Source: Leishmania infantum JPCM5
Taxonomy: Eukaryota > Euglenozoa > Kinetoplastea > Trypanosomatida > Trypanosomatidae
Assembly: GCF_000002875.2 (NCBI RefSeq)
Contig: NC_009398.2
Coordinates: 129,001-193,000, forward strand
Length of the DNA: 64,000 nt
Direction: 5' to 3'
Within the stretch, counting starts at the first letter, position 1. Each line of letters begins with the position of its first letter. Positions 1-64,000 of the stretch are shown in pieces. The notes under the pieces were generated by a model that was not told the origin of the DNA, ran no database searches, and saw nothing but the letters and a program-made list of their open reading frames with translations. The position numbers and the translations under genes are program-made.

Positions 1-2
1 AA

Positions 3-1301
3 GTGCTGCATGGCGTGGCTGCGCTGCGTGCTGGTGTGGCGGCTCTGTGGGCCGGGATGGAGGGTTTGGCGCCTCCAGCGGAAGCGCACAACAGCGACGC
101 CTCCTCGCCCTCCTCCTACGCTGGGATGATCGGGGCTGTCGTGCGAGCACTGATATGGTGTGCAACGGCGGCAACCACCACCATCCTGGTGGCGTACGGC
201 GGTCTTCTTCTCATCGCCGTCTACCCCCGCCAGCTTATATTCATCCAGTCCGCCGTCGCATCGATGTTGTCTGCTGCTTTCGCCGGCGTGGCCCTTGCCC
301 AAGGCGCGGGCCTGATGGCAATGCTCTTCGCCTTGTTGGCGTTCACGCCGCTTCTATGGATCTACCTCATTCAGGACCGGATTCCCTTCACCACCACGAT
401 GCTGTGCGCCACCGTGTCGGTCCTGCGACGTCATCGCAGCCTCTTCGCTATCTCCCTCGGCTCCGCTATCGCAAGCTGGTGCTTCGTCATGGCGGCGGTG
501 GTGTGCGTGCTGCCGAGCGTGCTGCGCCTTCTCGCCGGCACGGCGTCTAGCGCGAATATAGCCTATCCCATCATCCTCGTCGTCTGTGTTTTCTGGGTCC
601 AGGAGGCGCTAAGCGCACTCGTGCATGTGACCGTGTGCGGCGTGGTAGCCACGTGGTACTTCGCCGGTGAGGGGAACATGCCATCCTTCCCCGTGCAGAC
701 CTCGTTTCAGCGCGCCACCACGACGAGTTTTGGCTCGGTCTGCCTGGGCTCCCTCATCAACGCCATCGCGTCCTTTGTTCGCTTCCTTATTGATACGGTG
801 CGCACCAGCAGCGACGGCGACAACTTCTGGATGTGCATCATGAGCTGCCTGGTGGGCTGCATCGAGGACTTGGTGCGGTACTTCAACCATTATGCCTTCG
901 TTCACGTGGCAGTGTACGGGTGCGGCTACGTCGACGCCGCCAAGGAGACCTGGGTGCTTGTGAAGCAGTGTGCCTTCTCCGCGATATTCAACGATCTGTT
1001 GACGGGGCAGGTTATTGGCATTCTCGCCTTCATGAGCGCAGTGCTGGTGGCCCTCTTGACGGCGCTCGTGACGTGGAATGCAGCGGCGGTGGCGCTGATG
1101 TTTTTCATGTCACTGATCGTGAGCAGCATCTTCTACAGTCCGGTAAGCTCGTGCGTGGCAACGATCTATGTGTGCTTTGCGGAGGTTCCGGTGGGGCTGC
1201 AGCTCTCGTTTCCGGAGCTGTACGCCGCCCTTGTGGACGCCGATGCCGGCTATACGCAGCGCCGTGAGGAGGCCAGCGTGTACGGCACCGCTCTTGTCTA
1301 A
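3..1301 (+). CDS. Choline transporter-like (CTL/PNS1, SLC44) protein, 5' partial
   Basis: This is the C-terminal ~430 residues of a multi-pass membrane protein; the reading frame is open to the window edge, so the true start lies upstream. Seen: at least eight long hydrophobic stretches, and around residue 294 the segment FNHYAFVHVAVYGCGY followed by AAKETW, which matches the conserved C-terminal signature of the CTL/PNS1 family (typically FNRYAY...ALYG...AA..T). Family knowledge: these are plasma-membrane or organellar proteins linked to choline or ethanolamine transport in animals; PNS1 in yeast is less clear. The substrate here is unknown. It is the first gene of the plus-strand cluster and is followed by 4.5 kb of non-coding DNA that carries a SIDER2-like element, which could affect mRNA stability if it lies in the 3' UTR. 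Confidence 0.75.
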   Translation: MLHGVAALRAGVAALWAGMEGLAPPAEAHNSDASSPSSYAGMIGAVVRALIWCATAATTTILVAYGGLLLIAVYPRQLIFIQSAVASMLSAAFAGVALAQGAGLMAMLFALLAFTPLLWIYLIQDRIPFTTTMLCATVSVLRRHRSLFAISLGSAIASWCFVMAAVVCVLPSVLRLLAGTASSANIAYPIILVVCVFWVQEALSALVHVTVCGVVATWYFAGEGNMPSFPVQTSFQRATTTSFGSVCLGSLINAIASFVRFLIDTVRTSSDGDNFWMCIMSCLVGCIEDLVRYFNHYAFVHVAVYGCGYVDAAKETWVLVKQCAFSAIFNDLLTGQVIGILAFMSAVLVALLTALVTWNAAAVALMFFMSLIVSSIFYSPVSSCVATIYVCFAEVPVGLQLSFPELYAALVDADAGYTQRREEASVYGTALV

Positions 1302-4300
1302 GTCTCCGTGCACCCACGTACACGTGGCCTTGAAGAGGCGAGGAGCGACATGGGGTTCGGAAGGGAAAGAGAGAAAGCGGGGGTGGTCGTGCCGCGGTCA
1401 GAATGCAAGGCGGAATACATATACATGCACATGCATATCTGTATATATGTTCATAGCACAAAAAGGAAATATAAAAGAGGCCCCTGCACACCAGAAGTAG
1501 GCGGGCTGAAACATGACGAGCAAGAAAGGCTTGGTGGTGAGTTTGTTCGGATTTGTGGCGCGTCTGGTGCGCCCCACCCCTCTCCTCCTCCCCCTCCCCC
1601 TCCCCCGTCGTCGTCTTCTTGGCTCGCTTGTTCTTTCCCTTTGCAGCGTAACCCTCTTTTCCTTTATCTCTGAGTAGTATTCCGCACACCACACACCTCT
1701 CTGTCTCTCTCTCTCGCGCGCGCGCACTGCCTTGGTTTTTTTTTGGTGGTTTGTCTGTCCCTGGCTTTCTCTGTGGGGTGCTTAGTGCTGTGTGGCGTGT
1801 GGGCCTTTCTGTTTCAGCGCATGTTGTTTCTCCCGCCCCCATCACTCTCCTCCTCCCTTTGTGTTCCACTTGTGTGGATACAGATGAGCTTGTATGAGCG
1901 TTGTTATCGTCGTGGTCAGTGTCGCCTACGCACCTTTCCTCAGCATGCGCCCGCCGCAGCACGACCATGAGCACCTAAAGGCAGAGAGTACGTGGAAAGA
2001 TGCCTATGGTGCTCTCTATCACCGCTCGCTCTTCCCCCTTCACATCTCTTACGTTTGTAGGCGTATGTGGGGGAGGGGGGCGGGGGTCTCTATCCTTTGG
2101 CTGATCTGCGCTAAGCGATCGCTTTCCTATGTTGTCCTGCTCTGGGGGTGTCGCTGCATCTCTGAGCACGTATGCTGTTGGGTGCCTTTTTCTGTGGCTT
2201 CTCCGTCACCGGATGACACAAAGGCAAGCCATGAACCCCCCCCCACCCTTGAAAGGAAAAGCCACGCCACGTCCTTTGCTGATGCAGCTCTTCGTTTCTC
2301 CCCTCCTTGCCTTGCTTGCTGGCGCAGCACGCACTCTCTCCCCTCCCCCACGCCACCCCGCCCTGTCTCCATCCTTGCCAGTGCTCCTGTTCATTGCTTG
2401 CTGCTCAGCAGGTCGCACATACCATGGCAGCAGCAGCAGCAGGACATTGCTGCACGCGCAGTGCCCCCCCCCTTCTTTTGGGTGGTGAGGCTCTCTCTCT
2501 CGGTGTGTCTGCGGGGAGTTGCGTGTCTGCTCGTCACTGTGTTCGTCCTTTCCTCTGTTGTTGCTGTTTGACTTCTTTATCGCTTCCCTTGCTTTCCTAT
2601 TCATGCCGCCTCACTAGCAGGCCCATGAACCACTTCAGTGCACGTGTGCGTACGCGCCTACACGCATGCGCATGCAGGCAGGCACACGTATTCGTTCTGC
2701 ACAGCGGTGTCTCCGCAATGCGTGCGTGTGTGTGTGTACGAGAAAGAGGGGTTCGTTTTCGTGACTGTGCACTCGTGCTGTGTGTTGGGCCGGAAGCACT
2801 GTCGACTTGCGCGCACTTGCCCAGAGGCAAAACACCATCAAGTACAGGAGCTGGCGAGTGCGCGTGTGCACACACAGCTCTTTGGCGCGCGCAAGCACGC
2901 CGTTCCCGCCTCATTCACCTTTGGAAGGTGCAGTGGAGGTAGCGAAGGCGGAGCAAGGGGGGGGGTAACATGTCCGTCCCGACTGTGGAGGAGGAGGGGG
3001 CAAGGCGGGGAAGAGAAGGTCGTCGTCGACGTTGGTTCTCCCCGCACTCTTCCCTCCAAGGCGTTTCGCTGCACGCGCATCGCCGTGCTTCCGCGAGACG
3101 TTTCTCCCTCCTAACAGGCGCCGCCGAGTGACCGGTGAGAGAGGCCCGCCCCTTTCCTTCGCTTTCATGCACTTCATCGACGGAGCGCATGGGGGCACAC
3201 GTTGAACTGCATGCATCCTTGCTAGTCTCTTCTTCCTGCGCGAGTGTGCACACGTGCTCCTTCCGCCACAACTCGTGCCGTTGCGACCTCCACTTCCCCT
3301 CCCTATTTCCTGTGTGTTGTTTTTCGTTGTGCACACGCACACAAAAGACATACCTACTCACTCACCAGCGTACCCCCATGATACGGCAGAAGCCGCCACC
3401 GTAGTGAAAACGGGAGAGAGGGAGGGTGGTGAGGCAACAGTGACAAAACCGTCTGTCTCTCCCTTGAGCACCACCGCCTCCTCGTCTCCCCCCTTCTGCC
3501 GTCTCCCTTCTCGTACGGCGAATTGTGTTATGTCTGCGTCTTTTTGCGCCTCCTCATGAGCATCCTCATCGCTGCGTGCGAGCCCACCTCATCTCGGCAA
3601 CGCCCTAGACCCTGACCCACCCCACTCTTCCGAGCGCGAGAGGCTGACGAAACCCGAACAAGAAGCGCATGCTTGTATCGCAAGAGAGGTGCGCGGCGCG
3701 CATCACCCTCGTCCCATCTCTGTCGCCACGCTCTGCCCAACGCACACAAGCGCGCATGCACATGGACACGCCGGGACAATGTCTTTTCTGTCTTGCGCTG
3801 CGCACCGGTGTCTCCCCTCCGTATTCCTGCTTGATGGAGTGGGTGTATCTGTGTGTGTGTGTATACCCCCATGGTTTCGTGTGCGTATGTGTGGCCCGTC
3901 CATGTCTGTACCCCCTCCCCCACCCACCCACCCCAAAACGTGGCTTTCGGGCCGCTTTTCGTTGTTGTCTTTCCCCGACTCTGTTGTTGTGCTGCTCGTG
4001 CTGCTGTCCATCTCAACTTTTTATTCCCTGCTCTTCTCTGGCATGTCGGTGGTCTTCCGGCCGCAGTCGCCACATCCGCAGCCGCTGCAGAGGAGTCCCC
4101 GTCATGCCGTGGCACTATGCGCTTGGGTCTCTGTCTACGCGGTGGGGAGAAAGACGCAGCGAGCCCCGAGCGTGTTCGTTAACTACGTGCTCTTCACGCA
4201 TGCGTGTTCATCGCGGGCAGAACGAGTCACATCAGCGTCACGGCATATCGCTCACCCGACACGCACACACATGTTTTTCCTCCGGTTGTCTCGCCCCTGT

Positions 4301-4720
4301 CCCTCTGCCTCTCGTCCCCTGAGCGGCGCTGGTCCTCGTCCCTCTGCTGCGCGGTGGTCTGTGTCCTTGTTTCGCCTCCTTTCTTGCGTTGTTGCCGTTG
4401 CAGCACACATCTGTGTCTTCGTGCGTCTGTGCCGGCGCCAGTCTGATCGATTCCGACACCGATGTTCTGTGTCGCCCTCTCGTGTGCACCACCCGCTCTC
4501 TGTTCCCGTGTGTCCATGTGTGTGGGTAAGGGAGAGGGGACAAGGGGAAGAGGGCAGGGCAGGCGGCCACTGTCCCACCATCGCCGCCACGCCTGCTCGC
4601 CTCTTTCGTCGCCCATGCCTCGTCGCTGCGATGTCCACGCGCGGCGCGCCTCCCCTTTTTGTCTCCATTGTTTGTTAGCTTCCCACCCTTCTGGCCCCGT
4701 ACATCAACCCACATACATAT
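1302..4720 (+). other. Long intergenic region / 3' UTR, no gene seen
   Basis: About 3.4 kb of pyrimidine-rich plus-strand DNA with CT and GT tracts, CG-rich microsatellite-like patches and homopolymer runs. Open frames here (for example 3689-4678) consist of low-complexity Ser, Pro, Arg, Cys and His and look like chance openings. It probably holds the 3' UTR of the CTL-like gene. Confidence 0.6.
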
Positions 4721-5330
4721 CCTCATGACCGGTACATACAAACATACCCGCACACAGTGCGTGGCATCTCGGGACCCGGTGCCCCCACTCTCTCCCCCTG
4801 CGGGGAGGCGGAGCGGCACCCCACCCCCTCTAGTCCTGCCCAATGCGGAGCCGCTTCCGGTCGTGACAGGGTCAAGCGCCGACGCCGTAGGGGAGGTCAG
4901 AGCGATGCATCGCCACTGACGCCGGCGGCCAGGTCCTGGACGGCGCTGCGTCGGTGCGACCCGCGGCCGTGAACACGCTTGCGCCATCCATGTGATGGGC
5001 AGCGTGTCGGCGTGACTCGAGCGTACCCCACACCCGGCCCCCACACTGCCCTGCTGGTGGTGGGGAGCCGGAGCCACCCCGAGGAGGATGCAGCACGTGG
5101 CGACCGGCACGATGGTAGCTGCTGTGAGGCCACCCGCGGGGCGGGTGGTGGGTGGGGCTTGAGGCAGGGGCTGTGCTCAGATGACTGTGTCTGCGCACAG
5201 CCGTAGCGACGTGCCTGCCGCTGCTTCAGTTCACGCGCCTGAGGTCTGTGCCAGGGCCCGGGCCAGAGGGAGGGTAGAGTGCTGTGTAGCGCGTGCTCTA
5301 CGGTCAGAGAATGGTCACGTTGAACAAAAC
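4721..5330 (+). mobile_element. SIDER2-like retroposon, copy A (longest form)
   Basis: A sequence found six times in the window. Copy A starts near cctcatgaccggta and runs through the block beginning cagtgcgtggcatctcggg (4755), the core around 4860-5040 and the stretch ending gcctgccgctgcttc (~5229). It keeps an 88-base segment (about 5056-5143) between two ggtggtggg repeats that copies B, C, D and E lack. Identity as SIDER2, a short truncated relative of ingi/L1Tc retroposons common in Leishmania 3' UTRs, rests on dispersal, size (~0.5 kb) and remembered sequence character. Known role of the family: mRNA destabilisation and substrate for homologous recombination. Confidence 0.65.
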
Positions 5331-5840
5331 CTAACAAGATATGTAAAGCAGCGCTGCCCCACACCTGTGAGAGGTGGGGACTGCGTGATCGTGCATGTGT
5401 TGATGTACACCTTTGCGTGGCGGTGGAATGCGCTTGCGGGCAGCCATCCATGTTCCCCACACCACCATCCGATGGCCTCTCTCGCGTCACCTCTGCATCT
5501 ACGTTGTTCCCTTCCGCCATCCACCGCTTCCTACGCGTCTCCATGCAATATGGCGAACGCACACACGCACAAGCCCCTACCTTAGCATACTTGTCCCCCA
5601 CTCTCTAGCACCTTCCCTTCATTAGCCCCCCACCCCTGCCCACCGCTCAGGTCTCTCACCATCATCGCCGCCAAGCGTCCCTCATCCCCTTTCCCCATCG
5701 GTCTATATCCCTCGTCCCCTCCCACGGCTTCCTGGCCTACTGCGCGCCGATACATACGCATACAATAGCACACCCCCGTGCCTTCATTCGCACACGCCAC
5801 CAGTGCCCACGCGCAGTACACTGTACGCACCGGAGAAGCA

Positions 5841-6773
5841 ATGGGCCTCCTCGGCAAGGAACGCGCCGGCTCCTTCAAGGCCACAGACACCTCTGGACGC
5901 CATTTTCTCTGGACAATCGATAAGTTCTCGCAGTACACGCTTGGCGTGACTCTCGACAGCGACAACGTCACTTGCTTCACCAAAGTAAAATTTCACCTGC
6001 ACATGGCCCTCGGCGCCAGTGGTGCCGTCGGCATCTACATCCATTACAAGAAGCCGCCGATCCCGAAGTACTCGTACTACCTAACGAACTCGAAGTGTGA
6101 AGAGATGCGCCAGCACACGGCCTACACCATCCCCGAGGATTCGGAGCGCTGCGGTCACTGGAACGTGTGCAGCCACGGGGACCTGAAGGAGTTCCTCGGG
6201 GAGGATGACACGCTGCTCGTGCATTTCTGTTTTGACGACGACACCCTCGTTGTGAATCAGCTCGGGCAGAGTAATATCTCGGTCACGTGGTCGATTCCGA
6301 AGCTGGAGACGCAGAACCTGTGTCCCTACTCCTCACGCGGTTTCTTTGTGGGCGACACGTTGCTCGTGGCCCGGCTGGACGTCAAGCAGAAAGATGGCCA
6401 TACGGGACGTAAGTACAGCTACGAAGACGTGGTCACGTACATCATATTTGTCTTCTGCCGAAAGGGCAATGTCCCGCCACACAGCATCGAGCTCGTGGAC
6501 TCCGCCGGCAACGCCTACCATCGCTTAGAAAGGAACGGTGATCAGTCGGGGCTGACGGCGCTGGTGGACCGCAGTGTGGTTGAGAAGAACATCGAGAACA
6601 CCGGCGCCCTCCTCGTTAGAATCAACTTCTGCGTTGGCAAGAACCCGTTGGATTTGCTGAACATGCTTAGTGGTCTCGGCAGCGCAGAGGGTGAGCGGAA
6701 GGGCAGCACCAGCAATGGTTGCACCGTTCATCTCGACGATAAAAAAGAAGTGTGTACCGTCATGGACGACTAG
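5841..6773 (+). CDS. MATH/TRAF-like two-module protein, tandem copy 1
   Basis: A 310-residue soluble protein with no signal peptide or membrane segment. I chose the ATG at 5841 (MGLLGKERAGSF) over an in-frame ATG at 5778, which lies in pyrimidine-rich leader-like DNA. Residues ~20-140 begin with FLWTIDKFSQ and include GIYIHYKKPP and HWNVC; residues ~150-280 begin VTWSIPKLET and again alternate short beta-like strands. The W-x-I start, a central paired-strand region and the repeat of this pattern suggest two MATH/TRAF-like beta-sandwich modules, an inference from pattern only. Copy 2 (9340-10272) differs by about 35 residues concentrated in five patches. Function unknown; MATH modules normally bind peptides. 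Confidence 0.8.
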   Translation: MGLLGKERAGSFKATDTSGRHFLWTIDKFSQYTLGVTLDSDNVTCFTKVKFHLHMALGASGAVGIYIHYKKPPIPKYSYYLTNSKCEEMRQHTAYTIPEDSERCGHWNVCSHGDLKEFLGEDDTLLVHFCFDDDTLVVNQLGQSNISVTWSIPKLETQNLCPYSSRGFFVGDTLLVARLDVKQKDGHTGRKYSYEDVVTYIIFVFCRKGNVPPHSIELVDSAGNAYHRLERNGDQSGLTALVDRSVVEKNIENTGALLVRINFCVGKNPLDLLNMLSGLGSAEGERKGSTSNGCTVHLDDKKEVCTVMDD

Positions 6774-8341
6774 AGAGCGAGGTGAACGGATGACGGGGCA
6801 GGGGAACTCTTGCGTGTCGGTGCGTGCGTTCAGTCAACGCGACAGCCTTGTGTTCTTCTTCCCCGTCTGCCTGTGAGTGCACTGGGGTGCACATGTGTGT
6901 GCAGGTGTCGATTTACGTGCACTCATACGTGCACAGATCGAGACTTGTATGGATATAGTCGATGGCGGAGGAGAAGGGGAAGAGCTTGGCGAGTGCCCAG
7001 CAGCCAAAACTGCGCGCGGACAAGCGAAGAGAGAGAGACCGCAGCAGCAGTAGAGGAATGAGAAGGGGGCTCTCGGATCGCAGCAACGAGCAGCGGAAAG
7101 GAGGAAAGAAGGGAAGAAGAAGGGCATCGGTACTGGAGCCCACCTACCATGTCCCTCTATCTGTTGTGGCACCCAGACGCACGCGCGAAGCGACACTGAT
7201 CTCCCGATGTCTCGCCCTTTCGGTGCTCCCACTCCGTCCTGTTGCCTCTGTGCTCTCTCACTTTTCACTTCCTTTGGACTTCTCATGCCGTGTTTGCTTG
7301 GCCTCTCCTGCTGCTGCTGCTCTACTCCTGTCGTTGTTACTGCGTGGCTTCGCCGTATTGGTGTCTATTGCCCTTTCTTGTCTGCCCTATCGTTCTCTCC
7401 CGGCGTGGTCACCCACCCCACCCCCTCCTCCTCCTTCGGTCTGTCGCTTGCTTGCTTGCTCGCGTCTTCTTGCTGTCTTTGCTCTCCCTAAACGCGCCCC
7501 TCCCCTCCCACCACCACCACCGCGGTGCCGCACAGTCGCACACACGCACACACACGCACACGCCAGGCACCACCGCTACTCCTCCTCCTACGCGCCTCCT
7601 CTTTTTCTTTTCGCTTTTTATTTTGCCTGCAGAAGCACTTCCACAGCAACGCAGTCTGCGTTTCTCCCCTAAAATCCCTCTTACAGGCAGTCTGCCGCCA
7701 CACTGCGTGCCGCCCGTGTGAGTTATGTTACCCCTTCCCCCCCCCTCCTGGCCTCCCCCCAACTCTGGCGAGGGCCTGCGTGCCCGCATTCACGCTGAGC
7801 TGCAGCACGTCTAGAGTGCGCGAAGGCATGCCTCTTGTGCTCTTCTTATTTTCTTCATTGGGCGCCATGCTCTCTCTTCTATCTTCTCTTCCTTTTTTGT
7901 TGTTACTCTAGGGAGCCGATAAGCCTTGCAGGTGACCATGGCACACGCGGAGGGGGGGTTCTCCACCACCGTCTCGCCTCGATCTTTTCTTGCCTGCTCC
8001 CTTTCGATTCTGCAGCGTTGCAGCCCTAGCTATCAGCTCGCTCCACCTTCAATAATTGCTTCCGTTCCCTTCCCTCCCCTCCCCACCCACTGCCCTGCTG
8101 CTTCACAGCCCATGGCGCTTTATTAGTTACTGCGCCCTCTCGGTGTTGTGTGATGCCTTTGATTGGTGTACCGCCACCGTCTCGCCTCGACCTTTTCTTC
8201 CCTCCCCTCCCCTTCTCTCTTGTACTCCTCCCCCCACACCATTTCTTCACGTCCCCATGCAAGCTGCGTTCGTTCTTTGCTGTTTTCTGTCTTTCTTTTC
8301 GTGTGCTTGTCCTCCCTGATGAGCGGTGGATACGCCAGCCC
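6774..8341 (+). other. Intergenic / 3' UTR of MATH-like copy 1
   Basis: Non-coding, rich in pyrimidines from about 7150 onward, with CA-rich tracts near 7545. Nearly identical to 10273-11632 except for an extra 208 bases (7966-8173) bounded by direct repeats of ccaccgtctcgcctcga at 7966 and 8174. Confidence 0.75.
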
Positions 8342-8829
8342 CAGTGCGTGGCATCTCGGGACCCGGTGCCCCCACTCTCTCCCCCTGCGGGGAGGCGGAG
8401 CGGCACCCCACCCCCTCTAGTCCTGCCCAATGCGGAGCCGCTTCCGGTCGTGACAGGGTCAAGCGCCGACGCCGTAGGGGAGGTCAGAGCGATGCATCGC
8501 CACTGACGCCGGCGGCCAGGTCCTGGACGGCGCTGCGTCGGTGCGACCCGCGGCCGTGAACACGCTTGCGCCATCCATGTGATGGGCAGCGTGTCGGCGT
8601 GACTCGAGCGTACCCCACACCCGGCCCCCACACTGCCCTGCTGGTGGTGGGTGGGGCTTGAGGCAGGGGCTGTGCTCAGATGACTGTGTCTGCGCACAGC
8701 CGTAGCGACGTGCCTGCCGCTGCTTCAGTTCACGCGCCTGAGGTCTGTGCCAGGGCCCGGGCCAGAGGGAGGGTAGAGTGCTGTGTAGCGCGTGCTCTAC
8801 GGTCAGAGAATGGTCACGTTGAACAAAAC
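8342..8829 (+). mobile_element. SIDER2-like retroposon, copy B
   Basis: Second direct copy, at the junction of the two tandem units. It matches copy A from cagtgcgtggcatctc onward but lacks the 88-base segment; the junction reads ctggtggtgggtgggg, as expected for a deletion between two ggtggtggg repeats. Homology with copy A continues without a break into the MATH-like gene, so this element marks the recombination boundary of the duplication. Confidence 0.65.
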
Positions 8830-9339
8830 CTAACAAGATATGTAAAGCAGCGCTGCCCCACACCTGTGAGAGGTGGGGACTGCGTGATCGTGCATGTGTT
8901 GATGTACACCTTTGCGTGGCGGTGGAATGCGCTTGCGGGCAGCCATCCATGTTCCCCACACCACCATCCGATGGCCTCTCTCGCGTCACCTCTGCATCTA
9001 CGTTGTTCCCTTCCGCCATCCACCGCTTCCTACGCGTCTCCATGCAATATGGCGAACGCACACACGCACAAGCCCCTACCTTAGCATACTTGTCCCCCAC
9101 TCTCTAGCACCTTCCCTTCATTAGCCCCCCACCCCTGCCCACCGCTCAGGTCTCTCACCATCATCGCCGCCAAGCGTCCCTCATCCCCTTTCCCCATCGG
9201 TCTATATCCCTCGTCCCCTCCCACGGCTTCCTGGCCTACTGCGCGCCGATACATACGCATACAATAGCACACCCCCGTGCCTTCATTCGCACACGCCACC
9301 AGTGCCCACGCGCAGTACACTGTACGCACCGGAGAAGCA

Positions 9340-10272
9340 ATGGGCCTCCTCGGCAAGGAACGCGCCGGCTCCTTCAAGGCCACAGACACCTCTGGACGCC
9401 ATTTTCTCTGGACAATCGATAAGTTCTCGCAGTACACGCTTGGCGTGACTCTCGACAGCGACAACGTCACTTGCTTCACCAAAGTAAAATTTCACCTGCA
9501 CATGACACTGCGCACCTGCGGTGCCGTCGGCATCTACATCCATTACAAGAAGCCGCCGATCCCGAAGTACTCGTACTACCTAACGAACTCGAAGTGTGAG
9601 GGGACGCGCCAGCACACGGCCCACAGTCTCCCCGATGGTACGGAGCGCTGCGGTCACTGGAACGTGTGCAGCCACGGGGACCTGAAGGAGTTCCTCGGGG
9701 AGGATGACACGCTGCTCGTGCATTTCTGTTTTGACGACGACACCCTCGTTGTGAATCAGCTCGGGCAGAGTAATATCTCGGTCACGTGGTCGATTCCGAA
9801 GCTGGAGACGCAGAACCTGTGTCCCTACTCCTCACGCAGTTTCTTTGTGGGCGACACAGTGCTGATTGCCCAGATCGACGCCAAGCAGAAAGATGGCCAT
9901 ACGGGACGTAAGTACAGCTACGAAGACGTGGTCACGTACATCATATTTGTCTTCTGCCGAAAGGGCAATATGCCGCCACACAGCATCGAGCTTGTGGACT
10001 CCGCCGGCAACGCCTACTTTCAGTTAAGCAAGAAAGAGGACGAGTCGGGGCTGACGGCGCTGGTGGACCGCAGTGTGGTTGAGAAGAACATCGAGAACAC
10101 CGGCGCCCTCCTCGTTAGAATCAACTTCTCCACTAGCGGAAACCCGTTGGATTTGCTGAACACCATTAGCGATGACGTCAGCGCAGAGGGTGAGCGGAAG
10201 GGCAGCACCAGCAATGGTTGCACCGTTCATCTCGACGATAAAAAAGAAGTGTGTACCGTCATGGACGACTAG
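9340..10272 (+). CDS. MATH/TRAF-like two-module protein, tandem copy 2
   Basis: 310 residues, same start, length and architecture as copy 1. Hand comparison finds about 58 base differences, all within five short patches: near residues 56-60, 88-102, 171-182, 211-235 and 264-279. About 35 amino acids change and only about seven codons differ silently. Between the patches, and in several hundred bases on either side of the coding region, I see no differences. The patches change charge and polarity (for example ERNGDQ against SKKEDE). This suggests mosaic conversion from another paralogue, or selection for different binding surfaces. Function is unknown. Confidence 0.8.
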   Translation: MGLLGKERAGSFKATDTSGRHFLWTIDKFSQYTLGVTLDSDNVTCFTKVKFHLHMTLRTCGAVGIYIHYKKPPIPKYSYYLTNSKCEGTRQHTAHSLPDGTERCGHWNVCSHGDLKEFLGEDDTLLVHFCFDDDTLVVNQLGQSNISVTWSIPKLETQNLCPYSSRSFFVGDTVLIAQIDAKQKDGHTGRKYSYEDVVTYIIFVFCRKGNMPPHSIELVDSAGNAYFQLSKKEDESGLTALVDRSVVEKNIENTGALLVRINFSTSGNPLDLLNTISDDVSAEGERKGSTSNGCTVHLDDKKEVCTVMDD

Positions 10273-11632
10273 AGAGCGAGGTGAACGGATGACGGGGCAG
10301 GGGAACTCTTGCGTGTCGGTGCGTGCGTTCAGTCAACGCGACAGCCTTGTGTTCTTCTTCCCCGTCTGCCTGTGAGTGCACTGGGGTGCACATGTGTGTG
10401 CAGGTGTCGATTTACGTGCACTCATACGTGCACAGATCGAGACTTGTATGGATATAGTCGATGGCGGAGGAGAAGGGGAAGAGCTTGGCGAGTGCCCAGC
10501 AGCCAAAACTGCGCGCGGACAAGCGAAGAGAGAGAGACCGCAGCAGCAGTAGAGGAATGAGAAGGGGGCTCTCGGATCGCAGCAACGAGCAGCGGAAAGG
10601 AGGAAAGAAGGGAAGAAGAAGGGCATCGGTACTGGAGCCCACCTACCATGTCCCTCTATCTGTTGTGGCACCCAGACGCACGCGCGAAGCGACACTGATC
10701 TCCCGATGTCTCGCCCTTTCGGTGCTCCCACTCCGTCCTGTTGCCTCTGTGCTCTCTCACTTTTCACTTCCTTTGGACTTCTCATGCCGTGTTTGCTTGG
10801 CCTCTCCTGCTGCTGCTGCTCTACTCCTGTCGTTGTTACTGCGTGGCTTCGCCGTATTGGTGTCTATTGCCCTTTCTTGTCTGCCCTATCGTTCTCTCCC
10901 GGCGTGGTCACCCACCCCACCCCCTCCTCCTCCTTCGGTCTGTCGCTTGCTTGCTTGCTCGCGTCTTCTTGCTGTCTTTGCTCTCCCTAAACGCGCCCCT
11001 CCCCTCCCACCACCACCACCGCGGTGCCGCACAGTCGCACACACGCACACACACGCACACGCCAGGCACCACCGCTACTCCTCCTCCTACGCGCCTCCTC
11101 TTTTTCTTTTCGCTTTTTATTTTGCCTGCAGAAGCACTTCCACAGCAACGCAGTCTGCGTTTCTCCCCTAAAATCCCTCTTACAGGCAGTCTGCCGCCAC
11201 ACTGCGTGCCGCCCGTGTGAGTTATGTTACCCCTTCCCCCCCCCTCCTGGCCTCCCCCCAACTCTGGCGAGGGCCTGCGTGCCCGCATTCACGCTGAGCT
11301 GCAGCACGTCTAGAGTGCGCGAAGGCATGCCTCTTGTGCTCTTCTTATTTTCTTCATTGGGCGCCATGCTCTCTCTTCTATCTTCTCTTCCTTTTTTGTT
11401 GTTACTCTAGGGAGCCGATAAGCCTTGCAGGTGACCATGGCACACGCGGAGGGGGGGTTCTCCACCACCGTCTCGCCTCGACCTTTTCTTCCCTCCCCTC
11501 CCCTTCTCTCTTGTACTCCTCCCCCCACACCATTTCTTCACGTCCCCATGCAAGCTGCGTTCGTTCTTTGCTGTTTTCTGTCTTTCTTTTCGTGTGCTTG
11601 TCCTCCCTGATGAGCGGTGGATACGCCAGCCC
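10273..11632 (+). other. Intergenic / 3' UTR of MATH-like copy 2
   Basis: Non-coding copy of 6774-8341 with 208 bases missing between ccaccgtctcgcctcga direct repeats (junction near 11467). No other feature seen. Confidence 0.75.
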
Positions 11633-12113
11633 CAGTGCGTGGCATCTCGGGACCCGGTGCCCCCACTCTCTCCCCCTGCGGGGAGGCGGAGCGGCACCCC
11701 ACCCCCTCTAGTCCTGCCCAATGCGGAGCCGCTTCCGGTCGTGACAGGGTCAAGCGCCGACGCCGTAGGGGAGGTCAGAGCGATGCATCGCCACTGACGC
11801 CGGCGGCCAGGTCCTGGACGGCGCTGCGTCGGTGCGACCCGCGGCCGTGAACACGCTTGCGCCATCCATGTGATGGGCAGCGTGTCGGCGTGACTCGAGC
11901 GTACCCCACACCCGGCCCCCACACTGCCCTGCTGGTGGTGGGTGGGGCTTGAGGCAGGGGCTGTGCTCAGATGACTGTGTCTGCGCACAGCCGTAGCGAC
12001 GTGCCTGCCACTGCTTCAGTTCACGCGCCTGAGGTCTGTGCCAGGGCCCGGGCCAGAGGGAGGGTAGAGTGCTGTGTAGCGCGTGCTCTACGGTCAGAGA
12101 ATGGTCATGTTGA
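11633..12113 (+). mobile_element. SIDER2-like retroposon, copy C
   Basis: Third direct copy, again lacking the 88-base segment. It differs from B by a few substitutions (for example gcctgccactgcttc). Similarity with units 1 and 2 stops shortly after gaatggtcatgttga near 12113, which defines the right end of the tandem array. Confidence 0.65.
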
Positions 12114-12930
12114 GCATAGTCTGCTGAATTTATATGTGTGTTTATGTTATATGCGTATTGCCTCCTTTTCTCGTTGCTTTCCTTTCTTTAGCACTCTTTA
12201 TGTGTTTACGTGAGTTCCGGGGGGAGAGAACACGGAGGCCAGGGAGGCACTGGTGATAGAAGCGCAGCGATGGGTGGCTTTCCTTTATGTGTACGTGAGT
12301 GTATGTCTTTGGTTAAGTGTTTGTTCGTCGACGAACACAACTGATGCCTATAACGACCGCCGCGGCGCTGGCCGGTAGAAGAGACGATATAGGGGCAGTA
12401 TGGTGATGTTCGTTCCATGGTCTGCGCGCCTAGGCAGAATGAGATGCGAAGCATTTTCGTATGGCAGGTTCTTGGAAGCAACTTTTGTGGAAATATGCCG
12501 TGAGGTCGGCGACGGTATGGCTCTGTGTGTCGGTGTTCACATGGGACACTCACCTGTACAGGGATGCACGGGGAAGTGGAAGGGGTAAAGGTGGAGCACC
12601 GTGGAGCTCACAGGTCGGGTCCTCGGCTGTGCTGACGCTCTTGGCGTGTAGTTAGCAAAGCCCTCCTTTTTGCCACTATCCTCCGTATCCTTGACATCGC
12701 ACCTGCTCCCTAACCCTCGCTCGCCCGGTGGGCATGACTGGATGGAGGTGTATGTGCGCACTAACCACGCATGCACGCCCACCGCGCATATCCTTCCCTC
12801 CTTCTTGCGCCTCTCGCTCCCTCTCTATGCATGTTTCTTCGTGTGTGTGCACATACAAGCGTCGGCGCAGGCGTCTTTTTGTTCTCCGGTAGCACGGAAT
12901 TGTTCACGTCCATCAAGATAGCTACCACCC
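12114..12930 (+). other. Intergenic region
   Basis: Unique sequence of mixed composition leading into pyrimidine-rich DNA (12660-12840) that probably provides the splice-acceptor region for the next gene. No gene recognised. Confidence 0.6.
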
Positions 12931-13515
12931 ATGTCGCCGATGGTGGCATCACGAGATGCCGCTGTTCTCGCAGCGCTGAAGCAGCTGGAGGATGTGCGTG
13001 AGCGCCTGCACAGCGCCCTTCGCGAAGCCGCCTTCAGCTTCACGATTGCGCAGCGGGAAGAGGAATCGACGCGAGGCTGTTTCGTATCCTTGGATGCGGT
13101 ACCCACGGCTCAAGGCACTCTCGAAGCCCTCGTGTCTCTCACACAGACGTCCGCCACTACCTTGACAAGTGGTGTCGAGGAGACCCGCTGTGGCGAGATC
13201 GATGAGGCTGCCAGAAGTCGCAGCAGCAGTTGTGCGTGGGAGATGCTGCTGATAAGCGGTGAGCGAAGGAAGAAGCAGATTCCCGCAGCTGCGTCACAGC
13301 ACGCACCCCCCGCACCCAACTCTGGAAGTGACGAGTCAGATCTTCTTCCTCCAGACCCGATCTACTACTTTAGTGAGTACCCCTCCAGTGCCCTGCGAGA
13401 GTGCCAGGAAGCGTACAGGCGTGTGTTGCGCTGCGCCGTCGAGACCGTGAATGCGCAGCAGCGGGCGCTGGCGGAAGCGATGGCAATGACGATGGCAGAT
13501 GCACAAGAATCGTAA
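12931..13515 (+). CDS. Conserved-looking small protein of unknown function
   Basis: 194 residues starting MSPMVASRDAAVLAALKQ. The N-terminal ~50 residues and the C-terminal ~50 residues are helical with heptad-like spacing (LEDVRERLHSALREA; ALRECQEAYRRVLRCAVET), with a Ser/Pro-rich variable middle. No signal peptide or membrane segment. Codon use is GC-rich as in the neighbours, and pyrimidine-rich DNA precedes the start. I do not recognise the family; the shape fits a small subunit of a coiled-coil complex, but that is a guess. Confidence 0.65.
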   Translation: MSPMVASRDAAVLAALKQLEDVRERLHSALREAAFSFTIAQREEESTRGCFVSLDAVPTAQGTLEALVSLTQTSATTLTSGVEETRCGEIDEAARSRSSSCAWEMLLISGERRKKQIPAAASQHAPPAPNSGSDESDLLPPDPIYYFSEYPSSALRECQEAYRRVLRCAVETVNAQQRALAEAMAMTMADAQES

Positions 13516-14139
13516 GGCCGCTCCTGTATCGGTGCCTGTGTGTGTGTATGTTGGTTAGAAGCTGCAGTGAACGCTGTCCTTGGTCTTGTGTTGTGGGGTG
13601 GTGTGTGTGCGCGCGCCTTTCTCAATGCCTATGTTTATGGTGTGCCTCTCGGGTCAGTTCCCTTCTTTCGAGAGCAGCTTGAGACAACCTCAAAAGTACA
13701 GGCTTGCGTCAGACAAGGCACGGGACAGGGGCGGGGGGTGTCCGAGCACCTCATGAAGAGCTGGTGTACGTGTGGGAATGCGTATGTTGGGGCCTGATCT
13801 TCTCTTCGGGTCGACTCCGTCCACCTAAGTCTTGCAGACACACACACACGCACACAAACATATACACATATATGCACCCCCGCTCTCCTCTATGTCGAGG
13901 AGGCGCGAAGACAAACGCCGATGGCTGCAGGGTCGACTCTTCTGACTGTGTGGCCTGCCTGTCGGTGTGCGAGCATCGTCCACTTGAAACCTCTCCCGTA
14001 TGTTCTCTCCCTGCCCATCCCTCCCTCGTTGACGTCTCGCACACAACTCTCTGGTGCACACAAGGGTGTACGCCACTCTCCAGCGCCATCCACGGCATCC
14101 AGAGAAGCGCTAAGAAGCGAGCAAAGAAGAGGTCGACTC
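13516..14139 (+). other. Intergenic region and 5' leader of UTP25
   Basis: Contains a CA-rich tract near 13838-13858 and a pyrimidine tract near 13990-14035 followed by AG dinucleotides suited to trans-splicing. The UTP25 reading frame is open upstream to 13921, but that part lacks conserved character. Confidence 0.55.
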
Positions 14140-17100
14140 ATGGGGCGGCCCGGCGGTTTCTTCAAGAAGCTGAAGGCGAAGGAGAAGCGCGCCTCCTCGC
14201 GCAAGCAGCGCGGTACCAAGGGCGCCTCCAAGGAGGACAGGCGTCGCAAGCACAATGAGCGGGTGGAACTGTACGCGGCGAAGCGCGAGGCGGAGCAGCT
14301 CGCGGCGGTGAGTAGCTCCAGCGACGACGAACCGTCGACGGACTCGGATGCAGAGGAGTACCGCCAGACAAAGTCGTTGCGGAAGCTTCAGAGGCTGCTG
14401 GGGGTGACGCCATCCTCTGACACTCAAGCCACATCGCACAAGCGTGCCCGCCGGCAGTCTGCATCCGCGTCACGCCTCGGTGTTAGTGAAGACGATGAGG
14501 ATGAGAAGATGGCAGATCCATGGAACAGCAGTGGCGATGACGACGCTGAAAACGCAAACGCGAGGGAATCGCCTTCGGCTGACGGCAAGAGAAATCGTCG
14601 CCCACCTCTGCAGCGGCGTCGCACCCGGCATGAGTCAGATCAAGCGAAGGCGAGCTCCACGCTCGCCAACGACGACGATCTGGACGGCGAAGACTGGCGA
14701 TTATACTTGGGTGGCGCTAGTGACAGCGACGACGACGATGAGAGTGTGGATGGCGGTCTCGAGGCGGACGGAGAAGTGACGGAGCTTGAGGAGGAGACGG
14801 ACGACGCTGACGACGTCGTTGACAAAGACCTTCTCATGGACATGGGCGACGCCGACGATGGTGACAGCGACCATGGTAACGATAATTACGAGGGAAGCGA
14901 AGACGACGACAATCCTCTCTTCGAGCTGGAGAAAGGTGATGGCGATGCTGAAGAAGTGGACGACGATGACGATGATGGAGCAGATCTCTTCGATGATGCG
15001 ATGATGTACGACGGCGAGGCGGAAGATGAAGAGGAAGACGAGGACGAAGAGCGGGAGGACACATTTGTCGAAGACGACGACGACGACGACGCGGCGGAGG
15101 GCAAAGTTCGGGAGAGGGACGCGCAAAGGCGTCTTCTGCTGCAACGTTTCGAGCTCAGCACAAGCAGCGTCTCTGTTCTGCAGCAGTGCGGCATTGTTGG
15201 TGTGGCCAACGGCACAAAGGGCAGCATCAGCAACAGCGTTGTGTTGACAGAGAAGGATGAGTGGATGCGCAAGTACCACCTCGATTTACACGGCACGCTT
15301 GATGAGACGCCGCTGAAACCACTGCCAGTTCCGCATGCTGCGTTGGAGCTGCTGGCCGAATCGAACAAGCTTCTTCAGGTGCGCGCGGCTGAGCGGCTGG
15401 AGTCGACCATAGATAAGAAGGAGCTGGGCATCTTCTTTGCTTCCCCGGAGGAGTGCGCTGCAGTGCACCCCGAGAACGTTGCAGTGCTCGCCACGGCGCA
15501 TGCGCAGCAACACCTGCTGCACGCGCCGTTCGACGTGAAGCGGTGTGCTGCTTCGTCGCCGCCGCCGTCAGCACCTCAGGTAGCAGAGCCATGGACAGAG
15601 TGCCCGCCGTACCTCCACCCTGTTTTGTGGGAGAAGTGGACGGTGTTCCGTGCACACCGAAACCTGCCCACGTTCACCGCGGAGGAGCGTGGCCTGCTGG
15701 ATCTTCTTCAAGGTTACGCGGACCTGCTGGACACACTGCACTGCTGGCAGAACAGCGAGTCGCGGCGAGAGATCTTTGCATTGCACCTCCTCAACCACTG
15801 GTTCAAGGCCCGATCTGTCGTGCTGGCGCATGATGCGCTGCTGGCAGAACAGCGAGAGAAGCAACGGCGTCGTCGTCGTGAACAGCATAAGAGGCGAAAC
15901 AGAAACGGCGGAGCCACGCTGGACAGCGACGCTTTCTCTGCCGATGCTGAGTGGCCTGCAGAGCGGAGCTCTCCAGGCAGACAGGGCCGGCAGAGCAAGA
16001 GCAAGGGCAAGGCCGCTGCAAGCCAGCAAAGCCAGCCGAAGAAAGTGGCAAAGGCCGATGAAACTAGCGGTGAGGCCGACAGCGAGCCGCGCGACGACTA
16101 TCTGGACGTCGATGAGCAGGAGCTCGAGCTGCGCGACCGTGGCTTCAGCAAAACACGTTTGTGCGTGTTTTGCCCGCTGCGCAACCACGCCTACAAGTTT
16201 GTCTACTCACTGGTGTCCATCCTGCAAGCTGACCCGTCCAAGTGCTCTAAGCTGGCGATGTTCGAGCAAGATTTTACGGAGATCGAGGAGGCCGTCGACC
16301 CGACCTTCAAGCGGCGGCCGCGCGATTACCAGCGCGCCTTCGAGGGCAACATCGACGACTCTTTCTGCGTGGGGTTGCGGCTGGAGCCGGAGCTGGTGCA
16401 CGTCTACTCACACCCTCTCAACAGTGACGTGCTCCTGTGCTCTCCACTCGGCCTGCGCCGCCGCATCGAGAAGAACGGCGACGTTCTCGTTTCGCTCTCC
16501 TCCATCGAGGTGTGCCTGCTCGAGGATGCGCAGATGCTCTTCCAGCAGAACTGGATGCACGTCACAGCGGTGTTGGAGCTACTCAACAAACGCCCAACCG
16601 ACACCACGCACGGTCTCTCTGATCTGCGCCGCGTCTACGCGTGGGCGCTGGAGGGCAAGAGCGGTCGCCACCGTCAGACAATCATGTCGACGGATGTGTG
16701 CAACGCGACGATGCTGTCCACATTCCGTACAGCATCTGTGAACAACTCCGGTAAAATTGTGCTGCAGCGTCGCGCCGACCCCGGGGTGCTGTCACGTGTG
16801 CTGGTCCCGGTGCGGCAGCACTTCATCCGCTTCGACCCAAGCTCGCTGGCCACCGTTGACGGGGACCGCTTCGAGTTCTTCACGAAGCAGGTGTACGAAG
16901 CCAAGATCAACGCCATGGCCGAGCGCGACGTCCGAATTATCGTTTTCGTGCCCTCGTACTTCGACTTTGTGCGCGTGCGCAACTACCTCCACCGTGAGTA
17001 CCGCGAGAGCTACGTGGCGCTGTGCGAGTACACCTCGCTAAAGCAGCAGCGCAGGGCTCTTGGTCAATTCTCCGACCTTGAACGCCCGGTTCTGCTCGTG

Positions 17101-17352
17101 ACGGAACGCTTTTACTACTTTAAGCGCTACTTCGTCAAGCTGGCGGAGGCGCTCATCTTCTATAGCCCACCAATGTTCCCGGAGTACTACGCATCCCTCA
17201 CAAACAGGCTCGTGGCGACGTCGCCGAATGCCTTCACAATGACACTCTACTGCCGCTACGACACCCATGAGCTGAACCGCTTGGTAGGCACGTCGCGCAT
17301 GTTGCAGCTGCTCGAGCGCGACTCCGGCGTCTTTTCCTTCGTCACCTCGTAG
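14140..17352 (+). CDS. UTP25: U3 snoRNA-associated protein UTP25 (DEF homologue)
   Basis: 1070 residues; start at MGRPGGFFKK, preceded by a pyrimidine tract. The N-terminal part is basic (K/R-rich), then residues ~170-320 hold several Asp/Glu runs. From about residue 495 to the end the UTP25/DEF domain is visible: an LLDLLQGYADLLD helix, TRLCVFCPLRNHAYKFV (~672), DVLLCSPLGLRRRIEK, SSIEVCLLEDAQML followed by QQNWMHV, RQTIMSTD and a C-terminal helicase-like half with LLVTERFYYFKRY. The family resembles a DEAD-box helicase that has lost its ATP-binding loop; here too no Walker A (GxGKT) is present. Role in yeast and vertebrates: early 18S rRNA processing in the nucleolus. It has longer acidic insertions than I recall for the yeast protein. 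Confidence 0.88.
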   Translation: MGRPGGFFKKLKAKEKRASSRKQRGTKGASKEDRRRKHNERVELYAAKREAEQLAAVSSSSDDEPSTDSDAEEYRQTKSLRKLQRLLGVTPSSDTQATSHKRARRQSASASRLGVSEDDEDEKMADPWNSSGDDDAENANARESPSADGKRNRRPPLQRRRTRHESDQAKASSTLANDDDLDGEDWRLYLGGASDSDDDDESVDGGLEADGEVTELEEETDDADDVVDKDLLMDMGDADDGDSDHGNDNYEGSEDDDNPLFELEKGDGDAEEVDDDDDDGADLFDDAMMYDGEAEDEEEDEDEEREDTFVEDDDDDDAAEGKVRERDAQRRLLLQRFELSTSSVSVLQQCGIVGVANGTKGSISNSVVLTEKDEWMRKYHLDLHGTLDETPLKPLPVPHAALELLAESNKLLQVRAAERLESTIDKKELGIFFASPEECAAVHPENVAVLATAHAQQHLLHAPFDVKRCAASSPPPSAPQVAEPWTECPPYLHPVLWEKWTVFRAHRNLPTFTAEERGLLDLLQGYADLLDTLHCWQNSESRREIFALHLLNHWFKARSVVLAHDALLAEQREKQRRRRREQHKRRNRNGGATLDSDAFSADAEWPAERSSPGRQGRQSKSKGKAAASQQSQPKKVAKADETSGEADSEPRDDYLDVDEQELELRDRGFSKTRLCVFCPLRNHAYKFVYSLVSILQADPSKCSKLAMFEQDFTEIEEAVDPTFKRRPRDYQRAFEGNIDDSFCVGLRLEPELVHVYSHPLNSDVLLCSPLGLRRRIEKNGDVLVSLSSIEVCLLEDAQMLFQQNWMHVTAVLELLNKRPTDTTHGLSDLRRVYAWALEGKSGRHRQTIMSTDVCNATMLSTFRTASVNNSGKIVLQRRADPGVLSRVLVPVRQHFIRFDPSSLATVDGDRFEFFTKQVYEAKINAMAERDVRIIVFVPSYFDFVRVRNYLHREYRESYVALCEYTSLKQQRRALGQFSDLERPVLLVTERFYYFKRYFVKLAEALIFYSPPMFPEYYASLTNRLVATSPNAFTMTLYCRYDTHELNRLVGTSRMLQLLERDSGVFSFVTS

Positions 17353-18488
17353 GGGCGACGGAGACGCCCATGGTGAGATAGAAGAGGAAGGGGGCGTAAC
17401 GGATGTTGTCGGCGATGGTGCTGCGGAACGCGGTGATGCATGCGCGTGTAAGTGTCTGTCGGTACCGGGTGCCCGCGCGCGCGGCCCACACCTCCTCCTC
17501 CTCGCCTCGTCTCTCGCTCTGCCACCAGCGCTCCCCCCTCCCCCTTTTGTGCGCACACGCCCCCCCCCTCTCGGAAACGACTAAGCAGAAGTTGCATAAG
17601 CAATCTTAACGGCACGCCGCCTTCTGTTTCGGCCTTTGCCTCGCTTTCCCGAACAACACACATCCCTTCACGCAAAACAGCATGCACGATAGCATCCCTA
17701 TCGCAGACGTGTGTCGTGCCGTGTCCGTATGGTGGGCAGGACACGGAGCTGTGGTGAGTCGAGCTCCCCACGCCCTCCACTCTCCCACCCGCGCCGCCTC
17801 CATTCCCGCCTACGCGAGATCTGCTCTCGGCACCTCAGCAAGGAGCGGCTACGGTGGCGGTGAGAAGAGCAGCGACCTCTTCTTTTATTATTGTTTATGT
17901 TTGTGTTGCCCCTCATGCAGCTGCTTCAGGGCATATGGCATCCTGAGCATCCTTCACAGACCTCTGCGCCGGACATAAACACCTACACACACACATACAC
18001 CTCTTTCGCCTGCTTCTTTCTCCCCCCCCCTCCTCCCCTCTCCCTTCTTTCTTGTTTGTCCGGTGGGTCGCATGGTCGGCGGTCCTCAGCGACGTCCTCG
18101 CAAGCGCAAGACAAGAGAAGCAGTGCAGACACACACGCACATACAGAAATACATATATATATATAAACATATATGCGCATACGCAAACGACAGCCAAAAA
18201 AGAAAAAGAAGGGGTGCTTTTGTATACGAGGAAAGGGTTCTCGTCTGCCGCACGTGCTCTGATTCGCCGGTAGCTGGAGTGAGGGTGAGAAGCAGGCGAT
18301 CTGTGGAAAGCCTTTTCCTCGCGCTGCTGCTGCCGCTCATTTCCACCCACCCACCTACCTCTTCGAGAGAGAGAGGCAAGCGCCCTAGGTGTTCGCTAGC
18401 ATCGTCCAACGGACAGATACATTATAGATATTGCTGCCTTCAAACGGGCGTGGAGGTGGACCACAACACGCATTCCTCACCTGAGAAG
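17353..18488 (+). other. Intergenic region and 5' leader of the DZIP1-like gene
   Basis: Pyrimidine-rich between 17500 and 18060, an AT microsatellite (about 18150-18175) and a polypurine patch near 18195. The downstream frame is open from 18063 but the upstream part is low complexity. Confidence 0.55.
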
Positions 18489-20951
18489 ATGGCCAGCCCT
18501 GCCTTTGAATTCGTGCAGGGCAACGAGCGCCTTGACTGGGGCGTCCTGGTCTCCATTGATGTGGAGCGGCTGATGAAGTCCACCACTGTGGACACGCTGC
18601 AGCGCATCGTCGAGAACATCGCCTTCTCCCGTGTCACGCGCGATGAGGCCGCCCTGTTCACGCCGGACCACATCCTGCACCTCTTCCAACTGTGCCAAGT
18701 GGTGATTCAGTACCTGGTTTACTCACAGGAGATCCTCGCCGAAATCAACGTTAAGCTGAACGACCGGATGGAGGAACAGCAGGCCGCTGCGCTGGAGCAA
18801 GAGGCCCTGCTCCAGCGACTCTCCGACGAGAGTAACCTGCTGAAGAAGCAGATCAAGACGCAGCGTCGCACCCTGCTGGCGTACGAGTACAACGCGCAGG
18901 CAGCATTGGCGCGCGGGCTGGCCGGCAGTGGCGCTGCTGGTGCGGCCGGTGGCCCTGCGACTTTGTACGTCTGCCCGTACTGCGGAGACGAGTACCACAA
19001 GGCCGAGTCCATGCAGTCGCACCTGCGCAAGAGGCACAACACGACAGTGGCGTCGCCGAGCTTGCCAGTCGCAGACACTGCTACCTCTCCCCTGCCGCCT
19101 ACTGCGGGTTCGCAAACCGTTGTGCCGGCCCCTGCTCGCGGTCCAATCGCAACCGCGGAGGCTTCTGAGCCGCTCCAGCAGCTTCGCCACCGCGTGGAAC
19201 AGTTGGAAAAGGACAAGGAAGTGATGGAGCGGCAGCAGCGTGAGAACCTGATACTTATGATGCTCGGCGCCACGCGGTCGCAGACAACGTCACCGCCACC
19301 ACAGCAACCGCAGCAACCGCAGCAGCAGCCAGCATCGGCGCCCGCCAGTACGAGTGTGCAGTCGCCCGTTTCACCGCCGCCACCGCCGCCGTCGTCGCCG
19401 CTTCCGGGTTTGACCGCGGCGCCGTCCGCGACAACAACCGAGACGGCAGTGAACGTCATCCCAGAGCATCTGAAAGGTATACCCGTCGTGCCAGACATCA
19501 GTGCAATGATGAACTACAACCTCTCCTGCCAGCGCGAGGCCTCGGAGAACGCACTGCGACGCCAATTGATGGACCTGGAGGCTGAGATACGAGCTCTGAG
19601 GGCGAGCAAGCTGGCAGCAGCGCCAACAGTGCTCACGGAAGCGCCGCCGCCGCCTTCACCATCCGCAGCGGCCGCTGCCTGCTCGCCAGCCGCGCCACCG
19701 TCCACCCCCGGTCTCGGCGTCACTGCATCCAAGGACGCCCCCGCCGTTGGGCGGCCTGCGTGGGTGGCGGAACTGGAGAACGCACAGAAACACCAGCGCC
19801 AGCAGCAGCAACAACAATCCAGCGTCTCCGCAGCTCCCCCCTCCCTCGCACCGCCGTTGACGCCGCCCCCAGCACCGCTACCCCCACCACCAGCAGCAGC
19901 CACCCCAACACCACTACCACCGCAGCAGCAGCACGTCTATACGACAGGAGCCACAGAGCCTTCCCTTGCTCCGCCACCGTCGCACTCGCAGCCGTCTGCA
20001 ACGCAGCCCCAGTTCACCTCAGCAGCGGCGCCGCCGATCCAGTCGATGCCTTCGCTGTGCACGCCGCCATCCTTGCAGTCCAGCTCCCCGGCACCGCAGC
20101 CGAGCTACAACATTCAACAACAGCAGCAACCCTCACTGGCAGTTCCGTCCCCCACGCCCTCGGTGCCAGACCTCTCCACCCCCGCCATCCCGATACCCTC
20201 TCCAGCCACGGCGCCCACAACTGAGGGCGGCGCACCTCCAGCTGCAACTTCGACACCGTCCGTAAGTCTCCCGCAGCCGCCACAGGTGCGTCCGAAACCG
20301 TACCACTGGGTAGACAGCAGCACAAACTCCAGCCTCACATCCACCTCCACAGTGCCGCCGCACCGAGCTGTCAGCAAAGGGTGCCCAGGCGCTTCGCCCT
20401 CTCTCACTAGCAGTGCCACACCTGCGATGGCGACGGCGGCATCAACCTCAGCGACAACGATTCCGCTGCCATCGACAGCCTCTGCCGGTGCCCTCGCCCC
20501 CTCGATCTCCTCTCCTGGACTCGGGGTAGGGACATACTTTTCCTCTCGCACCTCTGCGCCTGCAGGAGCGGCGCCGGCGCCAGCGCCGCTCTCGGTTATT
20601 CCGCCGCCCGCCACGCACGACAGCAGCACGCAGCACAGCCCGCCGCCACCGGTCACAGCGCCGGAACTTTCCGTGCCTCATCCAATGCCAGCTCCAGCGC
20701 TTCGCGTGACAAACACGCCTCTCTTTCACGCGCCGTCCCTGCCGGCGCCGGTCTTGGCAAGTAGCACCGGCGGTGGCAACACCAGCGTCGGTAGCTGGTC
20801 CCCACCAGCGCCAGTGCCGAGTACTGCCAACGCGCCGGTGCCAACACCGTCAGCAGTGCCTGGGGCCGTCAAGTCCTTCCGGGCATTGAGCAGCAGCAGC
20901 AGCAGCAGCAGCAGCATGCGCTTCCGCATTGACAGACGCTACGACTTTTAG
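18489..20951 (+). CDS. DZIP1-like zinc-finger protein (ciliary/basal body)
   Basis: 820 residues from MASPAFEFVQGNERLDWG. Residues 1-110 match the DZIP1 N-terminal domain: RLDWGVLVSIDVERLMK, an LQRIVENIAF helix, then HILHLFQLCQ and IQYLVYSQEIL. A coiled coil follows (~90-140) and a single C2H2 finger (C162-x2-C165-x12-H178-x4-H183, CPYCGDEY). A second coiled coil lies near residues 225-255. The last ~500 residues are Pro/Ser/Ala/Gln-rich and end in a poly-Ser run and a basic tail. In animals DZIP1/Iguana acts at the basal body and transition zone in cilium assembly; a flagellar basal-body role is the natural inference. The long proline-rich tail is unusual for the family. In-frame codons upstream to 18063 look like leader. 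Confidence 0.82.
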   Translation: MASPAFEFVQGNERLDWGVLVSIDVERLMKSTTVDTLQRIVENIAFSRVTRDEAALFTPDHILHLFQLCQVVIQYLVYSQEILAEINVKLNDRMEEQQAAALEQEALLQRLSDESNLLKKQIKTQRRTLLAYEYNAQAALARGLAGSGAAGAAGGPATLYVCPYCGDEYHKAESMQSHLRKRHNTTVASPSLPVADTATSPLPPTAGSQTVVPAPARGPIATAEASEPLQQLRHRVEQLEKDKEVMERQQRENLILMMLGATRSQTTSPPPQQPQQPQQQPASAPASTSVQSPVSPPPPPPSSPLPGLTAAPSATTTETAVNVIPEHLKGIPVVPDISAMMNYNLSCQREASENALRRQLMDLEAEIRALRASKLAAAPTVLTEAPPPPSPSAAAAACSPAAPPSTPGLGVTASKDAPAVGRPAWVAELENAQKHQRQQQQQQSSVSAAPPSLAPPLTPPPAPLPPPPAAATPTPLPPQQQHVYTTGATEPSLAPPPSHSQPSATQPQFTSAAAPPIQSMPSLCTPPSLQSSSPAPQPSYNIQQQQQPSLAVPSPTPSVPDLSTPAIPIPSPATAPTTEGGAPPAATSTPSVSLPQPPQVRPKPYHWVDSSTNSSLTSTSTVPPHRAVSKGCPGASPSLTSSATPAMATAASTSATTIPLPSTASAGALAPSISSPGLGVGTYFSSRTSAPAGAAPAPAPLSVIPPPATHDSSTQHSPPPPVTAPELSVPHPMPAPALRVTNTPLFHAPSLPAPVLASSTGGGNTSVGSWSPPAPVPSTANAPVPTPSAVPGAVKSFRALSSSSSSSSSMRFRIDRRYDF

Positions 20952-22117
20952 CGCGTACTGGATGGAGACGGCGAGGGGACAGACCCACACGTGACGAGAC
21001 GCGGGGTGAGATTCACTTCCCAAGGGCCGCTGGACAGTGCCATGATGCAGGAGGAGAGAAGTGTGTGTGTGTGTATGTATTCGTGTTTGCAGAGCCTGCG
21101 TGCATGTGACTGGAGGGGCGGTAGTCCCCGGCATAAAATCACTGCCTGCGGAAGCCCGCACACGCACACGCACTAATGTGGTGTGCATACGCGATAGAGA
21201 GAGGTGGCGATGTTGTTGCTTTTCTTTTTCTTTTCCCGACTCCACTGTGTGTGTCTCTCTCTGTGTAACTGTATTTTGAATGCCATGTGCGTGAAGGCGG
21301 TGCGATGCGACGGTGTGTGTGTGCGGTGAATACAGTTGCGTGTGTGCTTTTTCAGTGCTCGTCTGTGATAGAGATCATAGAAGTCCCCTTCCCTCCTCTA
21401 CTCCAAAACACACACACGCACTCGCACACCCCTTCGCTAAGCCGGTCCTCTCAGCTGAGCCGCCTGCGCGCGTGTGTGCTGGAGCAGAGTGCGAAGAAAT
21501 GAGAAGTTGAGCTTGGCCAAGGATGCACTCAAACACGCAAGCGTACTCGCATGAGCACATAGACACCAGCAGAGAGAAAGAGAGGTGCGAGAAGAGGGAA
21601 TCCAGGCGCCATCTTGGTTTCCTCTTCCTCCTCTCCCACCACTCGTTACGGTGGGGGTGGGGGACGTCTGGGTGCGGTGCGGCGGGTCTGCCCACTGTGT
21701 CTTGAATGTAAACGCCTATGCCGCACGAAAGGCGTGAATGTGGAGCAGTGCGCGTGAGTTCAGAATTGTGCCCTCACAATGCGCCCAAAACGCAATGAAC
21801 GCAGGAGTGGAAGGCACACACACAGCAGGACGCTGCTCTCTGAAGCGGGCTAACAACCCACGTCACGCACCTCTTGCTACATCACCCTTTAACGCACTTA
21901 CAGAAATGCAACCCTTCCCCCCTCCCCATCTTCCTCCACCCATGTTGTGTCCGCATCATATCACCGGTGGCTTCTACTTTCCCCTCTCCTTCTCCTGCTC
22001 CTGTGTATGTGCGCGTGTTTGTTTGTGTGGGTGTGGGTGTGTGACGCCACCATCATCGACCTCTCTCTCTCGTTATGCGCCCCTCCTCCCCAGTTTGCAT
22101 GTGGCTCCTCTGCACAT
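20952..22117 (+). other. Intergenic region
   Basis: No gene seen. Short GT and CA tracts near 21060 and 21410. A strong pyrimidine tract at about 22055-22090 ends in cag, a good trans-splice acceptor for the downstream triphosphatase gene. Confidence 0.6.
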
Positions 22118-23320
22118 ATGCGAAGTCTACAACGTGTGCCGCGGTACCGAGACCCCCTGGTCCGCAATGTAGCCCGAATGCTCCTGCGCGGCTTGCAAGA
22201 GCAGCATCATACACCGTCCTCGACAAGGCTCGAGCTTGAGGTGCGGCTCGGCAGCATCCTGGCGCACACTCGGGCACGTCAGCTAGATATACCCATTGCC
22301 GTAGCGTCGCCAGCCTTGATGGATGAGACGGCGCGCAACGTCTACCAATTCCATGCTGGCATTTCGCACCCACTGCTTCACGGGATGCAGGCGGCTCTGC
22401 TAGAGGCTGGTCTTGCCACGCGAAAAGACGTGGACCTGCAAGGAGGGAGAGTTGATGTGCACGTGTTTCTTTCCAATCAGAAACGGCTTCACTGTCTCTA
22501 CCAGCCGCTCCACGGGGAAGCCCCCGGTGCGCGCGCAGACGGCGTCAAGACGGCCGCCTCAAACCCCGAGGCGCCGCCGTACAATCCGCTGTGCCTCACC
22601 CAGAGTATCACGGTTCTTTCTGCCGAAAAGAAGGGCCGGTTGGCTATGATGGACATGTGCTGCCCAGGCTGGTGCGCTGACCTGCGTTTCGCTCTCTCTA
22701 AGGAGACGGCTGTGCCCGTTGAGCTGACGGATGCAACGAAGGAGCGGGCGATCGCGTCGCGCTGCCGTGCGCGCACATCCGTCCCGGTCGGGCGTTTTTT
22801 TTCGGTTCAAATGACACAGTCGATCTTCAGCCGGGATGTCTGGTGGTACCCGCCACCGGCCGTGCGCTCCTACCTCGAGATGGACGCGGGTGCGTCATCA
22901 TCACCCGCGGCGGTCACGGGCACGACCGTGTTCGGTGTCGGCACGGTGCTCCCAACACCAGTGCTGTTTTATCCGGAGAAAGTGGCGGGACGCATCGGTC
23001 GGAGCGACGCGGAAACCACGATCGAAGTCGAGGTGGAGATCAACCTGCGCGCGCTGCTGCGTGAGTGGAAACGCGTCTATGGGGGTGCTGCCGCGTCTGC
23101 TTACCTATCCACCTCGGCGCTTGTGGATACAACGTGCGCCGGAACGTCGATCGCAGGCGACGCAACGCTTAAGCCGTCAATAGCCACGGCGACCATAGAT
23201 GACGTCGCCGATATGCACGCCACGGTATTGGCGGAGAGGGAAGACCCCTATCTCTTGCGCGTGGCCGAAGAAGTGATGGCAGTGGTGCAGCTGCTCACCA
23301 AGGTGCGCGTCGTCGAGTGA
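22118..23320 (+). CDS. mRNA 5'-triphosphatase (capping, Cet1/TTM type)
   Basis: 400 residues from MRSLQRVPRY, the first ATG after the likely splice acceptor. Seen: LELEVRLG with the metal-binding pair E39/E41 near the start, DLRFALSKE in the middle, a basic VPVGRFFSVQMTQ strand, and EVEVEIN with E303, E305 and E307. These paired-glutamate strands are the signature of the Cet1-like tunnel-fold RNA triphosphatases. Role: removal of the gamma phosphate from RNA 5' ends before guanylylation. In trypanosomatids mRNA caps come from spliced-leader RNA, so the substrate is probably SL RNA and other Pol II starts. Ala/Ser/Thr-rich insertions make it longer than a minimal catalytic domain. Confidence 0.82.
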   Translation: MRSLQRVPRYRDPLVRNVARMLLRGLQEQHHTPSSTRLELEVRLGSILAHTRARQLDIPIAVASPALMDETARNVYQFHAGISHPLLHGMQAALLEAGLATRKDVDLQGGRVDVHVFLSNQKRLHCLYQPLHGEAPGARADGVKTAASNPEAPPYNPLCLTQSITVLSAEKKGRLAMMDMCCPGWCADLRFALSKETAVPVELTDATKERAIASRCRARTSVPVGRFFSVQMTQSIFSRDVWWYPPPAVRSYLEMDAGASSSPAAVTGTTVFGVGTVLPTPVLFYPEKVAGRIGRSDAETTIEVEVEINLRALLREWKRVYGGAAASAYLSTSALVDTTCAGTSIAGDATLKPSIATATIDDVADMHATVLAEREDPYLLRVAEEVMAVVQLLTKVRVVE

Positions 23321-24064
23321 GGCTCCCGGCTTTTGAACATCCTGGCTATGTCTGTCCGTCTCCCTCTCTTATCATCACAGTCCCGAAACTCAGCGAGACG
23401 AAGATGAGGTACCGCGAACATGTCGCACAAACAGTCGTCAGGCGCAGGAGCAGGCGTCGAAGCAGGGAGAGGGAGAGGGAGGGAGGTGGCAGGGAAGACG
23501 GCGGCCAGGCATGCGGTACATGAGCGCCTCTTCACATGTGCACACACACACACACACACACATGCACGTGCGGAGGTGTGCTTACGAAGGGAAGTACTAA
23601 ACTCCACAACAGAACTCTCCGAATGAGAGCCACCCGTGGATGCGCGCGCACGCACGCACTGCACCGCTGCCTCCTCTCCTTCTCTCTCTCCCTGCATTCC
23701 CCATCGGAGTGCATTGGCGTGTATACGCAAACAGTCTCAGGGAGGAGGGTAGCAAGTGCCACGCTGTTTTCTGTGCCGCTGTCTCATGATGACCTACTGC
23801 CACTACTGCCCATGTGGCCGTGGCGAGACCGGCGGGGGGAGGGAGAGGTGATGCACGTACTTCTGTAAAATGCGGTGCTTCTTCCTGAGGCATTGAAGCC
23901 TGCAGTTCTACTGTGTTCTCTCTCGCTCTCTGTCTCTCTCCCCCACATGCACACATACACACGCACGCGCACTTGTTGGCCTTTGGTCTTCTCTTGATCT
24001 CACTTTCACGCCACAGCCCCTCTCCTTCCCCCGCTCCTCAGCATCTCTACACAGTGGCCTCACG
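23321..24064 (+). other. Intergenic region with (CA)n
   Basis: Non-coding. Holds a (CA)11 run at 23541-23562 and a pyrimidine tract at 23900-24035 before the next start codon. Confidence 0.6.
23541..23562. repeat. (CA)11 microsatellite
   Basis: Uninterrupted CA dinucleotides in the spacer between the triphosphatase and flavoprotein genes. Confidence 0.95.
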
Positions 24065-25717
24065 ATGTTCTGGAAGTTTCTTGTCAGTGGCCTGGTAGGC
24101 TCGGCCTGCTCGGCCTACCACCGCGGTCCCACGAATGTCTCCCTGGCCCTCGACCCGCCGACGCTGTCCATCATCATGGACCCGAGCAAAGACATTGTCC
24201 CCATCCGCGCCGTCATTGTGGGGGGCGGCTACGCTGGCAGTAAGATGGCCTATCAGCTGGACAGCATGTTCGACGTCACGCACATTGATGAGAAAAACTT
24301 CTACGAGCTCACCAACGATATCATTCCTATCATTACCAACCCATGGAAGGAAGATGTGAATCCAAAAGCGTGCCGACGCATGATGGTGCTGCACCGCTAT
24401 TACCTCAAGCGCAGCAACGTCGTGACGGGCACCGTGATCGGTGTGGATGCGAAGCAGGTGTACCTGCGCGACGGCCGCACCGTGCCATACGATCTTCTCT
24501 TTCTCGCAACGGGCGAGCGCAAGCCGTTCCCTTTCCAGACCCGCGAACGCACCATCTCTGGGCGGGTGCAGGAGCTGAAGCGCTTTAACGAGTTTCTGCA
24601 GTCCTGCAAGAAGGTCGCCGTCGTTGGTGGCGGCCCCGTCGGCACGTCCCTCGCGCACGACTTGGCGAGTTCACGACCGGACCTGCAGGTGCACCTGTTT
24701 CACCAGCGGGCTGAGCTGCTGCCGCGCCTCCCCGGTGTGTGTCGGCGCCACGCTCAGGAAAAGCTGCTGTCAAATCCGAATCTGCATCTCCGCCTGCTTA
24801 CCCGCGTGACTGACGTAGACGGTGTAGTTCTGCCGAGCAACGGCGACAAGGCGGCCTCTTCCTCGTCACCCGCACGGCACTCATGTGCCGGCCAGCTGGT
24901 GAACCCTCCCACCTCGAACGTGGCGGTGCCGGAGTCGTCGCTGACACTCGCCACAGCCAACGCGCCGTGGTGGCGGTCGCTGCTGAGCACCGTCTGGCCT
25001 CGCCGCGGCGTCGTCCCGGATCAATACAGCGTCCACTACGACACGCTGCAGAGCGAGGTGCGGCAGCAGCAATCCATTCTGCAGCAGGTGTACTACGGCA
25101 AGCGGAACGAGGTGGCGGAGTGCGGGGTGGTGCAGGCGCGCGGGGTAGAAGAAGGCTTCGATTACGTCTTTGCGCTGACCGGCGACACCCCTCGGCCTAT
25201 CCGGTGCGATGAGCTGGAGGACAAGTCGAGAAAACTACCGAACATCCTGCGCGAGCACGAGACGAGAGATGGTCATTACCGCGTCAGCACACTCATGCAG
25301 TTGTTAGACCACCCGAACATCTTCGGTGTGGGGCGGTGCACAAACTTGCCTGTCATGCGCGGCTACGGTTCCAGCGACATTGAGACCCGGACACTCTTTC
25401 GCGAGCTCAACTCCGTCGTCAGCAATCCCACAACAATGTTCCTGCACTCCCGCGACGGCGTTCAGCTGGCACACATGCGAATCCCCCGCATACACGTCCG
25501 CCTCGGCGTCGACGACGCCGTGGGGTGCACGCCGTGGTCGGGAGGCATGACCGGCGTCTCCTCGGTGCACGAGTTCATGCAAGACCGCAGCTACCTTCTG
25601 AGGGAGTTCCAGAAGCCTGTCTTCTACAAGCAGCAGGACCAGGCAAAGGTCAAGCAGCGGGTGTCGCAGTGGATGGAAGAGGACATCACTGACATTGTCG
25701 ACTTCTCCCATTGTTAG
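24065..25717 (+). CDS. AIF/FSP1-like FAD-dependent NAD(P)H oxidoreductase
   Basis: 550 residues. A hydrophobic or mitochondrial-type N-terminus (MFWKFLVSGLVGSA) is followed by two dinucleotide-binding loops: GGGYAG at 53-58 for FAD and GGGPVG at 188-193 for NAD(P)H. LLFLATGERKPFP (~141) is the ATG motif of the two-dinucleotide-binding-domain flavoproteins, and the late IFGVGRCTN segment matches their C-terminal GD/G-x-C region. Layout suits AIFM2/FSP1 or type II NADH dehydrogenase-like enzymes. It is longer than the ~370-residue FSP1 because of a Ser/Ala-rich insertion near 260-330. The electron acceptor, perhaps a quinone, is not determined by sequence. Confidence 0.78.
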   Translation: MFWKFLVSGLVGSACSAYHRGPTNVSLALDPPTLSIIMDPSKDIVPIRAVIVGGGYAGSKMAYQLDSMFDVTHIDEKNFYELTNDIIPIITNPWKEDVNPKACRRMMVLHRYYLKRSNVVTGTVIGVDAKQVYLRDGRTVPYDLLFLATGERKPFPFQTRERTISGRVQELKRFNEFLQSCKKVAVVGGGPVGTSLAHDLASSRPDLQVHLFHQRAELLPRLPGVCRRHAQEKLLSNPNLHLRLLTRVTDVDGVVLPSNGDKAASSSSPARHSCAGQLVNPPTSNVAVPESSLTLATANAPWWRSLLSTVWPRRGVVPDQYSVHYDTLQSEVRQQQSILQQVYYGKRNEVAECGVVQARGVEEGFDYVFALTGDTPRPIRCDELEDKSRKLPNILREHETRDGHYRVSTLMQLLDHPNIFGVGRCTNLPVMRGYGSSDIETRTLFRELNSVVSNPTTMFLHSRDGVQLAHMRIPRIHVRLGVDDAVGCTPWSGGMTGVSSVHEFMQDRSYLLREFQKPVFYKQQDQAKVKQRVSQWMEEDITDIVDFSHC

Positions 25718-26591
25718 CGCAGGCCGCGCTACACCAACGCAGCAGAGAAAAAGGGAGAAGACGTTCACATATGAACATGCCAGTCGCTGTGTGAGCATGG
25801 CTGACGAAAGGGGGGGAGCGGTGCCGGCGACGTGTGTGTGTGTGTGTGTGTGTACATGCATCCCCCTTTGCTCTCGCAAGCGGCTGCAACAACAACAGCA
25901 CCAGCGGTGCACCTCGTCCGTGTGGTTTTGCAGCAGTGCGATGGTCTGTTGTGTGCGTGTGGAGGTGTGCGCAGTTGTTTCTTACAGACCTTAATTATCT
26001 CTCTCCATCTCCACAGCCTCTCGCTGGCGTCCTCTCTCGGAAGCTGTCGTACCTGGAGAGCCACGTTTTCTTTTCCTTCCTCTGCTTGCAGGCTCGTCTC
26101 TACAACGCACACGCCCATCCTTTTTTCCTTCCCCTGCCTCGTGCATGTGGCTGGAAATGGAGAGCGGATGGAAGGGTGCAGCTCATGGAGCCACCACACG
26201 GAGTATGACCTCCGCTCGCACTTCTCTGGTTCTCCTCCCCTTTTTTCTTCGCCTTTCTCCTCCTCTTTCATTGTGATGTGCGCCTCTCCCTTACGTCATC
26301 CATGGGGGGAGGGGGGGGCGCAGAGACACAGATGCGAAGGCCGCACCGCCGTGTGCTCCTGCACACACTCGGACACACACACACAACACACGACATGTCT
26401 TGTCGTTTTTTTTTTCAGAGACGGAAGGGAGGGAGGGAGGGGGGTGCAGCGCTCTCGTGTGAGTGAACTCCGGACGATGCAGGCCAGCCCCCTAGGGCAA
26501 GAGAAAACGAGGATCAAGGCCATCGCGGGCTGCCTTCCCACCCCCGCCAGGAGTTCCCTCCCCGACCGCGAAACCCTCCAGCGCGCCCCCT
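25718..26591 (+). other. Intergenic region with (GT)n
   Basis: Contains a GT run (about 25832-25852), pyrimidine tracts (26000-26280) and poly-T near 26407. No gene seen. Confidence 0.6.
25832..25852. repeat. (GT)n microsatellite
   Basis: About ten GT dinucleotides downstream of the flavoprotein stop codon. Confidence 0.93.
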
Positions 26592-27903
26592 ATGCTCTTC
26601 GTTTTCTCCCTTGATCAGCAAGTGACTACACATGTCGCTGGGCCCGTGCTGCTCTTGTGCGTATCGTTTTACGCGGACCTCGCCGCGCACGATGGAGCTA
26701 CGCTGCGGTGCGACGGGAGCGTGATACTGACTCTCGGTGGTGGTCCCGCCTGCTGCTGCTTCGACAACACCAGTCACGTGGATGCAAATGAATGCATCTC
26801 TGAGGGAGGGAAGCGTACCTGCACCTCCTCTCCAGCGGTGACAGTGAGGCGCAGGCCTCGGATAGTAAAGGAGGATGGCACGGCGGCGGTGGCGGCAGAC
26901 CGTGAGCGATACGCAGACCCCGGCTCCGCGAGCGCCTACGGGCCGGCCCTGCTTTTAGAGTATGTGGCGCTGCGGTACGTGCGCACCGTCAGGGCCGCCT
27001 TGCAAGCACCGGTGCCATCGTATCCGCTCTGCACCCTCCACGTCGCCCCTCCGCAACTCGTGGACGTCAGCGCCACCGTCCCGCATCCCTACACTCGCTT
27101 TTTCCAGCTGCAGTGAAGGGGAGCCGCCGCCGCTCCCGTAGTGCTGGCGGGGCTGTCGGCAAGACGTGCACGCTTGCGTGTGCACCTGCGATCACGACCA
27201 ACTCTCCAGCTGGGAAACTCGCGGACAAAGAGGAAGCCGTGACAGCGGACAACTTTCTCCTCACCACCGTGGAGCTGCGATCGCAGCGCGCGGCAGCCGC
27301 TCTCCGTGGCGTTGTATGCTGACTACGTGCTGCTTGCCCTGTCCATCACTCCATCACTAACTCCACAGAATAGAGGGAGTCACAGTAGCGACTCACCTGG
27401 CCGAGTAGCGGAGGGGGTGGGCCGGCGTTTGCACTCACCCCCACCCCCCCGCGTCGCCGCAGTACTGCAGGCGTGTGAGGAGGCAGGTGCTGAAGTGGGA
27501 CGCACCTGCGGTGGACAAGCATCTCGGGCGCAGCGTCGGCGGCATCGACGTTCTTCGCCTGCGCTTTACACCTTCGGGCACGAGTCGGGTGAGTCGGCAG
27601 GAACTGATCTGGCGGTTGCTGATGCACCCATCCGCCTCCTCTGACTCTTCAGCGACAGCGTCGCCATCGCCCGCGGCGCTGCGGAGTGTGGATCCGGAGG
27701 ACGTCTGTGCGCACATGTGGACGCACTCGCAGGCTATGCACGGAGGTGCTCGTGCACAGCAAGGCACTGTGTTGCCGATGTTGCTATCGTCTCTATTTCT
27801 TTCTCCCCTTGTTCACCTGCTGCTTCATAGAACGCATGCACGCGTACATACACACAGCCTCATACATGCATATTCATGCGTGAGCTGCTGTAACTCGAGC
27901 TGA
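26592..27903 (+). pseudogene. Fragmented coding region, unknown product
   Basis: Coding-like protein segments occur in three successive plus-strand frames: 26592-27116 (with YGPALLLEYVALRYVRT and LHVAPPQLVDVS), 27113-27322 (KLADKEEAVTADNFLL) and about 27460-27760 (VGGIDVLRLRFTP, VSRQELIWRLLMHP). Each looks globular rather than low complexity, but no single frame joins them and the last runs into Leu/His-rich repeat-like sequence. The simplest reading is a gene broken by frameshifts, or assembly indels in one gene. It is also possible that only 26592-27116 is a real short gene. I do not recognise a family. Confidence 0.42.
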
Positions 27904-28391
27904 GCAGAATGCCTTAGATGTGTAGCCTTCTCCTCTGTGCAGCGGGGGCGGGCATCAGTCGCCGCTTCGCTGATGTCCATCGATGCACATACGCGCTCCC
28001 GCTCTCTGTCTGTGCCTCAATCAGCTCGATGCTCCGCCGCCACCCCTTCTCCCCTCCGGCGCGTCCTGCCCCACCTAAACTCTTTCTCTCTGTGTGTCCT
28101 CGTCCCTCCATGCATGCCTTGTCTCGCCGTTGAGACGCCAGGATAGCACCTCGACCACACTCGCACCCCCGTTTCCTTGAGAGACCATTCTCTGCCTGCC
28201 TTATAGAGCCTGCAAAGCCGTATTGATATCACATACACGCACACGCATGGTGTGAGCGCGTGAGTGCTTGCCTGACAGTAGCCTTCGCCTCTTCTTCTTC
28301 AGCGTATCATCGTCCCCAGACTTAATCGTAAAGACGGGTGCGCCGTGCGCACACACACACACCGCCCTGCCCCCCCTCTCTCTCCATCGCC
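27904..28391 (+). other. Intergenic region and NudC leader
   Basis: Pyrimidine-rich (28030-28120 and 28280-28390); probable splice-acceptor region for NudC. Nothing else seen. Confidence 0.6.
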
Positions 28392-29360
28392 ATGGCCGAC
28401 GAACGATTTGATTCTATGCTGCTCGCGATTGCGCAGCAGCAGCAGGGCATCGACGGCATCCTTGACACCTTCTTCTCCTTTCTCAACCGCAAGACGGACT
28501 TCTTCACTCAGCCGGACATGGCGCGCCGCAGCGTGCAGCAGGCCATGAGTCGCTACCTGGCTGAAGCCGAGGAGAAGCAGCGCAAGGCGAAAGAAGCCCA
28601 GGCGGCCGCGCAGCAGCAGCAGCAGTCTGCGCGCACTTCTCGAGTGGAGGTCCTCGAGAGCGAGGAGGAGGTGAATGCCGTGGCCGCCGCTCAGGCCGCA
28701 AAGGAGGCCGCACAGCGGAAGCAAGAGCTCGAGAGGGCGCAGCGCGAAGTCGCGGAGGCGAAGGCAAAGGAGGCAGCAAGGAACGAGGCGGAAACAGGCG
28801 CGACGGAGGCCTTTGCCGACACCGGCGATGCCCCGCGCGGACTGCCGCCCACGGCTGCCAACGGCTTCGCCTATGAAAAGTATATCTTTTCCCAGTCCCT
28901 GCAGGAGGCTGAGGTGCGCGTGCCGCTGCCGGCGGTAAACGTCAAGGGGAAGCAAGTGAGCATCGTGATCACGAGCAGCCACCTGACGGTGGGGATGAAG
29001 GGGCAGCCGCCCATCGTGGACGGAGAGCTGTACAGCAAGGTGCGCGCCGAGGAGTGCATGTGGACCATCGAAGACGGCCACACGGTCGTCGTGACGCTCT
29101 ACAAGGTAAACTCGATGGAGTGGTGGAAGACGATCTTCCAAGGCGATCCAGAGATCGACCTGCAGAAGGTAATGCCGGAGAACTCGAAGCTGGACGATCT
29201 CGACAGCGACACCCGTCAGACGGTCGAGAAGATGATGTACGACCAGCGCCAGAAGATGATGGGCAAGCCAACCTCCGACGAGCAGAAGAAGCAGGAGATG
29301 TTGCGCAAGTTCATGGAGGCGCACCCCGAGATGGACTTCTCGCAGGCGAAGTTCTGTTAA
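28392..29360 (+). CDS. NudC-like nuclear distribution protein
   Basis: 322 residues from MADERFDSMLLAIAQQQ. The N-terminal NudC-type helical region (IDGILDTFFSFLNRKTDFF) is followed by a charged coiled coil rich in Ala, Glu and Gln (~55-135). A CS/p23-like beta domain lies at about 160-250 (VNVKGKQVSIVI, HLTVGMKG, CMWTIEDG and VTLYKVN with a tandem WW). The C-terminal part (EKMMYDQRQKMMGKPTSDE, HPEMDFSQAKF) is diagnostic of NudC. Length is close to animal NudC (~330). The family acts as an Hsp90 co-chaperone and in dynein/LIS1-dependent nuclear migration and cytokinesis. In-frame codons upstream to 28338 are leader-like. Confidence 0.92.
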   Translation: MADERFDSMLLAIAQQQQGIDGILDTFFSFLNRKTDFFTQPDMARRSVQQAMSRYLAEAEEKQRKAKEAQAAAQQQQQSARTSRVEVLESEEEVNAVAAAQAAKEAAQRKQELERAQREVAEAKAKEAARNEAETGATEAFADTGDAPRGLPPTAANGFAYEKYIFSQSLQEAEVRVPLPAVNVKGKQVSIVITSSHLTVGMKGQPPIVDGELYSKVRAEECMWTIEDGHTVVVTLYKVNSMEWWKTIFQGDPEIDLQKVMPENSKLDDLDSDTRQTVEKMMYDQRQKMMGKPTSDEQKKQEMLRKFMEAHPEMDFSQAKFC

Positions 29361-30097
29361 GTAGTTGTATGCCCTCTCAGTCGCTCGCTCTCTGTTCGCC
29401 CCTTTTCCTTCGTTCCCCAACGCGAGCTGGAGGAGCCATGATAACAAGATTGTGTGTGCAGTGCAACGGACACGCTACGTGTGTTTCCCCTCCCTCCCTA
29501 CCCCCCCCACCCCACCCTTTTCTTTTTTCATTTCATGGATGGCTCTGTCTGTGCGGACGCGGCGGCGATAAAGTTGTCGTCTTTCTTTTGTCGTTTTCTA
29601 TTATTGCCGAGGGTGTGCTGCGCCCTCGACCGGCGCCGCTCGTAACGGGGCTGCTGCCCCCTCCCACACCGTCTACTCCACTCACAGACGTGTATGTGTT
29701 CACCATTGCCCAAACACGCGCCTATTTCAACGAAAGGAAACATAGTAACTGATGCGTGTGTTGGGACGGCGGGGACGGCGGCCTCATCATCAGCATCGCC
29801 TCAACTGCCGTTTTAGCCCTACAGTATGGATTCCGGCTCGCATCGACGGTCATCTTCCCCGGCGGATGCCGCTCACATGCTCACTCGTCCACCCACCCAC
29901 CCCTCTTTCCTCGGCAACCTCCATCGCTCACCCTCGCGTTTTCCATATGCATATGCGTGTGTGTATGCCCAAACCACCCAACGCGATGAGCTCGGCAACA
30001 TAGATCTTTTCACCTTCTCGATTCCGCTAAGTGACCACACCCACGCGCACCCCACACGCCGCCGCTGCCGCCGCCTTCGTCGTCGATCCTTGTCCCC
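29361..30097 (+). other. Intergenic region
   Basis: Non-coding, pyrimidine-rich, with poly-T/C near 29487-29535. No further feature recognised. Confidence 0.6.
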
Positions 30098-31657
30098 ATG
30101 CCCCGAACGGCGACCCACACGACGACGACGGCGCCGATGCCGACGCCACACGATACATTGCCGGCGGCAGATCACCACGACGATGACAAGTGTTGTTGTT
30201 GTTGCAAGAGTGAGATCCACATCGCGAAGCTCGAGGCGGAAAATCACCTCCTCAAGGAAAAGCTGTCGCAGATAGACATGATGCACGCGATCAGCGCCGC
30301 CAAAACCACCATCAACCGCACTATTCTGACGGCGCTGGAGGAGGAGCGGCAGTACCTGGAGCAGGCTATGCTTCCCGTCAGCTACAAGTTCCCGAAAGGA
30401 GCCGACTACAGCGAACTCCCCACCTACCCAAAGCGCCCGCACTTCGACCAGGCAGCGAAGCACCCCAGCACGCAGGTCGTCATCTTCGACGGCTGCCCCA
30501 ACGACCCTTATCACCCGACCTCGATGCCCATCTACCAAACCGCGACCTTTGTGCAGCCCGACATCGAGGAGTTCGGTCCGTACGACTACAGCCGTAGCGG
30601 CAACCCGACTCGCACGGCCATCGAGACCCTCGTCGCCAACCTCGAGGGTGCCCACGCTGCCTTCGCTTTTTCGTCCGGCATGGCGGCACTGCAGACGCTC
30701 GTGACCACGCTGAACGCTGGCGACACCATCCTCGCCAGCAGCGACCTTTACGGGGGCATGCACCGTCTCCTGACACAGATCACCTCGTGCCTCGGGATGG
30801 CTGTTGTGTTTGTGCCGATGTGGAACACTGAGGCGGTGCGCCAAGCGCTCATCGAGAACCCGGCGGCGAAGCTGCTGCACATGGAGAGCCCCACGAACCC
30901 ACTGATGCGAATTGTCGACATCCGTGCTGTCTGTGAGGCTGCCCACGCGCACAACGTAAAGGTGTCCATCGACAACACTATGATGTCTCCGCTTCGCTGC
31001 ACCCCGCTCGCCCTGGGCTGCGACTACTCAATCCACAGCGCCACCAAGTTTCTGTGCGGCCACAGCGACACCATGTGCGGTCTTATCTGCGTGAAGTCTG
31101 AGGAGGATGTGAAGCGGGTGGCCTTTCTGCAGAACGCACAGGGAAACGCCCTCGCCCCGTTTGACTGCTGGCTGCTCCTGCGTGGCATCCGCACGCTGTC
31201 CATTCGCGTCGAGAAGCAGGAGCTGAACGCCGTCGCGGTGGCATTGTTCCTGTCGCGTCAGAGCCACGTCGTGTCGCGCCTGCACTACGCTGGCTTGAAC
31301 CCCGCCACGTCCCCCCAGATCTCTTCCCTGACGGAGGAGAACTTCTACCTGCACCGCTCGCAGACCTCCGGCCCTGGCAGCGTGCTCTCCATTGAGACCG
31401 GCAGCGTCAAGCGCTCCAACGCGTTTGTACGGGCCTGCAAGCTGTTCAAGCTCACCGTCAGCTTTGGGAGCTGCAACTCGCTGGTTGAAATGCCCTGCCT
31501 CCTCTCGCACGCGTCCATACCAAAGGAGAAGCGCACACTTCCAGCTGACCTGATCCGACTGTCCGTGGGTATCGAACAGATCGAGGATATACTTGCCGAC
31601 CTAACGCAGGCCATCGCCGCCGCGGTCGCCATCCATGACAATGACGGGTCCTGCTGA
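30098..31657 (+). CDS. Cystathionine beta/gamma-lyase-like PLP enzyme
   Basis: 519 residues. Residues ~120-510 are a Cys/Met-metabolism PLP-dependent enzyme (fold type I): PIYQTATF, YDYSRSGNPTR, FSSGMAALQT, the PLP-phosphate and aromatic-stacking region around SSDLYGGMHR, MESPTNPLMRI, VSIDNTM, and the Schiff-base lysine K317 in HSATKFLCGHSD. The last segment is typical of cystathionine beta-lyases, but beta- and gamma-lyase activity cannot be separated by eye. The first ~115 residues are an extension not typical of the core enzyme: a His/Asp stretch, five consecutive cysteines (C32-C36) and a predicted short coiled coil (AKLEAENHLLKEKL). It is the last intact plus-strand gene before the convergent switch. 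Confidence 0.88.
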   Translation: MPRTATHTTTTAPMPTPHDTLPAADHHDDDKCCCCCKSEIHIAKLEAENHLLKEKLSQIDMMHAISAAKTTINRTILTALEEERQYLEQAMLPVSYKFPKGADYSELPTYPKRPHFDQAAKHPSTQVVIFDGCPNDPYHPTSMPIYQTATFVQPDIEEFGPYDYSRSGNPTRTAIETLVANLEGAHAAFAFSSGMAALQTLVTTLNAGDTILASSDLYGGMHRLLTQITSCLGMAVVFVPMWNTEAVRQALIENPAAKLLHMESPTNPLMRIVDIRAVCEAAHAHNVKVSIDNTMMSPLRCTPLALGCDYSIHSATKFLCGHSDTMCGLICVKSEEDVKRVAFLQNAQGNALAPFDCWLLLRGIRTLSIRVEKQELNAVAVALFLSRQSHVVSRLHYAGLNPATSPQISSLTEENFYLHRSQTSGPGSVLSIETGSVKRSNAFVRACKLFKLTVSFGSCNSLVEMPCLLSHASIPKEKRTLPADLIRLSVGIEQIEDILADLTQAIAAAVAIHDNDGSC

Positions 31658-32925
31658 AATCACCGCTTCCTTGTTGTTCGTTTTTTTGTGTGTGTGGGGA
31701 GGGGGGGGGGTAGTGGTGCAGAAGAGAGATGGATGCGTGCGTGTGTGTGTGTGTTTCAGCGCAAACCGTACGCCATCGCACTCTCCTCTCCTTGCAGCCT
31801 TCGTTGTTGTGTTGCCTTGCTATCTATATCGCGGAGTCTCGCAGATTCGTCTTTCCCGCCTTCCTCAAGTTGGTTCCTCTCCGCCTCTCTCTCTATCGAG
31901 GAGAGGGATACGCTCCTCGCACTGGATATGGTGGCGTGATGCGCACGAAGAGAGGCAGGCAGGACCACCACCGCGCGCCTGTTTGCTCCACACTTCTCTC
32001 ACCCCCCCTCCCTCCTCCCTCCTCCCTTCCATTCCCCCACCCCCCCCCTGTAGCGCTGCCATGCGTGCCGGCATCCCTTCTTATGCGTGTGTACATATCT
32101 ATGTGATCCCCTCTCTCCCTCTTCAGCTTTTCGTTTCTTTCTCTCTTTTCTTTTAGCGTCTTTTCCGATGTGCCCTTCTTTACTATGTGTGTGTGTATCT
32201 GCTTGGGCCATACTGCACCCCCGGCCAGCACAGCGCGAACGAAGAGCTGCACACACACACACATGCGCTTGTATGAGCGGCAGCGACCTTCCCCCCCCCC
32301 CGCCTGACCTCTTCTCCCTCTTTCGGTCTCCCGCTAATACACTATCGATATGCAGGGCGAGAGACAACGGTGGAGACAGAGCTGCCGTGCGACGGATAAC
32401 ACGAAGCTCTCGGTAAAAGCGCACACAGTTTGGGTAACCGAACGTGTGCACGTGTGTCGTATCCTCGCGTGAACCAGAGCAAGTGCGCACGTGACTGTGT
32501 CGGCTTTCCATCCCGTGTGCCTGCTGTGGGATGAAAGAGAGGAAAGCACTCTTTTTCTCCGTACTAAAGCCGACAGCGCGCTCTGTCGAACCTCGCTCTC
32601 TCTTTCAGTGTTGTCGCCACATCTTCATCCGCCCCACCCACCCACCCCGCCCATCCCCCATGTGTGCATGTGTTTGTGTGTGTAGGGGGTAGAGCTCGTA
32701 TCGCTGCTTGCGTTGGATCCTTCTTAGCCGCGCCTGCTCTTACGGTTGTTGATCATCTCCCTCTTCTTCCTCGTATCCTTTTGTCTTGCCAAGTGCCTGT
32801 GCAGCACCGCATCGTTAATGAGCAAGACGCATGCGAAACGCGCGACCTCTCGCCATCGTAATAAGCCCAACAGAAACGGAGAGAGAGCAAAAAAAAAAAA
32901 CATTTTTCAGTTCGGTGCGTCGATT
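31658..32925 (+). other. 3' flank of the PLP enzyme gene, non-coding
   Basis: Pyrimidine-rich with GT and CA tracts and a poly-A run of about 12 at 32889-32900, immediately outside the end of SIDER2-like copy D. No gene seen. Confidence 0.6.
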
Positions 32926-33408
32926 CTCTGCCATGCAGCACGAGCTAAACTCCGCTTTAACCAACCCTCTACAAGTCTCTTACGTGCTGCGAAGCAGCGG
33001 CAGGCACGTCGCTACGGCTGTGCGCAGACAGTCATCTGAGCACAGCCCCTGCCTCAAGCCCCACCCACCACCAGCAGGGCAGTGTGGGGGCCGGGTGTGG
33101 GGTACGCTCGAGTCACGCCGACACGCTGCCCATCACATGGATGGCGCAAGCGTGTTCACGGCCGCGGGTCGCACCGACGCAGCGCCGTCCAGGACCTGGC
33201 CGCCGGCGTCAGTGGCGATGCATCGCTCTGACCTCCCCTACGGCGTCGGCGCTTGACCCTGTCACGACCGGAAGCGGCTCCGCATTGGGCAGGACTAGAG
33301 GGGGTGGGGTGCCGCTCCGCCTCCCCGCAGGGGGAGAGAGTGGGGGCACCGGGTCCCGAGATGCCACGCACTGTGTGCGGGTATGTTTGTGTCTACCGGT
33401 CATGAGGG
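32926..33408 (-). mobile_element. SIDER2-like retroposon, copy D (inverted)
   Basis: Minus-strand copy. Its 5' end (33408 side) shares cctcatgaccggta and the acatacccgcacacag stretch with copy A. It lacks the 88-base segment. At its 3' end it carries about 70 extra bases (cgcagcacgtaagagac through gctgcatggcagag) shared only with copy E. D and E therefore form an inverted pair with their 5' ends facing each other across 8.7 kb. Confidence 0.68.
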
Positions 33409-33921
33409 ACATCCGAGAAGTGACAATAATGGACGGTCGAGAGCACAACGGTCGTGTGAGTTATTGCCTCTTCTTCGTTGCTCTGTCGTGGACGAAATCG
33501 GGGTGCCCTTGCGCGGGACGGTGAAGCGGTCTTCTCCGCTGCCACCACCACCAAAAATAATGAGGCATGCGCGCAGTCATCAATGAGCGTGGAGAGGGAC
33601 AGGCAACGTCAGCTGGCATGGTCCGGTCGAAGTGAGGCTGATGCCGCTCAACAACTGGCCTCGGCAACGCATACATCCGTTGCCTCTACTCTCCAATCAC
33701 CATCTTCTGCACTTCCTCGTTTCGTCTCTCATCTGCTTCATCCTCATCCCGGCCTCTCTCAGCGCACGCACACTTTCACTTTGGGTGCAGTCACACACAC
33801 ACACGGGCATTCACAGATATCCCACAAGGTTGCCGCTCTTCTCGCTATCGTCGATAGACTCGCCCAGGCCCCGCGTGTGTGTTTGTTTTTCCGCTTGTGC
33901 CCGAGTCTCTCTGCCTTACTC
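33409..33921 (+). other. Upstream region of the glycosyltransferase pseudogene
   Basis: About 0.5 kb of mixed-composition DNA, pyrimidine-rich from 33660 to 33780, that could have been the leader and splice-acceptor region of the downstream gene. Confidence 0.5.
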
Positions 33922-35584
33922 ATGAAGGTAGTTTCAGCCTTTGCCCGGGCGGCGGTCCTGTCCCTACCGCTGCTGTTGCCGTTGTTCGTCGTGCTCGCGG
34001 CATGGGGAGCGCCCCTGTCTCAAGCTCAGGAAATGGACAAGGAAGAGAGTCCCGTGTCTCCGGTATAGTCTCAGTGCGCACGCCTTGGCATGTGGCCCCG
34101 TCGGTGCCATCCCTGTACCGTGCCGCCGGTGAGGCTCCGCGTCTGCACGTCGCCGTCATGAGCGTGCCGTTGCAGGGGCACTTCAAACAACTCTGAGCGC
34201 TTGCGGAGGAGATGGCCTGTCGAGGCCACAAAGTAGCATGCGTGTTGGAGCGGGCAGTGTGGTGTGAAACTCTACTGCGGCACAGCCAGCACACGGCGCC
34301 GCTTGTTCTCGCAAACATCAACGCAGCAGCGTATGCGAAGCCGATGTCAGAAGGCAACGGCCCGCTCGATGTTCAGGGTGTCGTCATTCCACCCTGCAAG
34401 GATGTGTTCACTGAGCGAGACTTTCATGCCATTACCAGTGAGAAAACCTCCACCATCATGTCCTTCCAGGTGCTCTTTGAGAACATATTCAAGCACCACA
34501 AGCTGGCGTTGCCAGACTACGCACTAGTGGCGCAGGCCGTGCATGCCGCTCTGCCTCTCACGATGCTTCTCTGCGACATCATCATCTACGCGTGCGCTGC
34601 CGTGGGCCTCAAGATGGGCTTTTCGGTGTTCAGCGTGTTTCCTTTCACCGCGCAAATGCCCGTCGGCCTGCAGGCAATGTTGCCAGCCGTGGGACTGGCC
34701 TTCCCGCGTCACGTGACCCTCCGCGCCCGCATCACCAACTTTGCCTTCCAATCCGCCGTCGCCGCCAACGGTGTTCCGCCGCTGCGGGACGTCGACGGCG
34801 TGGCGGGCATGTACGGCCCAATCATCGGTCCGATTGTGTCGGGACTCAGCATCCCTCCGCCCCTCAGCCCAAACATCCACCAGGTCGGTCCGCTGAAAAC
34901 CCGCGATCAGCGCCAACCCTACCGCTGACAGGACCTGCCGTTAGACCTCGCCGCTTTCATGGGCAGCTGCTCACAAGGCGTCGTCTACGTAAACTGGGGC
35001 ACCCTAAGCTTGCCAGACCCGGGGGTGGAGGATCGCCTGCAGGACGCGCTCGTTGAAGCCGCCCCGCTTAGCGTGGTGTGGAAGCGGCGCACCGCATCAG
35101 CAAGGCCACCGCCGCCGGCTGCTCGCTTCTACATGACGTCCTGGCTTCCGTCGACTGTAGCGGTTCTGAAGCACTCGAACACGCGCATGTTCCTCACGCA
35201 CTGCGGCGTCACTTCCCTGCTGGCGTCTGTCGAGGCGGTGGTACCGAACGTCGGCCTCCCACTCTTCGCCGGTCAAGCGGATGCTTGCCAGCGCGTCGAG
35301 GAGGTCGGCATCCGACTTCCATCCAGCGAAACGAAAGCCTTCACCCGCGCCGGCGTTGTCGCCGTCATTGCGGCTGTCACTGAAAACCACAGCACCCCAT
35401 GGTGCGGCAGCTGCGGAAACTGCGCGCCATCGCCACCGCATACGGCGGCCCACAGCGCGCTGCTGACATTATCGAAGGTCGTCAGTACAACTTGCTCATC
35501 GGAACACAACACTCCGGCGCGTGCGCGAGCTTATCGGTTCCGCTGCAAATCGAGTACGCCCTCGCCGCGTGGTCGGCGGCTTAG
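33922..35584 (+). pseudogene. Decayed UDP-glycosyltransferase (GT1/UGT-like)
   Basis: The start is a good signal peptide (MKVVSAFARAAVLSLPLLLP, ending near SQAQ). Frame then shifts near 34060. The next segment includes LHVAVMSVPLQGHFKQL, the N-terminal UGT motif, and is cut by a TGA at 34194-34196. The frame resumes through ALAEEMACRGHKVACVLE to a second TGA at 34926-34928. It continues with VVYVNWGTL and FLTHCGVTSLLASVEAV then GLPLFAGQADACQRVE, the UGT signature with its HCG and Q. A last shift near 35395 moves to a frame ending at 35584 (LRAIATAYGGPQRAADI). Two stops plus two shifts make a functional product unlikely. The original protein was probably ER-targeted and about 550 residues. Confidence 0.82.
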
Positions 35585-35750
35585 GTGGTTGGTATGGGTG
35601 TGCGTGCCCCGTCGTTTGCGCGGGCGGTGCCTTCCGATCCCCGCGGTGTGGTCGATGCTCTGGCGCACGACTCGCCCTGCGAAAGCCAAACGCGGCGAAG
35701 ACGCAGCGCCGTCGCGCGCACACGTGGCCGCACAGGGCGCATAAGCACCT

Positions 35751-38700
35751 ATGGGGCGCCAAGGGGGCGCTTCGAGGAACGCCCGGCCACCCGCCTCGGG
35801 GGCCCGCCAGAACCACGCGAGCGCGCCCTCGGCGTTTGGGCCTAGTTTCGCGCGCGGCACTAAGGCCCCGTCCAAGCCCAAACGAGGCGCCCCCCCCCCA
35901 CCCCAACCCAAACCCACACCCCGGCAAGAGCCAAAAGCGGGAAGCGGCGCCAAGCGCGACCCTTGCCGGCACCCGAAAGGCGAAAAAAAGGGAGGGAAAG
36001 CGGCAGGCCCGTGCCCAAGCGGCCAAGCCCCCACCAACCAAACCCCGGCCGGCGGGCCCCCGCAAAGCGGAGACGCCCCAGACGCGGCACACCCAAACCC
36101 CCAGTTTGGCGGCCGCCGCAAAATCCCGCCAACCAGAGCAGCGAACCCCACAACAAAAAAAAAAACAGCCGAAGGACAGCAGCGTGTCGTTTTCTGCCCT
36201 TCAAACATGAAGTTTTCACCCGCAACCACCAGCACAGCAGGCAGGAATCGCGCCCCCTTCCTAGAGCAAAAGAATTTTGAACTACGTGGAAAAAAAAACA
36301 CTGCTTTCGGAAAGGCCCTTCTTCATAAGAGCTGCAACCGCCACCGTAACAATTCTATCCCGTTTACAAAAGCCGGAAAACAGTGTGAATCAAAGGTGCG
36401 GACAAAGGAAAGCGACACGGTTTTCAAGAGGAAACCACACGCGCCCCCGCAGCCCTACGCTAGCAAAGAAGGCGCCAACGCCGAAACGAAGACAAATCCC
36501 ATCCGCAAGGCGCAAAACTCTTTTAGACATGCCGGAGGGAAATGGAAGGAAGCATTTTTTGCGCAAAGCATGTCCGCATACTATGAAAAAGCAGTCGAAC
36601 CCTCCCCTCCCCCCCCCCGCGGTAGGCAGCAAACCGACAAACGGGACCCCGCACCAGCGCCGCGGAAGGTCCCGCCCACACGCCGCCAGCCACCCCAGAA
36701 GAGGCCTTTTCGCGGAGCAGCCACGAGCACCTTTCCGAAAGTCACGGGCGAATCCCAGGCTTGCGGCCTTTTGTTTGCGCCTGACCAAGCGGTAAAGAGG
36801 CACAAAGCACCAACAACGCAAACCCAAGGAGCCCCGCCACGACGCCGCGCCACGGCCATAAAACACGCCGGCTGTTTCGCATAACCCCGGCCCCCGCGGG
36901 GTCGCGATAAGAGGTTCGGGGGGAGCGCGGCGCTTCTAGGTGAGAGGGGCTGCCTTGATCCAGCTGAAAAGAAAGCCCGCCCGGCCGCTTTGCATTCCAG
37001 GAAAAAAGGGACACAAAGAGGGGTCCGCGATAGGCGCCGCTAAAAAACGGAAACGGGGGAAAGCGCGGCCCACCAAAAACGCGGTGGAGGGACGCAGGTC
37101 AGCCCAAGCGAGGATTTGCACAACCCACAAAAGCCGCAAACCCTCGCGCCTCCGCCGGCCAACGCGGGCAAAGCCCTTACAAAAGAATTTGAAAAAGCCA
37201 CCGGCACCGAAATCCGAAAAACGCCTGCGACCCATCAACGGCGCCGGGCTTTCGCGGCTTCAAAAACAAAACCGGCCACCCACAAAACAAGGGATGCCGC
37301 TTTCTGCGATTGCGCTTTGTTTCGCGGAGACGCCTGGGTACTTACGCCCCCCCGAAAAAAAAACCCAATTGGCCGCCTTTTCGGCCGACAGATAAAAACG
37401 GCGGTGTGGCCGAAGTGCCCCTGCCATCGGCTTTTCGGGCTTTCCGGATGCCCGGGCGGGTTCCGGGTTTTGCGTGCTTTCGGGGCGGCGGCGGCGCAGG
37501 GCCCCCTTTCACCCCGGGGCCGAAAGGCCAAGGGCTTCGCGGGGCTGTGGCGAAAGAAGCCGGCGCTTTCCGGGCCGCAAGGACGGCTTAAGGCAGCAGC
37601 CGCGCCAGCCTCCGCGTTTTCAAACGCTGCCGCACCCCGCCGGCCACAGGATTAAAGCGGGGTTATGAAAACCAAGTTTTCCGCAAGCCCGCCGTTGCGG
37701 CAAAATATTATTCGACACGTTCCGGCGATCCCCAAAAGAAAAAAAAAAGGTGGCCCGGCGATGCCGCGCGGCCCCGCGCATCCTTTTAGGAAATGCTTTT
37801 CGCGCCCTGTGCCCGTTTGGTTTTTTTTTTGCCTCTCCGGGGACTCCTTGGTGCTGTGCGGGGTTTTGGGGGCGGCGGGTTCCCTTGGGGGCTGGGCGCG
37901 TGGGCGGCGGTTTCCCCGCCCCCGGGGCCGCCGCCCCCGCGCTGGCGAGGCGGCTTTCCCTTTTCCAAAGCCCCACCATTTCGCCAAACCGACGGCCAAC
38001 AAAAGGCCAGCAGACCCCACTTTTGAACGCCCCCCAGCCCAGAGGCGCCTTTTTTCGTTTTGCCGCCGCCCGGCTTTTTCTTCTGGCCATGTTTTTCTGG
38101 AGAAGGTGGCCGGGGGCCAGGGGGATACTTTTCCCGCCGCCCCGCCCAGGCCAAAGCCGAAACCATACGATTAGGCCCGGCGCCCTGAGCCCCATGAAAG
38201 GACACGCGCCGAGCCGCGAGAAATTTTATGGGCAGGCACAGGCTGGGCCTTTTGTCCGAAAAAGTTTTGGGGCCGGTGCTCTGTTTGCTGCGTCTTCGCC
38301 CTCGCCCGCCCACGGGCCAGCGGGCAGCCCCACGACCACCCCAAAACAGGGCCACCCCAACCCCCCCGCCCGCCCACCGCAAAAAAAAGGGATAGCAGCC
38401 GCGCCCTGCCCTTTATCCTTGCCAAAAAAACGGGCCACCACACCACAGCCGACAAAAGAATCGGAACTTTTCTTGAGGAGGAGGGCGGAAACCAAAGAAA
38501 AAGTGCGCCGACAGACATTCGACAGCGCCCGCTCTTCAGAGAGGCGTTTTAGTGCCACAGAGGTTCGGCGGTTTGAAAGCCATCGTCTAATGCGAAAGAC
38601 CTTTCGCGCCCATCAGCTACCATTCCCGAAACGTGACCTGCACAGCGCAAAGAAAATCGCGGGCGCCCTCATTATTTTATCTCTTAAGGGGGGTTCGCTT

Positions 38701-41700
38701 CTAGGTCTTTTGGTGGCGCCGCAGCGGGTCGGCAAAGGCAAAGCCAGGTTCCGGGCGCTGCGCCCCCACAAAAAAATGTCTGGCGGGCGGTGCGGCGCCG
38801 AGGGGGGGCTTGCGGGGGCCCCGCCCGCGCCCTTTTCTTTGCCGCCCGCCCCCGCCTTACCGCGCCCCCCAAAAAAAAGCCCGCGGCCCCCCGCGCGTTT
38901 TTTTTAAAAAGGCCCCACCGCACGTGGGCACTGATAGGCCCGCTCTCAAGGGGCTGCCGAGGGGGCTCTTTTTCGTGTTTTAGGGCCCGCGTTTTTACAC
39001 CGGCGGCCATCCTATCTTTTTTTTTGTTCCGGCATCGCCCGCCGGCTTATCCGGGTGCGCGCGGCTTTGCTCGCAAAAAAAAAATCCTCGACAAGGCCTT
39101 TGCGCCCACGCTCTTGTCCATTTGTTTGCGCGGCCGCTCTTCACCCCGGCTTGCCTGCTTGCCGGCTTTCCTCTACTTGACTAAACTGGGGCCGTTTACC
39201 TTCCCGCCACCGTTCCCGGTTTCTTTTTCGGCTCGTGGCTTTCTTTTTCGATACTCTGTCGACGGCGTTGGCGCCGCGCAACGGGTGCCCGTCCCCGGCA
39301 CCCTAAGGCGGAGGCAAAAACATTCCCAGCGGCAGCCCCACCCTTTCGGCCGGATGAAGGGGTCACTTTTCGGAAAAAGGGCGCCGCTTGTCTAACCCGT
39401 CTTCCTCCACCGCCCGCCCCTGGCCCCCAATGGCCGCGGAAAGGGCACCGGCGCGACCCGAACGTACCCCACACTCGGCCCACACGCTGCCCTGCTGGTG
39501 GTGGAAAGCCGCCGCTACCCCGGGGGGGGGGGATGCTGCACGCGGCTGCCCGCGCAAGGGGTGGGGGTGCTGTGGGGCAGCCCGCGGGGCGGGTGGTGGG
39601 CGGGGTCTGAGGCAGGAGCTGCGCCCAGACGGCCGTGTTAGCACACAGCCGTAGCAACGCGCCCGGGGTTTGTGCCAAAGCGCCGTGCGCCAGTTTCGGT
39701 TTAACGCAGGCGGAAAAGCAGAGATGCAGGGTCAGAATGCGTCTTTTTTGGGGGTATTTTTTGGTTATGTGGGCGGCTCTTCGGAATTGGTTGCGCGGTG
39801 ATCTGTCGGATTGTTTTTTGGGGGTTCGGCGGATGTTGCTGGCCGCTTCGTGTGGGGTAATTTCTGAGGTGACGCCGCGCAGGCCTCGGTTCAGAGAAAA
39901 TGTGCTTTGGCTAGTGTTGTGGGTTTGCCGCTGGGTCGGGCTGCGGTGTTTTTTGTTGAGGCCCGGCGCGCCAAAAGGGGTGCTTCCTTGTGTTTTCGTT
40001 TTTCCCGTCGGGGGTGGGTAACGCTTCGCGCTGGCGGGGTCGTCGAAGTGGCCTTGGGCGTGGGTTTGTTGGTGGGTGCTGCTGTTTTAGGGTGTGGCGT
40101 GCTCTTTTGCGAGCGCGGGTTGTCCATGCTGGCTGGTAAAAGGCAAAGGGTTTCGGTTGGCCTTTCCAAGGGTTTTGCAAGCGGGTCTGCAGCATATGCT
40201 TGGCAGGCGCGCGGTGCAGCAGTTGTGCTGCGCTTGGGCTTTGTGTGCTTTTCGGCGCGTCTTTTAGAATATTCGAAACCAAACTTATCATTCTGTGTTT
40301 TCCGGTTTTCCCCTTGTTCTTTTTATGGCCGCATTTCGCCTTTCGTGGTGCCCCCTTGTTGGTGCGTGTTTGGGGCCGCGCTCGAAAGTTTTGCAAGACC
40401 CAATAATTTGCCTCAGCTCTTAGATGCGGCGTCGGGCAACGGCTTTTAAGTTTTCAATGGGGCGGCGAAACTGGTCGTGCGTCTTGGAAATTTGTTTCGT
40501 TGGCCATGGGCTGGGGCTTATCCCCTTGGTGGTTTTGTTTTCTGTTGGTGCTGGTTCTCGGCCGGTTCTTGGTTGGTCTTTTGTGTCCTCTTGCTGCCCG
40601 TTTTGTCGTTGGGTGCTTCCCGTTGCGTTCCTTATGGGGCTTCACTCTGGCGCGCCTTCTTCCTTTTTCGACCCTTTTTTCCCTGTTTTTGCGCTTTCCG
40701 CGATCCTCTCTTAATGGCCGGGCGGAGCCGCCATCTCTTCCGTGTGCGGGCGCCGTGTGCTTCTATTCTGCGCCGTCCCTTTCCTTTCCTTGTCGGCATC
40801 GTTTTATTCCCTGGGCGCATTTTCTTTGACGAGGGCGAACGGCGCGCGCGCGCCGCGCTTTTTGTAAAACGTCGGCTTTGTTGGCCTCTTGTTATCCTGG
40901 TTTTGTCGCGCTTAAAAAAACATTTTGTTTCTCGCTTTGGTCCGTTTTGTCTCTGTGGGGGTGGCGCTCCCTTGCCCAAATGCTTTCCTTCGCTGCTTGC
41001 GCGCCTTTCCGTCATTTTTTACGCGGGTGTTTTGTGCCGGCGCCCCTCTGTGTGTGTGTTTTCTCTCTGCGTTCCTGGGGCGGCTGCTTCCGCCATGCTG
41101 TCCGGCAGCCTTTTTGTTTTCGGGCCTTGTGCTTTGCGCCCGGTTCGCTCTTATCGGCCCCGGTGTTTTCCCTTCCTTCCTTGTCTTTCCTTTGTGCCTT
41201 CAGCGGGGGGTGGGCATCGCTGTGGGGTCTTCGTGCCATTTGCGCCTTTCTTGTATTCGCCAGTGCCCTTTCTCACCGCCATGTTTGCGCTTTCTCTTGC
41301 CTGAGTGCCTCTCGCTTGTTCTTTCAGTCTCTTCATCGCCGCGTGGTCCGCCAAGCCGGTTCTCTGTCTTTTGTGCCCTCTTCGGTGCTAGGCGCTTCCG
41401 CGTGTGCGTTGTGTTGGCGTTTTGTTGCGTGGTCGTCTCGTTGCCCCTTGTGTATGCAGGTTGGGGGGTTTTCCTTGCCTGGGTGCGTGCTTTTCGGTGC
41501 GCCGCCTCTTCCTTGGTGTGCGTTTGCTTTCCCCAACGCCAGGTTGGTATGCGTGCGCGCGTTGAAAACGCGCCGGGGCGGCGGGGCGCGTCTGCGGGCG
41601 TTTTGCCCTTACCAATGCCAGGCCGCAAGAGGGGCGGGCGGCAAGACATGAAAACGCCCGGTGCCGCGCGCGGCTGGGCTCGGTTTCCGGCCTGGCGGGG

Positions 41701-42128
41701 CGCGGGCTGCGCGTTTGGCGGCTTTCGTCGTGTGTCTTTCCGCTTTGGCGGCCGCGGGCGTGGTGCCCCGGCGCCGCCCCCTTTGGGCGGCCCGCATCCT
41801 TTTGGTTGGGTTTCCCCGGGGCGGGGCCCCCTCCAAGAGCCGGCGAGGGGCCTGGCGGGCCCCGGGAGGGTGGCGTTCGTTTTCGCGAGCGGAAAGGCGC
41901 CGGCGGGGCCGCGGAGGGAGCTGGTTTGGGGTGGGAGGGGGGGGGTGAGGGTTTCCGTCGCAGTCCACGGTGGCGTCGGTGCGAGGGGTCTTGGAGACTC
42001 TCGCGTCACGGGTGTCACTCTCTGTGTAGCGGCGTGCCCGTGGAGCGCGCCTGCTTCTCCGCGCGGCTTTGCGTCATGCAAACGTTTTTTTTTTAAATGG
42101 TAAACTCTGGTGGAAAGGGAAACCCCGG
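35751..42128. other. 6.4 kb block of extreme, mirror-image base composition
   Basis: From about 35.75 to 37.3 kb the plus strand is almost free of T: I count 7 T in 35881-36180. From about 39.7 to 42.1 kb it is almost free of A: I count 12 A in 40501-40800. The centre (about 37.4-39.4 kb) is mixed and very GC-rich. Homopolymers of 7-11 A, T, C or G are frequent. Stop codons need T and A, so long open frames appear on both strands (35751-36884, 37750-38907, 40925-42103, 41200-42081 minus); their translations are low-complexity and not protein-like. No gene or RNA recognised apart from the old element F. Confidence 0.8.
39440..39690 (+). mobile_element. Degenerate SIDER2-like relic, copy F
   Basis: Clear but diverged match to copy A from cgaacgtaccccacac through ctgccctgctggtggtgg, gcgggtggtggg and cacacagccgtagcaacg to ggtttgtgccaaag. 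It keeps a diverged form of the 88-base segment that B-E lack, so it belongs to the older, undeleted form. Both transitions and transversions separate it from copy A. Confidence 0.6.
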
Positions 42129-42562
42129 CATGGCATCAGGGTCCGGTACTCCCTCGGTGTGGGGAAGCCAAGCGGCACCCCACCCCCTCTAGTCCTGCCC
42201 AATGCGGAGCCGCTTCCGGTCGTGACAGGGTCAAGCGCCGACGCCGTAGGGGAGGTCAGAGCGATGCATCGCCACTGACGCCGGCGGCCAGGCCCTGGAC
42301 GGCGCTGCGTCGGTGCGACCCGCGGCCGTGAACACGCTTGCGCCATCCATGTGATGGGCAGCGTGTCGGCGTGACTCGAGCGTACCCCACACCCGGCCCC
42401 CACACTGCCCTGCTGGTGGTGGGTGGGGCTTGAGGCAGGGGCTGTGCTCAGATGACTGTGTCTGCGCACAGCCGTAGCGACGTGCCTGCCGCTGCTTCGC
42501 AGCACGTAAGAGACTTGTAGAGGGTTGGTTAAAGCGGAGTTTAGCTCGTGCTGCATGGCAGA
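42129..42562 (+). mobile_element. SIDER2-like retroposon, copy E
   Basis: Plus-strand copy, near-identical to copies B and C from agcggcaccccacccc (about 42171) to the gctgcttc end. A diverged first ~40 bases (42129-42170) match the consensus only loosely. It carries the same extra 3' segment as copy D, ending gctgcatggcagag. It lacks the 88-base segment. It sits at the right edge of the abnormal-composition block. Confidence 0.68.
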
Positions 42563-44957
42563 GACCGGACACCTTGACAGAAAAAACTTAAGAGTGGCGA
42601 AGCGCGATGAGGGCTTTCTTGAACAGCAGAGGCGAAGTGTTGCTAGGAGCAGGGGCAGAGAGAGGTCACTCGACACGCGCCCTCACAGGCGTGTCAGCAA
42701 CCCCCTCTTCGGAGCAGCTCAAGAGCGGAAGCCACTGCTTTGCTTCCTGCACCGTGTGCACTGGTGTGTCCATACCACTGTGTATCCCCCTAGTGGGGAG
42801 GGGGGGGGGAGGTACGTAACACGTTTTTTGTGCGTGTGTCTGCGAACACGGGTGAGTTGCTTGCGTGGTGCCGTCCTTCGTTGTTCGTCAGCGCCTTTCT
42901 TTCTCTCTTCACGGAAAGAACGAAGCGTACACGCGCACCAAATCAACAACAACAGCGAGGGAGGCGTCTCGCAAGCTACTTTGGGGCTTTTCATCTCGGT
43001 CACCGTCCTCGCCGAGGGTGTGCTACAGTGGTGGATCCGAGTATGCCCACACGCGTACGTATGCATATGTATCTTCTGCGTGGTAGGAGATGGGAGGGGG
43101 CACGGGCAAGGAGGAAGTGGTGGGGTGGTTCACCCGACAAACTGCCGTTGGCGCGCACCACAGTCTCTCTCCCTACACCCGGGGGAGCCCAATGCATTGC
43201 CTGCACGTGCAGCTCGACACGGAGGTGCGCCGCCAAGAAGGAAAGCGACGATGACGACAGTGGAGGAGGACATACGCGCGCCGCGCCAAAGCCATTGCCA
43301 CCACTGCCGTCAGGAACATGCATGCGCGGTGCTAGGAATCAGTCGCATGGTTTTTGTGACCAGTGCGTGCGTGGTGAGTCGGTGGGGATGATGGTGGCAG
43401 CAGCGCCACACCCGTATGCGAAGTGGACCGTCGTTCGTGATTTGCGTTGCATGTCCTCTGTACCCAACAAGGAAACGCCTGGCTTTTCACCCGCACTCGA
43501 GCGAGAGAGAAGCTCAACAACGCCAACACAACATCCCGCCTCCCCCCCACTCCACACACACACACACTCGAAACGTTCGCTCCAGCTTTGCTCTTCCGTC
43601 TCACTCCCTCACCTTTTTTTTTCTGCAGATCCAAGAAACGGAAAAACAGAAACTAATCAACCAACCAACCAACCCCCCCCCAAAAAAAAAACAGCGCTTC
43701 AGCTGAACGCACATGTTTTGTTTATGTAGCACGTGAACCCATCAACAAACAACAACGAAACAAACAACAAAAAACGAAAAAAGATCGCGGTAAACAGCAC
43801 AAAACACGGGGGAAGCGAAAAGAAAGCCATCGGGAGGAGACGTACACAAACAACAAACAATGCGCGTGCGTGTGCGATACGGGGCAAACAGTGAACACAC
43901 AGCGCCGAACATCCTCCCCTTCTCGTCGTCGACGCCCCTCGGTACCATCTACGACCATCACCATCCGCTCCCCTTTATGGGACTCGCGAAGGCCAAGAGG
44001 CAAACACACCAGAAGAGGAAGACACAGTTAAAAACGTAAACACGTGAGAATAAAAAGCGCTGCTATCAGCACCCCCTTTTCGGCAGTGGTGATGGTTCGG
44101 ATCACCATGGAGGCAGCCTGGCCCCCTTTTCGTTCAACAGAGAAGAGTTGAGTGAGCGAGCGTACGCAACACATGCTCACACGCGCAGCGATGCGTGGGG
44201 TCTTCCTCCTCGAGTACTGCTGATGCCGCCTCTCCTCCTTTCTCACGAGCGCGGAGCTTGATGGCCATCTCCACACGGAAGAAACACCAATCAAGAGCCG
44301 AATTGGCAACACAAGAAGTGGATACGCGCTTGTGAGGCGCCTCAGGACCTCTTCTTCCCTTCTTATTCTCACACAAACCACGGGAAACAATAACCAAAAA
44401 AAACACGAAAGGGTGAGGGGCTTGGCAGCTGCGTGATTGTGGTACAAAGGCGAGCGGGAGATTATAGAGGTGGGGGAAGAAAAAAAAAGAAAGCGGCCAA
44501 CAAACTAAGGCAAAAACAAGAGACTTCTGGGGGGGGGGACACAACAGACATTGCGGCTGCGAGGTTCAGAGTGTTATAAGAAGCGGAAAGGGACAAGAAA
44601 GAAATACAGGAGCAGCGAGGCAAGGAGAGAGAGGTGGAGACAAGCGAACATCACAGACAGGCAAAGAAGGAGGAAGACGCTTTTGGCGGGTCATTGAGCT
44701 ACAAGAGGGAAAAAGGGGAGACAGAGGACAGACAGAGGTGCCCGAGGGGAGAACAAAAACAGAGTACCTGTCGTGCGTAGGCGAAGACAGGGACCCCAAC
44801 TCACGCCCGACGTTGAAAGCTGCGAGGGCAAGCCGGGCTTCTAGCGCGAGGCATTGCCCCACCTTTCTTTCCGTCCCTTCTCAAGTCCTTGCCAAAAAAA
44901 AATAAAAAGCGCTGAACATGCTGCTCGTCTCTCTCTCTGTGTGCCCGTAGCTCTCGC
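42563..44957. other. Non-coding right part of the strand-switch region
   Basis: Mixed composition to about 43.6 kb, then purine-rich on the plus strand, as expected for the 3' flank of a minus-strand gene. A weak plus-strand open frame (42830-43729) contains one coding-like patch near 43215-43300 (KKESDDDDSGGG) but is otherwise low complexity. I do not call a gene. Confidence 0.5.
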
Positions 44958-45782
44958 TTACTCCTGCGAGAGCTCCCTGTTGATCTGCTTCTGCTCAGCC
45001 ACCAGCGACTTCATGCGATTCTCGAACATGCGCGTGTACACCGCGGTGAAGGTGAACTGGAAGCCTTGCAGGGCGAAGGCGGTCATGATCAGGGCGAAGG
45101 ACGAAGAGAAGTCGCAGTAGTCCTTCACGCGCACCTTGCGGCCGACGATGGTGCTGTTCATGGTTTCCATGCTGCGAGCGTACACACCAACGCTGAGGGC
45201 CCAGGAGATGAGGATGATGATCCACACGGAGAAGGACCACGCGCACAGCACGGCCGTGAAGTCCTGCATGCACACAACGATGGTGATGCCGATGATGTTG
45301 ATGAAGGAGTAGCATGAAGCCAGTACGGCGAACGCGGCCGCACCGAGCATCATGGTGTAGGTCACCGACGACGGGAAGCCCTTGTTCTTGATACCATGCT
45401 CCGTGTACCACTTCTCTGTGTGAAAGGTGGAAGTGCCGCACTTGCGCGCACCCCACAGCGAGTAGCAGAACGGCTTCGAGCCCTCGGTGACCGACACACC
45501 AAGGCCGGCGCTCACGGCCTTCAGGTCGGCGCCGATCCTGATGGCCCTGGTGCCGTCGACCATGAAGACATCCGTGGCGGCGGCGGCGATGAGCAGCACG
45601 AAGGTGATCACCTGCATCGTCGCGGCGAGGGCGATGAGCACGCGCTCCCGGCAGGGGATGTAGAGAACCGTGCGGCCACCGATCTTCGACTTGCGGCGGT
45701 GCAGCGAGGATGGGCGGCGAGAGGTGCGGAGGGAGCTGATCTCCGTCAAGGGCTCGCAGTTCGCGTTGGTGCCGGTCCGCAT
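44958..45782 (-). CDS. Amastin-like surface protein, copy 1
   Basis: 274 residues on the minus strand. An N-terminal Ser/Arg-rich cytoplasmic segment (1-45) precedes four hydrophobic segments (about 48-70, 142-166, 170-200 and 218-240), the tetraspan amastin topology. The extracellular loop contains CYSLWGARKCG (106-116), close to the amastin signature C-x-[TS]-[LF]-W-G-x-[KRQ]-x-x-C but one residue shorter. Amastins are kinetoplastid surface glycoproteins, often stage-regulated through long 3' UTRs. The last 7-8 residues (INRELSQE) differ from copy 2. The gene is the last of the minus-strand unit and terminates into the strand-switch region. Confidence 0.9.
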   Translation of the reverse strand: MRTGTNANCEPLTEISSLRTSRRPSSLHRRKSKIGGRTVLYIPCRERVLIALAATMQVITFVLLIAAAATDVFMVDGTRAIRIGADLKAVSAGLGVSVTEGSKPFCYSLWGARKCGTSTFHTEKWYTEHGIKNKGFPSSVTYTMMLGAAAFAVLASCYSFINIIGITIVVCMQDFTAVLCAWSFSVWIIILISWALSVGVYARSMETMNSTIVGRKVRVKDYCDFSSSFALIMTAFALQGFQFTFTAVYTRMFENRMKSLVAEQKQINRELSQE

Positions 45783-48214
45783 GATGGCGATAGCGGGGAA
45801 AAGGGAGGAATAAAACGAGAGCCGGGGAAAGGAGGATTGAATAAAGAACGAGGAGAAGCGAAAGTGCCCGTGTGCGTAACTTGATTCGGAGCTACGACGG
45901 AGATCGACAAGGGAAGAAGAGAGAGCGGGGAGCGAGGGGGAGGAGGTTTCAGCGAAGGAAGCGCAACACTAAAAGGGAGATAAGGCAAAGACAGAAGTAT
46001 GGCGTTGTTTTCGCGTGCGTAGAGAAGTAGAAAAGCGCACCATACATGGACGAAATCAAGAGAGGCAGAGAAGAAGCGGAGAAGTTGGTGATGTTTTGTG
46101 TGAGTGGCGCATAGCGACATAGGAGAGTGTGATACGATGCAGAGGCTATAACACTCGCGACGCGAACCTGTGCAAGCGCATACTTCAGCAAGGGACGTCA
46201 AGCCACACCACCGCTCCGATCACAACGATGGTGAGGCCCGCAGAAAGAATTCTCTAAAAAAGTACACCTGGGCGGGCTCTGACCAGGTGAAGTGCGAGAG
46301 GGTAAGCAAGGAGCCCTTTTCCCTCATTCACATAACCGTATGGGCTTCGTTTGCTATGGCGCAGGTGCAGATGACCTTGCACTTTTCCGATTTGGTTGCA
46401 AGATATAGTCCTTGTCCGCCTCGTCACTTGTCGCACGCAACTTCTTAAGCCCCGAAAACGTGGTGGCCCCCCTCTCTTCCTCGCAACCCATCCCCGCAAA
46501 ACACACCCGGCCGTGGACGAGGAGGGCTAGAGAGCAGAATGAGGTGAGGCTGCGAAGGCAGGGGGACACTCCAGGTTCGCCGTTGCGAGCCCTCACACCA
46601 AGGTGAGGAAAAGCTCCTGTCAGTAGACTTGTTTCGTGGTGATGTGCTGCTTTTCACTCTCGGTGGCAGTTTGCAGAGGTGTCCGCTGTTTCCTTCCCTC
46701 CGCACCGCCTCCCCCCTCACTGTTCCATGGTCACGAAGCGGTGTGTGGAAGCTATTTGAGGAAAAAGCGAGAAGAGACGCCGATACATGCACACACAACA
46801 GGGGGGAGAGAGGGGCAGAGGGTGGCCATACAGGCGGGCTTGCTCGCACACTGTGTGTGTGTGTGTGCGCCACATACTTGTTCCCATGGAAGGTGAGTTC
46901 AGACGAAAATGGAAAAAGAGAAAACGCGCTGAAAAGAGAGACGGAGAGAGAGAGAGAGAGGGGGGGAGGCGCAGATGCAGAGAAACCACCACCAAAAAAA
47001 AAACAGCGTCGTTCATCGTTTTGCCCCCCCCCCTTTTTGTTTCATATCACGTTTCCCCGCTTTGTTTCGCTCTTTGGGATGGGACTATCCTGCGCCACCT
47101 TTTTTTTCGACAAACTCTCCCGCTCCACACACACACACACAAAAGGGGGCGGGGCGGCGGGCGGGGCGGGGGGGGAGGGACAAGGAAGCATGACGAGCGT
47201 CCGTCGAAAAGGGGCTTGAAAGAAAAGAAAACCAAAACAACAACCAAACCAACCAAAAAAAAAAAACGATACACCTGCTGGCAAGAGGAGGGCGAGGCCA
47301 GAGAGAAAAAGAGGGACAGAGAAAGCAACTGTATACGCTAATGCCGTGCAGCACGAGACCAGAAAACAAAACAAGCACATGAACAAAAAGAGGAAAGAAA
47401 GACAGAGAGGCAGAAAAAAATGCCCTTCCCTACAGAGTCGCATGAGAGTGGTGAGGTCTCTCTTGAAAGTGATGATGGTGGCGATGGTGGGTCAAGGAGG
47501 CGGAGGAAACAAGGCAAGACATCAATAAACAAGGAAAAACCATTGCCTGCCGGAAAAGACAACGAGAGGGCGGGAGCCTATCTTCACAACAGGGACGTCT
47601 TCTTTGCGCGTCTTTACAAACACCACAAGAAGGACGCAGGGCACATCCAGAAAAAAAAAAAACAACAAGCCGTGCGTCAGAGCTGATGCAAAAACATGGA
47701 CAAACACACACGCACACTCACAAAATACACGCGTACACATGCATACATCCTATTCAGAACAGCAGTGGGCTCGAGCGCATGTATGTGTGCATGTGTACGT
47801 GTGGTTTTGTGCTGGGGGCTTCTTTCACCGCTGAAATAGTCGTGTGCTAGACTGTAGCATACAATGAGGTACTTCTGTTTTTTTTTTTGTATAGATAAGC
47901 CTCTCTTCCCTTCGGGAGATCGATTTATCCGCAGATGGACAGAAAAAAAAGAGGAGAAGCAGGAGCAGGAGGTGTGTGTGTGTCGGTGTGTACAACAGAG
48001 TGAAAAAGAAAGACCATGACGAGAAATGTCAGCAACTACTCAGGGGGAAGGAGAGAATGCGAGAAGAGGAGCAACAAATACAGACCAGAAGAAACAATGT
48101 GGGCTAGGTTGGAGAGAAAGCACTCAAAGCCGAAAAAAAAAAGGGAAGGGGACTCAGAGGGAGAGGAAAGGGACAGAAAATACGGTGTGGCGAAGAGACA
48201 GGGGAAGGGCAAAG

Positions 48215-48246
<32 letters not shown>

Positions 48247-50522
48247 ATATGCGCCATAGAAGGACATAAACAGCCAAAAAAAAAAACGGACAAGTCAGAA
48301 CTTACGCGGATATATATCCATTTTCATCTTGCTTTTGAAGGAGAGTGTGCCCCATGGCCAAAACAAAAAAGAGAAGGGATAGCCTTCCCCACTACTTCAG
48401 TTTTTTCCTGCTGTAGGCTCTCTGGTCCACCGGTGCGCCTCCCTTTCTATGTATGTGCTTGTGCGACTTCAGCGAATCAGTATGCATCAGCACCGGTCTC
48501 CGTCGTGTACCCACCCAGCACGCAGCAAGGCTCATCTCATCACAACACCTTCTCGGTGCTCTTACACCACACACATCAGACGAACGCAAAACAAACGATT
48601 ACCATACGTTCACCGGCTGCTGGGGCACACACACGCGCGCAGAGACCCGAATTGCTATTGTTCGCACTTTTCTTTTTGCTATGAAACCCGGGATAGCCCT
48701 CTCCCTCCCTCCTCCCCCACTTGTGTTCGCCGTTGCACTAGGCGGGATCTGCACCGTTGTCACTTCCTTCCATTCCTCGTTCTGACCTGGAGTATCATCG
48801 CTGCCTTATTTCAAAGAAAGAGCGTGAGCCAGTGTGTGTGTCTTATTCGCGCTGGATCATTTCCACGTACGACAGCGCAGGGGAGCAGAGAAAAAACAAC
48901 AAAAAGACGGAGAGCCGCAACGAAAGAGAAACACAGGGGTAAGAGCTTGTTGGGACGGAGGGGGTGGGGTGGGAGGGTGTCACCGGGATGTGGGGGGGGG
49001 GTGGATGGGACAAGAGGGAGCAGGATGAAGGAAACGAGAAACGAGAAAACAACAAAAGGAGAGGGAGTGGAAGGGGGAAGAGGGGAAACAATAGGCAATC
49101 GCGTATTCGTCACTTAACGCAACCGACAAGAAAATAAATGTCCCCTCCTTACTTTGGTGAATTTCTTTTTTTGTTGTGAGTGTGCGATATCCGCCCTCTG
49201 TATGCATACAAATATATCTGCTTGCGTGTGCACGTGCGTATGCTCTTCGTCTCTTGTTATTGCTTCTCTAGGGAGCGTCTTTCAAGGCGCGCAAATTCAC
49301 CCATCGGCGTGTGCGTGTGCGTGGTTGAAAAGGGGTGGGGAGGCGGAGGCGGATGGTCAACGATACTGACCGGCTGACCTACCGTTGCTCTTTCGAAGGA
49401 ACATGCTCGAGAGTGAGGGAGAGGGAACAAGAAGCAAGGGCGCGCGCATTTTTTTTTCGTCTGCATGGAAGAAGCGCAAGTGTGGAGACCACGTCCAGAG
49501 AGAGAGAGAAACTTGCCGTGATGAGGAAGGGGCGGGGGAGGAGGGGGAGAGACAGGAATATACGTGAAGAAAGGATCCCACAAAGAGAGGAAATCAGGCG
49601 TGTAACACGAAGAAGAAAACGAAGGAGGAAAGATCGAGCGGAAATGGAAGAGGGACATACATACACACACAGGCTCAGAGAGGAAAAAAGGAAGCGACAA
49701 GTGCGAGTAAAAAAGAGAAGGCAGGAGGTGGAGGGTGAGAGAGGGGAGGAGACGCGTACACACACAGAGAAACCTGAAAAACCGAGAGAAAGAGAGATGA
49801 TTGATTATGACTCTCCTGCCCTGCTTCGTTGGAGGCCCACCGGGATGAGGGTCCCAATCGATGAGGGGTGGGTAGGGGTGGGGTGAAAAGGGAGGAGGAC
49901 TGGTACATGTGCGGCGCTCCTCCGTGACCACGAACATAAGCACGCGAAGAGGACCAGGGAAGCCGGCAGTGATGGCTCGCGAAAGGAAGGCAGGAGGGGA
50001 GCCACTAACCGAACACCGTACACGGTGCATCAAAGCAAGGGAAGGAGGGCAAGGAAAAGGGAGGGAGGAGTCCGAACGAAAAGAGGGGATGGGAAGAGAA
50101 AGACAAGTAGGACAGATGAGGGATCCTCGGCACGAAAAACTAGTACTTGTTCCTTTTCCCTTACTGCCTGCGTGACCCCTTTTACCCTCTCCCTCGTTTC
50201 CTCCTTCAACCCGCTCGAATAGCCGTCGGCGTTGCATGCGTCTTAGTGAACAAGAAATCCACCCTCCACTTCACCGACCGCCCTCTCCCATCAGCGCCTC
50301 CCTCTCTTCCTCTCTTTACCAAAGACAGAAATTTCACATATCTACGAGCCCTCGGGCGATTTCTGTTGAACATGACAGCTACCCGCCGCTTGTGCGCCTT
50401 TCCCCACCATCATCGTCTTGCTTTCTTTAGCGGTGACCTATCTGCACCATATCTCCTCCGCCTGTGCGCTACGCTAGAAACAAAGACAACGGCCGATCAG
50501 GCCAGACTTACTCGGCTATCTC
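45783..50522 (-). other. Intergenic region between the amastins (4.7 kb)
   Basis: Purine-rich on the plus strand (pyrimidine-rich on the sense strand), with a (CA)n run at 48215-48239 and many poly-A tracts. A 326-codon minus-strand opening (49257-50237) is Pro/Ser/Leu/Cys low complexity and probably not a gene. This DNA likely holds the long 3' UTR of amastin copy 2 and the leader of copy 1. Confidence 0.6.
48215..48239. repeat. (AC)n microsatellite
   Basis: About twelve AC dinucleotides in the amastin spacer. Confidence 0.95.
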
Positions 50523-51350
50523 CTAGGCGCGGTTAAGGGGCGCTTCCTTCATCTGCTTCTGCTCAGCCACCAGCGACTTCATGCGATTCTCGAACATGCG
50601 CGTGTACACCGCGGTGAAGGTGAACTGGAAGCCTTGCAGGGCGAAGGCGGTCATGATCAGGGCGAAGGACGAAGAGAAGTCGCAGTAGTCCTTCACCTGT
50701 ACCTTGCGGCCGACGATGGTGCTGTTCATGGTCGCCATGCTGCGAGCGTACACACCAACGCTGAGGGCCCAGGAGATGAGGATGGTCATCCACACGGAGA
50801 AGGACCACGCGCACAGCACGGCCGTGAAGTCCTGCATGCACACAACGATGGTGATGCCGATGATGCTGATGAAGGAGTAGCATGAAGCCAGTACGGCGAA
50901 CGCGGCCGCACCGAGCATCATGGTGTAGGTCACCGACGACGGGAAGCCCTTGTTCTTGATACCATGCTCCGTGTACCACTTCTCTGTGTGAAAGGTGGAA
51001 GTGCCGCACTTGCGCGCACCCCACAGCGAGTAGCAGAACGGCTTCGAGCCCTCGGTGACCGACACACCAAGGCCGGCGCTCACGGCCTTCAGGTCGGCGC
51101 CGATCCTGATGGCCCTGGTGCCGTCGACCATGAAGACATCCGTGGCGGCGGCGGCGATGAGCAGCACGAAGGTGATCACCTGCATCGTCGCGGCGAGGGC
51201 GATGAGCACGCGCTCCCGGCAGGGGATGTAGAGAACCGTGCGGCCACCGATCTTCGACTTGCGGCGATGCAGCGAGGATGGGCGGCGAGAGGTGCGGAGG
51301 GAGCTGATCTCCGTCAAGGGCTCGCAGTTCGCGTTGGTGCCGGTCCGCAT
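50523..51350 (-). CDS. Amastin-like surface protein, copy 2
   Basis: 275 residues, tetraspan, same CYSLWGARKCG loop as copy 1. The first ~265 codons differ from copy 1 at only a handful of bases (for example FISIIG for FINIIG, VWMTIL for VWIIIL, SMATM for SMETM, VQVKDY for VRVKDY). The C-terminus (MKEAPLNRA) and all flanking DNA are unrelated. This abrupt loss of similarity within a few codons of both ends of the coding region points to coding-sequence-limited gene conversion rather than a recent whole-unit duplication. Confidence 0.9.
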   Translation of the reverse strand: MRTGTNANCEPLTEISSLRTSRRPSSLHRRKSKIGGRTVLYIPCRERVLIALAATMQVITFVLLIAAAATDVFMVDGTRAIRIGADLKAVSAGLGVSVTEGSKPFCYSLWGARKCGTSTFHTEKWYTEHGIKNKGFPSSVTYTMMLGAAAFAVLASCYSFISIIGITIVVCMQDFTAVLCAWSFSVWMTILISWALSVGVYARSMATMNSTIVGRKVQVKDYCDFSSSFALIMTAFALQGFQFTFTAVYTRMFENRMKSLVAEQKQMKEAPLNRA

Positions 51351-52766
51351 GATGGCGAGAGGGGGTTATTCAAAGTCGGTCAGTAAGTGTGTATGTGGGC
51401 CAGGGAGGCGAGAATTTCGACAAGAAAAGGAGTGGAGTAGCGGAGGAATGGGTGGCGAGTGGAGAGAAGAGAGGATGGGAGAGGCAAGAAAAACAAGGGC
51501 GCGGTAGAAGTCGAGAGAGAACTAGAGCTGCAGTTCCACGTGCGTTGCGGATGGTGAACACGGAGGTGCTTGTGTGTGCGTGTTTCAAGTGGGGGTGGGG
51601 TGATGGACAACACATCCCATGAGCAGAGCGCACACGGATGGGGGGGGGGCGCGTCCAGCAGGGCGTGCGAGTGGAGGGTGGGAAACAGAGAGAGGTCGAC
51701 GGAGGCAGAGTAGAGATGTGTGAGACAGGGTCCGGTGATGTACAACAGAATGCTGCACAGCGGGGGAGGGAGGGAGGCACATGCGAGTCCTGTCGACATC
51801 CGAAAAAGGGGGGCGTCTTCCAGCACATAGGTGTTCCCAGGCAAACAGAGCCGTGGCCGCGTATGCACAAACATCAAAGCCCCTCTCGTTTGTGCGTCAC
51901 CTGCACTTCTGCTTTACGACATGACCACGACCGGACACGAATACTGGCCTCGCCTCTTCAATGCATGAGAGGAGTAACGTGGGGTTGCAGAAGTTACCCA
52001 CTAGACGAATTCAAGTGCCACAAACGCGCGATGCGATGGCATGCGTCGAAGCCACGCTGGAAAAGTCCTTTACCACATCTGTCCTGAGAAGCAGGAATCG
52101 ACGCGGGTGAATGCGAGGGCGGAAGCGTCCCGCGCGTGGCGCGTTCATTTCTGTCCACGGATTAGAAGCGGCATATCCATACATGATATATGTGCCTGCA
52201 TGGCCCGTGCATGGGGCCACGTACGACGCGTGTGTGTGTGTAAGAAGTCATCCCTTACACCTCCTTCAGCCTGCTCGGTTTCGCCTGGTCCGAGCCCTTT
52301 CCCCTCCAGCCCCTCGAGTCGCTAGTAGGCTATTGCCCAAACAAGAAGCCGCGTGGCCAGTTTCAGGCCATTGGAGGAGGCTCACCCGGGGTGAGGCGGA
52401 GAAGAGTTCGCTCGGTCAGGAAAAAAGAGTTGACCAAAGGGGACCTAAATCAGGAAAAGGAACAAACAGCAAAGAAAAGGACTGCGCCCGCATGAGCTGG
52501 GAGTATCGCATACAGTGCCCCATATCGATGTACACATAGACACGTACATGTCTGCATATATGGAACACCTGGTGGCAAGAAATAGAGAATATCAAAGCCC
52601 TGTGCTCGCGCGTGTGTGCGTGTGAAAGTTCTGTTCTTCCGTATCCACACGTGGAGCACCGGCGAAGAAAAGGATGGGGAACTATGAGCTCGAAAAAAAA
52701 AAAGAACTCGCACGCCCGCCACAACGTCCGACTCGGGGCATCTGCTAGGCTGTATCGCGAGGGGGC
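51351..52766 (-). other. Intergenic region upstream of amastin copy 2
   Basis: Purine-rich on the plus strand near the amastin start (51360-51500), then mixed. No gene recognised between here and the plus-strand pseudogene. Confidence 0.5.
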
Positions 52767-54890
52767 GTGTCGGAAGTTCACACTCTGGAGGAAGCCATCG
52801 CTTTCAGAGCGATGGCGCCGCTCATGGTCGATGGCGAAGCTACGTTCGTGTCCCTTACGCCAACCGGAAAGCGCGGACGTGCAGCCCACGAAAGGGTGTA
52901 CGCAGGATCTGAGAGGGATCGCGTTTCAAAGAAAAACCGAATCCTTGGGTGGCTGCACGTGCTTCAGTCGCGTCTGCCATCAACCACCAACCACTACTGG
53001 TCAGCTTCCACCCCGCTGGATGGGCTAATCACCCCATCCAACGGAGGACGAATCGGTGTCGGCGCTAAAGGTCTGCCTCGTCGGTTGCGTAACCGCAACC
53101 TGGCGTGGGCAGCTGGCGATCGCGCGCGAAAACCAGTCTTTTTTCTTCCAGTGGATGCAGCGCCGATGGACTGCAGCTGCGCTTCATGCTCGAGGGCGAC
53201 GCGACCTCGGCCCAGCTTTGCCGTGACCCCTCAGGCCGCTTCCAACAGCCACCGACACCCGATAAGCTGGAATCGCCAGAGCGTGCGCAGCGAGCCACAG
53301 CTTTCCAGGAGAACGCCCCTCGCTGCGCCACAGAGACTTGGCGGAGCTTTATCGAGCTCGCCGCTCAAGGGTGCCCACGCAGAAGTAGGCTTGCCAGCAC
53401 ACCGCCTCCTCCTGTCGTCAGCGTGACCGACGGTCGCACCGCTGCCTCTCCCCCTCCCTGCGATGTCCAGGCTGCCGATCTGTGCGACTACTGTTGTCTG
53501 TGAAGAGGCCGCCTCTACACCCACGTGTAGGCGGGGACCGCCTCCAAGGGTGGCCACGAGTGTGTGTGTGTGCCTGCATAGTCTCGGGATCAACGCGCAG
53601 CCCCATTCGCGGCACCCGCATCTCGTGGCACGAGACAGCCTCGTCCCGGAATCGAAATCGAGCGTGGAGGTGTTTGCGCGGCAGCTGTACCTGGAAGAGC
53701 AAGCATGTCGAGCTACGCGTCTCTCTCCCTCCAATCCGTCGTCACGCTCTGCCGTGGAGCCGCTGGTATCGAGGCTGCGGGGCCACAGGATAAGCCGCAG
53801 TCGCCCCGCCAACAAGCTTCTGCCACAGCACTCTGAAAGCCGAGCGCAATGGCTCCGCCATCTCTGTATCCCCGATCACTCGCCTTCTCGCCGCTTCAGG
53901 CCTCCGGAGAAGGACGCCTGTCCTTCGAACATCTCCTCGCGGCTGCGCTCTCCAGTTTCGGCGAATATGTGAGTGAGAGCTGTCAGCTCGGGTTCGATGG
54001 CCTGCAGCACGGCCGTCAACCGCTACCTGGCTCTTGTCGAGTATCTGGAAATGCTCGGCGAGGCGACCCTTCCAGGCCCGTCACATTCCCCCCCCCAGGT
54101 TGCGTTTTGAGCTTGCTCCCGGTTGCCAATCGTCTGCGCTGCCGATCGAAAATGTGCGTGCGCTCTTGAGTTCATGCCTGCATGCCTCTTTGAGAGCTGT
54201 CGGGCTGCGGCCGCCGCTTTCGCCATCTGTGTGTTGTGTCTCTGCAGCTCCCACTGCGTGCCAAAGACCACTGCTGGAGCCATCTGCATCCAGCCACCCA
54301 GCCCCGCAAGTCGCTGATTCAGCACGGCCTGCCGATGGCAGTTCGTGTACCACATGGCAGAGGACATCTCCCCGGCCTATCGTTTGCCGGTGCCCGCTGG
54401 GCTCCACATCTCTTCCCCCTCCCCAAAATGTAGAACTGGGCGGCCCGGTCGCCGATGGTGTTCATTGTGGCCTACGGCGCCGCGCGATCCCACCGCGCAC
54501 ATCCCCCATCTCGAGTGATGCCTGCTTCACTGGCTCCAGAGCCATGAGGATTGGTCTGAGCGTTCTTCAGCCGTGACGTCATGCCTGCGAAGTGGAGCTG
54601 CAGCGTCTCCTTGTCGACATGATGATGCGGACTCACTGTCTCCACTCTCCACTTGCGGAAGGGTTCCGGAGTGAGAAGCGGATGGGTGCCTGGGCCAGCT
54701 GCGCTGCACTGTACAAGTGTGTCATACGTGAAAGCCTGTTCTCCTCCGAGAGGACGCTACACGCCGGCTGCCCCTGTGGAACACCCGCCTGAGTGAGGCG
54801 GACCCACGTGCGGCGCCGTTCGATCAGCTCCTATACCTAACTCATGCACCGTGGGATCGATTCATGTGGCAGGGAGCCGATTCACATGCT
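52767..54890 (+). pseudogene. Decayed plus-strand gene inside the minus-strand cluster
   Basis: Coding-like segments scattered over the three plus-strand frames. About 52767-53050: VHTLEEAIAFRAMAP, MVDGEATFVSLTPTGK. About 53040-53160: EDESVSALKVCLVG, QLAIARENQSFFFQWM. About 53165-53400: LQLRFMLEGDATSAQLCRD, ETWRSFIELAAQG. About 53630-53850: SSVEVFARQLYLEEQAC. Near 54010: YLALVEYLEML. About 54340: FVYHMAEDISPAYRLP. About 54780-54880: FDQLLYLTHAPWDRFMW. They are ordered on one strand and separated by frameshifts and stops, so this looks like one gene of about 700 codons that has decayed. I do not recognise the family; no reverse-transcriptase motif was seen. Confidence 0.5.
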
Positions 54891-55720
54891 TCTTAGTGTG
54901 TGGTGGTCGTGACGATGATGATGAATGCTCCGTAGGGCTGATAAGGACAGAGACAGGGACATCGATGTGAATGGGCACACACAGACATATCATCCCCCAT
55001 TTCGAACGGCTACAGGACGGTGCAAGTTCTCCCCAACGGCGGGCGTCCACCGATATGAAGGAGTCCAACAGCTTCAGGGAGACATATACGCGTCAGTGTG
55101 GACGAGACACAGGCATACAGTGGGCGGTGGTGATGGTGAGGTGGATGGAAAAGAGAGGAAAGACGAGCAGTGGCGAGGTTTCGGCACCTTCTTGATGTTC
55201 AGGGCTTCTTTGCCCTTTACTGTCGCACTATCCCCTCCCCCTCCCCGCGAGATTGACAAACACACACACACACACACACAGTGTTCGAACGACGCGCACG
55301 GATAGTTGCCTATGTGCTCATGGAAACGGGAAAATAAAGAGTGCAAAAAGCAAAAACTCAAAAAAAAAACGAATAGGCAGCAGCGTCAGGGCGAGTCCTC
55401 CTCCTCACCACCACCACCACTACACACACTAATCGACACAGGCGCACAGCTCATCGTTTGAAGGCAGCAGAAAAGGGTGTTTGTGGGTGCAGGGGGATAG
55501 AGGGAGGCGATAGCGGGCAGCCTCATAGAGCCCTGATGTGCCCTTGTACACACCCGCACATGTGATCTTCCATCGTTTCGAGTTTGAGAGAAAGAGCGAG
55601 AATGGCATCGACCCCTCACCCCTCCCCCACTGCACCGCTGCCGTGAAAGAGGCTGATGCGCCGAGCAGAGTAGCAGCAACTGCAACGGCAGTGACGGCAT
55701 CCTTCCCAGGCGACGGTGCT
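54891..55720. other. Intergenic region
   Basis: Contains a short (CA)n run near 55261-55280 and an A-rich patch near 55360. Probable 3' flank of the SH3/coiled-coil gene. No gene seen. Confidence 0.55.
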
Positions 55721-57754
55721 TCAGCAGACACTCCTCAAGGCTTCCCCGCTCTCTGCCGCTTGTAAATCTGCCAAATATTTCTTCCTCTCGGCCAAAATCC
55801 GCTCACCGCGTTGCAGCTGCGCATCGAGTTCTCGTGCGATCGGGCCATACGTGTCACAGTACTCTTGTGCTGCTTTCAGTTTTGCCTGCAGCTGTGCCAG
55901 CTCGCGGTCACCCGTCTTCAAGACCTGGCGAAGGTGCTCCACATGTGAAGAGGTATGCGTCGCGGCAGCACTGCTTTCGCCGCACATGGAGGCGCAACCA
56001 TTTGAGTGCGTTCGCCGATTGGGCGTTTCTGCACAGGTTGTCGTGCTAAGTCCGCTCCGCTCAGTCGCCCCGGCGGCCGCCGTGGCTGAGGAGACGGCGG
56101 CGGACGAGTCGGCCAACAGACTCATATCCGCACTGCTGTTGGGGGCATTTGTGGAGGAGCAGCATTGAATGCCGTCAGTGATGAGCTGCAGCTTGCGCTT
56201 GTACTTGTCAAACATATGAACAGACGCGCTCAGAGCTGCGTCCTCTTCATCTGTTAGCCCTTGCAGGGTGCGTGGCCAGGCAAAGTCAACCACGGGCTCG
56301 CTTGTCCGTCCATCCAGCAATTCATGCAGTGCCGTCTCCGACTTCTTCAGCGATGCTTCTTCTGCGGCAACTTCCTCGATCAGCTCAGCTAGCCGAGACA
56401 GACGTTGCTGCAGCGCCAGTTTTTGTGACCGGTACGAGTCCACCGTCTCCATTTCTTCTGCCACGAGGAGACGCAGCTTTTCTACCATGTACAGGTCCGG
56501 CGCCTGGAGGCCTTGTGTGGCCGCGTCGTCGTGGCTGCTGCGCCTCGGCTCGAGCGGCCGCGGAGGATCTGCGTCGGTGCTGCGTGCGCGGAACACGGCG
56601 GGCGCGCTCGATTCCCCTAATTCGCACCTGCTGCTGATGGCGGTGAAATCGTGTCCATTGGAGGGCTGCGATTTCTGCGGCTCGCCTACGGCGTCCGCCG
56701 ACGCTTCGTGCTCCAGTTCAGTCTGAAGAGCTTCCACTTTCTCTAGCAGCCCCGCAACACGCTCATGCTCGCGATCGACAGCTGCCAGCAGATTCGGCGA
56801 GTCTGGGGAGCGGCAAGAGGAAGCGCAGGAGCCAACTGCGTTTGCGTGACGTCCATCCTGCTGCAGCTTTTCCAATTTGACCTGCGCTTCCGTGCACGCT
56901 ACTTGCAGGCGTGGCGCAAGGTCGTCCGTCAGCCAGTGCAGCTCCGCACGCACACGTGCTTCTTCCTTCATGAGTCGACGCTTCTCGTCCTTCTCAGAGC
57001 AGTTCCTGTCACTGGCCGTTTCTGTGACGCGAGCCGCACGTGGGGATGCGATGGCGGTATCCGTGGTGTGTGGCTCTCCATGTGTCGACATTATCGCGGA
57101 TGAGGCATCACAAAAGGCGCTCAGACGCTCTTGCAGGCTTGACTGCCGCCGTCCCTGCAGTGGAAGCGCATGCGCGACCTCGTCATCCTCGTCCACCATG
57201 TCACGCGACCGAGGTCCACTCTTGGCACTCGCGGTTTGCGTCGGTCTGACCCCTTCCGCTCCACGCAATGTTGCCTTCTCGCTCGCCTCCAAAGTGCCGT
57301 GGTGGCCGTGGCGAGTGGCGGTGGGGGTTTTCAGCGATGAGGAGCCGTGTAAACGATCACTGCGCATAGCAACCGCCGCGGGGTCGAGACGCGCAGAAAA
57401 AAGCGCGCCAGGCACGCGCCGCAGCAGGGAACCAGGGACAAGCCCGATAGCCCCATCTTCTCCTTGTGCGATACACCACTGCGGCTGCGATAGAGCTGCA
57501 CCACCGGCGGCAGCTGCTAGCATGTGTGAGGAGGCACCATGTGGACCTGTGCCGTGATGACACTCTCGCCGTAGCACGCGTACCCGTCCTCCTTGTTGGA
57601 GAGATAGGTACAAAGGCTCTGCGTGGGGTTCCTCATCGCCAGCGGCGCCACTCTCGCAGGCAGAGGAGCGGTGGGCTGTGGACGGCGAAGAGTGCGCGAC
57701 CGAGAAAGGAATTACCGCTTGCTCGAGCCCGCGGACTTTCACACACTGATGCAT
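55721..57754 (-). CDS. SH3-like and coiled-coil protein of unknown function
   Basis: 677 residues from MHQCVKVRGLEQAVIPF; an in-frame ATG at 57841 would add 29 hydrophobic residues that look like leader sequence. Residues ~11-114 read as an SH3 domain split by a Ser/Ala/Gly-rich insertion: an AVIPFSV strand, LYLSLQQGGRVRVL, then PQWCIAQGEDGAIGLVPGSLL, which fits the W...G..GLVP..Y/L pattern. Three or more coiled-coil segments follow (about 265-320, 340-370, 440-500 and 605-660), separated by Ser-rich linkers. This suggests a scaffold, perhaps cytoskeletal or flagellar. Family not recognised. It is minus-strand, between the desaturase and amastin copy 2. Confidence 0.75.
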   Translation of the reverse strand: MHQCVKVRGLEQAVIPFSVAHSSPSTAHRSSACESGAAGDEEPHAEPLYLSLQQGGRVRVLRRECHHGTGPHGASSHMLAAAAGGAALSQPQWCIAQGEDGAIGLVPGSLLRRVPGALFSARLDPAAVAMRSDRLHGSSSLKTPTATRHGHHGTLEASEKATLRGAEGVRPTQTASAKSGPRSRDMVDEDDEVAHALPLQGRRQSSLQERLSAFCDASSAIMSTHGEPHTTDTAIASPRAARVTETASDRNCSEKDEKRRLMKEEARVRAELHWLTDDLAPRLQVACTEAQVKLEKLQQDGRHANAVGSCASSCRSPDSPNLLAAVDREHERVAGLLEKVEALQTELEHEASADAVGEPQKSQPSNGHDFTAISSRCELGESSAPAVFRARSTDADPPRPLEPRRSSHDDAATQGLQAPDLYMVEKLRLLVAEEMETVDSYRSQKLALQQRLSRLAELIEEVAAEEASLKKSETALHELLDGRTSEPVVDFAWPRTLQGLTDEEDAALSASVHMFDKYKRKLQLITDGIQCCSSTNAPNSSADMSLLADSSAAVSSATAAAGATERSGLSTTTCAETPNRRTHSNGCASMCGESSAAATHTSSHVEHLRQVLKTGDRELAQLQAKLKAAQEYCDTYGPIARELDAQLQRGERILAERKKYLADLQAAESGEALRSVC

Positions 57755-59064
57755 CGCAGTGAGGATAAAGGAAAAACGAGTAGAGAACACGAAAAGGAAG
57801 CGATAGGCGAGGGGAGAGTAGGGAGAAGGTGTGTGCTTCACCTATGATGAATGATCGACAGTGGGTTTGACGTACGCATGTCCGCGCAAGCAACGAGAGA
57901 TTTAGTTGTCGTCTCAACAACAAGAGGAATTTCCCCCACCAAAAAAAAGTGAGTGTGCCACGCACGCGCCTACGGTGCAGTCATCTTCGCACACGAAAAA
58001 GACGATCCATGGAGATAGAGAGCGGAAGAGGGGGAGGGGGGAGTTGATCGAATGGATGTTGCGCAGGGGGATGATTGAACGTGGGGAGGGGAGCGCTTGA
58101 CGGCTCCACCACTTTCACCCCTTCACCTTCCATCTTCGAACCTATTCGGTTCCACTCCGCTGTCCACGCCACACCCAGGAAGCGGGAGCGAGACAGAGAA
58201 CCGGCGCTGGCGCTTCGTATGGACATGGCCATTCGCGGACTCGAGCAACGCCAGACCGCACGCTGTCGTCTCCGTGAGACCTTTGGTTTCCTTTCGTGCG
58301 TCCTTGTGCGGTGCGACTCATGACGCACCTCTTTTTTGTTTCTCGCATACCGAGAAGAGAGGGAAGGAGGGGCAGCAGAGAAAGGGTGCGTGGGATAGTC
58401 GTAGTATTCCTCGTAGCAGCAGTGATAAAGCCTGTCTCTGCCTGTGTGTGTGTGTGTGTATACATGATAGCGGCGCAGTTTTACAGCCAACAAAAACACA
58501 CACACACACACACACACAGGCAGAGTAGACATCACATCAGATTAAAAAAACAAAACGGCACGCATGAGCGATGACTGCAGCAGCAACACCGACAAGGACA
58601 CCACCGCCACCATCACAGCAGCGCTTGAGTTCGTCCTGTACTGAGTGCGTGTTGAAAAAAAAAAAGAACACAGATCGCTGCGCCAGCACCGAGATTCGTT
58701 ACCCTTGTTATTTTCTTGTCCAGCGAGCTCGCCGTGGGAAAGAGATGGGGGAAAGAGGCAAGAGAGGAATATGCAGAAAGAATTGCGCGAGATGGACGGA
58801 AAAAAAACGAAAACCAGTTTTGAATAAAGGAAAGCGAGAGAGAGAAAGGAGTAGATAACAACAATCAGAAACGAAGGAGAATACATGAACAACGTGAACA
58901 GGCTAGTAGCACAGATGAGCACATGAGAAAAAAAGGAGCACCGAGTAACTTGGGGAGTTGAGCAGGATGTGCGTACTTGTGACACTAAAGTGCAAGCTCT
59001 CCTTGGATCCCACAGGCCACACCCACCAAAAAGAAAAACGAATCCTCACAGCAGAGAATCATGC

Positions 59065-59097
<33 letters not shown>

Positions 59098-61604
59098 ATT
59101 TGAACACTTCTTGCTGCGCTGGTCGCTGTGAATGAAGTTGCCTTCATTGTTGTAGAGCGTCGTCGCTTGTTCAACGTTGATGGCTTGCGGTCTGCTCTGT
59201 ACGGGTACTCGGGCGATGCCGCTGTTTATGATATCGTTGTCTTTCGTTGTTTTGGAGCGCACGTGAGCGGCGATGGTGGTGGAAAGGGGGGAGGGAGATG
59301 AGAAGAACGACGCTGCATGTTTTTCTGGTGATAAAGGTGAGAGCCGAGTAGCCCGAGGAAAGACACCAACAAGAGGCAATCAAATCGTTTTTTTTTCCTC
59401 TTGCTCACAGGGCCCGATAACAGTGATCTCCGATACACGGTGCGCGCAAGAGAGACGCGCCACAGAAGCGCGACCTCTGGCGAGGCCCCTCGACAGCACA
59501 GCAGCTGCGGTGCTGAAAAATAAAGCGAGAACATCTGCTTCTTTCGTTTGAAGAAAATGTGGGACGGCCTTCTTCTAGCGTTCCATAACGTCTGGCAGTT
59601 GGAGGGGGGGGGAACACCAATCACAGCTCCTACAGACACACACACAGACACACACTCCGTCACCGTCTACTCACTCAGCAGCTTCCACCGAGTCACAGGC
59701 ACGGCTGCCGAGACTTGTATCGGTGGTGCGTGCCGACTCCGGCTCAACGACGAGTCTGAGAGAAGAAGCGGCGCGAGTGCATGTATGCGCCCTCTTTCGT
59801 TTCGTGGGGGAGGGGTGGAGAGGGAGAAAAAAGAAGGCAGGTTCGGACGAGGGGTGATTGGTGGTGGTGTGGAGTTCCGCGTATGTCATCATCGCGTTGC
59901 CCGTCAAGAGTAGGAGAGAGGTCCGGCGGCGGCGGCGAGGCAAGATCGGCTTCCACAGACGCACGCGCGCACACCCGCATCCGCTCCCTCTTCCACTCAG
60001 GAAAGCGAAGGTAGCTCTCTCTTCGTTTGTATTTGGTGTGTGCGTGTGTGTGCTGTTTAAGCGACTTGACGCGCGACACGAAGACGCCGAGTGCGCGAAG
60101 AGCGGCGAAGCGCACTTCCGCGGAATAGCCACACCACCAAAACTTTTCGTCATGAATGCTTGCCTTTTTTTCCTCATCTGCTTGGTGACGTCCGCCGACA
60201 CATTTCGTTCTTGACGTTGATGGCGCTGTACCCCCCTCCTCGTTGCCATGGTTGGGAGGCGAGGGGGAGGGGTAGAGAGATGCAAACAAAAAGAAACAAA
60301 CACGCACAGAGAAGCAAACAGCAAGCAGAAGAAGCCGCGCGCACACACGCGCACCAACACACACGAAAAAGAAAGAGCGCTATGAGTGCCCCCTCCCCTT
60401 CCCAGACGTGATTCACCGACAACTTTCCTCGCCATACTCTTTCGCTCTTTTGCTGATATATGTACGTGTGTATATATATTTCTTGCGTTTGAGGGAGTCA
60501 TCATTTCCTGCGTGAAACACGCCCACAACGAAGCACACGTACATGCATATATTTATATATGTATATAGGAATCAAACATGAGCGCGTCACGAAGCAAACA
60601 CCAACAGCACACAAGCAACATGATGTTACCAGAAAAAAAATAATAAACAAAAAAAATAATGAAAAAAAAAAACGCATAGAGGCAGAGGGAGATGCACACA
60701 ACATAAGTAAATATGGGCGGGAGAGAAGAGAATGAGACGGGCGCGGAAGTGTGGAGGCTAACCGAGGCAGCCACCCACGCAAACACACACACAGGAACAA
60801 AAAGGAGAGGGACCAGCAAGGCAGCAGCAAGATGACGGATGAAGAGTTGATGAGGGAGAGAGAACGCGGGGGTCGTCGAGGGGGAAGAGGGGGGGAGGGA
60901 TGGCCGTGTAGCCCCCAGGGGGGGGGCGGGGTGATGACTCCCCAAGCCTAAAGCGGCAGAAAAAAGAAACGAAAGCTCTCAGCTCTCCAAAGGGGGGGGG
61001 GCACAATCACCACTATCGCCGGTCCGGTGATCAACGCAGAGAGGGGCGCAAACAAAAGGCCACATGACACAACTCAGTCACATAACAATATAGACGGAAA
61101 ATGCACAGCATATCATCTACAAGGTTTATACCCTATTTGTGCCGTGTCCTTCAGTGCGCAAGGCATGCGACAGCACCACAGCCAGAGTGAAGCACACCAC
61201 CACCACCACACAGCGACAACAAGGACAGAAAGACGAAGGCAACTGCGAGCGCGAGCATACACATACGCCCATGATCGAACCACAGGGTGCGCCGATGACG
61301 AAGAAGAGAACACAAAAACACAAAACATTCTGCTTTACACATGTAATGCACATAAAATGATGAGGGAAGCTCATTAGGTTGGAACACACACACACACACA
61401 CACAGATGGAGTAGGCGATGATCGTGGTGGCCGTACCGTGGAGGCGGCTTCTCTCTTCAAACGGGAAAAAAGAAGCCAAGCGCAAGAGCGACGGTGCAGG
61501 TCCCGCAGTCGGCCTCAAGTGAGGCTCCCGTGCCGATATGACAACACGGGAGGGTACAAGCAGAGTAAACGACGACAGCACTTGAAGTTCCGCTCTACTC
61601 TGCA
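57755..61604 (-). other. Long intergenic region (3.8 kb)
   Basis: Pyrimidine-rich on the sense (minus) strand near 57770-57900. CA/GT runs lie at 58443-58459, 58497-58518, 59076-59097 and 61384-61404, AT tracts near 60465-60565, and many poly-A runs. Open frames such as 59671-60528 (minus) are low complexity. Probably the 3' UTR of the desaturase mRNA plus the leader of the SH3-like gene. Confidence 0.6.
61384..61404. repeat. (AC)n microsatellite
   Basis: About ten AC dinucleotides just downstream of the desaturase stop codon. Confidence 0.94.
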
Positions 61605-63008
61605 TCACAGGAGAACGTCACGTCTCCGAGGTAGCGTAATGCACTGCCCCTTACAAACCGCGGCACTCCCCTCCTTGCCAGACGCCGAAGAGGCGGGGCG
61701 CTCCTTCATGTGGCCCACGCGCAGCTCCGGCAGGTAGCTGCGCGCGCCCGTCGTGTGGCCATACACACCGCCGTTGAAGGCGGCCGTCGCGTCCTTGCCC
61801 ACGTACGCAAGCAGCAGCGCTCGTCCACCAGGGTGCGTGTTCAGCCAGCTGATCTTCTTGTCCGTCTGCGCCCACGCAGGGTCCACGGGGATTGGCCGCT
61901 CGAGGTCCAGCACGTAGCCGTCCATCACCAGCAGCTTGCGGCCCTGCTCCACCTCCGCCCGCACGTCGTCCCACGCGTACTCCTTGTCCGCCGGCACCTC
62001 CAGCTGCTTCACCTTCTCGACCGCCTCCTGAAGTTTGCGCCCGTGCGTGCACACAGCCTGCACCGCGGCGGCGCGGTCGACGACAGTGCGCGGCGCACGC
62101 TGCAAGTTGTCGCAGAAGCCCAGAAAGCTGCACATAAATATGTACCACTTCGTCATATCAATGTGGTACCACAGATGACCGTTGCGGTAGTCGTTCGGGA
62201 ACTGGTGGTGGTAGTTGTGGTAGCCCTCGCCGAGGTTTATGATCGCGAAGACGACGGAGTCGTGCGGTGTCTTGTCATCCGCGTACGGCCTCGTGGCGCC
62301 AAAGAGGTCCGTGTGCGCGAGGCTGTTGATGAAGAAGGAGAACTGGTGTACCAGAAAGATCTTGAGCCACACCACCCAGAAGAACGCACCCGCCCACTCA
62401 CCAGTGGTTGCGCCGGCCACCATGAGAGGGATCAGGATCCCTGTCATGGTCGCAATGGCGGCAAAGTACTTGCGCTGGAACTCCACGACGAGGCTGTCCT
62501 TCAGGTCGGACACATCTGCGTCGCCGAGCAGATCGTAGTCCATGCGCATGACGAACCAGCCAAAGTGCGTGAAGATGAAGCCGCGGCGCGCGTCGTACGG
62601 GTCCTTGGAGGTGTCCGTGTACTTGTGGTGGACGCGGTGGTTTCGAGCCCACCACTTGATGGAGCCCTGGAACGCGCCGGCACCGATGAAGGCGCACACC
62701 CACTGCATCGCCTGCCCGCCGGTGAAAGCACCGTGTGAGAAGAGACGATGATAGCCGGTCGTCACCCCCACCATGCCGGTGACAACACCAAAAAATGCAA
62801 GCCATTGCAGAAGCGAGAAGGATAAAGGGACGCGCAGGCACAACCCAAGCAGCACGAACAGCAGTGGCACACCGATGATGTAGATGCCGATCCAGTTGTA
62901 CTGGAAGTTGCCCTTCGACCACTGCGGCACCTCACGCTCCTCTTTGGGCTTCGTTTCATCCGTGGAAAGGACGCTGCAGGTGAAGAGGTTCTGCACGGCC
63001 TGCAGCAT
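61605..63008 (-). CDS. Delta-9 (stearoyl-CoA type) fatty acid desaturase with C-terminal cytochrome b5
   Basis: 467 residues. Four hydrophobic segments surround the three di-iron histidine boxes: HRLFSH (H87-H92), HRVHH (H124-H128) and HNYHH (H264-H268), the exact order and spacing of acyl-CoA delta-9 desaturases. Residues ~345-435 form a fused cytochrome b5 with HPGG (heme ligand H392) and a second ligand probably H418 in YGHTTGA. As in the yeast OLE1 layout, the fused b5 supplies electrons. Role: insertion of the first double bond in stearoyl/palmitoyl-CoA at the ER membrane. The last ~30 residues after the b5 core are unconserved. It is the first complete gene of the minus-strand cluster in this window. 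Confidence 0.94.
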   Translation of the reverse strand: MLQAVQNLFTCSVLSTDETKPKEEREVPQWSKGNFQYNWIGIYIIGVPLLFVLLGLCLRVPLSFSLLQWLAFFGVVTGMVGVTTGYHRLFSHGAFTGGQAMQWVCAFIGAGAFQGSIKWWARNHRVHHKYTDTSKDPYDARRGFIFTHFGWFVMRMDYDLLGDADVSDLKDSLVVEFQRKYFAAIATMTGILIPLMVAGATTGEWAGAFFWVVWLKIFLVHQFSFFINSLAHTDLFGATRPYADDKTPHDSVVFAIINLGEGYHNYHHQFPNDYRNGHLWYHIDMTKWYIFMCSFLGFCDNLQRAPRTVVDRAAAVQAVCTHGRKLQEAVEKVKQLEVPADKEYAWDDVRAEVEQGRKLLVMDGYVLDLERPIPVDPAWAQTDKKISWLNTHPGGRALLLAYVGKDATAAFNGGVYGHTTGARSYLPELRVGHMKERPASSASGKEGSAAVCKGQCITLPRRRDVLL

Positions 63009-64000
63009 CTTGCCAAGCGACTCTCGAAGCGTGCGCCTGGGGTGGGGTGGGGGCGTCGTGAACCACTGCTGTTGATAGCAACGTACACGGAAGAAGAATG
63101 TAGAACAATGAAGAAAGAAAAACCAGGCTTGAGCGCAGGGAGAGCGTCAATGCAAGGAGTACCAAGGCACGTACATGCACACACGCGTAAATCCACTGCT
63201 GACGCCCGGCGTGGCAGAGCGAGCGAAGAGGTGAGAGTGGGGGGGGGGTTGGGTGTAAACAGCCGAAGGGCGACGAGCACGACACGGCGGGTGGGAAAGA
63301 AGCGAGAGCTTGAGTGAGACTAAAATGGTGACACACACACACACACACACACACTGTCGAGGAAGAGAAAAAAGAGAGCTGAAGAAAGAACTAAGGCAAA
63401 TCTAGTAAGTAAAGCCAAACGCACAAACCGATAACGAAAACAGGGGAGAGGTGTGTATGTGTGTGGGTGCTCTACACCGAGAGAGAGCGCAGATACACAC
63501 ACACACATACACACACGCACACTTCACGAAGTTCGGGGGAGAGGGTCAGGGGGGAAACAAAAACTAAACGAGCGGCAACGATGGATGTGCGTGTGGGCGG
63601 GTGTGTGCGCTGCAAGCACGATGCACCCCAACAGTAATGACGACGAACCACAGCAATCGTGTGATAGAGATGTCTCCGCGCGTTTGTCTGCGCCCTGTTC
63701 TGTGGCCCCTCAGGGAAGGATTGGCGAAGCGGAGGTGGAGGGCCGAGGGTGAAGCCCGTTGGAGCTCTCGATGGCAAAGCAGAGACGGGCAGCCAGCAAC
63801 GAAATAGTCAATGAAACCTTCACAAAACCGCGGACCCCCAAGCGGATAATGCGAGGCGGCGCACGGTGGTGCGGGGTTGAAGTGAAATCGGTCGGGTGTG
63901 GGGATGACTCGTGGCAGAGATGATGAGTATCTATGAAGAATTCCAGTGGGGTGAGGGCAAGAATTGGGGAGAGAAGAGGCGGAACAGTAGATGAGCGCGA
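63009..64000 (-). other. Upstream region of the desaturase gene
   Basis: Non-coding; short pyrimidine patches on the sense strand, a (CA)n run at 63331-63354 and another CA-rich patch near 63495-63522. Probable desaturase leader and splice-acceptor region. No gene seen to the window end. Confidence 0.55.
63331..63354. repeat. (AC)n microsatellite
   Basis: Twelve AC dinucleotides upstream of the desaturase gene. Confidence 0.95.

Follow-up and report, generated by a model that had tools for sequence, protein, structure and literature searches.

At the boundary of two multigene transcription units on chromosome 14 of the Leishmania donovani complex, a block of DNA fills the convergent strand-switch region, and its plus strand is nearly devoid of T in places on the left and of A in places on the right. 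The question raised by this locus is whether such a bias was generated by replication, by transcription, by the two processes acting together, or by faulty sequencing. The block lies in the window, by which we mean the whole stretch of 64 kb analyzed here (C14:129001-193000, C14 being chromosome 14), and positions given without a chromosome are those of the window. It was compared with 263 of the 639 kb of the chromosome (C14:1-263000, window included), where 5,307 letters are N; windows with N were left out, leaving 258 kb of non-N sequence for comparison, and copies were sought in an assembly of 32.07 Mb in 75 contigs. From this analysis we lean towards the view that the block is where replication starts in the interior of chromosome 14, and that it is probably the centromere as well.

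Composition and gene context of the block

The skew in the block is real. The original prediction had reported 7 T in 300 bases of the plus strand at 35881-36180 and 12 A in 300 at 40501-40800, and both counts are exact on recount (A92 C124 G77 T7 and A12 C89 G81 T118, respectively). The former region is the most T-poor 300-mer in C14:1-263000, the next one holding 16 T, and the four most A-poor 300-mers of the same sequence, with 10, 11, 13, and 14 A, all lie in the right arm. With limits chosen after the profile had been seen, the block consists of a left arm (35851-37350) that holds the 7-T window and has a T-poor, C/A-rich plus strand (T 0.113, A 0.286; T skew -0.43, G skew -0.14), a centre (37351-39600) that carries the polarity switch and is richest in homopolymers (T skew +0.06, G skew -0.06), and a right arm (39601-42128) with an A-poor, T/G-rich plus strand (A 0.092, T 0.312; T skew +0.54, G skew +0.12). 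The skewed block had been placed correctly at the switch, except that the skew starts near 35850 and not at 35751. Its mirror symmetry stands as a matter of composition only: no long inverted match between the arms was found, and on this ground an inverted duplication of the arms was rejected.

The T and G skews both change sign at about 38.9 kb, being negative before it and positive after it; the walks reach their minima at 38656 for T-A, 38923 for keto-amino, and 39492 for G-C. When keto-amino skew (G+T minus A+C) was contrasted between the 3 kb on either side of a position, with skew peaks at N stretches left out of the ranking, the maximum was 0.387 at 38949 and the next peak in the 263 kb was 0.177; the block also ranks first with 1.5-kb and 5-kb sides, and nowhere else in the 258 kb compared is the skew as extreme. 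In G-skew contrast alone, the block (0.213) is second to C14:140932 (0.233; 3-kb sides, gap edge left out), and G skew is near zero (+0.01) at 40684-41795, the segment of the right arm that is shared with chromosome 10 (C10). Relative to 2,751 1.5-kb and 2,691 2.5-kb overlapping windows outside the block on C14 and C10, keto-amino skew falls below the minimum in the left arm (about -0.26 versus -0.217) and rises above the maximum in the right arm (about +0.29 versus +0.122). The T skew of the left arm taken alone is not unique (-0.432 versus an outside minimum of -0.433), because polypyrimidine tracts also give such values; as an account of the block, ordinary polypyrimidine tracts were rejected, since the T skew that they give elsewhere comes mostly with a purine/pyrimidine bias. 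No tandem repeats were reported at 33000-45000.

Gene direction was judged from ATG open reading frames (ORFs) of at least 350 aa in C14:1-263000, one ORF within the block being left out. Left of the block 32 of 36 such ORFs are on the plus strand, and right of it 12 of 14 are on the minus strand, in agreement with the earlier claim that transcription enters from the left on plus and from the right on minus. The gap between the nearest Pfam-supported ORFs is about 9.2 kb, this switch being the only one measured in the genome. The left unit includes a Cys/Met-metabolism PLP enzyme (30098-31657, plus; PF01053, E 2.6e-117), and its last ORF with a Pfam match encodes the C-terminal part of a UDP-glycosyltransferase (34959-35744, plus; PF00201, profile positions 272-409 of 499). 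This frame, which adjoins the switch, is open for the C-terminal part only, and the reading frame suggests that the gene may be broken or frame-shifted. On the right, the first ORF with a Pfam match is amastin-like (44958-45782, minus; PF07344, E 4.6e-6; 27.0 versus 27.2 bits, just below the curated cut-off), and further into the unit lies a relative of L. major LMJF_14_0500 (55721-57841, minus; 86% over 78%), matched by an L. donovani protein with 99% identity over 85% of the query; from these matches the window is assigned to chromosome 14 of an L. donovani-complex genome. In the literature searched, no paper on six genes of the 14.0480-14.0500 region was found.

The nine ORFs of at least 250 aa tested in or beside the block showed neither a Pfam match nor a retroelement domain, and the largest one in the left arm, of 377 aa, had no relative among 7,991 scored candidates; coding sequence was rejected as the cause of the skew on these grounds. 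T-poor or A-poor DNA is without stop codons on one strand, and long ORFs are therefore to be expected in it. The 64-kb window contains no tRNA genes and no Rfam matches at gathering score.

Elsewhere on the chromosome, family matches are on the minus strand only at 213 kb, on the minus strand at 337 and 349 kb, and on the plus strand from 462 kb, and chromosome 14 has at least one further, divergent, switch between about 349 and 462 kb, which could be the centromere. The attempt to assign the centromere to the block by elimination failed on account of this other switch. Plus-strand ORFs at C14:257779 and 260894 had been considered as a divergent switch and were dropped, as both overlap minus-strand ORFs. 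The region C14:234000-263000 carries a run of minus-strand ORFs, mostly of 220-300 aa, which by position resembles the fatty-acid elongase cluster of chromosome 14.

The transcribed flanks differ from the block in one respect. In them, the RNA-like strand has a slight excess of T (T skew +0.05 across 160 kb left of the block and +0.12 to +0.14 right of it), and the T skew of the block is opposite in sign. G skew, in contrast, has the same signs in the flanks (-0.07 left, +0.06 right) as in the block. A strict G3 scan found two G4 motifs on the reverse strand of the left arm (35890-35922 and 36600-36618; none on the forward strand at 35751-37349) and two on the forward strand of the right arm (41847-41870 and 41928-41951; none on the reverse strand at 39601-42128), so that forward/reverse counts are 0/2 in the left arm, 2/1 in the centre, and 2/0 in the right arm, versus 8/12 in the left and 5/2 in the right flank; with a relaxed motif, the flanks lean the same way as the arms. 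Because the flanks show the same signs and strand lean, G skew and G4 strand are weak evidence and not diagnostic at the block, and T skew is therefore the only feature that separates the block from transcription-linked skew at this convergent site. The coding strand is slightly T-rich and C-rich both in the left plus unit (159,750 bases) and in C14:174000-256700. For L. major coding strands, the opposite sign is stated (PMC7511235).

Related copies and the substitutions they record

The segment 40684-41795 has a second copy at C10:289038-290185 with 87-88% identity. The alignment has 1,160 columns, 1,014 of them identical, with 86 substitutions, of which 65 are transitions, and 10 indels; in a reverse search of the assembly, which like all our copy searches skips common words, the segment was found at these two places only. 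On chromosome 10, A-poverty continues on either side of the shared segment, with T skews of +0.49 and +0.24. The gap concerned (C10:285-291 kb) is bounded left and right by minus-strand ORFs. T skew is +0.46 in its right part, the side from which transcription comes, and the left part is almost neutral, with a T skew of -0.02 and a G skew of -0.06; strict G4 motifs are mixed, with one forward and one reverse in each of the left part and the right arm. The one-sided A-poor, T/G-rich arm, C10:288501-291359, is bordered by two minus-strand genes, one for an endonuclease (PF01223) and one for an ABC1 kinase (PF03109).

This copy bears directly on the idea that the block is a sequencing or assembly artefact arising from low coverage or from modified T, the latter entertained in the original prediction. 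Such an artefact would suit the many homopolymers of the block, with runs of at least four bases at 36-53 per kb versus 13-17 in the flanks, and the lack of a database relative for the largest left-arm ORF among the candidates scored. We nevertheless regard it as very improbable, because 1.16 kb recurs on another chromosome and differs mainly by transitions, which is ordinary divergence and not basecalling noise; furthermore, the A-poverty on chromosome 10 extends beyond the shared segment, and the block itself contains a recognizable repeat copy.

Homopolymers, too, extend beyond the block, which also counts against an artefact. The ratio of adjacent identical bases to expectation is 1.53 in the centre versus a mean of 0.88 for 1-kb windows of the C14 sequence read; it reaches 1.62 in the block, where the top 13 of 1,016 overlapping C14 windows all lie. 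The gap left of the C10 arm (C10:284900-288700) is also homopolymer-rich, with a ratio of 1.29, and values of 0.73-1.12 are found in six further intergenic stretches of the window, some of these ordinary stretches holding equally many very long runs. The excess may be a general mark of non-coding, untranscribed switch DNA. In the literature searched, no published head-on, mutational-bias, or homopolymer account of such a block was found.

The repeat copy within the block (39449-39663, plus, 215 bp) is a diverged member of an intergenic repeat of chromosome 14, 78% identical to copies at C14:134008, 112695, and 108145 and 77% to a partial match at 100976. Two further copies flank the block in inverted orientation, at 33019-33338 (minus) and 42149-42468 (plus), and form 96% complementary arms of 320 nt. 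All intergenic repeat matches obtained in one search, including those of C14:100976-141005, lie between 100 and 172 kb of the chromosome. With the other copies taken as ancestral, the internal copy has 41 changes, among them 10 T>C, 9 A>G, 7 G>A, and 4 C>T, a spectrum in which strand asymmetry is not clear; after 21 of the 41 changes the base matched a neighbour, as 10 of the 41 ancestral bases had done.

The differences between the C14 and C10 copies, on the other hand, suggest an excess of A-G change on the T/G-rich strand. The A-G share of transitions is 21/65 versus 17.6% expected (p 0.003), and A-G exchangeability is 2.23 times that of C-T under a reversible stationary model (bootstrap 1.30-3.74). 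Arithmetic on the base frequencies of the pair, assuming a stationary reversible process, implies that on this strand A>G exceeds T>C by a factor of about 2.3 and C>T exceeds G>A by one of about 2.2, the latter ratio coming mostly from the base frequencies; the asymmetry rests on 65 transitions, 29 of them in CpG contexts, plus the assumption of stationarity. Both inequalities are what deamination of A and C in the single-stranded state would produce.

Replication and transcription as possible sources of the skew

Deamination of A and C in single-stranded DNA is established for other genomes, and we infer that it operates here at an origin with centromere function. Forks would leave the centre, at about 38.5-39.5 kb, in both directions, and the T/G-rich strand on each side, with the leading-strand sequence, would be the parental template of the lagging strand, which each fork would expose as a single strand. 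A>G and C>T changes on the exposed template would enrich the leading-strand sequence in T and G and deplete its complement, which here is the RNA-like strand, of T; with little selected sequence and repeated initiation, the bias could reach an extreme.

Several observations are in favor of an origin. T and G skew are negative on the left and positive on the right, in the same direction as at the early-S loci described for L. major (PMC7511235), and the keto-amino switch is the strongest in 263 kb at three window sizes. A strand-specific process at a convergent Leishmania switch had been proposed for this locus and is supported, and among the causes named for it, a centromere or replication-linked skew is the best supported, given the double skew switch and a T skew opposite to that of the flanks. 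Counted against an origin are the GC content of the block, 61% versus the AT-rich composition usual in published centromeres and initiation sites, the further divergent switch on chromosome 14, and the internal repeat copy with its unclear asymmetry. Moreover, only the right arm is strong at the C10 locus, the left one being all but absent, whereas a symmetrical origin predicts otherwise; a termination effect would predict such a one-sided arm, as would an origin whose head-on side is hit harder.

Transcription termination could act without any origin, if polymerases entered a terminating zone rich in base J and the RNA-like strand lost T there, for instance, as we hypothesize, by mispairing of oxidized T. 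Both C14 arms indeed lie where transcription comes in, and in both the RNA-like strand is T-poor; the C10 genes are on the minus strand on both sides, and the sole strong arm there is on the incoming side. T>C changes of the RNA-like strand also agree with the A-G excess on the other strand. On the other side, deamination of an exposed non-template strand should, we reason, enrich the RNA-like strand in T, contrary to observation. In L. major, as reported, neither J-only sites nor sites with acetylated H3 (AcH3) and base J show a related skew change, which argues against base J as the cause, a candidate named in the original prediction, and the early-S skew switch appears irrespective of transcription direction, even on a chromosome transcribed one way throughout (PMC7511235). 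Overall, termination on its own is an unlikely but serious explanation. The notion of a process tied to transcription thus fared unevenly: the slightly T-rich RNA-like strand of the flanks runs counter to it, and a transcription contribution stays alive because the strong C10 arm is found only on the incoming side. Termination or head-on conflict may contribute to the skew.

The two processes could also be combined, the polarity coming from an origin and the bias being amplified where outgoing forks and incoming polymerases meet head-on, which would leave strong arms only on head-on sides. The convergent C14 locus with its two strong arms, and the head-to-tail C10 locus with one strong arm on the head-on side and a near-neutral co-directional side, agree with this combination; it is nonetheless doubtful, resting on two loci that have 1.16 kb of sequence in common, of which C10:285-291 kb is a putative origin, and facing a pattern described in L. 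major as independent of transcription direction (PMC7511235). In a related and likewise rather improbable scenario, the skew would be a record of head-on conflict beside an origin: the fork would meet terminating polymerases, the lagging template would stay single-stranded for long, A and C would deaminate, and the RNA-like strand would lose almost all its T, but only on head-on sides. If so, convergent centromeres should have two strong arms, head-to-tail ones one, and divergent ones none, and both loci fit.

Should the block be an origin and centromere, base composition alone may point to a Leishmania replication-initiation or centromere locus without ChIP. The extreme arms and the partial copy would then provide natural sequence pairs from which to read how the mutation spectrum differs between strands at a eukaryotic origin, and the same pairs would allow one to ask whether head-on transcription worsens the bias.

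Comparison with known initiation loci and centromeres

With 0.613 GC versus 0.589 in the window, the block is not AT-rich, AT-richness being usual in published descriptions and not absolute. The T. cruzi switch centromere resembles the block as GC-rich DNA in a switch region. That centromere is made largely of retroelements (PMC1805754), in contrast to the block, where retroelement domains are absent from the nine ORFs mentioned above. In L. tarentolae, 6 of 36 centromeres are convergent, one of three known arrangements and the same as that of the block, yet the centromeres there are mostly called AT-rich (PMC9413968), as are initiation sites (PMC12890776). More mutation is reported at origin-linked switches in L. 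major (PMC12890776, PMC7360064).

In L. major, a single early origin per chromosome has been described, located at large switches, with origin switches longer than others and 5 of 36 origins convergent (Marques et al. 2015, PMC4612428), with which the long convergent gap of the block may be comparable. Closest are the L. major loci, one per chromosome, where AcH3, base J, and the kinetochore protein KKT1 coincide and replication starts early (Damasceno et al. 2020, PMC7511235). These loci share with the block a position at a transcription-unit boundary, a local switch of G and T skew from negative to positive, seen in a meta-analysis of early-S MFA-seq loci, and, at six of them, a convergent arrangement; G4s there lie on the reverse strand before and on the forward strand after, an order that the few motifs in the arms of the block follow. 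The block differs in being known from its sequence alone and in another species, and its G skew and G4 strand also match its own ordinary flanks. Taken together, the block is probably a further member, and an extreme one, of these L. major-type skew-switch loci.
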